NCBI GenBank assembly: GCA_016209205.1
Contig: JACQWQ010000064.1
Coordinates: 1 to 58,228 of the forward strand
Source of the DNA: Chloroflexota bacterium
Lineage (GTDB): Bacteria > Chloroflexota > Anaerolineae > UBA4142 > SHND01
DNA: 58,228 nucleotides
Reading direction: 5' to 3'
The position numbers were made by a program, and so were the translations under genes. Position 1 is the first letter of the stretch, and each line of letters begins with the position of its first letter. A model generated the notes under the pieces. The model searched no databases. It had not been told where the DNA came from and saw only the letters and a list, made by a program, of their open reading frames with translations. Below, one piece after another: positions 1 through 58,228 of this stretch.

Positions 1-924
1 CTGGAGGTAAAGGGCGTCGTCTTTAACGACAAGAACGCCAACTGGGTGCAGGATCCGGATGAACCGGGTGTCAAGGGAGTCCAAGTCAAGCTCAAGCCCA
101 AAGATGAGGGAGACATTCGGAAAACGACGACTGACCAAAATGGGAACTATGCCTTCAAGAATGTCGTCGCGGGCAGATACGTGGTAAGTATCCGCGTGCC
201 GCGCGGTTGGACCAACACCACCGACACATCGCGCGACATCCGAGTCCCACTGTGCATCTCGATAAATTTTGGTCTCAAAAAGCTCCCGCCGCCAACTGCA
301 ACGCCGACGCGCACCAAGACCCCCTGGCCTCCACTCAAGCCCCCCACCGTCGTCTTGCAGCAAGGGCTAAACGCGTACACCGGCGCTGCCGATACCTTTA
401 TGGATACCGATGCGCCCGATACCAACTATGGCGACAGCGCCGAGCTCGACCTCCGCGCCAAAGACAGCATGGCGGCGCTCCTCTACTTTGACCTCGCTGA
501 CCAACTTCCGCCCAACGCCAACATCATCGGCGCGACTCTTTCGCTGTACGTCTACGAGTACGGTCCGCCCGGATCCGGCGCAATGACCGCGGACGGCTAC
601 CAGATGCTGCGCGCGTGGAAGGAGGACCAGGCGACGTGGAAGATGGCGACGAACACGGCGGCTTGGGCCAAGCCAGGCGCAAATGGCATCGGCAGCGACC
701 GTCGTGGAGAATCCTCCACCTGGGCGAATTGGCACAAACCCCGCTGGAAGTCGTTGAACGTGACGCAGTTGGTCCGCGAATGGTACGCTGCCCCGGCGCG
801 CAATCGCGGCGTAATCATCAAGGGGTACGGCGCGACAGGACTGTTATCTCGAATATACAGCAGCGAATACGCCGTCATCGCCCGGCGACCCAAGCTGGTC
901 ATCACCTATTGGGAGTGGAGATAA
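1..924 (+). CDS. Secreted SdrD_B-like / DNRLRE-domain protein, 5' truncated
   Basis: The reading frame is open from the first base, so the N-terminus lies outside the window; the GTG at 46 is only an internal in-frame codon. The first ~90 residues resemble an SdrD_B/Cna-B-like beta-sandwich (VFNDKNANWVQDPDEPGVKG, then a YAFKNVVAGRYVVSI strand). A Pro/Thr linker rich in TPTRTKTPWPP follows. The C-terminal ~190 residues resemble a DNRLRE (CBM96-like) domain: a DTFMDTDAPDTNYG opening, a LLYFDL strand, and W-rich repeats ending in VITYWEWR. Such proteins are extracellular and bind surfaces or glycans. The gene ends 6 bp before the ABC exporter gene; a functional link is not evident. Family call fairly sure, ligand unknown. 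Confidence 0.75.
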   Translation: MEVKGVVFNDKNANWVQDPDEPGVKGVQVKLKPKDEGDIRKTTTDQNGNYAFKNVVAGRYVVSIRVPRGWTNTTDTSRDIRVPLCISINFGLKKLPPPTATPTRTKTPWPPLKPPTVVLQQGLNAYTGAADTFMDTDAPDTNYGDSAELDLRAKDSMAALLYFDLADQLPPNANIIGATLSLYVYEYGPPGSGAMTADGYQMLRAWKEDQATWKMATNTAAWAKPGANGIGSDRRGESSTWANWHKPRWKSLNVTQLVREWYAAPARNRGVIIKGYGATGLLSRIYSSEYAVIARRPKLVITYWEWR

Positions 925-930
925 GTTGCA

Positions 931-3078
931 ATGAAAGCAGCGTCATCTCGACGCAGGAGAGAATGGTCCCGCTGGGTCAGCCGTAGATTCCAAACCGCTC
1001 GAGAATATTTCGAGCGGCTCAACCTCGGCTTGCTGCGCCGCCTCGCGCCCTACGCCAAACCCTACTTGGGGCTAGAGGTCATCATGTTCGCGGCGATGCT
1101 GACGGCGGTACTCTTCGAGCAGGCATCTCCGCTGCTCATGCGCGGAATGATTGACCAAGCGATTCCCCAAGCCGACCTGTGGCTTATCAACCTGTACGCT
1201 TTGGGAATGGTGGTACTGCCTCTCGCACGCGGCTTGGTGGGGCTTTTTCAGCAGTACGTTTCTGCGCGCATCAGCCAGGGGATGGTCTTTGACCTGCGGC
1301 TGGCTTTGTACCGACATTTTCAACGCCAGAGTCTGCGCTTTTACACCGCTACTCCCACTGGCGAGCTGCTGAGCCGCCTTAACGATGTGAGCGCGGCGCA
1401 GGGCTTTTTAACTGCCACCCTGCCCAACATCCTCCTCAATCTCATCACTCTGGTCACGACCCTAATCATCATGTTTGGTTTGGATACGCGTTTGGCACTG
1501 GTGGGACTGGCGATGTTGCCGCTGTATGCGCTGCCCACGCACTGGGCAGCGGGCTTTTCGCGCCGGATGGCGAAACGCGCCATGCAGTTGTCCAGTCAGA
1601 TGTACAACCTCACCACCGAGACACTGGGGGTAAGTGGAGGGCTGTTGGTCAAGGTCTTTGGTCGGCAACAATACGAGTTCGCGCGTTACACCGCGCGAGC
1701 AGCAGCGGAGCGCGAGCTTGCCATTCAACAAGGCGTGGTGGGCAACTTGTTCGGCTTGTTCACCGGTCTGACCAGCGCGTTGGGTCTAGCTCTGGTCTAT
1801 TGGGTCGGCGGTTATCAGGTTGTGGACAACGCGCTGACCATCGGCACGGTCGTGGCATTCGCCGCCTATCTGTCGCGCGTCTATGGACCCTTTTCTAATC
1901 TGATGAACGTGCCAGTCCATCTGGCATCGTCGCTTACCTCGATGGAGCGGCTGTTCCAAACGCTGGATTTTCCAGTCGAAATTGCAGACCGCCCGGGGGC
2001 GCGCGCGCTTCCGCGTGTTCAAGGACACATTCGTCTCGAGCACGTCTATTTCTGCTATCCTACCCCAACCGCAGAGCAAGACACACCAAAAGCTAAAACT
2101 GCGAGCGTCAAGCGCGAATGGGCAGTGGAGGACATTTCTCTCGAAATCGAACCGGGGCAACTCGCTGCCTTTGTCGGTCCAAGCGGCTCTGGCAAGACCA
2201 CCCTCACCTATCTCGTGCCGCGTCTCTATGATGCCAATCATGGAACGGTGTACATTGACAATCACGACGTGCGCGACGTCACGCTGGCATCTCTCGCCGA
2301 ACAAATCGGCATGGTCACGCAAGAGACGTACCTGTTCAACGACACCATCCGCGCTAACTTGCTGTATGCCAACCCCAACGCGTCTGAAGCAGAATTGCGC
2401 GCAGCGCTCGACGCGGCTTATTTGACAGAGGTCATTGCGCGGCTGCCGGAAGGACTGGACACTGTCGCCGGTCAGCGCGGCTATCGTATGTCCGGCGGCG
2501 AACGGCAGCGGCTTTCGATTGCGCGCATCGTCCTCAAGAATCCGCGCATCCTCATCCTCGACGAGGCAACCTCCGCGCTCGACACTGAATCCGAGCTGGC
2601 GGTGCAGGTGGCGTTGGAGCGACTGTTTCAAGACCGCACCGGGCTGGTCATCGCCCATCGGCTTTCGACCATCCGCGCCGCCGATGTGATATTCGTTCTG
2701 GACGATGGGCGTCGCGTGGAGCAGGGAACGCATCCGCAGCTCTTGGCGAAAGGCGGGCTGTACGCGCAGCTCTACCAAAAGCAGTTCAAGGATCAAGAAG
2801 GACTCATCGGCATCAAACCTGCCGACATTCTCGCCTTTCCCGAACCCGCGCGCGGGGTACTGGTCGCGCTGCTGCGCTTGGGAAATGCCGTTCCCCAAAA
2901 AATTGCCGCCGAGACAGAGCGCCGCGTGGGGGATATTGTACAAGTGCTGACAGAGTTGGAAGCGGAGGGGCACGTGCGGGTCCGAGACGACGGCTCCTAT
3001 GAGCTCGTGTTGGCAAAAGCAATGTCACCCCGAGGAACGCGGGGGCGGCATAAAGAGCCGATGGCTGCCAGTGGATGA
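931..3078 (+). CDS. ABC exporter (fused permease-ATPase) with C-terminal winged-helix extension
   Basis: A 715-residue half-transporter. An N-terminal type-IV exporter membrane domain (about residues 35-330, with the TGELLSRLNDV coupling-helix region) is followed by a nucleotide-binding domain: Walker A GPSGSGKTT, signature MSGGERQR, Walker B ILILDEATSALD and switch His in VIAHRLST. It should act as a dimer at the inner membrane. It is about 80-100 residues longer than usual. After the ATPase, from IKPADILAFPEPARG onward, the tail has the helix pattern and a DDGSYEL wing expected of a winged-helix domain, an unusual addition to an exporter. It overlaps the next frame (ATGA at 3075) and heads a cluster with a HAMP protein, a ParA-like ATPase and another winged-helix protein. 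Substrate unknown. Confidence 0.88.
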   Translation: MKAASSRRRREWSRWVSRRFQTAREYFERLNLGLLRRLAPYAKPYLGLEVIMFAAMLTAVLFEQASPLLMRGMIDQAIPQADLWLINLYALGMVVLPLARGLVGLFQQYVSARISQGMVFDLRLALYRHFQRQSLRFYTATPTGELLSRLNDVSAAQGFLTATLPNILLNLITLVTTLIIMFGLDTRLALVGLAMLPLYALPTHWAAGFSRRMAKRAMQLSSQMYNLTTETLGVSGGLLVKVFGRQQYEFARYTARAAAERELAIQQGVVGNLFGLFTGLTSALGLALVYWVGGYQVVDNALTIGTVVAFAAYLSRVYGPFSNLMNVPVHLASSLTSMERLFQTLDFPVEIADRPGARALPRVQGHIRLEHVYFCYPTPTAEQDTPKAKTASVKREWAVEDISLEIEPGQLAAFVGPSGSGKTTLTYLVPRLYDANHGTVYIDNHDVRDVTLASLAEQIGMVTQETYLFNDTIRANLLYANPNASEAELRAALDAAYLTEVIARLPEGLDTVAGQRGYRMSGGERQRLSIARIVLKNPRILILDEATSALDTESELAVQVALERLFQDRTGLVIAHRLSTIRAADVIFVLDDGRRVEQGTHPQLLAKGGLYAQLYQKQFKDQEGLIGIKPADILAFPEPARGVLVALLRLGNAVPQKIAAETERRVGDIVQVLTELEAEGHVRVRDDGSYELVLAKAMSPRGTRGRHKEPMAASG

Positions 3079-3104
3079 TTTGCCATAGCGCGAAAGGGAT
3101 GAGC

Positions 3105-4205
3105 ATGACAACAAGTCGTTTCAAAAAGCCGCTGCTCGTATTCTTTATCACTCTGTCAATTTTGTGCCTTGTCATGGCTGCCGTTCTCTTGCTGCTGCCC
3201 GCGTATACTCCACCCATCCAGGATGCGCAAGGGAATGTTTTGGCGGGGAGCATCGCCTCTCTGGAAAGAATCAAGCTGGGTGGAGTGGAACAATGGATTC
3301 TGATTCGGGGGCAAGATGTATCCAAGCCGGTCTTGCTCTTTTTGCACGGCGGACCCGGCGCGGGCGCGATTGGCTCATTTCGTCATAACGCCCAAGCCCT
3401 GGAAGAGCATTTCGTGGTCGTGGTTTGGGACCAGCGGGGCGCAGGCAAGTCGTATCCTTCCCTTGAGCCAAATTCGGCAATGAACATCGCGCAGTTCGTT
3501 TCAGATACGCATGAGCTGACGGAAATGCTCAAGCAGCGCTTCAAACAAGACAAGATATTTTTGGTGGGGCACTCGTGGGGCAGCATCATCGGATTGCTGG
3601 CGGCGCAAGAGCGCCCTCAATCCTATTATGCGTATGTCGGCGTTGGACAAATTGTGAATATGGTAGAGAACGAACGGCTGTCCTACGACTGGACATTACA
3701 GCAGGCGACACAAGCAGGAGACACAGAAGCGATTCGCAAACTCCAAGAAATAGGAGCGCCGCCTTATGCCGACCAATGGCTGGACAAAACGATCGCGCAG
3801 CGCGGATTGTTGGGCAAATATGGCGGAGAGCTTTACGGCAGTACCGAAGGCAGCCAAGGGCTGCTGATTCCGGGACTGTTACAGGCGACCGAATATACAA
3901 TGTTGGAAAGGATTAATTTCACGCGGGGTTTGATGGATTCGATGCAAGTGCTGTGGCCCCAGGTGATGGCAGTTGATTTGGAAAAGCAAGCGCCCACTCT
4001 GCAAGTGCCAGTGTATCTGCTCATGGGCAAGCACGATTATGCCGCGCCGTCTGTATTGGCTGAGAGGTACTATGCTCTTTTGAGTGCGCCGCGCAAAGCG
4101 TTGATTTGGTTCGAGGACTCGGCGCATTTTCCCTATCTCGAAGAAGCGGACAAGTTCAACCGCATTTTGATTGATACGGTCTTGCTTGAAACGAAAGAGG
4201 AATGA
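3105..4205 (+). CDS. Alpha/beta hydrolase, proline-iminopeptidase-like, membrane-anchored
   Basis: The start at 3105 is chosen because AAAGGG at 3093-3098 lies at correct spacing; an ATG at 3075 overlaps the ABC stop codon (ATGA) and is the alternative. A hydrophobic N-terminal segment (LLVFFITLSILCLVMAAVLLLL) makes it a membrane-anchored or secreted enzyme. The fold is clear: oxyanion motif LFLHGGPG, strand VVVWDQRGAGKS, nucleophile elbow GHSWGS (Ser), Asp in MGKHDYAAPS and His in EDSAHFPYLEE. The HGGPG plus WDQRGAGKS combination is typical of the proline iminopeptidase group (S33), but the substrate is not determinable. Its stop overlaps the next start by 4 bp, indicating one transcript. 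Confidence 0.85.
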   Translation: MTTSRFKKPLLVFFITLSILCLVMAAVLLLLPAYTPPIQDAQGNVLAGSIASLERIKLGGVEQWILIRGQDVSKPVLLFLHGGPGAGAIGSFRHNAQALEEHFVVVVWDQRGAGKSYPSLEPNSAMNIAQFVSDTHELTEMLKQRFKQDKIFLVGHSWGSIIGLLAAQERPQSYYAYVGVGQIVNMVENERLSYDWTLQQATQAGDTEAIRKLQEIGAPPYADQWLDKTIAQRGLLGKYGGELYGSTEGSQGLLIPGLLQATEYTMLERINFTRGLMDSMQVLWPQVMAVDLEKQAPTLQVPVYLLMGKHDYAAPSVLAERYYALLSAPRKALIWFEDSAHFPYLEEADKFNRILIDTVLLETKEE

Positions 4206-5362
4206 TGTCTAACCGCAGACCTTTTGCGCTTGGACGACGCGAGCTGCTTGCGATGCTCGTTGGAGTCCTGTTGTACGGCGGCATGTCATGGCTCACCAAC
4301 AGTTTCCTGCTAACAAGCGCGGCGCAAGTCCAAATCGGGTCGGGCGTGGCGCTCTCGATTTCGGTCCGCCCCGCTGTCGCCGTGCCGATCTTTTTCGGAC
4401 TCGTCTTTGGTCCCATCGTCGGCTTTGTCACCGGCGCGTTCGGCAATCTACTGGGCGATAGCTGGTCCGGTTATCTCGTCTATCCGCCCGAGCCGTCCAC
4501 CGGCAATTTACTGCTCGACCTCACGCAAGGTTATTTATTGAATTGGCAAGTTGGCAACGGGTTGATGGGGCTGATTGCGGGGCTTGTCGTGCTCTATCGG
4601 CGGCGGTTTTTGTCGTTTGGCGACCAACTGCGCGCGCTGCTCTTTGTCGCCCTGGGCATCGTCGTCGGGATGGGCTTTGCGTCCTTTACCGACATGTTCC
4701 TCGACAACCTGACGTTTGATTTTGCGCTGCGCCAGTATTTCATTCCGGTCGTTTTGGTGAACCTGGCGAACGCCCTGATTCTCGTGCCCATCCTGTTGTT
4801 CAATTACGCGCGTCTCGACCTCCACTCGCTCGGCTGGTTTCGTTCGGGCTTGATGCGGCGCCTGCTGCTCATCATCTTGATTTCCGCCGCCGTGCCGATG
4901 GCGCTTGCGAGTCTCTTTCTGGTCAACTATTGGAGCGACACGGGACGCGACCCAAATGAACTGATGGCGAAACTTGGCTTGACGATTTTGCTGATGCTGC
5001 TCTTTACGATTGCGAATGCGGCGTTGGTGGCGCAGTGGCTCTCGCGTCCGCTGCTGCGGGTGATGCAAGCGGCGCAGTTGATGGAAGCGGACCAGTTGGG
5101 CAGCGCAGAGGCAGCCGAGCTCGAAGCGCACCGGGGCAAGGACGAAATTAGCCGCTTGTGTCAAAGCTTTGGACGGATGGCGCGCCAGGTCATTCTGCGC
5201 CAAGAACGTTTGCGGCAGCGGGTCGAGGAACTCTCCATCGAGATTGACCAAGCCAAGCGCGCGCGCCAGGTGGCAGAGATTACCGAGACCGAATACTTTC
5301 AGCAATTGCAGCAAAAGGCGGAGCAGTTGAGGCGCAACTCGCAACCGAATAGACAGGATTAA
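4202..5362 (+). CDS. ECF-S-like membrane protein with HAMP and coiled coil
   Basis: 386 residues. The N-terminal ~200 residues hold several membrane helices around PIFFGLVFGPIVGFVTGAFG and a GD(S)WSGY segment, resembling the substrate-binding S component of ECF vitamin transporters. Two further helices (LLLIILISAAVPMALASLFLV and LGLTILLMLLFTIANAALVA) then lead into a HAMP-like linker (LSRPLLRVMQAAQLM...DEISRLCQSFGRMA) and a charged coiled coil to the C-terminus. No output domain follows, so a signal would have to pass to another protein; the ParA-like ATPase encoded next is one candidate (inference). Two start codons are adjacent (4202 and 4205) behind AAAGAGG. The stop codon lies inside a dispersed repeat. 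Confidence 0.75.
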   Translation: MMSNRRPFALGRRELLAMLVGVLLYGGMSWLTNSFLLTSAAQVQIGSGVALSISVRPAVAVPIFFGLVFGPIVGFVTGAFGNLLGDSWSGYLVYPPEPSTGNLLLDLTQGYLLNWQVGNGLMGLIAGLVVLYRRRFLSFGDQLRALLFVALGIVVGMGFASFTDMFLDNLTFDFALRQYFIPVVLVNLANALILVPILLFNYARLDLHSLGWFRSGLMRRLLLIILISAAVPMALASLFLVNYWSDTGRDPNELMAKLGLTILLMLLFTIANAALVAQWLSRPLLRVMQAAQLMEADQLGSAEAAELEAHRGKDEISRLCQSFGRMARQVILRQERLRQRVEELSIEIDQAKRARQVAEITETEYFQQLQQKAEQLRRNSQPNRQD

Positions 5363-5460
5363 CAGGATTGACAGGATTATGGGGATGTATCCAATCGCAG
5401 CGAAAACAGATTTGGAAAATCATGTAAATGGCGATGATTACATCGCATTAATCCTGTCAA
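5352..5460. repeat. Dispersed ACAGGATTA tandem repeat with distant inverted copy
   Basis: Three tandem copies of ACAGGATT(A/G) occupy 5352-5379 and overlap the end of the preceding gene. The 12-mer TTGACAGGATTA at 5368-5379 has a perfect inverted copy TAATCCTGTCAA at 5449-5460. Between them is a small perfect hairpin, GCGATG-ATTA-CATCGC (5431-5446). To my knowledge, ATCCTGTTAATCCTGTC-type repeats are widespread in environmental bacterial genomes. The element fills the 110-bp gap before the ParA-like gene, so it could affect read-through in the transcript. Confidence 0.7.
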
Positions 5461-5472
5461 AAACCCCCTTCC

Positions 5473-6246
5473 ATGTCCAAAATTGTTTCCATTCATTCTT
5501 TTCGCGGCGGCACGGGCAAGTCCAATCTTGCCGCCAATCTCGCCGTCACGATTGCGCAGCGCGGCAGCCGCGTCGGGATTATTGACACCGACATTCAATC
5601 GCCGGGCATCCACGTCCTGTTCGGGCTGGACGAGCAGCGCATGGACAAGGCGCTCAACGATTATTTGTGGAGCCGCTGCGCAATCGAGGAAGCGGCTTAT
5701 GATGTCAGCCCTTTACTCCAGGTCGGGGCAGGAGAGGTCGCGGTGATGAGCGGCGGCATCTACCTCATTCCCTCCAGCATCAAGGCAGGCGAAATCACTC
5801 GCATCCTCCGCGAGGGCTATGACGTGGCTTTGCTGAACGACGGCTTTCGCGCGCTGATTGAGCGACTAGACCTGGATTACCTGTTCATTGATACTCACCC
5901 CGGTTTGAACGAAGAGACGCTGCTCTCTATCGCCATTTCTGACATCCTACTCGTCATCCTGCGCCCAGATCAACAGGACTATCAGGGAACTGCCGTGACG
6001 GTGGACGTTGCCCGAAAGCTGGGGGTGCCGGGAATGATGCTCGTAATCAACAAGGTCCTCGCCGATTTTGACTTTGCGGCGGTGCGGCAGGAGGCGGAAA
6101 AGAGCTACGCTGTTCCCGTCGCCGGAGTTCTCCCGCTCGCGGAGGAAATGATCCGCCTGGGCAGCCGGGGTCTCTTTTGCCTTCATTTCCCCGACCATCC
6201 TTTAACTCTAACCGTTCGGGAAATCGCCGCGCAGCTCGCGGCGTAA
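5473..6246 (+). CDS. ParA/MinD-family ATPase with Arg in the deviant Walker A
   Basis: 257 residues, a full-length SIMIBI-class P-loop ATPase. The N-terminus reads MSKIVSIHSFRGGTGKSNLA: the deviant Walker A is present, but the usual signature Lys at its start (KGGxGK) is Arg11. Switch I-like DTDIQSPG and Walker B-like LDYLFIDTHPGL follow, then an INKVLADFD region for nucleotide recognition. The C-terminus carries no obvious amphipathic targeting helix. It sits between the HAMP protein and a small winged-helix gene (16-bp gap). Members position protein complexes or plasmids, or act as membrane switches; here neither parB nor an origin is visible, so a chromosome-partition role is not supported. 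Confidence 0.85.
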   Translation: MSKIVSIHSFRGGTGKSNLAANLAVTIAQRGSRVGIIDTDIQSPGIHVLFGLDEQRMDKALNDYLWSRCAIEEAAYDVSPLLQVGAGEVAVMSGGIYLIPSSIKAGEITRILREGYDVALLNDGFRALIERLDLDYLFIDTHPGLNEETLLSIAISDILLVILRPDQQDYQGTAVTVDVARKLGVPGMMLVINKVLADFDFAAVRQEAEKSYAVPVAGVLPLAEEMIRLGSRGLFCLHFPDHPLTLTVREIAAQLAA

Positions 6247-6262
6247 AGAATACGGCAAAGAA

Positions 6263-6520
6263 ATGTGGTTGATGAAGGAAGAAAGTGCAGCCGGAAATGG
6301 ACCCTCAAGCGGAATCGGCGGGACGGAGCATGTTCGATGTGCTAACTGGATGCTCCGGCAGGGACGAGTAGGATTGGTAGAGATTGCGACCTTTCTCGAA
6401 CTGGAACAAGACGCCGCGCATACTATCCTCGCGCCGCTCATCGCGCAAGGATTCGTTCAGGAGGTGAAGAGTGGAGATGAGGTCCGCTTTCGGGTGCGTC
6501 TGCTTCAGCGGCGTCGGTGA
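6263..6520 (+). CDS. Small winged-helix protein
   Basis: 85 residues, start at 6263 (or ATG at 6275). The stretch CANWMLRQGRVGLVEIATFLELEQDAAHTILAPLIAQGFVQEV has the helix-turn-helix spacing of a winged helix, followed by a short wing (GDEVRFRVRLL). It follows the ParA-like gene by 16 bp and is probably cotranscribed. It recalls the C-terminal extension of the ABC exporter at the head of the cluster, by pattern only. It could bind DNA or serve as a protein-protein adaptor. Confidence 0.55.
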   Translation: MWLMKEESAAGNGPSSGIGGTEHVRCANWMLRQGRVGLVEIATFLELEQDAAHTILAPLIAQGFVQEVKSGDEVRFRVRLLQRRR

Positions 6521-6563
6521 GTTTCACCAGAAATCTGGCGCGCGGTAAATGAAAACGGCGCCA

Positions 6564-6730
6564 AGGATTCGCAAAAAATAAGCTCCTGCTCGCGTGGATT
6601 TGTCGAATGGAATACATTCGCGTCCACGCCCGAACCGCTGGATTACTCGGATGCAGCCGATGCACTTCATCGGAGCATCCGCCATCCAGCGCGAGCAGTC
6701 GGGAAGTTGTTCTTTTACGAACCCCAAGGA
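6564..6730. repeat. Hairpin-rich dispersed element, degenerate relative of the 10234 element
   Basis: The sequence from CTCCTGCTCGCG near 6576 shares its core with the element at 10234-10379: CTGCTCGCG pairs with CGCGAGCAG, the arm GTGGATTTGTCGAATG pairs with CATTCGCGTCCACG, and GCTGGATTAC lies opposite CATCCAGC. The outer arms (GGATTCGCAAAA... against ...TTTTACGAACC) form a different, imperfect inverted repeat, and no target duplication is evident. It fills the gap between the winged-helix gene and the next membrane-protein gene. I see no gene in it. Confidence 0.6.
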
Positions 6731-6750
6731 GGCGTGAAGGAGAGAAAAAG

Positions 6751-7191
6751 ATGAACATTCAATTGTCTAATGTCCGCTGGCTGCGCGTCGTGCTGACGGC
6801 GGTGCTGGTCGTCGTGCTCAACTATGTGCTGGTGACTTTGCTGGTCACGGTGTATGCCTTTGTGCTGTCCTTTCAAGCGCGCGGTGCGCCTGACCAAGCG
6901 CAGATTACCCAATTTGCCAATCAATTCGCCCCGTGGGCAACACCCCTCCTGGGCATTCTGCTCACATTCGGCGCGGCAGTGTGGGTGGCGCGCAAAGTGG
7001 AAACGGCGCCGCAGCTGCACGGCTGGCTCGTCGGCTTGTTCGTCGCCATCATCGGCCTGCTCCTCGCCGTCGTCTTTGGCGGCGCGGAAGACCTGTTCGC
7101 AGACCTGCTCTGGTTCGTCGTGACTATCGTGGCTGGCGGCGTGGGCGGTATGTTGGGCGCTCGGAGGAAACTGCAACCAGCCCACCAGTGA
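6751..7191 (+). CDS. Small four-helix integral membrane protein
   Basis: 146 residues from the ATG at 6751, chosen because AAGGAG lies 8 bp upstream; the open frame upstream runs through a hairpin repeat and is not expected to be coding. Four hydrophobic segments are visible: VVLTAVLVVVLNYVLVTLLV, ATPLLGILLTFGAAVWVA, GWLVGLFVAIIGLLLAVVFG and LLWFVVTIVAGGVGGMLG. I do not recognise the family. It ends in a large inverted repeat that begins at its stop codon. Confidence 0.7.
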   Translation: MNIQLSNVRWLRVVLTAVLVVVLNYVLVTLLVTVYAFVLSFQARGAPDQAQITQFANQFAPWATPLLGILLTFGAAVWVARKVETAPQLHGWLVGLFVAIIGLLLAVVFGGAEDLFADLLWFVVTIVAGGVGGMLGARRKLQPAHQ

Positions 7192-7253
7192 TCTACGAAG
7201 GACACGAAGGGCGCCAAGAAACCCTTCGTGTTCTTCGTGTCCTTCGTGGATCA
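7189..7253. repeat. Large inverted repeat (ACGAAGGACACGAAGG type)
   Basis: TGATCTACGAAGGACACGAAGG (7189-7210) is complementary, with small mismatches, to the CTTCGTGTCCTTCGTGGATCA arm ending at 7253, giving a long stem with a short loop. CTTCGTGTCCTTCGTGGAT-type repeats are, to my knowledge, common in environmental genomes. The fold starts on the stop codon of the membrane-protein gene and ends 28 bp before the next gene, so it may act as a terminator or processing site. Confidence 0.65.
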
Positions 7254-7281
7254 CTCAACATCAAATCGAGAGGAGGGTGAG

Positions 7282-7613
7282 ATGAAGTATCTTGTGACCA
7301 TGGAACTGGTCGAGCCGCTGCCCGCTTCACTTGAAGGTACACTTGAGCATCTGCAAGCGATGATTATCCCTTCGCACAAGATTCTCGCGCAGATGGAGCA
7401 AGACAAAAAATCGCGGCGGGAGGAGTTCTGGTGGGACAAAGGGGCATCGTGTTGATATTGGAAGCCGCGTCTAATGCTGAGGTGACACAACTCCTGGCAG
7501 GCATTCCGCTCTGGGGCTCGCATCGCGTCGAAGTGACACCGCTCGAAAGTTTTGAAGAGCGTCAGGCGCTGCACCGGCAGTTGGATGCGCAATTAAAGGC
7601 GCTGGTCGAGTGA
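7282..7613 (+). pseudogene. YCII-like small protein gene with frameshift in an A-run
   Basis: The N-terminal part (MKYLVTMELVEPLPASLEG..., from 7282) and the C-terminal part (GQRGIVLILEAASNAEVTQLLAG..., to 7613) together match the intact neighbour at 7636-7977 along its whole length, but they lie in different frames. The break is at the run of six A near 7404. Adding one A gives EQDKKIAAGGVLVG, which aligns without gaps to EAEHKILSGGVLSG of the neighbour. The product would be a ~110-residue ferredoxin-like protein of the YCII/muconolactone-isomerase type. It could be a real mutation, a sequencing or assembly error, or a slippage site. Confidence 0.65.
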
Positions 7614-7635
7614 GGAGCGGACGAGGAGGATGACA

Positions 7636-7977
7636 ATGAAGTATTTGATAAAAATGGAGCTGTTCGGCGCGCCGCCCGGCGCCCCCCAAGAAACTCTGCG
7701 GCATCTGGAACAAATGGTCATGCCCGCGCACGATGAGTTGATGCGGATGGAGGCGGAGCACAAAATCCTGTCGGGTGGAGTCCTGTCCGGTCGGCGGGGT
7801 ATCGTGATGGTCGTGGATGCGGATTCTCACGCGGCGGTGACGCAGCTCTTGGCGGGGCTGCCCCTCTGGGGTTCGCACCAGGTCGAGGTCAGTCCGTTGG
7901 AGAGTTTCCAAGAGCGGCTGGCGCTGTTGCGGCAGCAGGCAGACTATCTCAATCAGGTCGTCGGGCGCGGTGTTTGA
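7636..7977 (+). CDS. YCII-like / muconolactone-isomerase-like small protein
   Basis: 113 residues from the ATG at 7636; GAGGAGG at 7624-7629 gives correct spacing, whereas the ATG at 7630 abuts it. Features are MKYLIKMELFGAPPGA, a central HDELMRMEAEHKILSGG and C-terminal LLAGLPLWGSHQVEVSPLESF, a beta-alpha-beta layout typical of dimeric alpha-beta-barrel (YCII-like) proteins. It is a tandem paralogue of the frameshifted gene just upstream. Enzymatic role unknown. A bidirectional terminator follows. Confidence 0.65.
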   Translation: MKYLIKMELFGAPPGAPQETLRHLEQMVMPAHDELMRMEAEHKILSGGVLSGRRGIVMVVDADSHAAVTQLLAGLPLWGSHQVEVSPLESFQERLALLRQQADYLNQVVGRGV

Positions 7978-8014
7978 GCGGACAGTGGCTTGTCCAAAAT
8001 CGTGGCACACACAA

Positions 8015-8050
8015 CCAAAAAATCCGACATGCGCGTGTCGGATTTTTTGG
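8015..8050. terminator. Bidirectional intrinsic terminator
   Basis: CCAAAAAATCCGACA and its complement TGTCGGATTTTTTGG enclose a short loop. Both arms supply U-runs, so the fold can end transcripts from the YCII-like genes (plus) and from typA (minus). Confidence 0.85.
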
Positions 8051-8052
8051 TT

Positions 8053-9972
8053 CTATGCCATTGCTTTTTCCGCCTCGCGCGCCTTTTCCGCCGATTTCTT
8101 TAGTTTGCCGCGTTCTTCGTTGTTCAAAATCTTTTTGCGGAGGCGGATGTTGAGCGGCGTGACTTCCAAGAGCTCGTCTTCGGAGATGTATTCGATGGCG
8201 TCGTCGAGCGACATGTTGCGCGGCGGCGTGAGTTGAATCGCAATGTCGGCATTGGACGAGCGCATGTTCGTGAGATGTTTTTTCTTCGCCACGTTGACGA
8301 CGACATCCTCTTCGCGCGGGTTTTCGCCGACGACCATGCCCATATACACTTCGGCGCCGGGACCGATAAAGAGAATGCCGCGTCCTTCCGCGTTGCTCAA
8401 GCCGAACGTCGTCGCCGTGCCGGGTTCGTGCGCGACGAGCGAGCCGTGCGTGCGGGTGGCAATGTCGCCCGCGAGCGGATGATAACCTGCAAACAACGCG
8501 TGCATAATGCCCGTGCCGCGCGTCGCCGTGAGAAATTTGCTGCGGAAACCGAGCAAGCCGCGTGTCGGCACGCGATAACGCAGGTGCGCGCTGCCGTCGT
8601 CGCTGTGGTGCATTTCGGTCGTTTGCCCGCGCCGCGTGCCGAGCATTTCCATCACCGCGCCCAGCGAATCTTGCGCGACTTCGATAAACACATCTTCGTA
8701 CGGCTCTAATTTTTCGCCGTGCGCGCCCGTGTGAAAAATCACTTCGGGTTTGGCGACTTGGAATTCATAACCCTCGCGCCGCATCGTTTCAATCAAAATC
8801 GCCAGATGCAGTTCGCCGCGCCCGCTGACAATGAACGTGTCTGCGTTTTCGGTTTCTTGGACCGTCAGCGAAACGTTGTGCTCGAGTTCTTTGAACAAAC
8901 GCTCACGCAATTTGCGCGAAGTGCTCCATTGTCCTTCGCGTCCGCCAAAGGGCGAGGTGTTGACGGCGAACGTCATGCGCACGGTCGGCGCTTCGACGCG
9001 AATCGGCGGCAACGCTTTGGGCGCAACGGCATCGGCAATCGTTTCGCCGATAAAAACTTCGGGCAAGCCCGTGACGGCGACGATTTCGCCCGCTTCGGCT
9101 TGGTCCACCGGAATGCGTTCCAACCCTTGATGCACAAACAATTCGGCGATTTTATTTTTTTCCATGACGCCGTGGACATCAATGCGCATCACTTCTTGCG
9201 CCTTGCGAATTTGTCCGGCAAAGACGCGACCGATGGCGATGCGTCCTTTGTAATCGTCGTACGCCAGCGATGTGACCAACAACTGCAATGGGTCGTCGGG
9301 CGCGATTTCGGGCGCGGGGATGTATTCGAGAATGGTGTCGAACAGCGGTTGCAAATCGCCCTCACCCCCGACCCCTCTCCCTCTGGGAGAGGGGAGCATG
9401 AGCGAGGGGAGCGCATTGAACGCACGCTGTGCGAGATGCGGGTCAAGCGTCGCACGTCCCGTCAGCGCGTCGGTATACACGATTGGGAATTCGGCTTGTT
9501 CATCCGTCGCGCCGAGGTCCACAAACAAATCAAACGTCGCGTTTGCCACATGATTCAAGCGCGCGTGCGGGCGGTCCACTTTGTTAATGACCACAATCGC
9601 CTGATGCCCAAGTTCCAACGCTTTACGCAACACAAAACGCGTTTGCGGCATCGGACCGTCCACCGCGTCCACCAAAAGCAAAACGCCGTCCGCCATGTTC
9701 AAAACGCGTTCCACTTCGCCGCCAAAGTCCGCGTGTCCGGGCGTATCAATGATATTGATTTTGACGCCGCGATAGGTGATGGCGGTATTTTTGGCGAGAA
9801 TCGTGATGCCGCGTTCGCGTTCCAAATCGTTCGAGTCCATTACGCGTTCTTGGACGACTTGGTTGTCGCGAAAAATGTGGGATTGTTTCAACATCGCGTC
9901 TACAAGCGTGGTCTTGCCGTGATCAACGTGCGCGATGATGGCGATGTTACGAATGTCGTTACGAGTGGTCAT
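8053..9972 (-). CDS. typA: Translational GTPase TypA/BipA with in-frame palindromic insertion
   Basis: 639 residues. G motifs are intact: [10 protein letters not shown] (G1), RGITI (G2), DTPGHADF (G3), NKVD (G4). EF-Tu-like domain II, an EF-G-like domain ([22 protein letters not shown]) and the TypA-specific C-terminal domain follow. It is a ribosome-associated GTPase used in stress and 50S maturation. Residues ~188-206 ([13 protein letters not shown]) in the G domain are not part of the family and come from a repeat at the DNA level. No Shine-Dalgarno sequence precedes the ATG; instead there is a run of ATTTCTAA repeats. A promoter and a terminator-like hairpin lie upstream, suggesting attenuation. 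Confidence 0.95.
9356..9418. repeat. Palindromic G/C-rich repeat inserted in typA
   Basis: CCCTCACCCCCGACCCCTCT followed by CCCTCTGGGAGAGGGG is the sequence type seen in many environmental genomes as an intergenic repeat. Here it lies within the typA reading frame and is translated as [13 protein letters not shown], adding about 20 residues between [16 protein letters not shown] and [15 protein letters not shown]. Confidence 0.75.
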
Positions 9973-10062
9973 GGAAATTAGAAATTAGAAATTAGAAATT
10001 GGAATTTGGAAATTCGGTATTCGAATCCAATTTCCAACGTCCAACATCCAACCTCCAGTTTG
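9973..10062. repeat. AT-rich tandem GAAATTAG repeats in the typA leader
   Basis: GAAATTAGAAATTAGAAATT and variants (GAAATTGG, GAATTTGG) fill the bases directly before the typA start codon. A TCCAACGTCCAACATCCAAC stretch follows; related TTGGAGGTTGGA repeats occur inside uvrC at ~42 kb. No ribosome-binding site is visible here for typA. Confidence 0.6.
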
Positions 10063-10090
10063 CAAACAAAAACCTCGGCGGCTGCCGAGG
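10063..10090 (-). terminator. Terminator-like hairpin in the typA leader
   Basis: Read on the minus strand, CCTCGGC-AGCC-GCCGAGG is followed by TTTTTGTTTGC, a standard intrinsic terminator. It lies between the minus-strand promoter at 10135-10162 and typA, so it would either attenuate typA or end a ~60-nt RNA. Confidence 0.7.
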
Positions 10091-10134
10091 GCATCATGTT
10101 TACAAGAGCGTGAACACCTCAATAGTGCGCCAGC

Positions 10135-10162
10135 ATTATATACGTGACGCGGTGGGATTCAA
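10135..10162 (-). promoter_or_regulatory. Sigma-70-type promoter for typA or a short leader RNA
   Basis: On the minus strand, TTGAAT (10162-10157), a 16-bp spacer and a perfect TATAAT (10140-10135). The predicted start is near 10128, about 155 nt before the typA ATG and upstream of the terminator-like hairpin. Confidence 0.65.
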
Positions 10163-10224
10163 AATCGCAGGGTGAAACGCGGAATCCCGTAGTAACGAAT
10201 TTATTCGTTGAGCGGCATGGATGG

Positions 10225-10388
10225 ACATTCAACGGGTGTGCGTCAATTTTGTGGGTCGGTGGTCGCAAGCTCCTGCTCGCGTGGATTTGTCGAATGCACT
10301 TCATTCGCATCCACGTGGGGCACGCTGGATTACAAATCCAGCGCGAGCAGCGTCTTACCCAAAAACGTGACGCACACCCACATTCAAC
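10225..10388. mobile_element. Miniature inverted-repeat element (copy 1) with 9-bp target duplication
   Basis: The element spans 10234-10379 (146 bp). It begins GGGTGTGCGTCA and ends TGACGCACACCC, a perfect 12-bp terminal inverted repeat. The 9-mer ACATTCAAC flanks it directly on both sides (10225-10233 and 10380-10388). The interior folds into nested arms (CTGCTCGC with GCGAGCAG, a GTGGAT..ATCCAC arm, GCTGGATT with AATCCAGC). It has no open frame, so it must depend on a transposase supplied elsewhere. It landed just upstream of the ArsR-operon promoter; its right target copy contributes CAAC to the first operator-like palindrome. Confidence 0.9.
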
Positions 10389-10439
10389 CAAACAGTTGAC
10401 AATTCGGCAGACCTGCGATAATATTCAACCAAATGGTTG
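10385..10439 (+). promoter_or_regulatory. ArsR-operon promoter with two operator-like palindromes; leaderless transcript
   Basis: TTGACA (10396-10401), a 17-bp spacer and TAATAT (10419-10424) form a near-consensus promoter whose start (~10431) falls 1-3 bases before the ATG at 10433, so the mRNA would be leaderless. CAAC-N6-GTTG (10385-10398) overlaps the -35 box, and CAACC-N4-GGTTG (10426-10439) overlaps the start codon. The two palindromes are centred 41 bp apart, about four helical turns. Autorepression by the encoded ArsR protein is inferred. Confidence 0.75.
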
Positions 10440-10807
10440 ATGAAAAATCACGTGCGCTCGATCGCGTTTTTCACGCGCTGGCAGATCCGACGCGGCGCGA
10501 GATTTTACGCCGCGTCGCGCGCCAAGCATACACCGTGAGCGAACTGGCCGAGCCGTTCGAAATGTCCCTGGCAGCGGTCTCCAAGCACATCAAGGTGCTT
10601 GAGAAAGCCGCGCTGCTCCAACAGACCGTGGAGGGACGGATACGGCGCTGTCGTCTCAATCCTGCGCCGCTCCGCAATGCGGCTGCCGAAATCGCGTCGC
10701 TGGAACAGTTCTGGGACCGCCAGCTCGCGGCGCTGGATGCGTTTCTGGCGCAAAGCAACGCGGCGGCTGGCAAATCCGGCAAAACGACAAAGCGGAGCAA
10801 AAAATGA
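10433..10807 (+). CDS. ArsR-family winged-helix repressor
   Basis: 124 residues. RVFHALADPTRREILRRVARQAYTVSELAEPFEMSLAAVSKHIKVLEKAALL is the canonical ArsR winged-helix with recognition helix SLAAVSKHIKVLE, then wing residues VEGRIRRCRLN. No metal-binding ELCVCDL-type motif is present, matching the ArsR subgroup paired with AHSA1/SRPBCC proteins. The C-terminus is Lys-rich. It overlaps the next gene by ATGA. It probably represses its own operon through the palindromes at 10385-10439. Confidence 0.9.
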   Translation: MVDEKSRALDRVFHALADPTRREILRRVARQAYTVSELAEPFEMSLAAVSKHIKVLEKAALLQQTVEGRIRRCRLNPAPLRNAAAEIASLEQFWDRQLAALDAFLAQSNAAAGKSGKTTKRSKK

Positions 10808-11238
10808 ATCCAACGGCGGCAGTCATGCGGCGCGTGTTGCGCGGGTCGCGGGACCAAGTTTTCGCGGCGTGGAGTGACCCACATCTCATGGCGCAGTGGT
10901 TTTTTGTGGAACCGGGATGGTGTGCGCAGGTTGAAAACGAGTTTCGCGTCGGCGGCAGCTACACGATTGAAATGCGCACCGGAAACGATGCGCTGTTCGT
11001 TATCTTTGGCGAATACCGCGAGATCGTGCGGGATTCCAAAATCGTGTTCACGTGGAATTCGCCGCTGGTGCAAAACACGTTGGTTACGATTGAACTGCGC
11101 GCGCTCGGAGCGCAGACGGAATTGACGCTGACGCACGAATTATTTCCGGATGCGGCGGCGCGGGAGCGCGATGCGGGAGGTTGGCAAGGTTGTCTCGACA
11201 ATCTCGCGCGCTTTCTGGAAATTCGATATGGAGTATAA
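10804..11238 (+). CDS. SRPBCC (AHSA1-type) domain protein
   Basis: 144 residues. VLRGSRDQVFAAWSDPHLMAQWF at the N-terminus and a WQGCLDNLARFLE C-terminal helix are the hallmark ends of an AHSA1/START-like hydrophobic-cavity fold. It is translationally coupled to the ArsR gene (4-bp overlap). Such ArsR-SRPBCC pairs are common; the ligand is unknown. Confidence 0.85.
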   Translation: MNPTAAVMRRVLRGSRDQVFAAWSDPHLMAQWFFVEPGWCAQVENEFRVGGSYTIEMRTGNDALFVIFGEYREIVRDSKIVFTWNSPLVQNTLVTIELRALGAQTELTLTHELFPDAAARERDAGGWQGCLDNLARFLEIRYGV

Positions 11239-11240
11239 AC

Positions 11241-11672
11241 ATGCCACGTTTTCAGCATACGCAAAAGGTTAATGCTACGCCGGAACAGGTTTGGTTAATC
11301 CTCGGTGATTTATCAAAGGTGGATCAGTGGATTCCGGGCATCACCTCGGTGCGCGTACAGGGGAAGCGCGAACGCATTTGCACGTTTGCAAACGGCGCAG
11401 TGCAGCACGAAGAAATCTCGGATTACTCGGACGATACTCGTGCCTACAGTTACCACATCGAAGGGAGTCCGCTTCCGGTAAAAAACAATCGCGGCAGGTT
11501 CCAGGTGCAAGTGGAGGGAACGGGGGCGCGCATTGTGTGGGATTCGGAGTTTGACGCGCTCGACCCGGCGCAAGAAGCGCAGCTGGTCGAAATATGGGCG
11601 GGCGCCGCGCAAGGTGTTTTGCAGTCGTTGGTTCAACTGGTGGAGCGGGCCGAGGCGGACAGACGGAGGTGA
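11241..11672 (+). CDS. SRPBCC (polyketide cyclase-like) domain protein
   Basis: 143 residues from the ATG at 11241, two bases after the preceding stop. MPRFQHTQKVNATPEQVWLILGDLSKVDQWIPGI matches the N-terminal strand-helix of the polyketide cyclase/dehydrase type of SRPBCC. The C-terminal helix LVEIWAGAAQGVLQSLVQLVERA closes the cavity. It is distinct from the AHSA1-type neighbour. Third gene of the ArsR operon; ligand unknown. Confidence 0.8.
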   Translation: MPRFQHTQKVNATPEQVWLILGDLSKVDQWIPGITSVRVQGKRERICTFANGAVQHEEISDYSDDTRAYSYHIEGSPLPVKNNRGRFQVQVEGTGARIVWDSEFDALDPAQEAQLVEIWAGAAQGVLQSLVQLVERAEADRRR

Positions 11673-11677
11673 GGTAC

Positions 11678-12004
11678 GTGCGAACGGAAAAACAAATCGC
11701 GGCAATTTCCGCCGAACTGGCGAATGATCCACAGGTGACGCAAGGAAAGATGTTCGGCGCATCGGGATTCAAGCTTGACGGCAAAGTGTTTGCAATGTTT
11801 GTCAAGGGCAAGTTGGTGATTAAAGTGCCGCAGGCACGGGCGGCAGAACTCGTTCAAACCGGCCAAGGCGAATTTTTTGATCCCGGGCATGGTCGGCGCA
11901 TGAAAGAGTGGGTTGCCTTTGAGCACGGGAGCAAGAGTGTTTGGCGGCAGTGGATTGCGGAAGCCAAAGCGTACGTCGCCGCGAGCGCGGGGGAGAAACG
12001 CTAA
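11678..12004 (+). CDS. TfoX N-terminal-like protein
   Basis: 108 residues from GTG at 11678, with GGAGG at 11665-11669; a GTG at 11669 overlapping the previous stop is the alternative. GKMFGASGFKLDGKVFAMFVKGKLVIKVP is the TfoX-N beta-sheet signature, and the tail (RRMKEWVAFEHGSKSVWRQWIAEAKAYV) fits the family of ~110-residue stand-alone proteins. In enterobacteria TfoX regulates competence; that role should not be transferred here. Last gene of the ArsR operon, 30 bp from the convergent PBP gene with no clear terminator between. Confidence 0.8.
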   Translation: MRTEKQIAAISAELANDPQVTQGKMFGASGFKLDGKVFAMFVKGKLVIKVPQARAAELVQTGQGEFFDPGHGRRMKEWVAFEHGSKSVWRQWIAEAKAYVAASAGEKR

Positions 12005-12034
12005 ACGCGTCTATGCTTGAAGCGGCTTGGCAAA

Positions 12035-14212
12035 TTACTCCGAAGGCGGTGGCGTAGCCGTCGGCGCGCCTTTGGGTGAGGGAGATGGGGCTTTGACGTT
12101 GAAATACTTTTCAATGACCTTGCGAAAAATTGGCGCGGCAACTTTGGATCCTTCGCCGCCGTTTTCGACCATGACGCAGCAGGCGATTTGCGGGTCTTCG
12201 TACGGCGCGAATCCGGCGAACCACGCGTGCGGGTCGCGATTGCCGGGGACTTGGGCGGTGCCCGTTTTGCCCGCGGTGCTGATAGGCAATTTTTCAAACA
12301 CGTAGGCGGCGGTACCCTCTTTCGACAGCGTGACGCCTTTCATGGCTTCACGTACGGTCTGCAAAGTTCCCGCGCTGACGGGAAGAGCGCCGCGCTTTTG
12401 GGGCTGCACAGTTTCTTCGGTGCCGTTTACAAAATCCTGAATTTTCGTAATCAAGTTCGGACGCCACAAGGTTCCGCCATTCGCGACCGCGGCGATAAAG
12501 TCTACGACCTGAAGCGGCGAAACGAGAAACGTATCTTGTCCGATTGCCGTGTCGGTGCTGTCGGTCGGCTGCCATTCCTGCACCTTCGGGTCGGGCACGT
12601 TGCCCGCGACTTCTTCGATTCCAATGCCCGTTTCGGAACCGAGACCAAATGCTTTGCAAAAATCGGTGAGCAAGTTTTCGTCTTTGTCGTGCAAAATCAG
12701 ACCGATTTCGTAAAACGCGATGTCACAGGATTGAGTGATCGCGTTCTTGAGCGAGATGCGTCCATGTGTCCTACCGTATGCCCAGATCCAACATGCTTTC
12801 GGATAGCCGAGCTTGTTCCAAATTCCCGTGCACAGAAATGGAGTGTTTGGGGACAAGCCGCCGCGCTCGAGGGCAGTGGCGGCGGTAATCACCTTTTGCA
12901 TCGAGCCGTGCGGGTACGCGCCTTGCGTCGCGCGATTTAGCATGATTTTTTGCGGAGCGGTCAAATACTGTGTGCGTTCCTGATTGCGATTGCGGTCCGC
13001 GAATGCGTTCGAGTCGTACCCGGGGTTGCTGTACAGCGCGAGCATGTTGCCGGTCTTGACATCCATCACGGCGATGCTGCCGCGTTTCTCGCCGAGCAAC
13101 GTCGCGACGTGTTTTTGGAGCGCGCTGTCCAATGTGGAATAAATGCTCTTGCTTTGCTCTGCCGCGCGTTCGGCAATCACTTCGACTTGCCCGCCTTCCG
13201 CGTTCAAGGCGACCAGTTTGCCGCCGCGTCCGCCCGAAAGATATTGTTCCCCCAATTGTTCCAGTCCCGCGCGTCCGAAAGACTCGCCTTCACGATAGCC
13301 GCGTCCGTACAATTCACCCAATTCATCCGCCGTGATGGGTCCGACATATCCCGCGACATGTCCCGCCGCGGCTGCTAACGGATATTGACGCGCGTCCTGC
13401 TCTTCGAGAACAATGCCGGGCAGGGACAATGCTTCGGTGTTTTGCTGCGCCACTTCGGGCGTGATGGTTTGAATCGGAATTTTCCATTCCGCGTTTTGAC
13501 CCGCGTAGCGTTTTTTGATGTCGGCTTGCGAAAGACCTAAAACGGGCTCGAGCGCGGCGAGCACCTGCGCTTCGGCTTTGTTGCGCCGCATCTCGGCGGG
13601 CCATAAATTCACGACGATGGCGCGCACGCCGATGGCGACGGGCGCGCCCGCGCGATCATAAATGTTGCCGCGCGTGGATTTGGTGACATACAATTTTAGG
13701 CGATTGCCGTTTTCGAGCTGTGAGAGAATCAAGCGCGGCGACCACACAATGCCCCATTTGCCGCGTTCGCGCACGAGCGAAAACGCATTTTCTTGATCGA
13801 GCGGTCCGAGCAGCGCAGTTTCAAAGCGCACCTTGAATTGCGCGGTCGCGGTGTTACCCTCTTCGGCAATGCCGGTGAGGGCGGGCACGACTTTGGTGAT
13901 AGTTGCCTCGCGCGTAATGTCCGTATAGCGCTGTACGAATTCGGCTTGCGAGATCTTGGTGTGTGCCGCGGGGGCGAGAGTGGCGTACATCGCGGGGAAA
14001 TTGTTTTTGCTCCACGCATCCAAAAAAAGGCGCGCGGTCACGTCCGCGGGCTGCGGCGCCGGAGTTTGCGTTGGCGATAGAGTGGGGGGCAAGACCGGGG
14101 CAGTGGCCGGTTGCGCTGTATCGCACGCGTCGAGCGCGACGACAACGCCGCTCAGGGCAAGAATTTTGAGAAAGGCGCGACGCGAAAAAATTTTCAGACT
14201 GAAATCGTACAT
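12035..14212 (-). CDS. Peptidoglycan D,D-transpeptidase (class B PBP), Tat-type lipoprotein
   Basis: 725 residues. The N-terminus carries a twin-arginine motif (SRRAFLK) and a lipobox ending LDAC (Cys30), so it is probably Tat-exported and lipid-anchored, unusual for a PBP, which normally has a transmembrane anchor. A Pro-rich linker leads to an NTF2-like MecA-N domain (~60-165), a PBP dimerisation domain (~175-345) and the transpeptidase domain: SMQK (Ser437, Lys440), SCD (495-497, in place of the usual SxN) and KTG (649-651). It cross-links peptidoglycan in elongation or division. The C-terminus is Pro/Ser-rich. Confidence 0.9.
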   Translation of the reverse strand: MYDFSLKIFSRRAFLKILALSGVVVALDACDTAQPATAPVLPPTLSPTQTPAPQPADVTARLFLDAWSKNNFPAMYATLAPAAHTKISQAEFVQRYTDITREATITKVVPALTGIAEEGNTATAQFKVRFETALLGPLDQENAFSLVRERGKWGIVWSPRLILSQLENGNRLKLYVTKSTRGNIYDRAGAPVAIGVRAIVVNLWPAEMRRNKAEAQVLAALEPVLGLSQADIKKRYAGQNAEWKIPIQTITPEVAQQNTEALSLPGIVLEEQDARQYPLAAAAGHVAGYVGPITADELGELYGRGYREGESFGRAGLEQLGEQYLSGGRGGKLVALNAEGGQVEVIAERAAEQSKSIYSTLDSALQKHVATLLGEKRGSIAVMDVKTGNMLALYSNPGYDSNAFADRNRNQERTQYLTAPQKIMLNRATQGAYPHGSMQKVITAATALERGGLSPNTPFLCTGIWNKLGYPKACWIWAYGRTHGRISLKNAITQSCDIAFYEIGLILHDKDENLLTDFCKAFGLGSETGIGIEEVAGNVPDPKVQEWQPTDSTDTAIGQDTFLVSPLQVVDFIAAVANGGTLWRPNLITKIQDFVNGTEETVQPQKRGALPVSAGTLQTVREAMKGVTLSKEGTAAYVFEKLPISTAGKTGTAQVPGNRDPHAWFAGFAPYEDPQIACCVMVENGGEGSKVAAPIFRKVIEKYFNVKAPSPSPKGAPTATPPPSE

Positions 14213-14292
14213 TGGAGACTGCTATAGCAGCAAACGCGAAGCGGTCAGGACGCAAACATTATAGCAGAGTCGCGCGCGGCGAACAATATCAC

Positions 14293-14540
14293 GTTGCTGG
14301 AGGGTGTGCGTCACAATTTTGGGCGAATCAATTCGCTCGCGACAAAATCACGCAACCTGCCTTCGCAGGTTGGGATTTCAGTGTGCGGTCGCGAATCTAT
14401 TCGATTCGTTGCGAACTGTGTTCGCGAGCACACTTGTGTAGTTGTTGGCGCGATTTTTCCGATGAAGGCGATGGAATACATCGCACATCGGCAGCGCCCG
14501 CCGCGCCGACCCAAAACTTTGACGCACACCCGTTGCTGGA
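14293..14540. mobile_element. Miniature inverted-repeat element (copy 2) with 9-bp target duplication
   Basis: The element spans 14302-14531 (230 bp). It has the same 12-bp ends as copy 1 (GGGTGTGCGTCA / TGACGCACACCC) and the duplication GTTGCTGGA at 14293-14301 and 14532-14540. The interior is a string of hairpins (GCGAATCAATTCGC; AACCTGCCTTCGCAGGTT; CGCGAATC..GATTCGTTGCG; GATGAAGGCGATG..CATC). It lies between the PBP gene and the beta-propeller remnant. Nothing else is visible in the 380-bp gap. Confidence 0.9.
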
Positions 14541-14594
14541 GGCATCCGTACATGCCCCCAGCAACTGCGGGAGGAGAAGAAGTTCAAGCGAAGG

Positions 14595-15398
14595 TTACGG
14601 CGTGGGCGACGCGACGCTCCAGATTCGTCCTTGCATAACCTGACCACCCGCTGTCGGATCGTCGCCGATGTACAGATTGCCCGCGGCGTCCAATCCCAAT
14701 CCGCTGATGTTTTGATAAGGGACGTTCGCGCCGTTATACGATCCAAAGGCAGAATTCTGATTGAGCGCGGTTGTATCCGTGGCATACTGCCACACCAGGG
14801 TCGTGTCGGCAATGAATAGAGTCGCGCCACTCGCGATGAGGGTGGCGGGGGCAGTGATGCCGGCTAGTCCCAACCCCGCGCTGCGACAGCCCGTCGCGCA
14901 GCCGGGCGCGTTGGCGATCATTGTAATCGCGGCGGTCTCGGCGAGATACAGATCGGTCCCCACAAATGCCAGTCCCAGCACGCGGCGTCGGTCTGACGAT
15001 GTTCCAATCGTCCGTGCAGTTTGTGTCGCTGCGGCGGGATTATTGATGCGGACGAGGTTGCCCTTTTTCAAGAAACTGACGTACAGGTTGCCATCCGGTC
15101 CGAGTGCAACGGTGGTCGGGCGGTTGCCGCCCAAGCCCGCATTGGGCGCCAGCAATACCGGATTGCCGACGGTCTCGGTGACCGGATTGAACTTTAAGCG
15201 CCACACGCCGCGACTCTTGGACGAGTTGTCGGGGACGTAGACGAAATGGGTCGCCGGGTCAAAGGCGGGTGCGCCGGGAGAGGTTGCGGCGAGATTGCAG
15301 GTGGCGGGATTGAGGGCAAGGATTCCGTTTGCGCTGGCGTCGAGACGGCAGAAACTTTGGGCGTGATCGGCAACCCACAGGTGTGCGCCCAACGCCAC
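14595..15398 (-). CDS. NHL/SMP-30-like beta-propeller protein, probably 5' truncated
   Basis: 267 residues with repeated blades (ALGPDGNLYVSFLKKGNLVRI; LGLAFVGTDLYLAETAAITMI; LGLDAAGNLYIGDDP) typical of six-bladed NHL/SMP-30-like propellers. The only start in this frame is a GTG at 15398. Directly upstream, a CCTGAGCAGCGCGAAGGGT-type repeat puts a stop codon in frame, and no signal peptide is present, though relatives are usually secreted. I infer that the repeat replaced the original 5' end, so this may be a remnant. Confidence 0.6.
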   Translation of the reverse strand: MALGAHLWVADHAQSFCRLDASANGILALNPATCNLAATSPGAPAFDPATHFVYVPDNSSKSRGVWRLKFNPVTETVGNPVLLAPNAGLGGNRPTTVALGPDGNLYVSFLKKGNLVRINNPAAATQTARTIGTSSDRRRVLGLAFVGTDLYLAETAAITMIANAPGCATGCRSAGLGLAGITAPATLIASGATLFIADTTLVWQYATDTTALNQNSAFGSYNGANVPYQNISGLGLDAAGNLYIGDDPTAGGQVMQGRIWSVASPTP

Positions 15399-15415
15399 CG
15401 GACCAAAAGGATTCG

Positions 15416-15465
15416 TGACCCTTCGCGCTGCTCAGGGCAGGCTCGGCAACAGGTGGCAGGGCAAC
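15416..15465. repeat. CCTTCG..CTCAGGGCAGGC dispersed repeat
   Basis: CCCTTCGCGCTGCTCAGGGC followed by AGGCTCGG is of the same type as CCCTTCGGCTACGCTCAGGG at 16535 and 22615. It marks the broken 5' end of the beta-propeller gene. From here to 15724 I see no gene; TATAAT at 15665-15670 is a possible -10 for the following sigma gene but lacks a good -35. Confidence 0.55.
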
Positions 15466-15724
15466 CCAGTGGCACATCCAGAAAACAAGTTCAAGTGATT
15501 CCAGTATTACATCATTCTCGTTTGGTGGGGAACGTGCCCAAGTCCAAACCTATGTAGTGATTTAGGTGGGCGAAACAAGAACAGCGCCTCATTCCACTAT
15601 AGTACAAGCGCCTGCGAACGGATATGGCTAGACACCAAAAATGGGCGGCTGACAGCAGACGGGGTATAATATAACTCAAGTTGTGATATAGTTTGTCGGG
15701 AGCTCCGCACTTCTGGACATTCAA

Positions 15725-16384
15725 ATGGTGGACCGTTCCAATCAAGAATGGCTTGACGCGCTGCGCGTGACGTCGAGTGAAGCGCAGAACGAAGCTTTGA
15801 ACGATCTGCGCGATTTAGTGTTGCGGGCGATTGTGATTTACCTGTCGCGTCGCCGCGCCAGCTTGCGCGGTTGGACGCGCGAGCGTGTTCGGGAATTAGC
15901 CGAAGACCTGACGCAGGAAACGATTTTGGACATTCGCGCGGGGTTGGACTCGTTTCGCGGAGAAGCCAAGTTCACCACCTGGGCGTACCGGTTTGCGATC
16001 AACCGCACGGCAAGCGAGCTGCGCCGCCACCGCTATCGCGATATCTCGCTCGATCAATTGCGCGACGAAGAAAAGCACGTCTTTCAGCGCGTGCTTCAAA
16101 CCAGCGCCCAAGTTGCGGGCGAAGACATAGAACGCCTCGTGGTGCAGCGGTACTATATCAAGTTGTGCAAGGAAATTATCGAAACGGAGTTGAATGAGCG
16201 CCAACGCCTCGCGCTGGTCGGAGTACTGGTGGAAGGGCGTTCGATGGATGAAGTTGCCGCTGCCTTGCAGCTCAACCGCAATGCGTTGTACAAGCTGTTG
16301 CACGATGCCCGCAAGAAACTGCAAGCACAGCTGCGGGCGCGCCATCTCAGCAAGGGCGATGTTCTGGCGGCTTTTCAAGAATGA
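15725..16384 (+). CDS. ECF-type sigma factor
   Basis: 219 residues. Region 2 is recognisable (LRDLVLRAIVIYL...LAEDLTQETILDIRAGLDSFRGEAKFTTWAYRFAINRTASELRRHR), and region 4 as LNERQRLALVGVLVEGRSMDEVAAALQLNRNALYKLLHDARKKLQ. The opening SNQEWLDALR and the tail HLSKGDVLAAFQ are shared with the sigma factor at 37259-37942, so the two are paralogues of one subgroup. A zinc-finger protein follows after a repeat array, probably its anti-sigma partner. Target promoters unknown. Confidence 0.88.
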   Translation: MVDRSNQEWLDALRVTSSEAQNEALNDLRDLVLRAIVIYLSRRRASLRGWTRERVRELAEDLTQETILDIRAGLDSFRGEAKFTTWAYRFAINRTASELRRHRYRDISLDQLRDEEKHVFQRVLQTSAQVAGEDIERLVVQRYYIKLCKEIIETELNERQRLALVGVLVEGRSMDEVAAALQLNRNALYKLLHDARKKLQAQLRARHLSKGDVLAAFQE

Positions 16385-16403
16385 GGGTGCGCCGCGTGGA
16401 CTA

Positions 16404-16500
16404 CTAGAGCGAATTCCTAATTCGTATGTGGGCAAAAGACCTTTCGGGTTTCCGAAAACCCGAAAGGTCTACCCACCAATCAAAGTGGAATCCGCTCTAG
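16404..16500. mobile_element. 97-bp CTAG-ended miniature element (copy 1), IS630-like target
   Basis: It begins CTAGAGCGAATTCC and ends GGAATCCGCTCTAG; a TA inside CTAG at both ends fits the TA duplication known for IS630/Tc1 transposases. The core is AGACCTTTCGGGTTT and its complement AAACCCGAAAGGTCT, a strong hairpin. A nearly identical copy lies at 51446-51542. No coding capacity. Confidence 0.85.
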
Positions 16501-16822
16501 AGCGAATTCCTATTCCGTTTATGGTCGGCTAGCCCCCTTCGGCTACGCTCAGGGCAGGCACTTGTGGGCGTCGAACTCGGCATACACGCGCACAAGGCGC
16601 TATACTACATACCATCAACCAACCTGGAATGCGCTCTACCTGTTCAAAGCCCCTTGTGGGCGTCGAACTCGGCATACACGCGCACAAGGCGCTATACTAC
16701 ATACTATCAACCAACCTGGAATGCGCTCTACCTGTTCAAAGTCCCTTGTGGGCGTCGAACTCGGCATACACGCGCACAAGGCGCTATACTACATCCCATC
16801 AACCAACCTGGAATTTGCTCTA
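16497..16822. repeat. CTAG-ended element containing three 92-bp tandem units
   Basis: It abuts the previous element and begins again with CTAGAGCGAATTCC. A CCCTTCGGCTACGCTCAGGG segment follows, then three copies of a 92-bp unit starting CTTGTGGGCGTCGAACTCGG at 16561, 16653 and 16745. Each unit folds its CTTGTGGGCG against CGCGCACAAG and ends GGAATGCGCTCTA or GGAATTTGCTCTA, complementary to the TAGAGCGAATTCC opening. A single, diverged relative is at 22579-22690. Open frames through it are artefacts of the repeat. Confidence 0.8.
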
Positions 16823-16964
16823 ATACGCGTTGAGCCCTACCCGATTGTAAGAAATTCGACTATACGAGCGTCTAACCCAATGTGCGCTCGTGCATGAACT
16901 CTCGTGCAAAGGGCCTCCTGATTTTGCACAGGGGGTTCAAATCCTCCAAAGGAGCAACGAAGCG

Positions 16965-17318
16965 ATGACTTTGGATTCGAAACATATCGCCCGCGCACTG
17001 GACCTTATTTTCGAAACAACCGAACAGGAATTGGATTGTGACGAATTGCAGTCTCTTTTGGCAGAGTATGTACAATTCGAAGTTGCCGGCGGCAATCCTG
17101 CCAAAAAATTCCCCGCCGTTGCGGCACACCTGTTTCAATGCGCCGATTGCACGGAAGACTATCAGGGGCTTCTCGACGTTGCACGTTTGGAAACCCAAGA
17201 CCGTCTGCCCCACCCCGACCGAGTCCTCAAACAGTTTCCCGAGACTGAAGCGGTATCCAAAGGTACAGAGATAGTACTTGAGGTACAATCCGAGCTGGTT
17301 CCCGTCGCGGGACGGTAA
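16965..17318 (+). CDS. Putative zinc-finger anti-sigma factor
   Basis: 117 residues from the ATG at 16965, preceded by AAAGGAG at 16948-16954. The core FPAVAAHLFQCADCTEDYQGLLDVA has the H-x3-C-x2-C pattern of zf-HC2 anti-sigma proteins. There is no transmembrane segment, so it would be cytoplasmic. It resembles the 95-residue protein beside the paralogous sigma at 37 kb. It is separated from its sigma gene by about 580 bp of mobile and tandem repeats. Confidence 0.65.
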   Translation: MTLDSKHIARALDLIFETTEQELDCDELQSLLAEYVQFEVAGGNPAKKFPAVAAHLFQCADCTEDYQGLLDVARLETQDRLPHPDRVLKQFPETEAVSKGTEIVLEVQSELVPVAGR

Positions 17319-17660
17319 GAAGCGGCGCGTTCGCGGCGTCTCACCTGTCAAGAACAACTGAACATCTCGCCGCAGATGCACTGTGGCGCGCCTTGCTTTT
17401 GTCATTTGCAGCAACTTTGCAAAGGCCCTCGTCGTTTCCGTACATTGCACGCTGCTCTCACTACGTTCATCTTGGCGCACGCGAACTGAATCGGCGCGGT
17501 AAGTAAAGTAGGGTTTCGGGTCGGTCTAGAGTTAGCGTGGCGTTCGCGAGCACATCGCCTCGCGCGATGTGCGACCCAATAATTTCATAGACAAAAGTTT
17601 CGGGCGCCGCCGCGCGTTTTCGCCGTGTTCTGTGGCAGCGCCCTGATTCCTGTATGCCGT

Positions 17661-17692
17661 GAGGGGCGATTCCAATCGCCTCTCTTTTTTTT
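17661..17692 (+). terminator. Terminator-like hairpin immediately before prkA
   Basis: GAGGGGCGAT-TCCA-ATCGCCTCTC is followed by eight T (17685-17692), and then the GGGAGGAGAG ribosome site of prkA. It either ends the anti-sigma transcript or acts as an attenuator for prkA. In the rest of 17319-17660 I see no gene. Confidence 0.75.
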
Positions 17693-17707
17693 AGGGAGGA
17701 GAGAGCA

Positions 17708-19744
17708 ATGATTTTGCAAGATTCGCTCTTGACCAAAATTGAACGCCTGCAAGACACGACCGGTTTCCGTGATCTCCATTGGGAAGGATCGTTCGAGCAG
17801 TACCTCGATATTCTGCGCGCGCAGCCACGCGTGGCGCGCACAGCATTTCAACGCCTCTACGACATGATTCTCTCGTACGGCGGTGACGAATACACCCGCG
17901 AGCGTGAAAGCTATGTTCACTATCGCTTTTTCGATGATCCGTTCGAGCATGGTAAAGATGCGGTATTTGGTCTGGACAAACCGCTGATGGACCTGGTGCG
18001 GATTTTTCAATCCGCGGCGCGCGGTTATGGCACCGAACGTCGCGTCCTTTTACTACACGGACCCGTCGGCACCGCGAAAAGTACGATCGTGCGCTTGCTC
18101 AAAAAAGGTCTCGAAGCGTACAGCCGCACCGAAGACGGTCGGCTCTACACGTTTTATTGGCAGTTCGAAGATGGCGAACGTCTCGACTGTCCCATGCACG
18201 AAGAACCCCTGCACTTGATTCCTCCCGAATTCCGCGCGGCTGTGTTGAATGATCTGAACGCGCAGCTCCCCGCGGCAGAGCAAATTCACAGCGAAGGCGA
18301 TCTCTGCCCCGCGTGCCGCTATACGTACAATCGCATGCTCGAAAAAGCGGGCGGCGATTGGCTCGCCATTTTGCCGCACGTGCGCGTAAAACGACTCTTG
18401 CTCTCGGAAAAAGATCGCATCGGCATCGGAACGTTTCAACCGAAAGACGAAAAAAATCAGGACTCGACGGAACTGACCGGCGACATCAATTATCGCAAGA
18501 TTGCGGAATACGGTTCGGATTCCGATCCGCGTGCGTTCAATTTCGACGGCGAACTCAACATCGCAAATCGCGGGCTGGTCGAATTTATCGAAATCCTCAA
18601 ACTCGACGTCGCGTTTTTGTACGATCTCCTCACCGCCTCGCAAGAGCATAAAATCAAACCGAAAAAATTCGCGCACACCGATATTGACGAAGTGATCATC
18701 GGGCACACCAACGAAGCCGAATATCGCCGCCTGCTGCACAACGAGTACATGGAAGCGCTGCGCGACCGCACGATCAAAATTGACATTCCGTACGTCACGC
18801 GTTACGGCGACGAAATTAAAATTTACGAACGCGATTTCAATGCGCGCCGCGTCGTGGGCAAGCACATCGCGCCGCATACGCTGGAAATCGCCGCGCTGTG
18901 GGCTGTTTTGAGCCGCCTCGAAGACCCGAAACGCCCGGGGTTGACGCTGCTGCAAAAATTGAAATTGTACGACGGACGCACCTTGCCCGGTTTCACCGAG
19001 GACAGCGTGCTCGAACTCCAGGCGGAAACGAAACAAGAAGGCATGGTCGGCATTTCCCCGCGTTATATTCAAGACAAATTATCCAACGCGCTCGTCGGCG
19101 ATCCGAATCGGACGTGTCTGAATCCTTTCCTCTTGATACGCGAACTCGAAAGCGGATTGCGGCATCATTCGCTCATCACCAATGAAGAACAGCGCAAACG
19201 CTATACCGAGTTGTTTGCCGTGGTGCGCGGCGAGTACGACGAAATCGTCAAGAACGAAGTCCAGCGCGCGATCACGGCGGATGAAGCGGCGATCAAACGG
19301 CTCTCGGCGAATTACATTGACAACATCAAGGCGTATACGCAAAAACAAAAAGTGCGCAATCCATACACTGGGCAAGATGAGTCGCCGAACGAACGCTTGA
19401 TGCGTTCCATCGAAGAAAAAATCGAAATCCCCGAAAGCCGCAAAGACGATTTCCGCCGCGAGATCATGAATTACATCGGCGCGCTCGCGATTGACGGCAA
19501 AACGTTCAGCTGGGATTCGAACGACCGGCTCCGTCGGGCGCTCGAACTCAAGTTGTTCGAAGACCAAAAAGACTCGATCAAGCTGACGAGTCTGGTCTCG
19601 AATGTGATGGATAAGGAGACACAGGAAAAAATCGAAATCGTCAAAAACCGGCTCATCAAGAACATGGGCTACTGCGACGTGTGTGCGAGCGATGTGCTGA
19701 ATTATGTTGCGAGCATCTTCGCGCGCGGCGACGCGGCGCGGTGA
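17708..19744 (+). CDS. prkA: PrkA-type serine protein kinase (YeaG)
   Basis: 678 residues, full length. An AAA+ P-loop is present ([20 protein letters not shown]) after the PrkA N-terminal domain ([26 protein letters not shown]). A zinc-like cluster region [12 protein letters not shown] occurs at ~200, and the C-terminal kinase-like domain includes [22 protein letters not shown] and [15 protein letters not shown]. coli YeaG acts in nitrogen and stationary-phase responses. The order prkA-yhbH-spoVR is the widely conserved trio. The strong GGGAGGAG site lies 9 bp upstream. Confidence 0.95.
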
Positions 19745-19765
19745 GGAAGGGTGCAAGGTTAGGGC

Positions 19766-19963
19766 GTGAAACGTGAAACGTGAAACGTGAAACGTGAAAC
19801 GTGAAACGTGAAACGTGAAATGTGAAATGTCAAACGTGAAACGTGAAACGTGAAATGTCAAACGTGAAACGTGAAACGTGAAACGTGAAATGTGAAATGT
19901 CAAACGTGAAACGTGAAACGTCAAACGTGAAATGTCAAACGTCAAACGTGAAATGTCAAACGT
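19766..19963. repeat. Heptamer minisatellite (GTGAAAC)n between prkA and yhbH
   Basis: About 28 tandem copies of GTGAAAC with GTGAAAT and GTCAAAC variants. It lies inside an otherwise conserved operon, between prkA and yhbH. Reading frames through it (TFHVSRF-type repeats on the minus strand) reflect only the repeat. Confidence 0.9.
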
Positions 19964-20006
19964 TCCAACTTTCTAACCTCATGACCTGAAACGCAGAGGT
20001 GCTGTG

Positions 20007-21101
20007 ATGGCGCTGTTAATTGATCAGGATGCGAGCCGCTTTCGTCAAATCGTACGCGGCAAAATCAAGCAGAATTTAAAAAAATACATGTCGAATGGGG
20101 AATTGATTGGGAAACAAGGCAAAGACCTGGTGAGCATTCCCATTCCTCAAATTGACTTGCCGCATTTTCGCTTTGGCGATCCACGCGACGGCGTGGGACA
20201 GGGCGAGGGCGAAGTCGGAACGTCGCTCGGTCCCGGCAGGCCGGGCAATGGAACGGGGAAAGCGGGCGATCAGCCCGGCGCGCATATTTTAGAAGTCGAA
20301 GTTTCGCTGCAAGAACTGGCGGAAATTTTGGGCGAGGAACTCGCGCTGCCGCGCATTCAGCCGAAAAGCAAAAACAATGTCGAAGGCGAAACGAGTCGCT
20401 ATACGAGTTTGCGCCGCGTCGGTCCGAACTCGCTGCGCCATTTCAAGCGCACGTACCGCGAAGCGCTCAAGCGGCAGCTTTCTTCCGGCGTGTACTCGTG
20501 GGAGCGTCCGAACATCGTGCCGATTCGCGACGACATGCGCTATCGTTCGTGGAAGACGTACCCGCGTCCCGACAGCAACGCGGTGATCCTTTACATGATG
20601 GACGTTTCCGGCAGCATGACCCAGCAGCGCAAAGAATTGGTGCGCATGACCGCGTTTTGGATTGACACGTGGCTGCGCGCGCACTATAAAAATCTCACCT
20701 CCCGTTATATCGTCCACGATGCGAATGCCCACGAGGTGGATGCGGAAACATTTTATCACGTGCGCGAAAATGGCGGCACCAAAATTTCGTCGGCGTACGA
20801 ATTTTGCAAAAAAATCATCGAACGCGAGTACGGCGACGGCGCCGCGAATCTGTACGGGTTTCATTTTTCCGACGGCGAAAATTTCAACAGCGAAGATGAC
20901 AATCGCTGTTTGAATTTGCTCACCGAAGCGCTGCTGCCGCAGATGAATTTGTTCGGCTATGGCCAAGTAGCGAGCGGGTACGGCGCATACTTTTTGGGGA
21001 CCTTGAGCCGCATCCATGACGAAAAACTGGTGACGGCGCACATCGGCGATCCGGACGACATTTTTGACGCGATCAAAACGTTTTTGGGGAAGGGGGCGTG
21101 A
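20007..21101 (+). CDS. yhbH: YeaH/YhbH (DUF444) family protein
   Basis: 364 residues from the ATG at 20007 (AGAGGTG upstream; a GTG at 20004 is adjacent). The N-terminal Gly-rich region (GVGQGEGEVGTSLGPGRPGNGTG) and a C-terminal von Willebrand-A-like core are present: MMDVSGSMTQQRKELVRM carries the MIDAS DxSxS, then HFSDGENFNSEDDN. This matches DUF444 proteins encoded between PrkA and SpoVR. In Bacillus, YhbH affects sporulation; no sporulation genes are seen here, so a general stress role is more likely. Confidence 0.92.
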   Translation: MALLIDQDASRFRQIVRGKIKQNLKKYMSNGELIGKQGKDLVSIPIPQIDLPHFRFGDPRDGVGQGEGEVGTSLGPGRPGNGTGKAGDQPGAHILEVEVSLQELAEILGEELALPRIQPKSKNNVEGETSRYTSLRRVGPNSLRHFKRTYREALKRQLSSGVYSWERPNIVPIRDDMRYRSWKTYPRPDSNAVILYMMDVSGSMTQQRKELVRMTAFWIDTWLRAHYKNLTSRYIVHDANAHEVDAETFYHVRENGGTKISSAYEFCKKIIEREYGDGAANLYGFHFSDGENFNSEDDNRCLNLLTEALLPQMNLFGYGQVASGYGAYFLGTLSRIHDEKLVTAHIGDPDDIFDAIKTFLGKGA

Positions 21102-21102
21102 G

Positions 21103-22581
21103 ATGACGCTGTCTGCGGAAATGCTCGCGCTCCAAAAAGAAATTGAAGAGTATGCGCGCGAGTTTGGGCTTTCGTATCCGCCCGTTCATTTTGAAATGTT
21201 GGACTATCGCCTGATCAATCAGGTCGCGGCGTATGATGGCTTTCCCGCGCGCTATCCGCACTGGCGCTTTGGGATGGAGTACGTACGCTTGTCGAAATCG
21301 TACGCGTATGGGCTGCACCGCATCTATGAAATGGTCATCAATACCGAGCCCTGTTATGCGTACTTGTTGGCGAGCAACATGCCGATTGATCAAAAATTGG
21401 TGATGGCGCACGTGTACGGCCACGCGGATTTTTTCAAAAATAATTTGTGGTTCGCGCACACGAATCGCAAGATGCTCGACGAGATGGCGAATCACGCGGG
21501 GCGCGTGCGGCGGCACGTTGAACGTCACGGCCAAGAAGTTGTCGAGGATTTTATAGACGCGTGTCTTTCGCTCGATAATTTGATTGACATTCAAGCGGCG
21601 GGGATTCGGCGCCGTCCGCTCCTCGAACCGGCGGACGAAGAGGACAAAACACCCACGGTTCGCAAGCTGCGCGCGAAAGACTATATGGACCCGTTCATCA
21701 ACCCGCCCGAATTTCTCGCGGCGCAGCAGCGACTCTTACAAGCAGAGCAAGAGCAGCAAAAGCATTTTCCGGCTGAACCCGAACGCGATGCATTGCTGTT
21801 TTTGCTCGAACACGCGCCGCTCGAAAATTGGCAGCGCGATGTGCTCGACATTGTGCGTGAGGAGGCGTACTATTTCGCGCCGCAAGCGCAGACCAAGATC
21901 ATGAACGAAGGATGGGCCTCGTACGTGCACACGCATTTGATGACGGAACGTGCGCTGCTGCCTTCCGAACTGATTGATTATGCCGATCATCACTCGGGCA
22001 CCGTTGCCATCCAGCCCGGGCACATCAATCCGTACAAAATCGGCTTGGAACTGTATCGGAACATCGAAGACCGGTGGAACCGTGGGGCATTCGGACCCGA
22101 GTATGAAGCGTGTGAAGATGTTCAGGCGCGGCGCACCTGGGACACGCTCGCGGGCTTGGGACGCGCCAAGGTATTCGAGGTGCGTCGCATTTACAACGAT
22201 GTGGGCTTTATTGACGAATTTCTCACCGAAGAATTTTGTCGCGAGCAGCAGCTCTTTACTTTTGAATACAATCAAACGACAGAGGAGTACGAAATCGCGA
22301 GCCGCGAGTTCCAGGACATCAAACGCCGCTTGTTATTTCAACTTACGAATTTTGGACATCCGCTCATTGACATCGTGGATGCAAATTACGAAAATCGCGG
22401 CGAGTTGTTTCTCGTCCATCGCTACGAGGGGATAGACCTCGATGTGCCGTACGCACAGGACACCTTAAAGAATTTGTACACCCTGTGGACGCGTCCGGTG
22501 CATATTGAAACAGAGCTCGAGGAGGGCGGCAAGCTGCTCTTGAGCCATGGTCCGAACGGCAGTTCGAAACACACGCCCTAG
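21103..22581 (+). CDS. spoVR: SpoVR-like protein (YcgB)
   Basis: 492 residues from the ATG at 21103, 1 bp after the yhbH stop and with AGGGGG upstream. MLALQKEIEEYAREFGLSYPPVHFEMLDYRLINQVAAYDGFPARYPHWRFG opens the family; VYGHADFFKNNLWFAHTNR, MNEGWASYVH and HSGTVAIQPGHINPYKIGLELYRNIEDRW are conserved landmarks with His residues that could bind metal. Molecular function is unknown; it cooperates genetically with PrkA and YhbH. The stop codon TAG is part of a CTAG at which a dispersed element begins. Confidence 0.95.
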   Translation: MTLSAEMLALQKEIEEYAREFGLSYPPVHFEMLDYRLINQVAAYDGFPARYPHWRFGMEYVRLSKSYAYGLHRIYEMVINTEPCYAYLLASNMPIDQKLVMAHVYGHADFFKNNLWFAHTNRKMLDEMANHAGRVRRHVERHGQEVVEDFIDACLSLDNLIDIQAAGIRRRPLLEPADEEDKTPTVRKLRAKDYMDPFINPPEFLAAQQRLLQAEQEQQKHFPAEPERDALLFLLEHAPLENWQRDVLDIVREEAYYFAPQAQTKIMNEGWASYVHTHLMTERALLPSELIDYADHHSGTVAIQPGHINPYKIGLELYRNIEDRWNRGAFGPEYEACEDVQARRTWDTLAGLGRAKVFEVRRIYNDVGFIDEFLTEEFCREQQLFTFEYNQTTEEYEIASREFQDIKRRLLFQLTNFGHPLIDIVDANYENRGELFLVHRYEGIDLDVPYAQDTLKNLYTLWTRPVHIETELEEGGKLLLSHGPNGSSKHTP

Positions 22582-22690
22582 CGCAATTCGTATTTCGTTT
22601 GCGGTAGCATAGCCCCCTTCGGCTACGCTCAGGGCAGGCACTTGTGGGCGTCGAATGTGGCTGCAAGCGCGCACAAGGCGCTATACTACT
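22579..22690. repeat. Truncated relative of the 16497-16822 element at the spoVR stop
   Basis: CTAGCGCAATTCGTATTTCG corresponds to CTAGAGCGAATTCCTATTCC at 16497, and the following CCCTTCGGCTACGCTCAGGG, CTTGTGGGCGTCGAA and CGCGCACAAGGCGCTATACTAC match one tandem unit of that element. No second terminal repeat is visible, so the copy seems truncated. Its CTAG includes the spoVR stop. Confidence 0.7.
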
Positions 22691-22709
22691 GCATTCTTCA
22701 AAGGCGGTT

Positions 22710-22760
22710 CAAGAAACCCGTTTTCTCGCAAGCTGCGCTTGCGAGAAAACGGGTTTCTTG
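22710..22760. terminator. Very strong bidirectional terminator hairpin
   Basis: The 24-base arm at 22710-22733 (CAAGAAACCCG...GCAAGC) is perfectly complementary to 22737-22760, leaving a 3-base loop. It separates spoVR from the convergent L,D-transpeptidase gene. Confidence 0.9.
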
Positions 22761-22777
22761 CATCTTGTTTGGTCATT

Positions 22778-23701
22778 TCACCGGTGGGATACAACCGGCG
22801 TTCCCACCGGCGCCCACTCGTAGAACCATTTGGCTTCCTCTGTCGGTGCGTTGACACAACCGTGACTCATTGGATGACCAAAATTGCTGTGCCAGTACGT
22901 GCCGTGAATCGCATAGCCCTGATAAAAGAACATGGTGTAAGGCACATTCGGCAGATCGTAGTAATCATACCCTGGTGTGCCGCCCGTCATGTGTACCGCA
23001 GGATATTTACGCAAAATTTTGAACGTGCCGAGCACCGTCGGCGTACGCGGGAGCCCGGTTGAAACCAGAACCGTTTTGAGAGGCAGCGTGCCTTCATACG
23101 CCGTAATCGTTTGTTGAGTCACATTCACGTCAATCCATTTGCCTGTGGTCGGCGGGTTGACGGCGGGTGCGGCAAGCGGATTGGGCGGGGGAGTGTTGGG
23201 CTGCGGCGCACTGGGTTGTGAATTCGCGGCGGGGGGGGGGGCGACGCCATTGACATTCGTCGCGCCCGGAATTTGCAGGCGCTGCCCGTACCACACAAAA
23301 TTCCAATTCGTCAAACCGTTCGCTTGCGCAATCGCGGCGGGCGTGACGCCGTAGCGCAGCGCAATCGCGGCGAGTGTGTCGCCGGGGCGTACTGTGTAAT
23401 AGACCGTGGGCGCGGTTTGCGGCACGGTCGGCGCATTGGACGCAGCCGGCGCGACAGATACTGTCTCCGCGCCGGGAATAAACAGCCGTTGTCCCGAAAA
23501 GACAAAATTGGGATTGGGCAAATTGTTGGCGCGGATTAACGCGTCAACCGTTGTGCCATGCCGCGCGGCAATGGAATACAACGTTTCTCCGGCGCTGACG
23601 ATGATCCAATGTGGACCGGCAGCCGACGCGGCAGGAGCAAAAGAGATGATGAATGCGGCAGCGAGAACACTGCACACAAACAGAACGAGCACACGCTTCA
23701 T
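22778..23701 (-). CDS. LysM-containing L,D-transpeptidase (YkuD)
   Basis: 307 residues from the ATG at 23701; the longer open frame upstream lacks a signal peptide, whereas MKRVLVLFVCSVLAAAFIISFAPAASA is a clear one. Two LysM domains (HWIIVSAGETLYSIAARHGTTVDALIRANNL; YYTVRPGDTLAAIALRYGVTPAAIAQANGL) bind peptidoglycan. A Pro-rich linker leads to the YkuD domain with HGTYWHSNFGHPMSHGCVN, including the catalytic Cys. It forms 3-3 cross-links or attaches proteins to peptidoglycan outside the membrane. A run of nine G encodes part of the linker and is prone to length change. Confidence 0.93.
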   Translation of the reverse strand: MKRVLVLFVCSVLAAAFIISFAPAASAAGPHWIIVSAGETLYSIAARHGTTVDALIRANNLPNPNFVFSGQRLFIPGAETVSVAPAASNAPTVPQTAPTVYYTVRPGDTLAAIALRYGVTPAAIAQANGLTNWNFVWYGQRLQIPGATNVNGVAPPPAANSQPSAPQPNTPPPNPLAAPAVNPPTTGKWIDVNVTQQTITAYEGTLPLKTVLVSTGLPRTPTVLGTFKILRKYPAVHMTGGTPGYDYYDLPNVPYTMFFYQGYAIHGTYWHSNFGHPMSHGCVNAPTEEAKWFYEWAPVGTPVVSHR

Positions 23702-23983
23702 GAGGATATCCTTGTCGCAAAATGACGCGCGCATCTTAACACAAGCCGCACGCGGTTTCAATAGATTTCCGCGCGAAAGTGGGCGTGGTGCAAAAAAAAA
23801 TCCGTTACTATCCGAAATAAAGATGCCGTGCGCGCGTGTACGGCGAATACATGGGTGTAGTTCAGTTTCGGGGCAGCCGTGTTGTTGGCGCACGACTCCA
23901 ATCCTGTGGTGAGCAAAGCCGAACCATCGTGCCATAACGTATCTTCACCCCCAAAGTGAACTGCACCCGAATACGTCCGCGCA

Positions 23984-24013
23984 TTGATAGACGCGTTCGA
24001 GTTGGAGTATAAT
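23984..24013 (+). promoter_or_regulatory. Promoter of the uracil-DNA glycosylase gene
   Basis: TTGATA (23984-23989), an 18-bp spacer and a perfect TATAAT (24008-24013), 34 bp before the ATG. The rest of 23702-23983 shows no convincing gene. Confidence 0.7.
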
Positions 24014-24046
24014 GCGCGCAAGAATTCAAAAGGAACATTTTGAACT

Positions 24047-24673
24047 ATGGCGGATAAAAATACAGAACTGGAAAAAATTGCGAATGACGTACGCGCGTGT
24101 ACACGATGTCCGCTCTACAAAGGTGCGACGAACGCCGTGCCCGGGGAAGGTCCCGTCCATGCAGACATCATGATGATTGGCGAAGGTCCGGGCGCCAACG
24201 AAGACAAGTTAGGTCGCCCGTTTGTCGGACCGGCGGGCAAGGTCCTTGACGAATTGCTCGCGGGCATCCAGCTCAAGCGTTCCGATATTTTCATCACCAA
24301 CGTGGTGAAACATCGTCCGCCCAACAATCGCGATCCGCTGCCGGAAGAAATCGAAGCCTGCCGCGGATGGCTTGACCAACAGATTGAATTGATTCAACCC
24401 AAAGTCATTATTACCATCAGTCGGTTTGCGATGGCGCGTTGGTTTCCGAACGAAAAAATTTCCGCCATTCACGGCAAAGCGAAACGATTCGGGAATTTGC
24501 TCGTCGTCCCGATGTTTCATCCGGCGGCTGCCTTACACAACATCAATTTGAGACCGCAATTGGAAGCGGATTTCAAAAAACTGCCGCAGTATATTCGCGA
24601 TATCAGCGGCGCGCCCGCAGCAGAGCCACCGAAAAAACAAGACCCGCCCGCCGAACAACTAAAAATGTTCTAA
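24047..24673 (+). CDS. Family-4 uracil-DNA glycosylase, Fe-S type with a Cys-to-His change
   Basis: 208 residues. Motif A is GEGPGANEDKLGRPFVGPAGKVLDELL and motif B is FHPAAAL. Fe-S cluster ligands of family 4 are four Cys; here Cys18, Cys21 and Cys105 are in place, but the third position is His89 (NVVKHRPPNNRDP instead of the usual VKCRPP), with the spacing of 16 to Cys105 preserved. The enzyme removes uracil from DNA. The charged tail after residue ~190 is dispensable in appearance. Stands alone behind its own promoter; the RNase J gene follows. Confidence 0.9.
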   Translation: MADKNTELEKIANDVRACTRCPLYKGATNAVPGEGPVHADIMMIGEGPGANEDKLGRPFVGPAGKVLDELLAGIQLKRSDIFITNVVKHRPPNNRDPLPEEIEACRGWLDQQIELIQPKVIITISRFAMARWFPNEKISAIHGKAKRFGNLLVVPMFHPAAALHNINLRPQLEADFKKLPQYIRDISGAPAAEPPKKQDPPAEQLKMF

Positions 24674-24686
24674 AAAAAAGAAAGAG

Positions 24687-24723
24687 GTGACGGGTGACGG
24701 GGAAAAGCCCCGTCACCCGTCAC
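24687..24723. repeat. GTGACGGGTGACGGGG inverted repeat before rnj
   Basis: GTGACGGGTGACGGGG, AAAA and a near-perfect complement CCCCGTCACCCGTCAC fill the gap between udg and RNase J. It starts 14 bp after the udg stop and could act as a terminator or processing signal. It can be read through as a 17-residue N-terminal extension of RNase J, which I think is not genuine. Confidence 0.75.
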
Positions 24724-24737
24724 CCGTCACATTACCC

Positions 24738-26402
24738 ATGAGCAAGACGTTGCGGATCATTCCGCTTGGCGGCGTCGGCGAGATTGGGAAAAATATGACG
24801 GCGGTAGAGTATGCGGACGGCACGCCATCCGGCAGCGCTATCGTCGTCATTGACGCGGGCATGATGTTCCCCGAAGCACACATGCTCGGCGTTGACCTCG
24901 TCATCCCCGATATTACCTACCTCCTCGAAAATCGTGACAAGGTGCTCGGCATCGTCATCACGCACGGACACGAAGACCATATCGGCGCGCTGCCGTACAT
25001 TTTGCCGCGCCTGAACGTGCCGTTGTATGCGACGCGTCTCACGGCAGGTTTGGTCCAGGTCAAACTCAAATTAAACAGAGTGCGCGACGCGACCATCCAC
25101 ATTATTCAGGAACGCGACACGTTTCAACTTGGACCCTTTACGGTTGAAACCTTTCACGTGAGCCATTCGATTCCCGACGGGGTGGGCATTGCGCTGACGA
25201 CGCCGCTGGGGACCATCGTGCACTCGGGCGATTTCAAATTTGACCCGAATCCGGTGGACGGCGAGATGACCGATTTCGCCAAGCTTGCCGAACTCGGCGC
25301 GCGCGGTGTGCTGGCGTTGCTGAGCGACAGCACGAATGCGGATTCGCCGGGGCACACGCCGAGCGAGCAGGTGATTGCCGATACGTTTGCGCGCGTCTTT
25401 GCCCTCGCCGCCGGACGCATCATCATCGCGACCTTCGCATCCAACATTTCGCGCATTCAACAGGCGATTGACGCCGCCGCGCGTTTCGAGCGCAAGGTCT
25501 GTGTGATCGGGCGTTCGATGCAAGACAATGTCAAGATGGCGGTCGAACTCGGTTATCTCCAAGCCGATCCACAGCGCGTTGTTCGCGCGGACGAATTGAG
25601 CGATTATGCGTCGAGTGAAATCGTGATCCTTTGCACGGGCGGGCAAGGTGAGCCGACGAGCGCGTTGACCAAAATGGCGAATCGCGAACACAAGCAGGTG
25701 ACGCTGCGCACCGGGGACACGGTCATTCTTTCCGCGAGCGCGATTCCCGGCAACGAAGAAATGATCAACAAGACGCTCAATAATTTGTTCCGCGAAGGCG
25801 CAGTGGTGTACTATGATCGCTTTTTGGACGTGCACGTTTCGGGACACGCGAGTCAGGAAGAAGAAAAGTGGATGATCAATTTAGTGCGGCCGAGATATTT
25901 TGTTCCCATCCACGGCGAATATCGCCACTTGGTGATTCACGGGCGTTTGGCAGAATCGTTGGGCTATCGCCGCGAAAACATTTTCATTGTCGAAAACGGA
26001 GACGTGATCGAGTTTGACGAACAGGCGCGAGCGCGCGTGCTGCGCGAAGACGTCAGCGCGGCGGACGTATTGGTGGACGGCATCGGCATCGGCGATATTG
26101 GCAGTGTGGTGCTGCGCGATCGGCATCAGCTGGCGCAAGACGGTTTCTTTATCGCGATGTTGGGCATCAACCTGCGCACGGGCGAAATTGTGTTCGGTCC
26201 GGAAATCGAAACGCGCGGCTTTGTGTACACGCCCGAAGCGGAAAGCATTATCGAAGGCGCGAAACAAGTGATTCGCGACGCGGCGGCGTCCAGCGCGCAC
26301 GATACGGGTTTGAGCACGACGTTGAAACAAGTGCTGGGCGAATACTTGTACAAAACCACGCGCCGCCGCCCGATGGTGATTCCGGTCGTGACCGAATTGT
26401 AA
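24738..26402 (+). CDS. rnj: Ribonuclease J
   Basis: 554 residues from the ATG at 24738. MSKTLRIIPLGGVGEIGKNM is the classic RNase J opening. The metallo-beta-lactamase motif is THGHEDHIGALPYIL, with the beta-CASP region (GQGEPTSALTKMANREHKQV; SASAIPGNEEMINKTLNNL; VSGHASQEE) and a C-terminal domain (GIGIGDIGSVVLRDRHQLAQDGFFIAMLGI). It is a 5'-3' exo/endoribonuclease for mRNA turnover and rRNA processing. No good ribosome-binding site precedes the ATG; an upstream in-frame GTG at 24687 sits behind AAAGAGG but within an inverted repeat. Confidence 0.95.
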   Translation: MSKTLRIIPLGGVGEIGKNMTAVEYADGTPSGSAIVVIDAGMMFPEAHMLGVDLVIPDITYLLENRDKVLGIVITHGHEDHIGALPYILPRLNVPLYATRLTAGLVQVKLKLNRVRDATIHIIQERDTFQLGPFTVETFHVSHSIPDGVGIALTTPLGTIVHSGDFKFDPNPVDGEMTDFAKLAELGARGVLALLSDSTNADSPGHTPSEQVIADTFARVFALAAGRIIIATFASNISRIQQAIDAAARFERKVCVIGRSMQDNVKMAVELGYLQADPQRVVRADELSDYASSEIVILCTGGQGEPTSALTKMANREHKQVTLRTGDTVILSASAIPGNEEMINKTLNNLFREGAVVYYDRFLDVHVSGHASQEEEKWMINLVRPRYFVPIHGEYRHLVIHGRLAESLGYRRENIFIVENGDVIEFDEQARARVLREDVSAADVLVDGIGIGDIGSVVLRDRHQLAQDGFFIAMLGINLRTGEIVFGPEIETRGFVYTPEAESIIEGAKQVIRDAAASSAHDTGLSTTLKQVLGEYLYKTTRRRPMVIPVVTEL

Positions 26403-26509
26403 ATGGCTTTGCCCCACACATTTGGAGTCCGACGTGAAACGTAATTTGAGTGAGCGTGGCGATTTCTTTTTGCTGGAAGGCCATCCCGGTGATTGTCAGA
26501 AACGGCGGC

Positions 26510-27091
26510 ATGAACACTAACGTCGTGTCCGACGCCGAATTGATGGCGCGCGTGGCGAAACAAGACAAGCGTGCGCTAGAAGAATTGTATGATCGCCACG
26601 CGGCGGCGGCGCTGGGCATGGCGCTCAAGATCATGGGCGAACGCAGCGCGGCAGAAGAAATCGTCCAGGAGGCATTCTGGCGCGTCTGGAAACGCGCGCC
26701 GACGTTCGAACTCGGGCGCGGGCAATTTCGGCCGTGGTTGTTTGGCATCGTTCATAATTTGGCGATTGACGAACTGCGCCGCCGCCGCGTGCGCCCCAAT
26801 ACGATTTCGACGGACGCCGCAGACGACGCGCGGTTGGAATTGCCCGATAGTGAAATGGATGTTGCCGCCACGGCTTTTGCGAATGTTACCCGGGAACAAG
26901 TACGCCGGGCGCTCGCGGGGTTGCCCGCCGCACAACGCAGTGTCATCGAATTGGCGTTCTTTGAAGGATTAACGCACCAAGAAATCGCCGCACACTTGAA
27001 CGAACCGGTAGGCACGGTGCACACACGCGCGCGCTTGGCGCTGCAAAAATTGCGCCAGGTTTTGCTGCCGTTGGAGCAGGATCAAGTATAG
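26510..27091 (+). CDS. ECF sigma factor, SigK-like
   Basis: 193 residues from the ATG at 26510 (upstream in-frame codons lie in unlikely sequence). Region 2: LYDRHAAAALGMALKIMGERSAAEEIVQEAFWRVWKRAPTFELGRGQFRPWLFGIVHNLAIDELRRRR. Region 4: LAGLPAAQRSVIELAFFEGLTHQEIAAHLNEPVGTVHTRARLALQKLRQ. This matches the sigma-K group, and the downstream RskA-type anti-sigma supports it. A different subgroup from the sigma factors at 15.7 and 37.3 kb. Confidence 0.93.
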   Translation: MNTNVVSDAELMARVAKQDKRALEELYDRHAAAALGMALKIMGERSAAEEIVQEAFWRVWKRAPTFELGRGQFRPWLFGIVHNLAIDELRRRRVRPNTISTDAADDARLELPDSEMDVAATAFANVTREQVRRALAGLPAAQRSVIELAFFEGLTHQEIAAHLNEPVGTVHTRARLALQKLRQVLLPLEQDQV

Positions 27092-27110
27092 CTCACATTG
27101 CAGATACGAG

Positions 27111-27869
27111 ATGGACATGGCATCGCACGATCAGTATCAAGAATGGATTTCCATGTATGCGTTAGGCGGTTTGTCCGGTCCCGAGCGCGTACAAATGCAA
27201 GCGCATTTAAGCGAATGCGCCGCGTGTCGCCAACGTTATCGGCAGGCGCGCGCGCTGGTACAAATGCCGCCGCAAGCGATTGAACCCGTGGAACCATCCC
27301 CGGAAACGAAAATGAAATTGTTTGCGCGCGTGGACGCCGATTTGGCGCGGGCAAACACCGCTTCACAATCGCGCGTGGCGCAGCGCGCGCCCGCGCCCCC
27401 GGCCAAGCGCGGGTGGTTTCGCCGACCGGCGTTGGCGTTTGCCGCGCTGGCGCTGTTGGGATTGCTTGCCGTTGCAGGTTGGCTGTTGTTGAATCGGTCA
27501 TCGCCCGAGCAGCAGCAAATCGCCGCGATCCTCTCCGACCCGAACGTGCAAAAGGTCGCGCTCGCCGGAACAAAGGATGCGCCGAACGCGTCGGCGGAAA
27601 TTTACATGGCGCCGGGACATTCTGCGGCGGTGTTACAAGTAAATGGTCTCGCGCCATTGCCCGCCGACAAGGGCTATGAATTTTGGTTCTTTCGCAATGG
27701 CGAACCGCAGCCGTCGAATGTATTCACTGTAACCAGTACTGGCACGACGACCGTATTGGTGAATGCAAATGACAAAGTGGAGAATTTCAAGGGCTGGGGC
27801 GTGACGATAGAGCCAATCACGGGCGTGCCGAAACCGACGGGGACGATTGTGATTTTGGGAGGGCTGTAA
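27111..27869 (+). CDS. Anti-sigma-K factor (RskA-like), membrane-anchored
   Basis: 252 residues. A zf-HC2 motif H-x3-C-x2-C (HLSECAACRQRY) lies near residue 35. A Pro/Ala linker, one transmembrane helix (ALAFAALALLGLLAVAGWLLL) and an extracytoplasmic RskA domain follow (VLQVNGLAPLPADKGYEFWFFRNGEPQPSNVF...GWGVTIEPITGVPKPTGTIVILGG). It should hold the adjacent sigma factor inactive until proteolysis releases it. The gap to the sigma gene is 19 bp. Confidence 0.92.
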   Translation: MDMASHDQYQEWISMYALGGLSGPERVQMQAHLSECAACRQRYRQARALVQMPPQAIEPVEPSPETKMKLFARVDADLARANTASQSRVAQRAPAPPAKRGWFRRPALAFAALALLGLLAVAGWLLLNRSSPEQQQIAAILSDPNVQKVALAGTKDAPNASAEIYMAPGHSAAVLQVNGLAPLPADKGYEFWFFRNGEPQPSNVFTVTSTGTTTVLVNANDKVENFKGWGVTIEPITGVPKPTGTIVILGGL

Positions 27870-27870
27870 A

Positions 27871-27907
27871 AAAAAACGCGAGCCATTAGGCATGGCTCGC
27901 GTTTTAC
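27871..27907. terminator. Bidirectional intrinsic terminator
   Basis: AAAACGCGAGCCAT (27873-27886) pairs with ATGGCTCGCGTTTT (27892-27905). It lies between the convergent rskA-like and DUF5615 genes. Confidence 0.9.
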
Positions 27908-28293
27908 GTTGGCTGCTCGAATTCCTGTAGATACACAACGCGATCAATCATCTCTTCTGCTGAAAGTGAATTGAGCAACCTCAAGGTCAAACGCAGCAAT
28001 TCGCCAAACCTTACATCGCTAAATTGCTTCGTTGAAATGACGATACCAAAGTGATGCTTTCCTTCCGAAGCATACCTTGTTGCGAGCGGCATAAAGTGTT
28101 GACGATTGTAGGTCAAGATTGTCATCTGATTGGCAATCGCATAATCCAGCTGCACGTCATCGTCTGCGCCCAATAGCCCCGCCTCGATAGCGCTCTGTGC
28201 GCGAAATCCGCGCTCGTGCAGCTCATTCGCCAATTCGCGACTCACGTCTTCATCCGTATAAATTGCAATGAAAAGTTCAAGTGGTTGATTCAT
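27904..28293 (-). CDS. DUF5615 PIN-like protein, putative toxin
   Basis: 129 residues from the ATG at 28293. FIAIYTDEDVSRELANELHERGFRAQSAIEAGLLGADDDVQLDYAIANQMTILTYNRQHF has the early Asp-Glu and central Asp-rich turn of the DUF5615 PIN-like nuclease fold. It overlaps the upstream DUF433 gene by 17 bp, the arrangement of DUF433-DUF5615 toxin-antitoxin-like modules. RNase activity is inferred only. Confidence 0.75.
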   Translation of the reverse strand: MNQPLELFIAIYTDEDVSRELANELHERGFRAQSAIEAGLLGADDDVQLDYAIANQMTILTYNRQHFMPLATRYASEGKHHFGIVISTKQFSDVRFGELLRLTLRLLNSLSAEEMIDRVVYLQEFEQPT

Positions 28294-28654
28294 GTGCAGT
28301 GGTGGATTTGAAAACAACAAAACCGCGTTCGTCCAAATGCGCGTCCATCTTGGCAAGAACAACATCGGCGCGGTTCTCGATGATTTCTTGTACGATTTCC
28401 TCTTTGTGGTCCAAAAAGTAACTCAAACCGTCATACACGGCGGCTGGATTCAAATGCGGATACGTCTTGATAATATCTTCGGCGGAGTCGCCTTGACGAT
28501 AGAATTGGGCGAGCAGCCAAATTTGAATGCGTGAGCCGCGCAAATACAATTTGTTCCCGAATTCCGTCTCGACGCGAACTACATGTGGATGTTCGGTGGG
28601 AATTTCGACCCGTTTGCGCGGAGCCTCTGTTTGAACTGTATTTACCGCTTGCAT
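28277..28654 (-). CDS. DUF433 protein, putative antitoxin (copy B)
   Basis: 125 residues. EIPTEHPHVVRVETEFGNKLYLRGSRIQIWLLAQFYRQGDSAEDIIKTYPHLNPAAVYDGLSYFLDHKEEI is the DUF433 winged-helix-like core. It differs from the standard core by a longer, charged C-terminal region (ENRADVVLAKMDAHLDERGFVVF) that may contact the partner. It is a tandem duplicate of the next gene (28661-29053). Confidence 0.8.
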   Translation of the reverse strand: MQAVNTVQTEAPRKRVEIPTEHPHVVRVETEFGNKLYLRGSRIQIWLLAQFYRQGDSAEDIIKTYPHLNPAAVYDGLSYFLDHKEEIVQEIIENRADVVLAKMDAHLDERGFVVFKSTTAHESTT

Positions 28655-28660
28655 AAATAA

Positions 28661-29053
28661 TTATCCTTCGGATTCTTTTCCTTCAACCTGCACTGGTTTG
28701 TCGAAAACGATAAAGCCGCCTTCGACAATGCGTCCATTGTGTTTCCGCAGCACATTCTCTAATTTGTTGGACTCTATCTCTGCTTCGATTTCCTCTTTGT
28801 GGTCAAGATAATAACTGATGGCATCGTAAATTGCCGCGCGCTTGAGATGGCGATAGGATGCGTGAATGTCCTCCGGGCTGTCGCCTTGTTTGTACAACGA
28901 CGCAATCAACCACACAGGAATGCGCGAGCCGCGCAGAATTGGATACCATCCCTCACTCTCGATTCTTACGATGTGGGGATGTTCGGTGGGAATTTCGACG
29001 CGCTCAGTGGGCTGTTTAATCGCTTCCATTTCGGGCAGAATTTGTGTAGCCAT
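28661..29053 (-). CDS. DUF433 protein, putative antitoxin (copy A)
   Basis: 130 residues. VEIPTEHPHIVRIESEGWYPILRGSRIPVWLIASLYKQGDSPEDIHASYRHLKRAAIYDAISYYLDHKEEI is clearly paralogous to the protein encoded 6 bp downstream, with a different C-terminus (LRKHNGRIVEGGFIVFDKPVQVEG). First gene of a three-gene unit with a single PIN-like gene. Confidence 0.8.
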   Translation of the reverse strand: MATQILPEMEAIKQPTERVEIPTEHPHIVRIESEGWYPILRGSRIPVWLIASLYKQGDSPEDIHASYRHLKRAAIYDAISYYLDHKEEIEAEIESNKLENVLRKHNGRIVEGGFIVFDKPVQVEGKESEG

Positions 29054-29105
29054 AAGTTGCTCCGAGAGAAATTATATCATAACCGCTTTAGCCGGTGTTT
29101 CCCCG

Positions 29106-30164
29106 TCATTCTTTGCGCACGCGATACCGCGTGCTGCGTCCTTCGCCCACGCGCTCGATTCGTTTCAAGCGCAACAATTTTTCCAGCGCCTGACTTACCG
29201 TCGGACGCGCGACGTTCGTCGCGCGCGCGATTTCGAGCGGCGTCGCTTCGGGGCGCGTTTGGAGATACTGCCAAACTGCCAGCTGTTTCGCGGACAAGGT
29301 CTGTGCCCATTGCTCCCCTGCCATGAGGTCGAGCGCCATTTCTGCTTGCAGGCGGATGATTTTCAGAAAGAACGCAAGCCAGGGCGTCAAATCCGCATGT
29401 TTGGTCTTGAAAGTTCGCTGACTCGTACGCAGGGCGAGATAATAGTCGCTCTTGTTTTCTTCGATCAGTTTCTCGTGCGAGACGTAGGGCATAAAGCTAT
29501 AGCCCGCCTGCAGCAAAAGCAAGTTCATCAAAATTCGTGAAAGGCGCCCATTCCCGTCTTGAAACGGATGAATGTTTAGAAACTCGACCAGAAAATTCGC
29601 AATGGTCAAGAGCGGATGATGGGTGTTTCGCCGCAGCGCGTTCTGCGTCCACTCTACCAAATCGCGCATCGCAGAGGGTGTCAAGAAAGCAGGCGTCGTG
29701 TCAAACAGAATGCCAACGGCTTTGCCCGGGGCATCAATCATCTGTACCTTGTTCGCTGTCTTTTTGTATTGCCCGCGAGGGAAGCGATCCTTCGCGACAT
29801 ATTTCAACAGCTCTTGATGCAAGTGCTTGATGGTACTCTCATTCAATCCCAGCGCCTCCCACGCGTCGAAAACATTCTGCAGTAATTCAAAATAGCCCTT
29901 GACTTCTTGGGCATCGCGGTCGGCAAATTTCTCAATAGCAATCCCGCGCATCAGATTTTCGACATCTTGATCCGAGAGGCGCGCCCCTTCGATCCGCGTG
30001 GAAGCGCCGGTGGAGGTAACCAAAACAGAACGCTTGAGCCGCCCCAAACCTTGCGGGCTGGACACCGCGCTGGCGTCCCAACGTCCTTTCAACTCTTCAA
30101 TCCGCGCGATTTCGGTCCAAATCGCGGCAGGCAGATTTTCCAAACGTTTATCCAAGGGATGCAT
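29106..30164 (-). CDS. Fic family protein with C-terminal winged helix
   Basis: 352 residues. The catalytic loop HPFQDGNGRLSR matches HPFxDGNGRxxR. The N-terminal inhibitory helix motif [S/T]xxxE[G/N] is present as STRIEG in SVLVTSTGASTRIEGARL, so this is a class II (self-inhibited) Fic protein. The last ~60 residues (LQTRPEATPLEIARATNVARPTVSQALEKLLRLKRIERVG) form a winged helix. Such proteins AMPylate or otherwise modify targets, and the DNA-binding domain suggests autoregulation. GGAGAA precedes the ATG. Confidence 0.92.
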   Translation of the reverse strand: MHPLDKRLENLPAAIWTEIARIEELKGRWDASAVSSPQGLGRLKRSVLVTSTGASTRIEGARLSDQDVENLMRGIAIEKFADRDAQEVKGYFELLQNVFDAWEALGLNESTIKHLHQELLKYVAKDRFPRGQYKKTANKVQMIDAPGKAVGILFDTTPAFLTPSAMRDLVEWTQNALRRNTHHPLLTIANFLVEFLNIHPFQDGNGRLSRILMNLLLLQAGYSFMPYVSHEKLIEENKSDYYLALRTSQRTFKTKHADLTPWLAFFLKIIRLQAEMALDLMAGEQWAQTLSAKQLAVWQYLQTRPEATPLEIARATNVARPTVSQALEKLLRLKRIERVGEGRSTRYRVRKE

Positions 30165-30226
30165 GCTGTATTCTCCGATTGCGATTATATTCGATTATAT
30201 GAGATTGTACGAGTAAATCAACAGCG

Positions 30227-30259
30227 AAAAAAATTGGGGCGACAGTTGCCTGCCGCCCC
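30227..30259 (-). terminator. Terminator of rpoC
   Basis: On the minus strand GGGGCG-GCAGGCAACTGT-CGCCCC is followed by AATTTTTTTCG, 37 bp beyond the rpoC stop. The bases between it and the stop carry CCGACTAACCGACCATCCGA-type dispersed repeats. Confidence 0.75.
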
Positions 30260-30295
30260 ACGACTATCCGACTAACCGACCATCCGACCCCGCGA

Positions 30296-34774
<4,479 letters not shown>

Positions 34775-34799
34775 GAACACCCCTTGTATGGTTTAAGGT

Positions 34800-34862
34800 G
34801 ACAAGCGACGAGTGACGAGAAATAGTAATCAGTAATCAGTGATCAGTAATCAGTGATCAGTT
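34800..34862. repeat. AGTAATCAGTGATCAGT simple repeats upstream of rpoC
   Basis: A GACAAGCGACGAGTGACGAG stretch and then about six copies of (A/G)TCAGT(A/G)ATCAGT occupy the region where an rpoC promoter would be expected. The same repeat type is at 54247-54292. Confidence 0.75.
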
Positions 34863-34904
34863 GTTGAAAAGACTATCGCACAATTGCACTAACAAACTAT
34901 CGCA

Positions 34905-35291
34905 CTATTGCACGGGTTCGATTTGTCTGTGTAGCGGATACGGTCGAATCAAAATATCTCCGGACAAGTCGAGACCCATGTGTAATTTGCTAATCATCTC
35001 CAAGGTGAGTGGGCGCTGACGATTGAGAACCTCCGTAACTACGGGTTCAGGCCCCAAGAACGACTCCATGTCATGCACAGTCAATTCACGCGCTTCCATC
35101 ACGTGCCGTATCAGTTCGATAGGGTCGGGCGCAGGAATCGGATAATGTTCGTCTTCGTATGCTTCCACCAAAGTTACCAGCACGTCAAGGCGGTCTGCTT
35201 CCGGAGTGCCGGACGCCGCATCCCACAACGCCTCGATTTCTTTCAGAGCGGTTTCGTAATCTTCTTCCGTTCGAATCGGCAGAATTGTCAT
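34905..35291 (-). CDS. higA: HigA-type antitoxin
   Basis: 128 residues. An N-terminal helical region (RTEEDYETALKEIEALWDAASGTPEADRLDVLVTLVEAYEDEHYPI) precedes a C-terminal helix-turn-helix (IRHVMEARELTVHDMESFLGPEPVVTEVLNRQRPLTLEMISKLHMGLDLSGDIL), the typical layout of HigA in toxin-first higBA loci. The toxin gene lies 12 bp upstream. It binds the toxin and the operon promoter. Confidence 0.85.
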   Translation of the reverse strand: MTILPIRTEEDYETALKEIEALWDAASGTPEADRLDVLVTLVEAYEDEHYPIPAPDPIELIRHVMEARELTVHDMESFLGPEPVVTEVLNRQRPLTLEMISKLHMGLDLSGDILIRPYPLHRQIEPVQ

Positions 35292-35303
35292 GTGCAGATT
35301 TCC

Positions 35304-35597
35304 TCAAATTGTCTCCGCGTCAATGCGGTCATACTCGGCAGGTGTCCCGACAAAACGAATGAACATTCTTCCTTTGCCGTATTCGACGGCTACAATCAGA
35401 CGATAGGTGTTGCCTTTGATATTAAAAACGACGCGATTCTTGCCAACAAAACTCGCACTGCGATAAACTGCTTTGATGTCCGAAGGAGCCTTCCATTGCG
35501 AATGTTTTGCAATGGCATACCATGAGTGTAATGGCTGTTCCGCATCGGGATGTGTCTCCCAGTACGTGCGCAATGTTTTGAGGGAAACGATGTGCAT
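35304..35597 (-). CDS. higB: HigB-type mRNA interferase toxin
   Basis: 97 residues. MHIVSLKTLRTYWETHPDAEQPLHSWYAIAKHSQWKAPSDIKAVYRSASFVGKNRVVFNIKGNTYRLIVAVEYGKGRMFIRFVGTPAEYDRI shows the HigB (RelE-fold) pattern: an N-terminal W, NRVVFNIKGN and YRLIVAV strands, and a C-terminal FVGTHAEYDRI-like end. It cleaves mRNA at the ribosome. Toxin precedes antitoxin. Confidence 0.9.
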   Translation of the reverse strand: MHIVSLKTLRTYWETHPDAEQPLHSWYAIAKHSQWKAPSDIKAVYRSASFVGKNRVVFNIKGNTYRLIVAVEYGKGRMFIRFVGTPAEYDRIDAETI

Positions 35598-35627
35598 AAG
35601 GTTGATAGTGATGGCGCATCCGGCAAA

Positions 35628-36551
35628 CTATTTGTACTTATTTAAAGATTCCACACTCTTGTGCCCCAACCATTTTGCCACTTGTTCGGGCGGATTATCA
35701 TCCAGTAATTTTTTCGCGCAGGTGTGACGTAAACTGTTGGCGCATACATCTTCCAATTGCGCGGCGTGGGCGTACGCTTCGACGAGGCGTTGAATGGAAC
35801 GCGTGGACAGGGGTTTGCCCTGTTGACTCACAAACACTGCATCCACTTCGGGCAGGGCAGGGCGCACCTGGAGATAATCGCGCAGTGCACGGGCGAGCGT
35901 TTCATTCAAGGGAACCTGGCGATAGTGATGCTCTGCCGTACCTTGAATCACGAGACGCATCCCGTTGTGCGTGGACACCAGGTCCTCTTTTTTTAACTGC
36001 GCCACTTCGTTCACACGCAGGCCCGCTTGCAGCATCAATTCAATAATCGCATAGTCGCGGCGCATCAGGCGGCGGCTAGCACTGGCGCGCACGGCGACGA
36101 TCAGTTGCGCGATTTCGTCGTCGTCCAGCACGCGTGGTTGAGCTTCGTCGTATCCGTTCGCCACCAGCTGCAACTGGCTTGCCGGGTTTTCTGGCGCATA
36201 CCCTTTTTCTTGCAAGAAACGTCCAAACACACGCAGCGCCTGCAAGCGGCGGTTGATGGTCGCGGGCGATTGCTCGGTGTCTTGAATCAAGTGTGTGCGG
36301 TACGTTCCGAAATCGGTCGCGCGCGGTACGGCTGGGGTACTGCCATTGTGCTGCCCTTCCAACCAACGCACAAAACCCCGGATATCCGCCGCATAGTTGC
36401 GGATGGTCGCGGGGGCGAGTTCGACGCGTTGGAGATGCCCTTCAAATTCTTCAAGCAGCGTCGGGGCGTGAATGGGTAAAGAGTTCCGGGTGCGCGTCAC
36501 AAACAATCCCGATTTCAAAGCAGAAAAAGACGAGCCGTGTTGCCAAGCCAT
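35628..36551 (-). CDS. Tyrosine recombinase, XerC/XerD-like, ending just after the catalytic Tyr
   Basis: 307 residues from the ATG at 36551 (a TTG at 36572 is also in frame). A SAM-like core-binding domain (LLEEFEGHLQRVELAPATIRNYAADIRGFVRWL) precedes the catalytic domain with Arg in AGLRVNEVAQLKKEDL, HxxR in LRHTCAKKLL, His in WLGHKSVESLNKY and the nucleophile Tyr. The protein stops one residue after the Tyr (NKYK), 10-20 residues shorter than usual XerC/D, so the C-terminal helix that links protomers is missing. Chromosome-dimer resolution or element integration cannot be separated here. Confidence 0.85.
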   Translation of the reverse strand: MAWQHGSSFSALKSGLFVTRTRNSLPIHAPTLLEEFEGHLQRVELAPATIRNYAADIRGFVRWLEGQHNGSTPAVPRATDFGTYRTHLIQDTEQSPATINRRLQALRVFGRFLQEKGYAPENPASQLQLVANGYDEAQPRVLDDDEIAQLIVAVRASASRRLMRRDYAIIELMLQAGLRVNEVAQLKKEDLVSTHNGMRLVIQGTAEHHYRQVPLNETLARALRDYLQVRPALPEVDAVFVSQQGKPLSTRSIQRLVEAYAHAAQLEDVCANSLRHTCAKKLLDDNPPEQVAKWLGHKSVESLNKYK

Positions 36552-36585
36552 GGCAATTACGCCTCGCCTCAAATTATGCGTCAGT

Positions 36586-36613
36586 ATTATATGCAGTTTT
36601 TGTAATTTGTCAA
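36586..36613 (-). promoter_or_regulatory. Promoter of the Xer recombinase gene
   Basis: On the minus strand a perfect TTGACA (36613-36608), a 16-bp spacer and a perfect TATAAT (36591-36586). Transcription would begin near 36579, about 28 nt before the ATG at 36551. Confidence 0.8.
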
Positions 36614-36650
36614 CCGGGAAATAGCTGGCGATATCCTACGTCTTGTTAAA

Positions 36651-36794
36651 GCGCAGTTGGACCGCGCGTCCCCCTACGGCAGTACAACTGCCTCCTAACA
36701 TTTGCGGGTAACCACCAGGAAAATAAACCCTTCGCCATGCCACACCGGGGAAAGGAGGTTAAACCCGATGTGCAAACATGGCGAAGGTAGGGTT
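36651..36794. other. Structured intergenic region with a Shine-Dalgarno-like sequence in a hairpin loop
   Basis: AAACCCTTCGCCATG (36725-36739) pairs with CATGGCGAAGG-TA-GGGTT (36777-36794). Inside, CACACCGGG pairs with CCCGATGTG, leaving an apical loop GAAAGGAGGTTAAA. A second arm pairs GCAGTTG (36651-36657) with CAACTGC (36686-36692). The loop contains AAAGGAGG, followed at the right distance on the plus strand by ATG at 36768, but the open frame from it (MCKHGEGRVRKEES...) overlaps the anti-sigma gene in antisense and looks non-coding. I cannot assign it to a known RNA family. Confidence 0.5.
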
Positions 36795-36847
36795 CGGAAG
36801 GAGGAGTCCCGCTCACCCAAGCGTTGGTGGGCGGCTGCCGTCTTTTC

Positions 36848-37135
36848 TTACCGCAGCTCCTCCAGTCGCTGCCACATTTCCTCAAAGGTGGGCCATGAAT
36901 TTTCCAAATCCATCTGCGCGCAATCTTGCAGCACCTTGAATTCCTCCGCGCACGGCATGCATTCCTGCAAATGCTGAAGAATCGCGAGCAGTGGCTGTTC
37001 TTGCGCCGCGCCGTCGAGCAAGACTTCGACCAGATGGGCAGAGAGCTTTGCACAATCATCACAACTAGCTTCCACCTCGCGGGTCAGCGCCACTTTGAGG
37101 ATAAAGGTTTGGATTTCGCTGGGGATTACAGGCAT
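36848..37135 (-). CDS. Putative zinc-finger anti-sigma factor
   Basis: 95 residues without a membrane segment. CDDCAKLSAHLVEVLLDG and LLAILQHLQECMPCAEEFKVLQDCA supply an H-x3-C-x2-C zf-HC2 pattern. It follows the ECF sigma gene (37259-37942) by 123 bp on the same strand, matching the sigma/anti-sigma arrangement at 15.7-17.3 kb. Confidence 0.7.
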   Translation of the reverse strand: MPVIPSEIQTFILKVALTREVEASCDDCAKLSAHLVEVLLDGAAQEQPLLAILQHLQECMPCAEEFKVLQDCAQMDLENSWPTFEEMWQRLEELR

Positions 37136-37258
37136 ACCACCTACCTCTCTGTGGGTGTAGTAAACATTTTCAATCTTACGCCGCGTGTCGGGCGATTTGT
37201 CGCATGCCGACTTTGCAGCAAATACGGTCTACACCGAACACGGTTGGCAGAAATCATC

Positions 37259-37942
37259 CTATGCCAAACCGGGCGCGGGCGTACCCCCAAACAAATTCAA
37301 AATGTCGCTCACCTCGAAGCCGCGTTCCTCCAATTGTTTCCGCATTTTCGCCCGCGCGTCGTGCACCATTTTATACACCGCGTTGCGATTCATCTTGAAC
37401 TGTTTCGTGACCACATCCACGGGCACATCGTCGAAAACAATCGCCGTCAGGATCGCGCGCTGGCGCTCGGTCAATTCGTTTTGAATCACCTCGCGCACGG
37501 CGTTCCAAATCTCTTGCTGCTGCGCCGCCCGGTCGGGATCGGGCGCGTCCTTGTCGTAAAATTGAAAATCGGGCAGTTCCGCCTTTTCCAAAATGCGCTC
37601 GAGCGATACATTTTTCCAACGCTGGCGACGCGCCTCCACCAGCGAGATGTTGATGGCAAAGCGATAGGCCCACGTCGTGAATTTGCTCTCGCCGCGAAAA
37701 TCGTCGAGATTCTTGAGAATCGTCAGCAGCGCATCCTGCGCGAGGTCTTGGGCAACCTGCTCGATCTCTGCGCGCGCCAGCCCGCGCAAATCGCCGGGGC
37801 TTGTGCTAAAGAAATACAAAACCGCGCGTAACAGATACAAACGCAGGTCCTCAATCGCTTGCGCTTGTTCCGCGGTGCCCTCGGCGCGCAATTCACGCAG
37901 CCATTCTTGATTGGAGCGCTGTTTGCTGCGCGTTTGATTCAT
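37259..37942 (-). CDS. ECF-type sigma factor
   Basis: 227 residues from the ATG at 37942, preceded by AAGGAG; a longer open frame upstream runs antisense-free into galK but has no support. SNQEWLRELR, DFRGESKFTTWAYRFAIN (region 2) and LTERQRAILTAIVFDDVPVDVVTKQFKMNRNAVYKMVHDARAKMRKQL (region 4) parallel the sigma at 15725-16384 throughout, including the C-terminal VSDILNLF motif. The intervening linker (EKAELPDFQFYDKDAPDPDRAAQQ) is longer. Genomic targets unknown. Confidence 0.9.
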   Translation of the reverse strand: MNQTRSKQRSNQEWLRELRAEGTAEQAQAIEDLRLYLLRAVLYFFSTSPGDLRGLARAEIEQVAQDLAQDALLTILKNLDDFRGESKFTTWAYRFAINISLVEARRQRWKNVSLERILEKAELPDFQFYDKDAPDPDRAAQQQEIWNAVREVIQNELTERQRAILTAIVFDDVPVDVVTKQFKMNRNAVYKMVHDARAKMRKQLEERGFEVSDILNLFGGTPAPGLA

Positions 37943-38019
37943 CGCGGCGCTGCTCCTTGAGTATGCTTTGCCATCGTGTGCTTGCCGTTGCCGTTGCTGC
38001 CAGGAGAATGAATCATCGG

Positions 38020-39186
38020 TCATTTCACCAAGGTCGCGCCCGGCGAGGCGCGCACGGGCGAAACCCACGGCGCGATTCCGGTGCGGGATTGATATTGCTG
38101 TGCTAACGCTTGTATAAACGATGGGACATTTGCCTCGCGCACCAGATTTACGGTTGCGCCGCCCCAGCCCGCACCCGTGAGTCGTGAGCCGAGACACCCC
38201 GTTTGTTGGCGCGCCAAAGCGACCATCATTTCCAATTCCGGCGAACTCGCGGCATAGTCCTCGCGCAAGCTCGTTTGGGATTCATTCATCAATCTGCCAA
38301 ATTCGACCGCGTCGTCGCGTTGCGCTGCCCGCGCGGCTTGTTCGACGCGTTCGTTTTCCGTCAGCACGTGTCGCGCGCGTTTTCCCAAGTTTTCGGGCAA
38401 TTGCGCGGCAACGCCGTTGAAATCCGAGAGCGACACATCGCGCAGTGCTTGGAATGGTTTATCCAACAGCTGTGACAACAACGCGACCGCGTCTTGGCAC
38501 TCGGCGCGCCGCGTGTTGTAATCCGATCCGACGAGCTGACGTTTCTTGCGTGTGTCTGCAACGACGACCGTGACGCCGCGCGGTAAGCTCACAGCTTGGT
38601 AGGTGAGCGCGCGGCAGTCCACTATTAATGCTTTGTCGGCTTGCCCCAACGCCGCAGCGTACTGATCCATGATGCCGCTCTTGACGCCGACAAAATCGTT
38701 TTCCGCGCGTTGACACAATTGTGCGAGGGTCACGCCGTCAAAACGCGGTTCGCCAAATGCTTGCAGGATCGTCGCGGTGCAAACCTCGAGCGCGGCGGAC
38801 GACGACAGCCCCGCGCCAGTGGGCAGAGTCGAAGCAATCACCGCATCCATGCCGCGCAACACCGAGCGAGCTTGCTGTAATTGATCGGCAACGCCGCGCA
38901 CGTAATTTGCCCAACGATACTGGGGATGTGGTTTGATTGCATCCAGCGAAAACTCGTCGTGTGGGCTGCCCGCAATGTCGGTTGCCGTGATGCAGACCAA
39001 ACGGTCGTGACGCGGGCGCGCCGCAATCAAAACCTCGCGGTCAATCGCAATCGGCATGACAAATCCGTCGTTGTAATCCGTATGCTCGCCGATGAGATTC
39101 ACGCGCCCGGGCGCGCGGGCAATGTGCTCGGGCCGCGCGCCGTACAGCCGCTGAAATTCTGAAACAAGAAATTCTAATTTTGACAT
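38020..39186 (-). CDS. galK: Galactokinase
   Basis: 388 residues from the ATG at 39186; upstream in-frame codons give a low-complexity Pro-rich stretch and are rejected. The galactokinase signature GRVNLIGEHTDYNDGFVMP and GHMP motif LPTGAGLSSSAALEV are intact, with C-terminal GSRLTGAGWGGATVNLV. It phosphorylates galactose to galactose-1-phosphate (Leloir pathway) in the cytoplasm. galT and galE are not nearby. Confidence 0.96.
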   Translation of the reverse strand: MSKLEFLVSEFQRLYGARPEHIARAPGRVNLIGEHTDYNDGFVMPIAIDREVLIAARPRHDRLVCITATDIAGSPHDEFSLDAIKPHPQYRWANYVRGVADQLQQARSVLRGMDAVIASTLPTGAGLSSSAALEVCTATILQAFGEPRFDGVTLAQLCQRAENDFVGVKSGIMDQYAAALGQADKALIVDCRALTYQAVSLPRGVTVVVADTRKKRQLVGSDYNTRRAECQDAVALLSQLLDKPFQALRDVSLSDFNGVAAQLPENLGKRARHVLTENERVEQAARAAQRDDAVEFGRLMNESQTSLREDYAASSPELEMMVALARQQTGCLGSRLTGAGWGGATVNLVREANVPSFIQALAQQYQSRTGIAPWVSPVRASPGATLVK

Positions 39187-39232
39187 GACGTCCTTGTTGC
39201 GCACTGCAGATGTGCGATTATACCATAGCCCC

Positions 39233-41089
39233 TCACAGCCCGGGCGGAAATTCGCTCTCCGGCGGCGCGGGTTTGGGTTGCCCGTCTCCCGGTGGGGGAG
39301 GGGCAGCCGGAGTTGGAGCAGCGGGGGCTGGAGGGGGGGGGGAAGGGGGCGCTGCCGCTTCCTGGAGTCGTTCGGCGACCACGAGACGATGATATGCCAC
39401 AATCGCATCCACGATTTGGCGCGTCTGATCGCGCGTGGTGCGGTCTGCCGCGCGTATTTTCAGAACTTCTATGCGTTCCGAGATTTCATCCGCGACGAGA
39501 TTTGGACGCGGCACGCTGGTAAACGTGAACGGTTCCGCGCTTCCGGCGACGCGCACATCTACATTGCCAAAATCCAGGAGCGTATTGATGATGCCCGGAC
39601 GTTCGGTCTTGATGTCTTGAATTTTCGACAGCTCGGCTTTTTTCTCTTGGTACTGCAATCCAAAGGGCAAACTTTCAATGTCCACAATATCGCTTTCGCT
39701 CAAGCGGTAGAGATCGCGACGCCAATCCGCCCATTCCCACGCAATATACAAGGCGGCGGGCGCCAAAATAATGAGCAGCGCGGCATAGATGCCATTCAAC
39801 GACAATTGCAGCGGGACACCGCCCAAAAAGACAAAAATGCCGAGCGCGACGATGCCAATCAACGCGACGAGACCCCACAAAATTTGTTGTAACAAGACCC
39901 AATGCGATTTCCGCCACGTGACGGTTCTGCCATCGCGCATTTCTGTGCCATAAAGCGATTTCCAAAAACTGCCCCATCCTTGTTTCTTTGGCGATTTGAC
40001 GACGATTTTTGGCTTGCGCCTCCAGAGACGGGGCAAGCGCGGTCGCCAGCTCCTCGAACGTGACGGGGCGGAAGGGGGCGGCGCTTTCGGTTGTTCCGGT
40101 CGGCTGGGTTGTTGAAAAACATAGTGGCGAATCTCGCCCGCGATTTGATGGCGCAAGCGTTCGCGGTCTGCCGCGCTTTTGCGTTCGGCAACGTGGAGCT
40201 GCTGAGACGAAATCGCTTTTTGTAAACGCTGCACGTCGCCTACCTGCTCAAAGTCCACTCCGGCGGCGTTGGCGGCGGAAGTGATCCGCAAATCCGAAAT
40301 GTTCAAGAGGACGGAAATCGGGCCCCCACGCGAAACAATTTGTGACTGGATTTTTTCGATGGGAATTTCACTGCGCGAATCAGAAAAGAAAAGGACTTTG
40401 TTGAGACGAATCACGCGTTTGTTCGTGATAATATAGGTATCGTTCCACCAGTCGGCAGATTCGTAAAGCATCCACAGCAAGAAAACGCCCATCGCAAGCC
40501 CATAGACGGGCAAGACCCAAGGCAAGTCCTGTGTCACATTCAGCCCGCGCGAAATGATAAAAGCAATTGTAAAGACGAGCGCCAGTATTGCGGGCAGGCG
40601 CACCATGAGCGCCAACGCCCACCAGTGACGCCGCATCACGAGTTCAACGGCTTCGCCGGGCGCCAGCCAATCGAGACCGCGCGTCAGCTTGCTATACTCT
40701 TCGCGCAGCTCGGGCATATTTTCTAAAATGTCGGGATGTGTTTCGAGCAAGGCGTCCCAATCCGCACGGGCGATCACATACACGGCTGCGGCGCCAACCG
40801 CCTCGAAGGTATAGTCGGCGGGTTCCTGGGTGGTGAACATCTTGACGCCAAAATATTCGCCGGGGGCTTTGGAGCCAATCGCTCTCTCGAAACCGCCGCG
40901 GTCGGTGTGCCTCAAGTTGACATAGCCCTCATCCACAACGTAAAAATGCGTCGTCAGTTCGCCCTGAATGAGAATCTCGTCCCCCTCGACGAAACGTTTC
41001 AAATGACAAACTTGCGCCAACGCCTCAAACTCTTCAGGTTTGAGATGTTCCAGAAAAGGAACCTGGTATAAACGGCTGACCGCGTCCAT
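39233..41089 (-). CDS. Membrane protein with cyclic-nucleotide-binding domain and two bacterial PH domains
   Basis: 618 residues. An N-terminal Crp-like cNMP-binding domain (FLEHLKPEEFEALAQVCHLKRFVEGDEILIQGELTTHFYVVDEGYVNL...APGEYFGVKMF) is followed by two transmembrane helices (~160-210) and a bPH domain (YIITNKRVIRLNKVLFFSDSRSEIPIEKIQSQIV). After a basic/Pro linker comes a second helix pair (ILWGLVALIGIVALGIFVFLGG; LNGIYAALLIILAPAALYIAW) and a second bPH-like domain (KKAELSKIQDIKTERPGIINTLLDFGNVDVRVAG). The C-terminus is Pro/Ala-rich and contains a 9-G run in the DNA. Role unknown; the combination suggests a nucleotide-responsive membrane sensor. Confidence 0.8.
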   Translation of the reverse strand: MDAVSRLYQVPFLEHLKPEEFEALAQVCHLKRFVEGDEILIQGELTTHFYVVDEGYVNLRHTDRGGFERAIGSKAPGEYFGVKMFTTQEPADYTFEAVGAAAVYVIARADWDALLETHPDILENMPELREEYSKLTRGLDWLAPGEAVELVMRRHWWALALMVRLPAILALVFTIAFIISRGLNVTQDLPWVLPVYGLAMGVFLLWMLYESADWWNDTYIITNKRVIRLNKVLFFSDSRSEIPIEKIQSQIVSRGGPISVLLNISDLRITSAANAAGVDFEQVGDVQRLQKAISSQQLHVAERKSAADRERLRHQIAGEIRHYVFQQPSRPEQPKAPPPSAPSRSRSWRPRLPRLWRRKPKIVVKSPKKQGWGSFWKSLYGTEMRDGRTVTWRKSHWVLLQQILWGLVALIGIVALGIFVFLGGVPLQLSLNGIYAALLIILAPAALYIAWEWADWRRDLYRLSESDIVDIESLPFGLQYQEKKAELSKIQDIKTERPGIINTLLDFGNVDVRVAGSAEPFTFTSVPRPNLVADEISERIEVLKIRAADRTTRDQTRQIVDAIVAYHRLVVAERLQEAAAPPSPPPPAPAAPTPAAPPPPGDGQPKPAPPESEFPPGL

Positions 41090-41102
41090 AGTGAGGAAAT
41101 GG

Positions 41103-41465
41103 TTATTTGGCTTTCAGCGCGCGTTTGCGTGAGACGACATGATGTTCCATGTCAATCACCAAACGGAAATCTTGGAGCACGTGCGTGCCAACAAGCGGTT
41201 CACGGCCCACTGGTCCGATGACCACGTTGCCCGCAATTGTTTCACCGCCAAAGTCAAACCAACATGCGCCGTACGGAAAAGTCTTGACTGTTCCATCTGC
41301 ATGCACGAGTTCCACCTCCCCCACAGGATGAATGTCCAAATCTTCCGCGTCTTGCGGCGTAATCCAAGCGCGCGTTGCACCAGTCTCCACGAGAAACGGG
41401 ATTTCCTTTTGTTTCTCGCGGTCTTCAATATTCGCTACGGTGAGTTCAAGATAAAGTTCTCCCAT
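41103..41465 (-). CDS. Retropepsin-like (clan AA) aspartyl protease homologue with ETG instead of DTG
   Basis: 120 residues. PFLVETGATRAWIT stands where retropepsins have (V/L)DTGA(T/S): the catalytic Asp is Glu27. Downstream VGEVELVHADGTVKTFPYG, AGNVVIGPVGREPLVGTHVLQDFRLVIDMEHHVV matches the second half of the fold (the LLG-like turn is VGTHVL). Activity may be lost or altered. Located between the cNMP/PH gene and uvrC. Confidence 0.75.
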   Translation of the reverse strand: MGELYLELTVANIEDREKQKEIPFLVETGATRAWITPQDAEDLDIHPVGEVELVHADGTVKTFPYGACWFDFGGETIAGNVVIGPVGREPLVGTHVLQDFRLVIDMEHHVVSRKRALKAK

Positions 41466-41475
41466 TGTGCGCCTC

Positions 41476-43704
41476 CTACAAATTATCCTTCAGTTTCTCC
41501 GCCGCGCTTTTGGTCATGCCGTCAACGGCGACCAGTTCCTCAACGCTCGCGTCGCGAATCGCGTCGAGCGAACCAAATTTTTCCAGCAACGCGCGGCGGC
41601 GGCGCGGACCGATGCCGGGAATCGCGTCGAGTTGTGAGTGCAGCCCTTTTTTTGCGCGCAAGCTGCGGTGATACGTAATGCCGAAACGGTGGGCTTCATC
41701 GCGAATGCGCTGCAACAAGTGTAATGCGGCAGAGTTTTTGGGCAACCTTAGAGATTCGGCGCGCGCGGGCACGAACACTTCTTCTTCGCGTTTCGCGAGC
41801 GAGATCAATTTTACGCCTTCGATGCCCATTTCGCGAAATACCTCTTCCGCCGCGTGCAATTGTCCCTTGCCGCCGTCAATGATTACTAAATCCGGCATCC
41901 GCGCCCACGATTCATCGTTTTTGCGCTCGGCGGTCTTGAATCCTTTCGACAAAGGCCCCTTTTTCTTGGGGGTCGGAGACTGGAGGTTGGAGGTTGGAGG
42001 TTGGAGGTTGGAGCTTGGAGGTTGGAGCTTGGAGGTTGGAGCTTGCTCGCTTCTCGCGGATGGCGTGTCGCTTCTCGCGGATGGCGTGTCGCTTCTCGCG
42101 TATTGCAAATCGCTTCTCGATTCTCGCTTCTCGTCGCTCTCGCGCTCTCCCTCTCTCGCGCTCTCGCGCTCTCCCTCTCTCGCGCTCTCCCTCTCTCTCC
42201 CTCTCGCCCTCTCGCCCTCTCTCCCTCTCGCCCTCTCTCCCTCTCGCCCTCTCGCCCTCTCTCCCTCTCTCCCTCTCTCCCTCTCCTCCTCCTCTTTCCC
42301 CTGCCACTTGTCACTTGGCGCTTGTGCTTCCTGATACCGCTTGAATCGCCGCCGCAGCATTTCTTGTAAACTGGCGAAATCGTTCGCGCCGATCACCGTT
42401 TTGATTTTGAATTTGCGATAGTCGCTCTTTTTCGCCGCGCCGTTTTCAAAGACCACCATCGCGCCGACGGAATTGGTGCCTTGAATGTTGGAAATGTCGT
42501 AACACTCCATCCGCAAAGGCGGGTTGTCCATCTCCAATGCCTGCTGCAATTCTTCTACCGCTTGCAAATGTTTTGTCTTGTCGGCGAGCCATTGCTGCTT
42601 GATGGTGTCGAGTGTGATGCGCGCGTTCTCGGCTGCCATGTCCAGCAGTTCGCGCCCGCCGTTGTTGGGATGCGGCACGCGCAGCGTGGTCGTCGCGCCC
42701 TTGTTTTGTTTCAGCCACGTCTCGATGATTTTGGCTTCGTCAATCATTTCGGGCAGCAAAATTTCGGGCGGCACGTACGCGGCTTGGTCGTAAAACTGCT
42801 GCACAAAGGACGACAATACGTCGTCGTTGTTGGCGTCTTGCGTGCCTTCCAACACAAAATACTCGCGCCCCAACAGTTTGCCCGCGCGAATGAAAAAGAT
42901 TTGCACGCACGCGTTCCCGTCGTCTTTCGCAAATGCAATCACATCTTGATCAACCATCTGCGGCGAAACAACTTTTTGATGTTCGGTGATGCGCGCGATG
43001 GCTTGCAGTTGATCGCGGTACACCGCCGCGCGTTCAAACTCCAGATTCTCTGCCGCGCTCTGCAACTTGCCGTGAATGTTTTCCGTGACCTCTTCGCTGT
43101 GTCCCTGCAAAAATTGCGCGAGGCGGTCAATCATCGCGCGGTATTCTTCGCGCGACGCCGCGCCGATGCACGGCGCGAGGCACAGCCCGATGTCGTAATA
43201 CAAACACGCGCGTTTGTCTTTGCCGGTGATTTCGCGGTCGCACGTCAAGTACGGAAAAATTTTGCGCAGTGTGTCGAGCGTTTCGTGCACCGCCCACACC
43301 GCCGTGAACGGACCGAAATAACGCGCGCCGTCGTCGTCCATGCGCCGCGTCATGAACACTTTGGGGAAATTTTCTTGCCACGAAATTTTGATGTATGGAT
43401 AGGTCTTGGCGTCCTTGAGACGGATGTTGTACTTGGGGCGATGTTTCTTGATGAGATTGTTTTCGAGGACGAGCGCTTCGAGTTCGGTATCCGTGACGAT
43501 GAATTCGATTTTGGCGACGTGCGCGGTGAGTGAAATCACCTTGGCGTCAAACGCGTTGCTGTGAAAGTACGAACGCACGCGGTTGCGCAGGTTCACCGCC
43601 TTGCCGACGTAAATGATCATCCCGTCGTCGTTTTGCATCAAATAGACGCCGGGTTTCGTCGGCAGGGTGTCGAGGGTTTGTTGGATCGCGGGTTTAATCG
43701 TCAT
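41476..43704 (-). CDS. uvrC: Excinuclease ABC subunit C carrying a repeat-derived insertion
   Basis: 742 residues from the ATG at 43704, whose ATG overlaps the stop of the upstream gene (TAATG). GIY-YIG domain (PGVYLMQNDDGMIIYVGKAVNLRNRVRSYF), UVR motif (ERAAVYRDQLQAIARITEHQKV), RNase H-like C-terminal nuclease (DLVIIDGGKGQLHAAEEVF; RDEAHRFGITYHRSLRAK) and helix-hairpin-helix (IPGIGPRRRRALLEKFGSLDAIRDASVEELVAVDGM) are present. Between QEMLRRRFKRYQEAQ and WARMPDLVIIDGG about 110 residues of low complexity (REGERARG units, SARSDTP units, LQPPTSN units) are encoded by minisatellites. The enzyme makes both incisions in nucleotide excision repair. Confidence 0.95.
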   Translation of the reverse strand: MTIKPAIQQTLDTLPTKPGVYLMQNDDGMIIYVGKAVNLRNRVRSYFHSNAFDAKVISLTAHVAKIEFIVTDTELEALVLENNLIKKHRPKYNIRLKDAKTYPYIKISWQENFPKVFMTRRMDDDGARYFGPFTAVWAVHETLDTLRKIFPYLTCDREITGKDKRACLYYDIGLCLAPCIGAASREEYRAMIDRLAQFLQGHSEEVTENIHGKLQSAAENLEFERAAVYRDQLQAIARITEHQKVVSPQMVDQDVIAFAKDDGNACVQIFFIRAGKLLGREYFVLEGTQDANNDDVLSSFVQQFYDQAAYVPPEILLPEMIDEAKIIETWLKQNKGATTTLRVPHPNNGGRELLDMAAENARITLDTIKQQWLADKTKHLQAVEELQQALEMDNPPLRMECYDISNIQGTNSVGAMVVFENGAAKKSDYRKFKIKTVIGANDFASLQEMLRRRFKRYQEAQAPSDKWQGKEEEERERGREGERARGREGERARGREGERARGRERESAREGERESAREGERESDEKRESRSDLQYARSDTPSARSDTPSARSEQAPTSKLQPPSSNLQPPTSNLQSPTPKKKGPLSKGFKTAERKNDESWARMPDLVIIDGGKGQLHAAEEVFREMGIEGVKLISLAKREEEVFVPARAESLRLPKNSAALHLLQRIRDEAHRFGITYHRSLRAKKGLHSQLDAIPGIGPRRRRALLEKFGSLDAIRDASVEELVAVDGMTKSAAEKLKDNL
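41977..42296. repeat. Composite minisatellite inside uvrC
   Basis: Three successive repeat types keep the uvrC frame: GGAGGTTGGAGGTTGGAGCT units (41977-42046), CTTCTCGCGGATGGCGTGTC units (42048-42110), and a C/T-rich run of CTCTCCCTCTCGC units (42140-42290). The region stays open in several frames on both strands because of its composition. The GGTTGGA type is related to repeats in the typA leader. Confidence 0.85.
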
Positions 43705-44300
43705 TACCGTTCGCCCAAACGACGCTGGTAATCCGCCAAAATTTTCTCCCAAATATCTTGCGCGCCAATTTCATTGACCCAATATGCAACATATTCCAAA
43801 TCCAACGCATCCCCTTGCGCAAGAAGCATCGCCCCAATATCGCGCGGATGCTTTTCCATTCTCCCTTCCATGTACCATTTCAGTTTATAAATAATCACAT
43901 CCTCCGGTGAGTACAAGATTGCAGAATCGCCTGTCTTGGGGTCATAGACCAAGCGTTGACGCCGCTGAAAGATGGATTGTTCGAGTGGAGTGGTTTGCTC
44001 AACCAGAAAGAAATCGGCTTTCAAACCGGTCGTCGCATCGATCACATTAAACGGCGTTTTCCAAATGATGGCATCCAAAATCGAATCCCATGTAACATAG
44101 TAACCCAATTTTTCAACGGCGTGCACAAAAGAATTTAGTTTTTCGTGCGGGAGAAAAATCGAGATGTCTATGTCCACAGAAGAACGCGATTCGCCGTACA
44201 TGCTGCTTGCGAATGAGCCGCCTACAGCATAGTCAATTTCCAGTTCTTCAAGCAAATGGATAATTGTACTTGCGAAGACGTTGTATGGTTGATTCATCAT
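43704..44300 (-). CDS. Nucleotidyltransferase-fold protein
   Basis: 198 residues. The Gly-Gly-Ser ... DxD pattern (YAVGGSFASSMYGESRSSVDIDISIFL) marks a polymerase-beta-like nucleotidyltransferase of the kind often called DUF6036/AbiEii-like; EDVIIYKLKWYMEGRMEKHPRDIGAMLL continues the fold. It overlaps the upstream small gene by 53 bp and the uvrC start by 1-3 bp. Such proteins often work as toxin-like partners, which the overlapping small gene supports weakly. Confidence 0.75.
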   Translation of the reverse strand: MMNQPYNVFASTIIHLLEELEIDYAVGGSFASSMYGESRSSVDIDISIFLPHEKLNSFVHAVEKLGYYVTWDSILDAIIWKTPFNVIDATTGLKADFFLVEQTTPLEQSIFQRRQRLVYDPKTGDSAILYSPEDVIIYKLKWYMEGRMEKHPRDIGAMLLAQGDALDLEYVAYWVNEIGAQDIWEKILADYQRRLGER

Positions 44301-44544
44301 AGCTCAGTTCGATTCGTCTGCGGACGCGTCTCTCAAGTTCCTCTTCCGTTGCGTTCGGGTCGCGCTGTTTCTCGAACGCATACATTTTTTGTCGCTGAAA
44401 CTCGATGAGGTCGAACATGATTTGGGCGCGCTGCGCAGGCGTCATACGCGCAAAGATTTCGATCTGCTTCAAGTTGACATCATCAAAGGCAGCCCGAATC
44501 ACCTCCTCAATCGGGCGTGGTTCAAACGCAGATTTTTGACTCAT
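44248..44544 (-). CDS. Small helical protein overlapping the nucleotidyltransferase gene
   Basis: 98 residues, predicted mostly helical and highly charged (MTPAQRAQIMFDLIEFQRQKMYAFEKQRDPNATEEELERRVRRRIELSYDE). The PNATEEELERRVRRRI segment resembles small proteins commonly encoded before nucleotidyltransferase genes. The long 53-bp overlap with the next gene implies translational coupling. A cognate partner (antitoxin-like) role is a guess. Confidence 0.6.
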   Translation of the reverse strand: MSQKSAFEPRPIEEVIRAAFDDVNLKQIEIFARMTPAQRAQIMFDLIEFQRQKMYAFEKQRDPNATEEELERRVRRRIELSYDESTIQRLRKYNYPFA

Positions 44545-44639
44545 CGTGCAAAAATTATATCACACTTGCGAACACGCGTTCGCAGGGAATTTTTTTGTAG
44601 GGCAAACGCATTTCGACCTGCCCTGTTCCGAAGAATGGA

Positions 44640-44790
44640 ATTCATCGGCAAAAGAAGGAATGAAAGACCAAAGAAAGAAAGAACGCCCAAAGAATGATCT
44701 AGCCCCCATGATACCGCAGGAAGAGACCATTCTTTGTGACGCCTTTTTTTCTTCTTTTGCCGTTGTTGCGGACGCAGTTCATCCGACCAA
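44640..44790. repeat. Imperfect inverted-repeat element in the 44545-44897 gap
   Basis: CGGCAAAAGAAG (near 44648) has an inverted copy CTTCTTTTGCCG (near 44752), flanked by further imperfectly paired segments (ACGCCCAAAGAATGATC opposite GACCATTCTTTGTGACGC). The gap otherwise holds no convincing gene; short open frames here are Lys/Arg-rich and follow the repeat. Confidence 0.5.
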
Positions 44791-44833
44791 ACTACGGTGG
44801 GCAGAAATCTACATCCATCACAAATGGAAATAG

Positions 44834-44869
44834 AAAAACAGGACATCAACCTGTCGGGTCAATGTCCTG
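44834..44869 (-). terminator. Terminator of the SBBP-repeat gene
   Basis: On the minus strand CAGGACATTGACC...GGTTGATGTCCTG is followed by TTTTTC, 29 bp beyond the stop codon. Confidence 0.75.
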
Positions 44870-44897
44870 CGTCAAACCATCGCGCCGCATTAACTTT

Positions 44898-47387
44898 TTA
44901 TTTGAGCGTGAAGCGCCACCAGTCTGATTTCGTGCAGCCGAAGGCGTTGCACGCTTCGACTTGCCAGTAATAGGTCTTGCCGGACTTGAGGGATTTGGTA
45001 AGGAATCGCGCGACGTTGAGTTTCTTTTGCGCCTGAATTTGTTTGCCGGTGGGAGAATCTCTGCGCACGACAATGTTGTAAGTCTGTTTACAGTTAGCGG
45101 TCTTCCAACTCAGCCAAACCTGTGTTTCCTTGACAGGGTAGCCATTTTTGGGGCGATTGAGCAAGGGTTGAATTGGGCTTGCGGCGCACATTCGAGTAGT
45201 TTGACTCAACTTGCTCACAAAGACATCTTCATAGCCGCGTATCGTCGTTTGGAACGCGCCAGATGTGGTCGGAAAGTTGGGGGACGACGTCCCACCTGTC
45301 AGATAAGCGTTCCCAACTGCATCGAGCGCGATGGCACTGCCCCAATCATAGCTAGCGCCACGAAGGAAGGTGGAATAGACCAGTGCGGTGCCTGCTGCAT
45401 GCAACTTGGTCATAAACGGATCAAGATTCTTTCGCCTTTTCGTCGTTTGGAACGCGCCGGTGATCGTCGGAAAGTTAACGGATGTTGTCCTGCCTGTTAC
45501 GTAAGCATTCCCATCTGCATCGAGCGCGATGCCTACACCCGTATCATAGCCAGAGCCGCCGAGGAAGGTGGAATACTCTAACGCTGTGCCTGTTACGTTC
45601 AACTTGGTCACAAAGACATCAATCCCGGAGCCGCCACTCGTCGTTTGAAACGCACCGAGTGTGGTCGGAAAGTTGTAAGAATTCGTCTCGCCTGTCACAT
45701 AAGCGTTCCCGGCGGCATTGAGCGTAATGCCCCAGCCCCATTCCGCATTATTGCTGCCGAGGAACGTGGAATAGACCAATGCCGTGCCTGTAGCATTCAA
45801 CTGGGTCACAAAAGCGTCCTCGCGTCCGCCATACGTTGTTTGGAACGCACCGGTCGTGGTCGGAAAATTGGCGGACTCGGTGTATCCTGTCACATACGCA
45901 TTCCCGTTAATGTCGAGGGCGATGCTATAGTCCGCATCAATGGAGTCGCCGCCAAGGAACGTGGAATAGACCAATGCTGTGCCCGTCGCATTCAACTTGG
46001 TGACAAAAGCATCTTGGTTGCTGTTATACGTCGTTTGAAAGGCGCCCGGAGTGATCGGAAAGCTGGCGGACGACGTGTATCCTGTCACATGAGCGTTTCC
46101 ACCAGTATCCAACGAAATGGCATTGCCCCAACTACTGTTGCCGAGAAAGGTGGAATACTCTAATGCCGTACCTGTCGCATTCAACTTGGTCACAAAAGCA
46201 GCTCCGCCGCCGTTATACGTCGTTTGGAACGCGCCGAGCGTAATCGGAAAGTCGTCGGACTCTGTGTATCCTGTTACGTAAGTATTCCCTACAGTGTCAA
46301 GGGCAATGCCTCTGCCCCATTCATCATCACTGCCGCCGAGGAAGGTCGAATAGATTAACCCTGTACCCGTTGCATTAAATTTGCTTACGAAAGCATCAAA
46401 AAAAGTGCCGCCAAACGTAGTCTGAAACGCGCCGGGGGTGGTTGGAAAATAAGGAGCGCTGGTTCTGCCTGCCACATACGCATTGCCGGCACTATCCGTA
46501 ATAATTCCATTCCCCTGATTGTAGAATTCTCCTCCAAGAAACGTCGCATAAAGCAGAGCGGAAGCATTGTTGATTTCAGATTTCTGATTGCCGATTTTTG
46601 ATTTCACAAACGGTGCGCGAACAACATTTTCTGCAAGCGCGGGCTGCGGAACGCGGTCACTCGCCACGCCGCGCATTTCAAACAACGGCATTGCATATTC
46701 ACCCACCGCTGTTTTCAAACGCAGCGTCTCATTTCCCAAATCAATCACATCCGCGCCTTCCACACGCAATTGCACCGCATCGAGATTCGCACCTTCACGC
46801 GCGACGAAACGCTGCACCATTTGTCCGTTCTCACTCGTCAGTTCCAAATCAATCCCCGGATACAAATCCTTGTAGCGCACGCCGCCCCACACCGGCACAT
46901 CGGGATGCCACTGCGACGCGTCACTGCCGGTGAAATACGAAACGTGCGTGTCGAGCCGGTCGAAGGGTTCGAGGTGCGGCTGCGGATTCGCGCCGACGAA
47001 ACTTAATCGTAAGTTGACGCCTTTTTGCGGCGTATTGGCTTGCGGCGCGTTGGCGCGCGTTGGGTCGTGCAATTCGGGCGCGGGTGCAGCGTCCGCTTTT
47101 GGTTTTTCAAACAGCGTCACCCACAGCGCGTCGTCGGCGAGAAAGAGCGCGCCGTCACCGCCGCGCACTTGAAAGCGCGCGCCCGCGTCGAACTGACCTG
47201 CGTTTTCGATGAACATCACGGGTGTGTGCGCGAGCGCGGTAGAAACACGCGCGGGATTGACAAGTGGTGAATCGTGCGGTGTTGCGGGGAGAGTTTGTGC
47301 GAGAACTGCGGGTGTGCTGGAACTCGAAAGAAACAAAAGATTGATCAAGACCAGCGGGCAAAGCCAAAGCCAAAAGCGGGTGTTCAT
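44898..47387 (-). CDS. Secreted SBBP-repeat beta-propeller protein with C-terminal Fn3-like domain
   Basis: 829 residues. The signal peptide is FWLWLCPLVLINLLFLSSSSTPAVLAQ. An N-terminal domain (FIENAGQFDAGARFQVRGGDGALFLADDALWVTLFE) is the conserved DUF7948-type module found before SBBP repeats. About eight repeats follow on the pattern YSTFLGG..(D/N)xxxxIALDxxGNAYVTGxTxSxNFPTTxGAFQTTxxGxxDAFVTKLNATGTAL. The last ~95 residues are Fn3-like (PIQPLLNRPKNGYPVKETQVWLSWK...YYWQVEACNAFGC). Extracellular; likely adhesion or surface role. The repeats are similar enough to be at risk of recombination or assembly collapse. Confidence 0.9.
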   Translation of the reverse strand: MNTRFWLWLCPLVLINLLFLSSSSTPAVLAQTLPATPHDSPLVNPARVSTALAHTPVMFIENAGQFDAGARFQVRGGDGALFLADDALWVTLFEKPKADAAPAPELHDPTRANAPQANTPQKGVNLRLSFVGANPQPHLEPFDRLDTHVSYFTGSDASQWHPDVPVWGGVRYKDLYPGIDLELTSENGQMVQRFVAREGANLDAVQLRVEGADVIDLGNETLRLKTAVGEYAMPLFEMRGVASDRVPQPALAENVVRAPFVKSKIGNQKSEINNASALLYATFLGGEFYNQGNGIITDSAGNAYVAGRTSAPYFPTTPGAFQTTFGGTFFDAFVSKFNATGTGLIYSTFLGGSDDEWGRGIALDTVGNTYVTGYTESDDFPITLGAFQTTYNGGGAAFVTKLNATGTALEYSTFLGNSSWGNAISLDTGGNAHVTGYTSSASFPITPGAFQTTYNSNQDAFVTKLNATGTALVYSTFLGGDSIDADYSIALDINGNAYVTGYTESANFPTTTGAFQTTYGGREDAFVTQLNATGTALVYSTFLGSNNAEWGWGITLNAAGNAYVTGETNSYNFPTTLGAFQTTSGGSGIDVFVTKLNVTGTALEYSTFLGGSGYDTGVGIALDADGNAYVTGRTTSVNFPTITGAFQTTKRRKNLDPFMTKLHAAGTALVYSTFLRGASYDWGSAIALDAVGNAYLTGGTSSPNFPTTSGAFQTTIRGYEDVFVSKLSQTTRMCAASPIQPLLNRPKNGYPVKETQVWLSWKTANCKQTYNIVVRRDSPTGKQIQAQKKLNVARFLTKSLKSGKTYYWQVEACNAFGCTKSDWWRFTLK

Positions 47388-47515
47388 GTTGTGCTCCTTT
47401 GAAAACTATCAATTGTTTGCTGCGCGATTCGCAGTGTGCTTGAAATATAGAGCTGCGGAATTGCAGAGTCAAATGCACGCGCCACCGCGCTGGGGCGCTG
47501 TAAGTCATCCAGACC

Positions 47516-47676
47516 CCAAGTGTTTGGGAATTGCTTGCGATTCTTGGAATTGCTTGCGATTCTTGGAATCGCAAGCAATTCCGGCGCGTTATGCGACGCG
47601 TGGAGCGAACTCCGCTCCAGCAAGATCGCTGCGATGTGGCGATGTAGTTCATCGCATTTATCGCCAAACACTTGGT
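47516..47676. repeat. Hairpin-rich element with CCAAGTGTTTGG ends
   Basis: CCAAGTGTTTGG (47516-47527) and CCAAACACTTGG (47665-47676) are perfect 12-bp terminal inverted repeats. The interior holds duplicated GAATTGCTTGCGATTCTTG units opposite GAATCGCAAGCAATTC, GTGGAGCGAACTCCGCTCC, and GCGATGTAGTTCATCGC hairpins. No target duplication is evident. It fills the gap before the TAXI gene; no gene is visible in 47388-47816. Confidence 0.75.
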
Positions 47677-47816
47677 CTGGGTCGTCGCGACTTGTATTTT
47701 GACCAAAAATGCTATTGACAAGCCCATTAAGAATGCTAACCCAAGTCGAATCAATCTGGCGCACTCATCCTGCGGCGGACGTTTTTTTTGGCGCCAACCT
47801 GCGCAAGGAGCATCAC

Positions 47817-48787
47817 ATGAAATCCAGGCTCGTACTTGTCATCGTCGTTATTACTATTCTGCTAGTCATCGCGGCGGTGGGATATATCTATTATCAGCAG
47901 ACTCGCATTTACACCGTCCGAAGGGTGTGCGTCACAATTTTGGGTCGGCGCGCCGGGCGATGCCGATGTGCGATGTATTCCATCGCCTTCATCGGAAAAA
48001 TCGCGCCAACAACTACACCAAGTGTGCTCGCGAACACAGTTCGCAACGAATCGAATAGATTCGCGACCGCACACTGAAATCCCAACCTGCGAATTGATTC
48101 GCCCAAAACTTTGACGCACACCCCCGTCCGAATCGGCACTGCCACCAAAGGCAATATCAGCTATACAATCGGCGCAGCACTCGCCGCGCTCGTCCGCCGT
48201 GAGAATCCCCAAATCCAAATTCAAGTCGTCGAGACCAAGGGGGCCAAGGCCTCGACCCTGCCATTGTCAAAGAAATTACACGCGTGCTTTTTGATTTTCG
48301 GTTAGAATTAGCGGCGGCAGCGCCGCAAGCGACCGCCCTACAATCACCGGTAGATGCGGCAACGTTGAGTGTTCCGATTCACCAAGGCGCGCAAGCATAT
48401 TTCGAACGCGACAAACCCAATTTTCTACAGGAGAATTCCGACTATATTGGTTTGCTCATCACGTTTGCCACACTCGGCGGGTCCATATTTCTGGCGATGC
48501 GCGCGCGCATTGTGGCGCTGCAAAAAAATCGCGCCGACCAATACAATCAGGAAATTGTCAGTTTGATGGAGCAGGTACGCTCCACAACCGAGCCGCAGCA
48601 GGTGGACGCCGTAGAAAAGCGATTGTTCCAAATGTTCGAACAGGTCATCCAGGACATTGACCAAGACAATCTTACCGCCGATGCGCTCGGGTCGTTCACG
48701 CTCTCTTGGAACCAAGCGATAGAGACCGTGCGCCATCGGCGGATCATTCTCGGCGCGAAACCGGAATTGAATTCTGTGCCTGCCTGA
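47817..48787 (+). pseudogene. TAXI-type TRAP transporter receptor gene, interrupted and internally deleted
   Basis: AAGGAG precedes the ATG. The start encodes a signal anchor (LVLVIVVITILLVIAAVGYIYYQ) and then TRIYTV. After removal of the 201-bp element and one 9-bp duplicate, it continues in frame as RIGTATKGNISYTIGAALAALVRRENP, the typical TAXI substrate-binding start. After VVETKG (~48240) the frame is lost. The remainder lies in another frame from LDPAIVKEITRVLFDF: a C-terminal VPIHQGAQAYFERDKPNFLQE stretch, a transmembrane helix (YIGLLITFATLGGSIFLAM) and a cytoplasmic tail (to 48787). About 200 residues of the receptor core are missing. Confidence 0.85.
47914..48132. mobile_element. Miniature inverted-repeat element (copy 3) inserted in the TAXI gene
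   Basis: The element spans 47923-48123 (201 bp) with perfect 12-bp ends GGGTGTGCGTCA / TGACGCACACCC and the 9-bp duplication CCGTCCGAA at 47914-47922 and 48124-48132. Its interior is nearly identical to the reverse complement of the interior of the copy at 14302-14531, less 29 bp, while the end-specific bases (CACAATTTTGGG left, CCCAAAACTT right) keep the same orientation. It adds 210 bp and brings an in-frame stop (codon ending at 48077). Confidence 0.93.
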
Positions 48788-48814
48788 TGCAGTTTATTTT
48801 CAACGGAGACCCGT

Positions 48815-50713
48815 ATGAAACAACCCACCTTTACCGAACGTTTGCGTTACGCGTTTGACAACACGATGTCGAAAGGCGCGATTGCGCTGATCGCGTGGCT
48901 CGCGCTGATTTCCGTTGTGTTCATTCTCGTGATGGCAGCCATCATCACCATTTCCGGTGTGGCGAACGCGCCCGAGCCGGACGCGGGCGCCCCGGATTTT
49001 GTTGAAATCGCGTGGCGCAGTTTGATGCGCACCATGGACGCCGGCACCATGGGCGGCGATACCGGCACGCCCGGTTATCTGCTGGGCATGTTCGTCGTCA
49101 CGCTCGGCGGCGTATTCATCATCAGCACCTTGATCGGCGTGTTGACCAGCGGCATCGAAGCCAAACTCGAAGAGCTGCGCAAAGGGCGCTCGTTCGTCGT
49201 CGAGCAGAATCACACGCTCATTCTGGGGTGGACGCCGCAGATTTTTACAATCATTTCCGAACTCGTCGCGGCGAACGCGAATCAGAAAAACTCGTGCATC
49301 GTCATTCTCGCGGACAAGGACAAGATCGAGATGGAAGACGAACTGCACGCGCGTGCGCCGAATACGGGGCGCACGCGCGTGGTGTGTCGCACCGGCAGTC
49401 CGCTCGACCCCACCGATCTGGAAATTGTAAATCCTTATGCCGCGCGCTCGATCATCGTCCTTGCGCCGGAAGTGGACGAACCGGACACACACGTCATCAA
49501 AACGATTCTCGCGATCACGAACCATCCAAAGCGCAAGCCGGCCAAGTACCACATCGTCGCCGAAATTCGCGATCCGAAAAACCTGGAGGTCGCGAAAATG
49601 GTCGGGCGCGATGAAGCCCAGATCGTGCTGGTCGGCGACTTGATTTCGCGCATCACGGTGCAAACGTGCCGCCAGTCCGGCCTCTCGGTCATCTACACCG
49701 AACTGCTCAACTTTGGGGGCGACGAAATCTATTTCAAGCCGGAACCCGCGCTCGTGGGCAAAACATTCGGCGCGGCGTTGTTGGCGTACCAAGATTCTGC
49801 CGTGATGGGTGTGCAAGCGGCAGACGGCACGGTGCGCCTCAATCCGCCGATGGACACGCCCCTTCGCGCCGGGGACAAAATTATCGCGATTTCGGCGGAC
49901 GACGACACGATCAAACTGAGCGGACAAACAAAGCTGGACATTGACGAAGACGCGATGCAGCCCAAGGAATCTGCCGCGCCCGCGCCTGAACGCACACTGA
50001 TTTTGGGGTGGAATCATCGCGGTCCCTCCATCTTGCGCGAACTCGACCACTATGTTGCCGCCGGTTCGCAAACAGTGGTCGTGGCGAATGTGCCGGATCT
50101 GCCCCAAGAACTCGATGCCGCCAAAAATCAAACAGTTACGTTTCAGCAAAACGAAACGACCGACCGCAAGGTGCTCGATGCGCTCGACGTGGCATCGTAC
50201 AATCACATCATCGTGCTCAGTTATTCGGACCTGTTGGATGAGCAACAAGCGGACGCGCAAACACTCATCACTCTGCTGCACTTGCGCGATCTGAGCGAAC
50301 GCACAGGCAAGGAATTGTCCATTGTCAGTGAGATGCTCGACGTGCGCAACCGCGAACTCGCCGAAGTCACGCGCGCGGATGATTTCATCGTCAGCGATCA
50401 GCTGATTAGTTTGATGCTCTCCCAAGTTTCCGAGAACAAACACCTGAACGCGGTCTTTGCCGATTTGTTCGATCCCGAAGGGGCGGAGATTTATCTCAAG
50501 CCGGCAAGCGATTACGTAAAACCCGGCGCGTCCGTCAATTTTTACACGCTGGTCGAAGCGGCGCGGCGGCGCGGCGAGGTCGCAATCGGTTATCGTTTGA
50601 AACGGGATGCGCGCGACGCGGCAAAAGCGTACGGCGTTGTCGTCAACCCGGAAAAATCGAAAAAGGTCGAGTTCTCGACGGGCGACAAGATCATTGTCAT
50701 TGCGGAAAACTGA
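48815..50713 (+). CDS. CASTOR/POLLUX (DMI1)-like ion channel
   Basis: 632 residues. Two N-terminal transmembrane helices (GAIALIAWLALISVVFILVMAAIITI and YLLGMFVVTLGGVFIISTLIGVL) flank a pore region SLMRTMDAGTMGGDTG, matching the CASTOR family and lacking a TVGYG filter. Two cytosolic Rossmann/RCK-like modules follow (HTLILGWTPQIFTIISEL; RTLILGWNHRGPSILRELD), each with nucleotide-binding-like strands. Plant members gate nuclear calcium/potassium; bacterial ones are uncharacterised. It starts 27 bp after the TAXI remnant and ends at a strong terminator. Confidence 0.88.
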   Translation: MKQPTFTERLRYAFDNTMSKGAIALIAWLALISVVFILVMAAIITISGVANAPEPDAGAPDFVEIAWRSLMRTMDAGTMGGDTGTPGYLLGMFVVTLGGVFIISTLIGVLTSGIEAKLEELRKGRSFVVEQNHTLILGWTPQIFTIISELVAANANQKNSCIVILADKDKIEMEDELHARAPNTGRTRVVCRTGSPLDPTDLEIVNPYAARSIIVLAPEVDEPDTHVIKTILAITNHPKRKPAKYHIVAEIRDPKNLEVAKMVGRDEAQIVLVGDLISRITVQTCRQSGLSVIYTELLNFGGDEIYFKPEPALVGKTFGAALLAYQDSAVMGVQAADGTVRLNPPMDTPLRAGDKIIAISADDDTIKLSGQTKLDIDEDAMQPKESAAPAPERTLILGWNHRGPSILRELDHYVAAGSQTVVVANVPDLPQELDAAKNQTVTFQQNETTDRKVLDALDVASYNHIIVLSYSDLLDEQQADAQTLITLLHLRDLSERTGKELSIVSEMLDVRNRELAEVTRADDFIVSDQLISLMLSQVSENKHLNAVFADLFDPEGAEIYLKPASDYVKPGASVNFYTLVEAARRRGEVAIGYRLKRDARDAAKAYGVVVNPEKSKKVEFSTGDKIIVIAEN

Positions 50714-50725
50714 ACCAACCGAGTG

Positions 50726-50768
50726 AAAAAAAAAGAGAGGCGGGGAGCTCCCCGCCTCTCTTGGTTTT
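50726..50768. terminator. Bidirectional terminator between channel and DUF4126 genes
   Basis: AAGAGAGGCGGGGAG and its perfect complement CTCCCCGCCTCTCTT (50733-50762) with A- and T-runs on either side. Confidence 0.92.
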
Positions 50769-50784
50769 GGCGTGCTTGACGTAC

Positions 50785-51393
50785 TCAGGTTCTGGGCCAG
50801 CCCAATCTGGATTTGTCTGGGGGACTGGATGACGCGAGCGCGGTTTTGTGTTTCCGCGACCAAATCATGTAACTTGCCAACAGCAGCGCGGCGAAGGCAA
50901 ACAAGAGCAGGAGCGGTGCGAGAATCGCCGTCAAGGAGAGTCCCACCGAAGCGACGTCCTCGACGGTACTGACGACCGGATTGCCGATGCCGCCGGTTGC
51001 CACCGTGACCAGGGGCCGCGCGGTGGCTTTGGTCGCGTGCACGCCGAATGCGACGAGTAACCCCAAAATCATTGCCAAGCCCGGATGAATCGAAGTGATG
51101 ACGTGCGCTTCGGAGGCAAACAGCACCGCACCGGCGGCGGGACGCACGAACGTTTGAATCACATCATTCACGTGGTCTACCACCGGAATCTTGTCGGCGA
51201 AAAATTCAATGCCGAGCAAAATGGCTAACGCGCCCAGCACCCATTCGTTGGCGAGCAAATCGAACGGGGGAGACAGTTTGATCCAGTCGGTAAACCGCGC
51301 GGTCAAGCCCACCATCAACAGCGGAATGTAGGCATTCAAGCCGCTGGCGGCGGACAGACCAAAGGCGGCGAGAACAGAGCTGAAACCACCCAT
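50785..51393 (-). CDS. DUF4126 membrane protein
   Basis: 202 residues from the ATG at 51393 (GAGGAG upstream); the open frame further upstream enters a mobile element. FSSVLAAFGLSAASGLNAYIPLLMVGLTARF opens the family, followed by ANEWVLGALAILLGIEFFADKIPVVDHVNDVIQTFVRPAAGA and C-terminal helices around LSLTAILAPLLLLFAFAALLLA. About six membrane segments. Function unknown. Its promoter region contains the second CTAG-ended element. Confidence 0.85.
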   Translation of the reverse strand: MGGFSSVLAAFGLSAASGLNAYIPLLMVGLTARFTDWIKLSPPFDLLANEWVLGALAILLGIEFFADKIPVVDHVNDVIQTFVRPAAGAVLFASEAHVITSIHPGLAMILGLLVAFGVHATKATARPLVTVATGGIGNPVVSTVEDVASVGLSLTAILAPLLLLFAFAALLLASYMIWSRKHKTALASSSPPDKSRLGWPRT

Positions 51394-51445
51394 ACAAAAC
51401 TCCTCTCGTACTACATTTCCTTTGTTTCCCTTATTCCCATTCACG

Positions 51446-51542
51446 CTAGAGCGGATTCCTAATTCGTATGTGGGCAAAAGACCTTTCGGGTTTCCGAAAA
51501 CCCGAAAGGTCTGCCCACCAATCAGACTGGAATCCGCTCTAG
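51446..51542. mobile_element. 97-bp CTAG-ended miniature element (copy 2)
   Basis: CTAGAGCGGATTCC at 51446 and GGAATCCGCTCTAG ending at 51542 are perfect 14-bp inverted ends; the interior is the same as in copy 1 (16404-16500) apart from a few substitutions, including the AGACCTTTCGGG hairpin. It lies between two minus-strand membrane-protein genes and can supply a terminator on either strand. Confidence 0.88.
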
Positions 51543-51571
51543 AAAAAATGAGAAAAGGGAAGGGAGGGAAA

Positions 51572-52351
51572 TTATGCGGATGGTGACGGTTCCATCGGAC
51601 CTTGCATCATGCTTGGCGGTTCATCCGTGGGCGGAGTGGGCGGAAGCATGGACGAATCGGTTGGCGTCAAGTTGCTGCGCGCGACTTGGGCAAACAGGTG
51701 CGCCATCACAAGATATGACCACACGATCGCAAAAACGGATAGCAGACCGCAGCTGATGGAAGAGACCACCGAAGCAATGATCCCGGCGACGATGTTGCCG
51801 AGCAGCCAGGCGATCAGGTAATCGCCCACGTTCGCCTGAATAAATTTCCAGTTGCCGCCAAAATCCCAAAAGGTGCTGAGCTGATTGTTCAGCGCGAAAT
51901 TGGTGAGCGGGGCGAACGTGAACAAACTGATGGCGATAGCCACGACAAAAGCGATACAAAAGAACAGCGCGCCGACAAGCCCCAAAAGCCCGGATGCTGC
52001 ATTACCGCCGCCGTCGTTTCCGGCGCCCGCGAGGATGAACGGAATGTACGCGCAGCAAAAGAGAATCAATGCCGGAATGGACCAAATGAAAAGCCCGATC
52101 ATCGCGGTAATGCCTTTGACAAAGAGGTCGCCCAAGTTCTCCCATTTGGGTAAAGGCGTCGGATTCCCGTCGTAAACATTACGCAGCGTAACCAAGGCGT
52201 ATCCGAATACGAGTCCAATGGCGGCGATCAGTGGAACCAGCAAGAGCCAAGAGAATAGAGCGCCCGCCAGGAGAATCAGACCGCCAATCGCAATTTTGGC
52301 GATCCAATCCTTGTCCTCGAACATGTACGTGAACGATTTGCCTACATCCAT
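51572..52351 (-). CDS. DUF4013 membrane protein
   Basis: 259 residues. MDVGKSFTYMFEDKDWIAKIAIGGLILL is the DUF4013 start. Helices around LLLVPLIAAIGLVFGYAL, ITAMIGLFIWSIPALILFCCAYIPFIL, LLGLVGALFFCIAFVVAIAISLFTFAP and IVAGIIASVVSSISCGLLSVFAIVW follow, with a Pro/Ser-rich cytoplasmic or external tail. Function unknown. GAGGAGGCATC lies just before the ATG. Confidence 0.88.
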   Translation of the reverse strand: MDVGKSFTYMFEDKDWIAKIAIGGLILLAGALFSWLLLVPLIAAIGLVFGYALVTLRNVYDGNPTPLPKWENLGDLFVKGITAMIGLFIWSIPALILFCCAYIPFILAGAGNDGGGNAASGLLGLVGALFFCIAFVVAIAISLFTFAPLTNFALNNQLSTFWDFGGNWKFIQANVGDYLIAWLLGNIVAGIIASVVSSISCGLLSVFAIVWSYLVMAHLFAQVARSNLTPTDSSMLPPTPPTDEPPSMMQGPMEPSPSA

Positions 52352-52463
52352 GATGCCTCCTCGTATAACGAACTCGATGCATTGCCGAGAATTACTACGC
52401 CACGATTATAGCAAAGGTTACGAGGCGAGGCAACGACTCGACACTCCCAAAACCAGTACAACG

Positions 52464-52493
52464 AAAATCCGCCTCGAATAGAGGCGGATTTTT
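52464..52493. terminator. Terminator-like hairpin after tRNA-Phe
   Basis: AAAATCCGCCTC (52464-52475) pairs with GAGGCGGATTTT (52481-52492), just beyond the tRNA 3' end on the minus strand. Confidence 0.8.
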
Positions 52494-52498
52494 CCAAG

Positions 52499-52571
52499 TG
52501 CCGAGGCGCAGAATCGAACTGCGGACACTGCGGTTTTCAGCCGCATGCTCTACCAACTGAGCTACCTCGGC
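52499..52571 (-). tRNA. tRNA-Phe (anticodon GAA)
   Basis: The minus strand gives a 7-bp acceptor (GCCGAGG / CCTCGGC, discriminator A), D-arm AGCTCAGTTGGTAGAGC, anticodon stem-loop GCGGCTGAAAACCGC with GAA, variable loop, and T-arm GCAGTTCGATTCTGC. 73 nt; no CCA is encoded (ACTTGG follows). Confidence 0.97.
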
Positions 52572-52611
52572 GTCGGCGAATTGCAATTCTATGCGGAATC
52601 GGATGAATGTC

Positions 52612-52712
52612 AAAAAAAACGTGCTGTCTGGTCATCGCCATTGATGAGCCAAACAGCACGTCCCACTGACGCGGTTATCTCCCCGCACAGACGCCGATGC
52701 GAGGAGATAACC
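52612..52712 (-). terminator. Second terminator and an upstream hairpin behind the riboswitch
   Basis: On the minus strand ACGTGCTGT...ACAGCACGT (52661-52619) is followed by eight T, a strong terminator. Upstream of it GGTTATCTCC (52712-52703) pairs with GGAGATAACC (52682-52673). These mark the end of whatever RNA reads through the riboswitch terminator. Confidence 0.8.
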
Positions 52713-52841
52713 TTTCGAAAAGGAGGAGAAGAAGTGCGTGTACAAAATCGCGTCCAAAAACAAAATCGAGCTGCAACCTGGGGTCAAGTCACAGCCCGAC
52801 GACATGGCAGCGCCTTGTACTGCGCGCGTACGTCATCCAGA

Positions 52842-52871
52842 CAAAAAAGACCACAGGTCAAATCTGTGGTC
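52842..52871 (-). terminator. Riboswitch-controlled intrinsic terminator
   Basis: GACCACAG-ATTTGAC-CTGTGGTC on the minus strand followed by TTTTTTGT, 11 nt after the riboswitch P1 stem; it is the probable expression platform. Confidence 0.85.
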
Positions 52872-52882
52872 GTGGCTACAGA

Positions 52883-53017
52883 CTTGTCCCTTTCACTGCC
52901 TACGAAGTTAGCTGTCGGGTTAGGACTGAAAGATGTCCTTTGCACCTGCTTCAGTGCAATTCACCCCATGATTGGGTCCTCCGCTCTCTGACTCTGCTCA
53001 GAGATTAGGCTGACAAG
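52883..53017 (-). ncRNA. Cyclic-di-AMP riboswitch (ydaO/yuaA class)
   Basis: Minus strand. Landmark sequences of the class appear in order: CCTAATCTCTGA and TCAGAGAGCGGAGGACCCA, TGGGGTGAATTGC, GTGCAAAGGACATCTTTCAG, TCCTAACCCGACAGCTAAC, TTCGTAGGC and GAAAGGGACAAG. P1 is CTTGTC (53017-53012) with GACAAG (52888-52883). The class senses c-di-AMP and usually controls cell-wall, potassium or osmolyte genes, generally turning expression off when ligand is bound. Here a terminator follows, but no clear gene is found behind it. Confidence 0.93.
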
Positions 53018-53058
53018 AGCTATTGAATTGTGCGAACGCAAGCGAACGTTACGCAGAG

Positions 53059-53087
53059 TATATACCATGAATCCAACAGCTTGTCAA
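53059..53087 (-). promoter_or_regulatory. Promoter of the c-di-AMP riboswitch transcript
   Basis: On the minus strand a perfect TTGACA (53087-53082), 17-bp spacer and TATATA (53064-53059). The start would be near 53052, about 35 nt before the aptamer. Confidence 0.85.
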
Positions 53088-53099
53088 GCAAAAAACATT

Positions 53100-53532
53100 A
53101 CAAAAGCAGTGTACTATAATCCTATGCGCAAAACTTTTAAGGTTCGTTGTCACTTGCCGTGACACTTGCAGCGTAACAGGGACGGTTGCACGCCGCGTTT
53201 TGTTCCACAGCATTCCGCACAGCGTATAGACGCCAGCGCGCCGGATTTGGTTCCATGCGGCGCTGCCCCAGTCCATGACCAATCTCATACCCGGGCGCTC
53301 AGCGTCAAGGTCTCTTTTGCAAGTCCGTACTAAAATCCCAACTCGGACAAGCCGAAACCAAACAGGCAAACGCGAATCCACGCGAATCCAAGCGAATCTT
53401 TATTTTTTGTTTTTATTCGCACAGATTCGCGTAGAACCTGTCCCGAAGGATTGAGGGATTCGCGTTAGAAAAATCTTTGCTTTTTGTGCAAAGATTTCAG
53501 AATATAGGTACTCGGGTCTCGGACACCCGCGC
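53100..53532. other. Intergenic region without a supported gene
   Basis: Open frames here lack ribosome sites and family resemblance. The stretch contains CGCGAATCCACGCGAATCCA direct repeats (~53370-53398) and GATTCGCG repeats after them, of the dispersed type seen elsewhere in the window. Confidence 0.5.
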
Positions 53533-53566
53533 AAAAAAACAACCGCCGAGGGTGATCGGCGGTTGC
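53533..53566 (-). terminator. Terminator of the Gly/Tyr-rich protein gene
   Basis: On the minus strand CAACCGCCGA-TCACC-TCGGCGGTTG followed by TTTTTTT. Confidence 0.88.
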
Positions 53567-53607
53567 ATTCGAGCAAGTGGCTTTCTCGTCCCAGCGCGGA
53601 CAGCGGC

Positions 53608-53946
53608 CTAGTACCCACAAAGCATTCCGGGTTGACACCAGCCGGGGTTGTAATACGGCTGAGGATAGGGGCGATAGTACGTATTGTACGGGTATTTATA
53701 ATACCCCGAGATCGGGTAGGGCGGGACAAAGCGATAGGAACAGTTCCAGTAACTGTACATACACACCTTGTTATAGCCCGAGCCCGGAAACACATAGCCG
53801 TAGCCATATCCGTAGCCGTAGCCCGAACCATAGCCATAGCCCGAGCCATAGCCCCAGGGCCCGTCCGCTTTTGCGGTCGTCGCCAGCGGCGCAACCACGA
53901 TCAACAAGAGCGCCACCAGGAAAACGATAAACAATGCTCGCTTCAT
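53608..53946 (-). CDS. Small secreted Gly/Tyr-rich protein
   Basis: 112 residues. GAGGAGGTG stands 8 bp before the ATG. A signal peptide (ALFIVFLVALLLIVVAPLATTAKA) precedes GYGSGYGYGSGYGYGYGYGY and a Tyr/Pro-rich segment (YISGYYKYPYNTYYRPYPQPYYNPGW-like) with four Cys. About a third of the mature protein is Tyr or Gly. I do not recognise the family; the composition recalls adhesive or structural proteins. A 12-bp hairpin lies in its leader and a strong terminator follows, so it is a stand-alone, well-defined transcription unit. Confidence 0.8.
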   Translation of the reverse strand: MKRALFIVFLVALLLIVVAPLATTAKADGPWGYGSGYGYGSGYGYGYGYGYVFPGSGYNKVCMYSYWNCSYRFVPPYPISGYYKYPYNTYYRPYPQPYYNPGWCQPGMLCGY

Positions 53947-53980
53947 TCTGTTTCACCTCCTCTGGTTGAGCAGTCTCCTC

Positions 53981-54012
53981 GAATTTTTTCTGCCCACAGA
54001 CAGAAAAAATTC
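53981..54012 (-). other. Leader hairpin of the Gly/Tyr-rich protein gene
   Basis: GAATTTTTTCTG (53981-53992) is perfectly complementary to CAGAAAAAATTC (54001-54012), with an 8-base loop. It lies 35-66 bp upstream of the ATG, downstream of a likely -10 (TATAAT at 54064-54059 on the minus strand). It could stabilise the mRNA or act in regulation. Confidence 0.6.
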
Positions 54013-54163
54013 AGGCAGGATATTTTCCGAAACATACTGGCTTGCACGTTTCTACGAAATTATACAATGATTATGCGCTCTTGTTTCAACGACATGGCTA
54101 TCCGCAATGCCCAGAATGCGTATAGTAAGGACTCTGTAATCTGACTATTGGAAATTTGCTTAC

Positions 54164-54204
54164 AAAAAAGCAACAGACGCACACTAGAACCTGTGTACGT
54201 CTGT
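54164..54204 (-). terminator. Terminator of the 1304-residue protein gene
   Basis: On the minus strand ACAGACGTACAC...GTGTGCGTCTGT is followed by TGCTTTTTTG, about 100 bp beyond the stop. Confidence 0.75.
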
Positions 54205-54246
54205 TCGTATCGCCGCGACAGGACAAAATTCCTACGCCAAAGCAGT

Positions 54247-54292
54247 GACCAGTGACCAGTAATCAGTGACCAGTGATCAGTGGGCAGTTATC
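54247..54292. repeat. AGTGACCAGTAATCAGT simple repeats
   Basis: Tandem (A/G)(C/T)CAGTGACCAGT units between the terminator and the stop of the large gene; same type as upstream of rpoC. Confidence 0.75.
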
Positions 54293-54305
54293 AGTTTTCG
54301 GCAAA

Positions 54306-57300
54306 TCAATTTTTCGCTGGAACGCGCAGTGGACCCACCCAATCCGTCATGGCTTTGGTGACGCGCGCTTCGCGGATGGCAAAGGGTGTTTCCCCGGGAT
54401 TCAGCAGTTGCAGGTTGAGATATTGCGTCTGGACGGGCGCGAAGCTGATGTTGATGGGTTCGGTGTTGGCTTGCTTTTCCGCGATTTTTTGCCAGCCGCC
54501 CGCTTGTTGATTCCACACACTCACGCGATAGCCGCACGGCATTTCATCTTTGGGCGGCGTCAGGCGCAAGCCGCTGACGCTTTCGATGCGTCCGAGATCG
54601 AGTTGGAACCACATATTCGGCGCTTGGGCATCCACGGTTGTCCACGCGGTGTTGGGGTTGTTGTCAATCGCGTTCTGCGCGTAATCGTTGTTGTTGCTCG
54701 CCGTGCCGTGCCACGCGGGGCAGGGGTGAATTTGCACTTCGCTGATCATCCATTCGGCTTCATAAGGCGCGAGCAAGTCAATTTGCGCATACAAAACATG
54801 GGACGGCGCGAACGTCGCCACTACATCGCGCAGGTTGCCTTGTGCGACGGCGTGAACGGTACGCCACGCTTGCCCATCGGACGAAATGCGCACCGTGTAC
54901 GCGAACGGATACGCGTGCCCCGGCGAGCGAAACGCGATGCCGTCAATCAAACGCGCCTCACCCAAATCTACGCGGAACCACATGCCTGGGGTTTGTTGCG
55001 CTTGACTCGTCCAAAACGATCCGAGATCGCCGTCAATCGCCAGAATCGCCGATGCGCCATTGTGGCTCGCTTCCGCGCGCCACAACGTCGTCGCGGTAGG
55101 CGCGACCGTGACATTCACCGGCAGCACCAACGCGGGGTTGCCGCCGTCGGCAAACCAGGAAATGCCTTCGGCAATCAAATCCCAGTGCAGTTGATACGTG
55201 CCCGGCGTGTTGGGCGCGGCGAGCGACGCGGCAAAATCTACTTGCTCGCCCGGTTTGACATCGTGCGGCAGCGCGGTGCGAAACTCTTGGACGTCAAATT
55301 GCGCGGATGCCAAACCATCCGACGCGCCTTTGGGGTCGCCGGACGCGCGGCTGATGAACCATTGATACGCAATGTGCACCGGGTGTTCGCCGTCGGTTTG
55401 CCACGTCCGTTTTCCATTGTTGGCAATGTGCAGCGCCACGTCCACAATTTGTCCGATGGTGAGATGCGCGGGGGTGTTGTGCGTGAGAAATTCCGCGCCC
55501 CATTCGAGGGGGGGGGCTTTGATGCGCACCTGCGTTTCGGCAGCCGCGCTCGCGCCATCCGCGAACCACGCGCTGCCGCGCTGCAAATCAAAACGCAGTG
55601 TGTATTCGCCGGGCGTCGCAGGCGTGTGAATTTCTACATTCTCGAAGGTAACACTCTCGCGCGGCGCAATCGCGTTGGGCAGGATGCACGGACCGGGATA
55701 CGTCGGCGCGTCCACCTCGACGCCCAACGCGTTGAACCAGCGATAACCGAGCGCGACCGCGTCGGCGCCTTGCATTTGCCAAAGGTTCGCGCCGATATTG
55801 CGCACGACGACATTGCCGCTGACCGTTTCACCCGCTGTGATTTGGTTGTTGGGAATCCCGAAAATTTCTTGCCACTGCGCCACGTACGGCGGCGCATCCG
55901 TTTTCACGGCGACCTGCGCGTCGAAGGGTTTCGCGCCCGCGGCGGAAAACCACGTCACGCCTTCGTGCACCAAATCGAACGCAAGTTTGTATTTCGCTTG
56001 CGGCACCGGCGCGCGCACGACGACATTTTCAAACGTCGCCAATGCTTGCGGCGGCACATCTTTGCGCAGTGAAAAATTTCCGGGATACGCGGCGAGTTCC
56101 ACCGCGTTGCCGTCCGCGTCGTACCAGTGATAACCGAGCCGCACCGGCGCTTCGCCCGCCGCGCGCCAAGTTTTCGCGCCGATGTTTTGCACGGTCACAG
56201 TTCCCGTCACGGTCTCATTCGGTTCGAGCGAGCCGCGCACGTCCAAAAACAAATTCACCCACTTGACCGCGTAATCGGGAATCGGCGTATAGACGGTGAC
56301 GACTTGATCGAATGTTTCCGCGCCTTGTTGACTGAACCACGTCACGCCTTCTTGCACGACATCCCAACGCAGCGTGTACATGCCTTCGGCGGACGGCGCG
56401 TGCAAAACGAGGTTGCTGAACGTCGCCGCGCCGCCCGGCGGCGTGTCCGCGTCCATTTCAAAATTGCCCGCGTACGGCGTGACGTGTATCTGGATGCCTT
56501 GCGCGTTGTACCAACGATAACCGAGCCGTACATTCGCCGGACCCGCTTTGCTCCACGTGCGCGAGCCGAGATTTTTCACCGTTACCGCGCCGATGACGTT
56601 GGAATTGAGCGCCATCCCTTTCTCGGTCACGTTCAACACGTTTTCCCATTCCAACGCGTACGGCGGCGCCTGGATGGTGACGCGCACATCGCGCGTGGGC
56701 GAGTTGAACGCGCTGAACCAGGCGCGGCCCTCCTGAATCAAATCGAATTTGACGACGTACTCGCCCTGCCACTGCGGCGCGCACAGTTTTACATTTTCGA
56801 TGACGGCGGTCTGTCCGGGCAAAATGTTTTGCGCCAAAGCAAAATGTTCGGCGGTGGGGGCGAGAGGAATCTCGACGCCCTGCGCGTTGTACCAGCGATA
56901 ACTCAGCCGCACCGGATTCGCGCCTCCGGCGAGCCACGCTTTCGCGCCGACATTTTTCACGACGACGCGCCCGCTCACCACTTCATTCGTCGTCAATTGA
57001 TTTTGCGGCGCATTGACGACATTGATCCACTGCGCCTTGTAATCGGGCGTTGGCGGCAAACCGGGCCAGCGCAAGCGAAAATCATTTTGCAGCGCGGTGC
57101 GTAAATCGTTGACCGCGAGCGGTTTGTCGGCAAGACCCCAACCGGGCGGGTCGCCGGGAATGCTTTGCCAGCGCGCAAAACACACGGCCTGGATGGGTTG
57201 GTTCGTCGCGTTGCCATTCCAGCCGTTGATTTCGTGCAGCGCGGCGTTCATCCAGCCGCGATTCGCGTTCGTCCAACCGGGGTCGAGCGGCGACGCGGCG

Positions 57301-58228
57301 GTAATGAACACAGGCAGACTGCGGAGCGCGGGCAAAACGGCGGCAAGAAAATCGCGGTACGCGCGAAAATGCCAGTGGCGATTTTGGAATTGATTCGTGC
57401 CTTTGGCGTCGCTCGTCACAAAATTCGCGTCGTAACCGTGCGTGTGCGTGTGCAGCGCGAGCGCGTCCGCCCCCCCCCCTTGCGCGGTGATTTGAAACAG
57501 CATGTCGGCAAAATAGCGCACCCAATCGCCGGAGGGATTGCCGGGGTACGTCGTTTGCGTGTTGAACGGCGCGACGGCAGCGGGGACGACAAAATCGTGT
57601 TCGTGCCCCGGCAGCACGCGAATCGCTTTGCGCACGAGATTGAAACAGCGCGCGTACATTTCCGGCGTAATCAATTCCCCGGAATTGCTCGCGCCGTCGT
57701 AACTCGGACGCTCACGCGCGGCATTCGGCTCGTTGCCAATGACCCAGATGCGTGCGCCGTGAGATTTTTTCACGAACGCCGCGCACTGTCCGGCAAACAA
57801 TTCGTATTCGACGGAATTGGGAATCGCGCCGTTGGGCGCGCTGCCGTTGGTGAGAATGACGATGACGCCGAGTCCTTTGTCGGCAAGATGGGTATAGTTG
57901 CCGCTCGAGTCGGGGGGAACGAAACGGCGTTCGTTGGAATCAGGAACGAAACGGCGTTCGTTGGAATCAGGAACGAAACGGCGTTCGTTCCCTACTGGCG
58001 CGCGGACGACGATCCAGCCGGGTTTGCCCGCTGCGAGCAGATGCGCTTCGCCGCCCGCGTCTACCAGCCCCGCGATGTAATTGGGCAAGCCGATAACGCG
58101 TGACTCGTCGAATTTGGGCGCGGGTCGGGGGAACGAAGGCGAATCGCTGGCGATTCGAGCGCTCGTTCCGTGCGTGGGCGCTTGGCGTGTTGGAAGCGGA
58201 GGACTGGGCGGTTGAGGCACTTTTTTTT
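54306..58228 (-). CDS. Large extracellular protein: glycosidase-like barrel, Ig-like repeats, two discoidin domains (5' truncated)
   Basis: The frame runs through the window edge (GTG at 58220 is internal; AAA codons precede it), so the N-terminus is missing. The first ~400 residues contain VIVILTNGSAPNG, WVIGNEPNAARERP, DALALHTHTHGYD and LPVFITAASPLD, a TIM-barrel layout like clan-A glycoside hydrolases, with Glu in GNEP as a candidate acid. Five Ig-like modules follow, each with VVKNVGAKAW...RLSYRWYNAQG and FDLIQEGRAWFS cores. Two discoidin (F5/8 C) domains end the protein (DGDLGSFWTSQAQQTPGMWFRVDLGEARLIDGI; DNNPNTAWTTVDAQAPNMWFQLDLGRIESVSGL). Secreted polysaccharide binding or hydrolysis is inferred. 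Confidence 0.8.
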   Translation of the reverse strand, partial: KKVPQPPSPPLPTRQAPTHGTSARIASDSPSFPRPAPKFDESRVIGLPNYIAGLVDAGGEAHLLAAGKPGWIVVRAPVGNERRFVPDSNERRFVPDSNERRFVPPDSSGNYTHLADKGLGVIVILTNGSAPNGAIPNSVEYELFAGQCAAFVKKSHGARIWVIGNEPNAARERPSYDGASNSGELITPEMYARCFNLVRKAIRVLPGHEHDFVVPAAVAPFNTQTTYPGNPSGDWVRYFADMLFQITAQGGGADALALHTHTHGYDANFVTSDAKGTNQFQNRHWHFRAYRDFLAAVLPALRSLPVFITAASPLDPGWTNANRGWMNAALHEINGWNGNATNQPIQAVCFARWQSIPGDPPGWGLADKPLAVNDLRTALQNDFRLRWPGLPPTPDYKAQWINVVNAPQNQLTTNEVVSGRVVVKNVGAKAWLAGGANPVRLSYRWYNAQGVEIPLAPTAEHFALAQNILPGQTAVIENVKLCAPQWQGEYVVKFDLIQEGRAWFSAFNSPTRDVRVTIQAPPYALEWENVLNVTEKGMALNSNVIGAVTVKNLGSRTWSKAGPANVRLGYRWYNAQGIQIHVTPYAGNFEMDADTPPGGAATFSNLVLHAPSAEGMYTLRWDVVQEGVTWFSQQGAETFDQVVTVYTPIPDYAVKWVNLFLDVRGSLEPNETVTGTVTVQNIGAKTWRAAGEAPVRLGYHWYDADGNAVELAAYPGNFSLRKDVPPQALATFENVVVRAPVPQAKYKLAFDLVHEGVTWFSAAGAKPFDAQVAVKTDAPPYVAQWQEIFGIPNNQITAGETVSGNVVVRNIGANLWQMQGADAVALGYRWFNALGVEVDAPTYPGPCILPNAIAPRESVTFENVEIHTPATPGEYTLRFDLQRGSAWFADGASAAAETQVRIKAPPLEWGAEFLTHNTPAHLTIGQIVDVALHIANNGKRTWQTDGEHPVHIAYQWFISRASGDPKGASDGLASAQFDVQEFRTALPHDVKPGEQVDFAASLAAPNTPGTYQLHWDLIAEGISWFADGGNPALVLPVNVTVAPTATTLWRAEASHNGASAILAIDGDLGSFWTSQAQQTPGMWFRVDLGEARLIDGIAFRSPGHAYPFAYTVRISSDGQAWRTVHAVAQGNLRDVVATFAPSHVLYAQIDLLAPYEAEWMISEVQIHPCPAWHGTASNNNDYAQNAIDNNPNTAWTTVDAQAPNMWFQLDLGRIESVSGLRLTPPKDEMPCGYRVSVWNQQAGGWQKIAEKQANTEPINISFAPVQTQYLNLQLLNPGETPFAIREARVTKAMTDWVGPLRVPAKN
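57916..57992. repeat. Three 27-bp tandem repeats inside the large gene
   Basis: GGAACGAAACGGCGTTCGTT units start at 57916, 57943 and 57970 and are translated as SNERRFVPD repeats. Each is partly palindromic (AACGAA...TTCGTT). Confidence 0.85.
58130..58169. repeat. In-frame hairpin repeat near the 5' end of the large gene
   Basis: GGAACGA (58130-58136) pairs with TCGTTCC (58163-58169), enclosing CGAATCG-CTGG-CGATTCG. It lies in the coding frame (ARIASDSP region). Confidence 0.7.

What the first reader, a model, noticed from the sequence alone, without database searches (positions are those of the whole stretch)
47817..48787. Miniature element cleanly interrupts a TAXI receptor gene; excision restores the frame
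The 201-bp element with perfect 12-bp ends is flanked by CCGTCCGAA on both sides. Joining the gene across one duplicate gives IYTV-RIGTATKG, an expected TAXI substrate-binding start. This proves insertion by transposition rather than chance similarity. The same gene has also lost about 200 codons after VVETKG, so the decay had at least two steps.
Basis: partly seen in the sequence, partly recalled or inferred. Interest (0 to 1): 0.8.

Follow-up and report, generated by a model that had tools for sequence, protein, structure and literature searches.

The report
Mini-transposon inside a dead transporter gene
A 201-base non-coding hitch-hiking transposon, one of many relatives in this bacterium's genome, jumped into the start of a nutrient-uptake gene that has also lost its middle, so the gene is dead; this is ordinary genome decay, except that the element family turns up in most sampled relatives and the enzyme that moves it was not found.

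Summary
The 201-bp element (47923-48123) has 12-bp perfect ends (22-nt arms, 20/22) and a perfect 9-bp target duplication (CCGTCCGAA). I bounded 26 elements with such ends in this genome (84-358 bp): 11 of 26 have identical 9-bp flanks and 16 of 26 differ by at most 1, against 0 of 650 cross pairings. Without the element the 5' reading matches TRAP_TAXI 1-70 unbroken (28.5 bits); with it there is no TAXI match. The gene has also lost about 180-200 codons, with a change of frame, so removing the element leaves a stop at 48303. 'Excision restores the frame' is true only locally; the gene stays dead. No intact orthologue was found: 2 of 396 class genomes match, this one and a C-terminal remnant. 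The element is a MITE; its ends (GGGTGTGCGTCANNNTTTTGGG, up to 2 mismatches) occur in 17 of 20 genomes of its order. No transposase was found, in a search that was not exhaustive. The focal copy also has a 30-bp deletion and swapped end triplets, as if its interior were inverted. It is a new member of a known kind, of modest interest.

The parts
47817..47922 (+). 5' end of the TAXI gene: start codon, hydrophobic anchor/signal segment and first strand of the domain, up to and including the first target duplicate
   Evidence: joined 5' reading matches TIGR02122 1-70
47914..47922 (.). 9-bp target-site duplicate, left copy CCGTCCGAA
47923..48123 (+). 201-bp non-autonomous element (MITE) of the GGGTGTGCGTCANNNTTTTGGG family
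47923..47944 (+). left terminal inverted repeat, 22 nt (outer 12 perfect)
48102..48123 (-). right terminal inverted repeat, 22 nt
48075..48077 (+). in-frame stop (TGA) contributed by the element
48124..48132 (.). 9-bp target-site duplicate, right copy CCGTCCGAA
48126..48262 (+). second piece of the TAXI N-terminal part (frame 0), up to the deletion junction; TIGR02122 32-79, NMT1_3 1-43
48241..48262 (.). approximate junction of the internal deletion (about 177-199 codons missing, 5' part frame 0, 3' part frame 2); exact point not resolvable without an orthologue
48251..48787 (+). 3' part of the TAXI gene (frame 2): end of the binding domain (TIGR02122 266-318), a hydrophobic stretch and a C-terminal extension; stop at 48785-48787
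14302..14531 (-). second copy of the same subfamily in the window (230 bp, TSD GTTGCTGGA)
10234..10379 (.). third element in the window with the same ends but another interior (146 bp, TSD ACATTCAAC)

Best explanation
The element is a MITE, a short non-coding DNA transposon moved in trans. A DDE-type transposase supplied from elsewhere (inferred, not found) would bind the 22-nt inverted ends, cut the element out or copy it, and join it to a target cut with a 9-nt stagger; gap repair then made the two CCGTCCGAA copies (the duplication is shown, the enzymology inferred). It landed in codons of the first strand of a TAXI substrate-binding protein gene without shifting the frame, but its own sequence brings a stop. 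Independently, before or after, the gene lost about 180-200 internal codons and its frame, so the locus is a pseudogene whatever the element does. Within the element, a 30-bp deletion between GCGAA repeats (slippage, inferred) and an inversion of the interior relative to the ends (exchange between its own inverted arms, inferred) were seen in this copy alone among those compared.
For: Perfect outer ends and a perfect 9-bp duplicate. 57 exact 12-mers against 0 for the reversed control; 82 sites against 3 for the 22-nt form with up to 3 mismatches. 26 bounded elements: identical 9-bp flanks in 11 of 26, at most 1 mismatch in 16 of 26, 0 of 650 cross pairings; 10 and 14 of the 24 that were admitted on their ends alone. 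Full or partial sibling copies elsewhere in the genome, many 95-99% identical over the aligned part (which scored 40 of 228 candidates). 5' reading without the element: TIGR02122 1-70, 28.5 bits; with the element: no TAXI match at E up to 1; the piece after the element alone: 20.6 bits. Missing middle in both family profiles and against two intact relatives. Swapped triplets: left CAA in 1 of 15 and right AAG in 1 of 16 ends compared, both in this copy. 30-bp deletion.
Against: No transposase with these ends was found, in a search that was not exhaustive. 10 of 26 bounded elements lack a 9-bp duplicate with at most 1 mismatch, so some copies are old, rearranged or wrongly bounded; one of them (L015) contains 5 N of assembly gap. 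No orthologous empty site was found, so the insertion is inferred from the duplicate, the family profile and the sibling copies.
Confidence: 0.94

Rival explanations
1. The element is a reversible switch: precise excision turns the TAXI gene back on (phase variation).
For: 210 nt keeps the frame and the joined 5' reading matches the family.
Against: After removal the frame stops at 48303 because of the internal deletion and frame change. None of the 30 ORFs of at least 200 aa scanned near 16 of 19 unpaired ends matched a transposase or recombinase family.
Confidence: 0.02
2. The repeats are chance or a terminator/REP-like hairpin that grew in place, not an insertion.
For: The element folds strongly (z -5.9) and one inner palindrome also occurs outside this family.
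Against: 9-bp duplicates in 16 of 26 sibling elements with at most 1 mismatch, 0 of 650 in cross pairings; same ends with different interiors at dozens of sites.
Confidence: 0.01
3. The ends are those of a specific known IS family (IS4/IS5-IS903, ISKra4, IS256 or ISAs1, which by recall make 8-10 bp duplicates), and the MITEs are its deletion derivatives.
For: A 9-bp duplicate and a GGG start fit several such families (recalled; no call).
Against: No opposed pair of ends flanked any of the 8 DDE_Tnp_1 and 2 ISKra4 matches of this genome, the 29 relative DDE_Tnp_1 loci tested out of 133 matches outside this genome, or the 8 Transposase_mut loci. Single near matches were seen (L086, L172, L183, L189); two of them (L172, L189) were followed and no partner was found. 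Flanks were at most 1.5 kb and often cut by contig ends, so this does not exclude the rival.
Confidence: 0.4
4. The gene was intact when the element landed, so the insertion caused the loss of function (as against landing in an already dead gene).
For: The 5' part still reads as a good TAXI start; the duplicate is unmutated.
Against: Nothing tells the order; an insertion into a gene already deleted would be neutral and easily kept.
Confidence: 0.45

Closest known systems
Bacterial MITEs such as Chunjie (Geobacter uraniireducens), Correia/NEMIS, Nezha (Chunjie and Correia: PMC10969869, sections 2 and 3 read; NEMIS and Nezha: passages of PMC3733652)
   Same: Short, non-coding, inverted ends, target duplications in younger copies, dozens of copies of varied size; Chunjie also disrupts a gene cluster (phosphate uptake)
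   Different: Sequences of those elements were not compared here; the ends described here were found, beyond chance level, only in Chloroflexota contigs, and no parent IS is known
TAXI-family TRAP transporter solute-binding subunit (TIGR02122 / PF16868)
   Same: The pieces match the two ends of the family profile
   Different: About 180-200 middle codons missing and the frame changed; carries a C-terminal hydrophobic plus helical-looking extension, matched by two plasmid-borne proteins only
MITEAba12 (Acinetobacter; PMC6382973, seen in search listings only)
   Same: Non-autonomous IS-derived element spread over a family of bacteria, as its title and listed abstract say
   Different: Sequence not compared here

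Membership tests
MITE | total length below about 500 bp | tested here: met
   201 bp; siblings 84-358 bp; criterion from PMC10969869 section 2.1
MITE | terminal inverted repeats of about 4-30 bp | tested here: met
   12 perfect, 20 of 22 overall
MITE | flanking target-site duplication | tested here: met
   9 of 9 here; 11 of 26 perfect in the family against 0 of 650 cross pairings; 10 of 24 without the two admitted on their duplication
MITE | no coding capacity for a transposase | tested here: met
   201 bp, longest stop-free stretch 66 codons in any frame
MITE | multicopy in the genome | tested here: met
MITE | AT-rich (typical, not required) | tested here: not met
   54% G+C, against 53% for the gene around it
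MITE | autonomous IS with the same ends | tested here: inconclusive
   none found among the transposase loci tested nor in 30 ORFs near unpaired ends; not exhaustive
TAXI substrate-binding protein gene | match to TIGR02122 / PF16868 at the start of the binding domain | tested here: met
   28.5 bits, positions 1-70, for the joined 5' reading; below the whole-protein cut-off of 84.35 bits, as expected of a fragment
TAXI substrate-binding protein gene | match at the end of the binding domain | tested here: met
   TIGR02122 266-318, 23.3 bits; PF16868 236-286, 18.8 bits; both below the whole-protein cut-offs
TAXI substrate-binding protein gene | complete two-lobe binding domain (functional gene) | tested here: not met
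   PF16868 positions 44-235 absent; frame change

The most novel reading that the evidence does not exclude
The GGGTGTGCGTCANNNTTTTGGG elements form an order-wide superfamily that no longer has an autonomous IS. A stand-alone chromosomal transposase without its own ends might maintain it, as RAYTs do for REPs, and its interiors might be assembled from palindromic modules shared with unrelated miniature elements.
Probability: 0.1. Interest if true: 0.6.

Novelty: new member of a known kind. Interest (0 to 1): 0.3.

Why it matters
It is a clean example of gene decay by a miniature transposon. It also points to a family of elements in Anaerolineales-type Chloroflexota that I did not see described in the listings of five searches of the held library (one search listed 20 of 107 papers and one search listed 10 of 23). 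The same ends with unrelated interiors in 17 of 20 genomes of the order, and no transposase found, make the mobilising enzyme a definable question.

Tried and rejected
Autonomous partner. The ends were looked for around the 2 ISKra4 and 8 DDE_Tnp_1 matches of this genome, 29 relative DDE_Tnp_1 loci (133 matches outside this genome by the table) and 8 of 8 Transposase_mut loci. No opposed pair flanked any of them, but flanks were at most 1.5 kb and often cut by contig ends. All 30 ORFs (stop-to-stop, at least 200 aa) within reach of 16 of the 19 unpaired ends were scanned with Pfam. An earlier scan covered 23 of the 30 and showed 25 of 37 families. No transposase family came up; 14 of the 30 had no Pfam match at E 0.001. 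ORFs shared between loci near the ends looked by eye like regulators, transporters and the like. Near matches to the ends: L189 lies inside a coding region, L172 had no partner, L086 looks like a decayed tiny element of 56 bp, L183 was not followed.

Spread. Viral contigs held 0 exact matches. Plasmids held none for a 43-nt query of joined ends. Two Clostridia contigs among 67 genome-contig stretches are at the level expected by chance (about 1.9 for 19 fixed bases, own arithmetic). Neither showed a partner end, but in one of them (L107) the contig ends 37 bases outside the match, so none could be seen.

Orthologue. 60 genomes and 396 class genomes gave only a C-terminal remnant in G011. In the 15 TAXI loci of relatives that I tested (L210-L224) the 3' piece matched at best with E 0.011, over its first 52-57 residues, so these appear to lack the extension. 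PDB gave two unrelated chains at E 0.68 and 0.89.

Hairpins in the window at large: 45 against 23-32 in 8 shuffles, many terminator-like by eye; not pursued.

Full report
Observation. The window holds, at 47923-48123, a 201-bp stretch with 12-bp perfect inverted ends GGGTGTGCGTCA (22-nt arms, 20 of 22 paired). It lies between two copies of CCGTCCGAA at 47914-47922 and 48124-48132.

More than chance. GGGTGTGCGTCA occurs 57 times in the 6.38-Mb genome and its reversed control 0 times. The fuller end GGGTGTGCGTCANNNTTTTGGG occurs 82 times with up to 3 mismatches, against 3 for the control. From the fetched stretches I bounded 26 elements of 84-358 bp. In 11 of 26 the 9-bp flanks are identical and in 16 of 26 they differ by at most one base; pairing left flanks with right flanks of other elements gave 0 of 650 with up to two mismatches. 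Two of the 26 (L253, L047) had weak ends and were admitted on their duplication; without them the counts are 10 and 14 of 24. The 11 perfect duplicates are all exactly 9 bp; one further copy (L004) has a 7-bp direct repeat. 10 of 26 have no 9-bp duplicate with at most one mismatch, so some are old, rearranged or wrongly bounded; one (L015) holds 5 N of assembly gap.

The family. Elements with these ends have several unrelated interiors. The window holds three: 10234-10379 (146 bp), 14302-14531 (230 bp, same subfamily as the focal copy) and the focal one. Over 20 genomes (this one and 19 of its genus and order), 17 have the ends with up to 2 mismatches, the control giving 1 hit in all, in G018; several of the 17 have only one to three sites (whose list of places was cut). 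A scan of genome contigs gave 67 stretches: 64 titled Chloroflexi or Anaerolineae/-ales, one Candidatus Aquidulcis (Chloroflexota) and two Clostridia. The last two are at chance level; no partner end was seen, though in one the contig ends too soon to tell. In 80 loci (some the same place twice), 11 hold a pair with identical 9-bp flanks; the longest pair listed is 420 bp, without a duplicate. Near-full copies of the focal subfamily were seen only in this genome: of 60 genomes 13 had any match, and outside this genome the listed matches were under 40 bases (which scored at most 13 candidates a genome). The host is therefore inferred to be an Anaerolineales-type Chloroflexota; no record names it.

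The focal copy. Against its siblings it lacks 30 bp next to the right end, between two GCGAA copies, which fits slippage; no other bounded copy in that alignment has the same gap, though C11 has an overlapping one. Its end triplets (the NNN) are exchanged: 12 of 15 left ends carry AAG and 11 of 16 right ends CAA (two of the 16, L054 and L246, have other interiors), while the focal copy alone carries CAA on the left and AAG on the right. The simplest reading is that its interior was inverted between its own inverted arms; whether before or after it landed is unknown. As single-stranded DNA it folds far better than shuffles (z -5.9).

The gene. From 47817 the frame gives a hydrophobic anchor and then IYTV; after the element it goes on with RIGTATKG. 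Without the element the 5' reading matches TIGR02122 (TRAP_TAXI) over positions 1-70 with 28.5 bits; with the element there is no TAXI match at E up to 1. The piece after the element alone gives 20.6 bits, so the gain across the joint supports the empty site. Element plus duplicate is 210 nt and keeps the frame; the break is a TGA inside the element at 48075.

The internal deletion. Pfam NMT1_3 positions 1-43 lie in the piece before the junction and 236-286 in the piece after it (both scores are below the whole-protein cut-off, as fragments are). Two distant relatives with the same C-terminal extension, from Methylobacterium bullatum and Halioglobus pacificus plasmids, match the 3' piece with E 7e-21 and 9e-12. 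They have 199 and 177 residues in the gap, between points that I chose by eye; BLAST did not align the 5' piece to them in the right place. The 3' part lies in frame 2 and the 5' part in frame 0, so removing the element leaves a protein that stops at 48303. The claim that excision restores the frame is thus true at the insertion point and false for the gene.

Orthologues. The 3' part was found in 2 of 396 class genomes: this one and G011, where about 107 residues of the C-terminal extension remain behind a glycoside-hydrolase-like gene (the gene type is judged from the translation by eye). The TAXI loci of relatives that I tested (15) appear to lack the extension. The order of deletion and insertion stays open.

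How it moved. By analogy with IS-derived MITEs (PMC10969869, its sections 2 and 3 read), a DDE transposase acting in trans would recognise the ends and join them to a 9-nt staggered cut; the duplication is shown, the rest inferred. No transposase with these ends was found, and none of 30 ORFs near unpaired ends matches a transposase family, but the search was not exhaustive. The mobiliser may be lost, lie in a contig gap, or act without ends of its own.

Where elements land. Only the focal copy was examined as a gene insertion; open-frame lengths on either side of the 26 elements suggest that most lie between genes and that L066 may be another coding insertion (by eye).

Literature. The 12-mer and its reverse complement gave no paper in the held library. 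'Miniature inverted-repeat transposable' with Anaerolineae gave 0 papers. With Chloroflexi it gave 5 (listing seen, and passages of PMC3733652), none of which appeared from these to describe this family. Two broader searches were seen as partial listings only.

Verdict. It is a MITE insertion in a pseudogene: ordinary in kind, with a modestly interesting family behind it.

Noticed in passing
47509-47684: A second miniature element type, with ends like C(C/A)AGACCCCAAGTGTTT, lies just upstream of the TAXI start; similar ends occur at other fetched loci (e.g. L271, L279, L066, L079, L232).
   Followed up: partly
47964-47994 (element positions 42-72) and L264-L279: The palindromic module around GCGATGTATTCCATCGC inside the focal element recurs at 16 other fetched places: 7 with 2 mismatches, 9 with what looks by eye like a one-base length change. 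Some lie within elements of different ends (CAAGACCCCAAGTG type in L271 and L279, TGACAGGATTAACAGGATT type in L276-L278): a shared hairpin module.
   Followed up: partly
16437-16470 and 51479-51512: Identical 34-bp hairpin AGACCTTTCGGGTTTCCGAAAACCCGAAAGGTCT at two places in the window.
   Followed up: no
L256 (G001:C94) 1508-1711: In a same-genus genome, near-identical end-like sequences GGGTGTGCGTAAAGTTTTTGGG/A stand in one orientation at 91-bp spacing, three in a row.
   Followed up: no
L066 2064-2200: A 137-bp member of the family sits directly beside a CAAGACCCCAAGTG-type element and between open frames of 107 and 209 codons; possibly another coding or element-in-element insertion.
   Followed up: no
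48815-50713: The open frame just downstream (632 aa) encodes a Castor/Pollux-type ion channel-like protein with TrkA_N/RCK domains.
   Followed up: no
L208 1450-1785: In G011 the C-terminal extension of this TAXI subfamily survives as a remnant of about 107 residues.
   Followed up: partly
L061 2566-3345: An ORF near an unpaired end in this genome matches AbiEii, a nucleotidyltransferase of type IV toxin-antitoxin systems.
   Followed up: no
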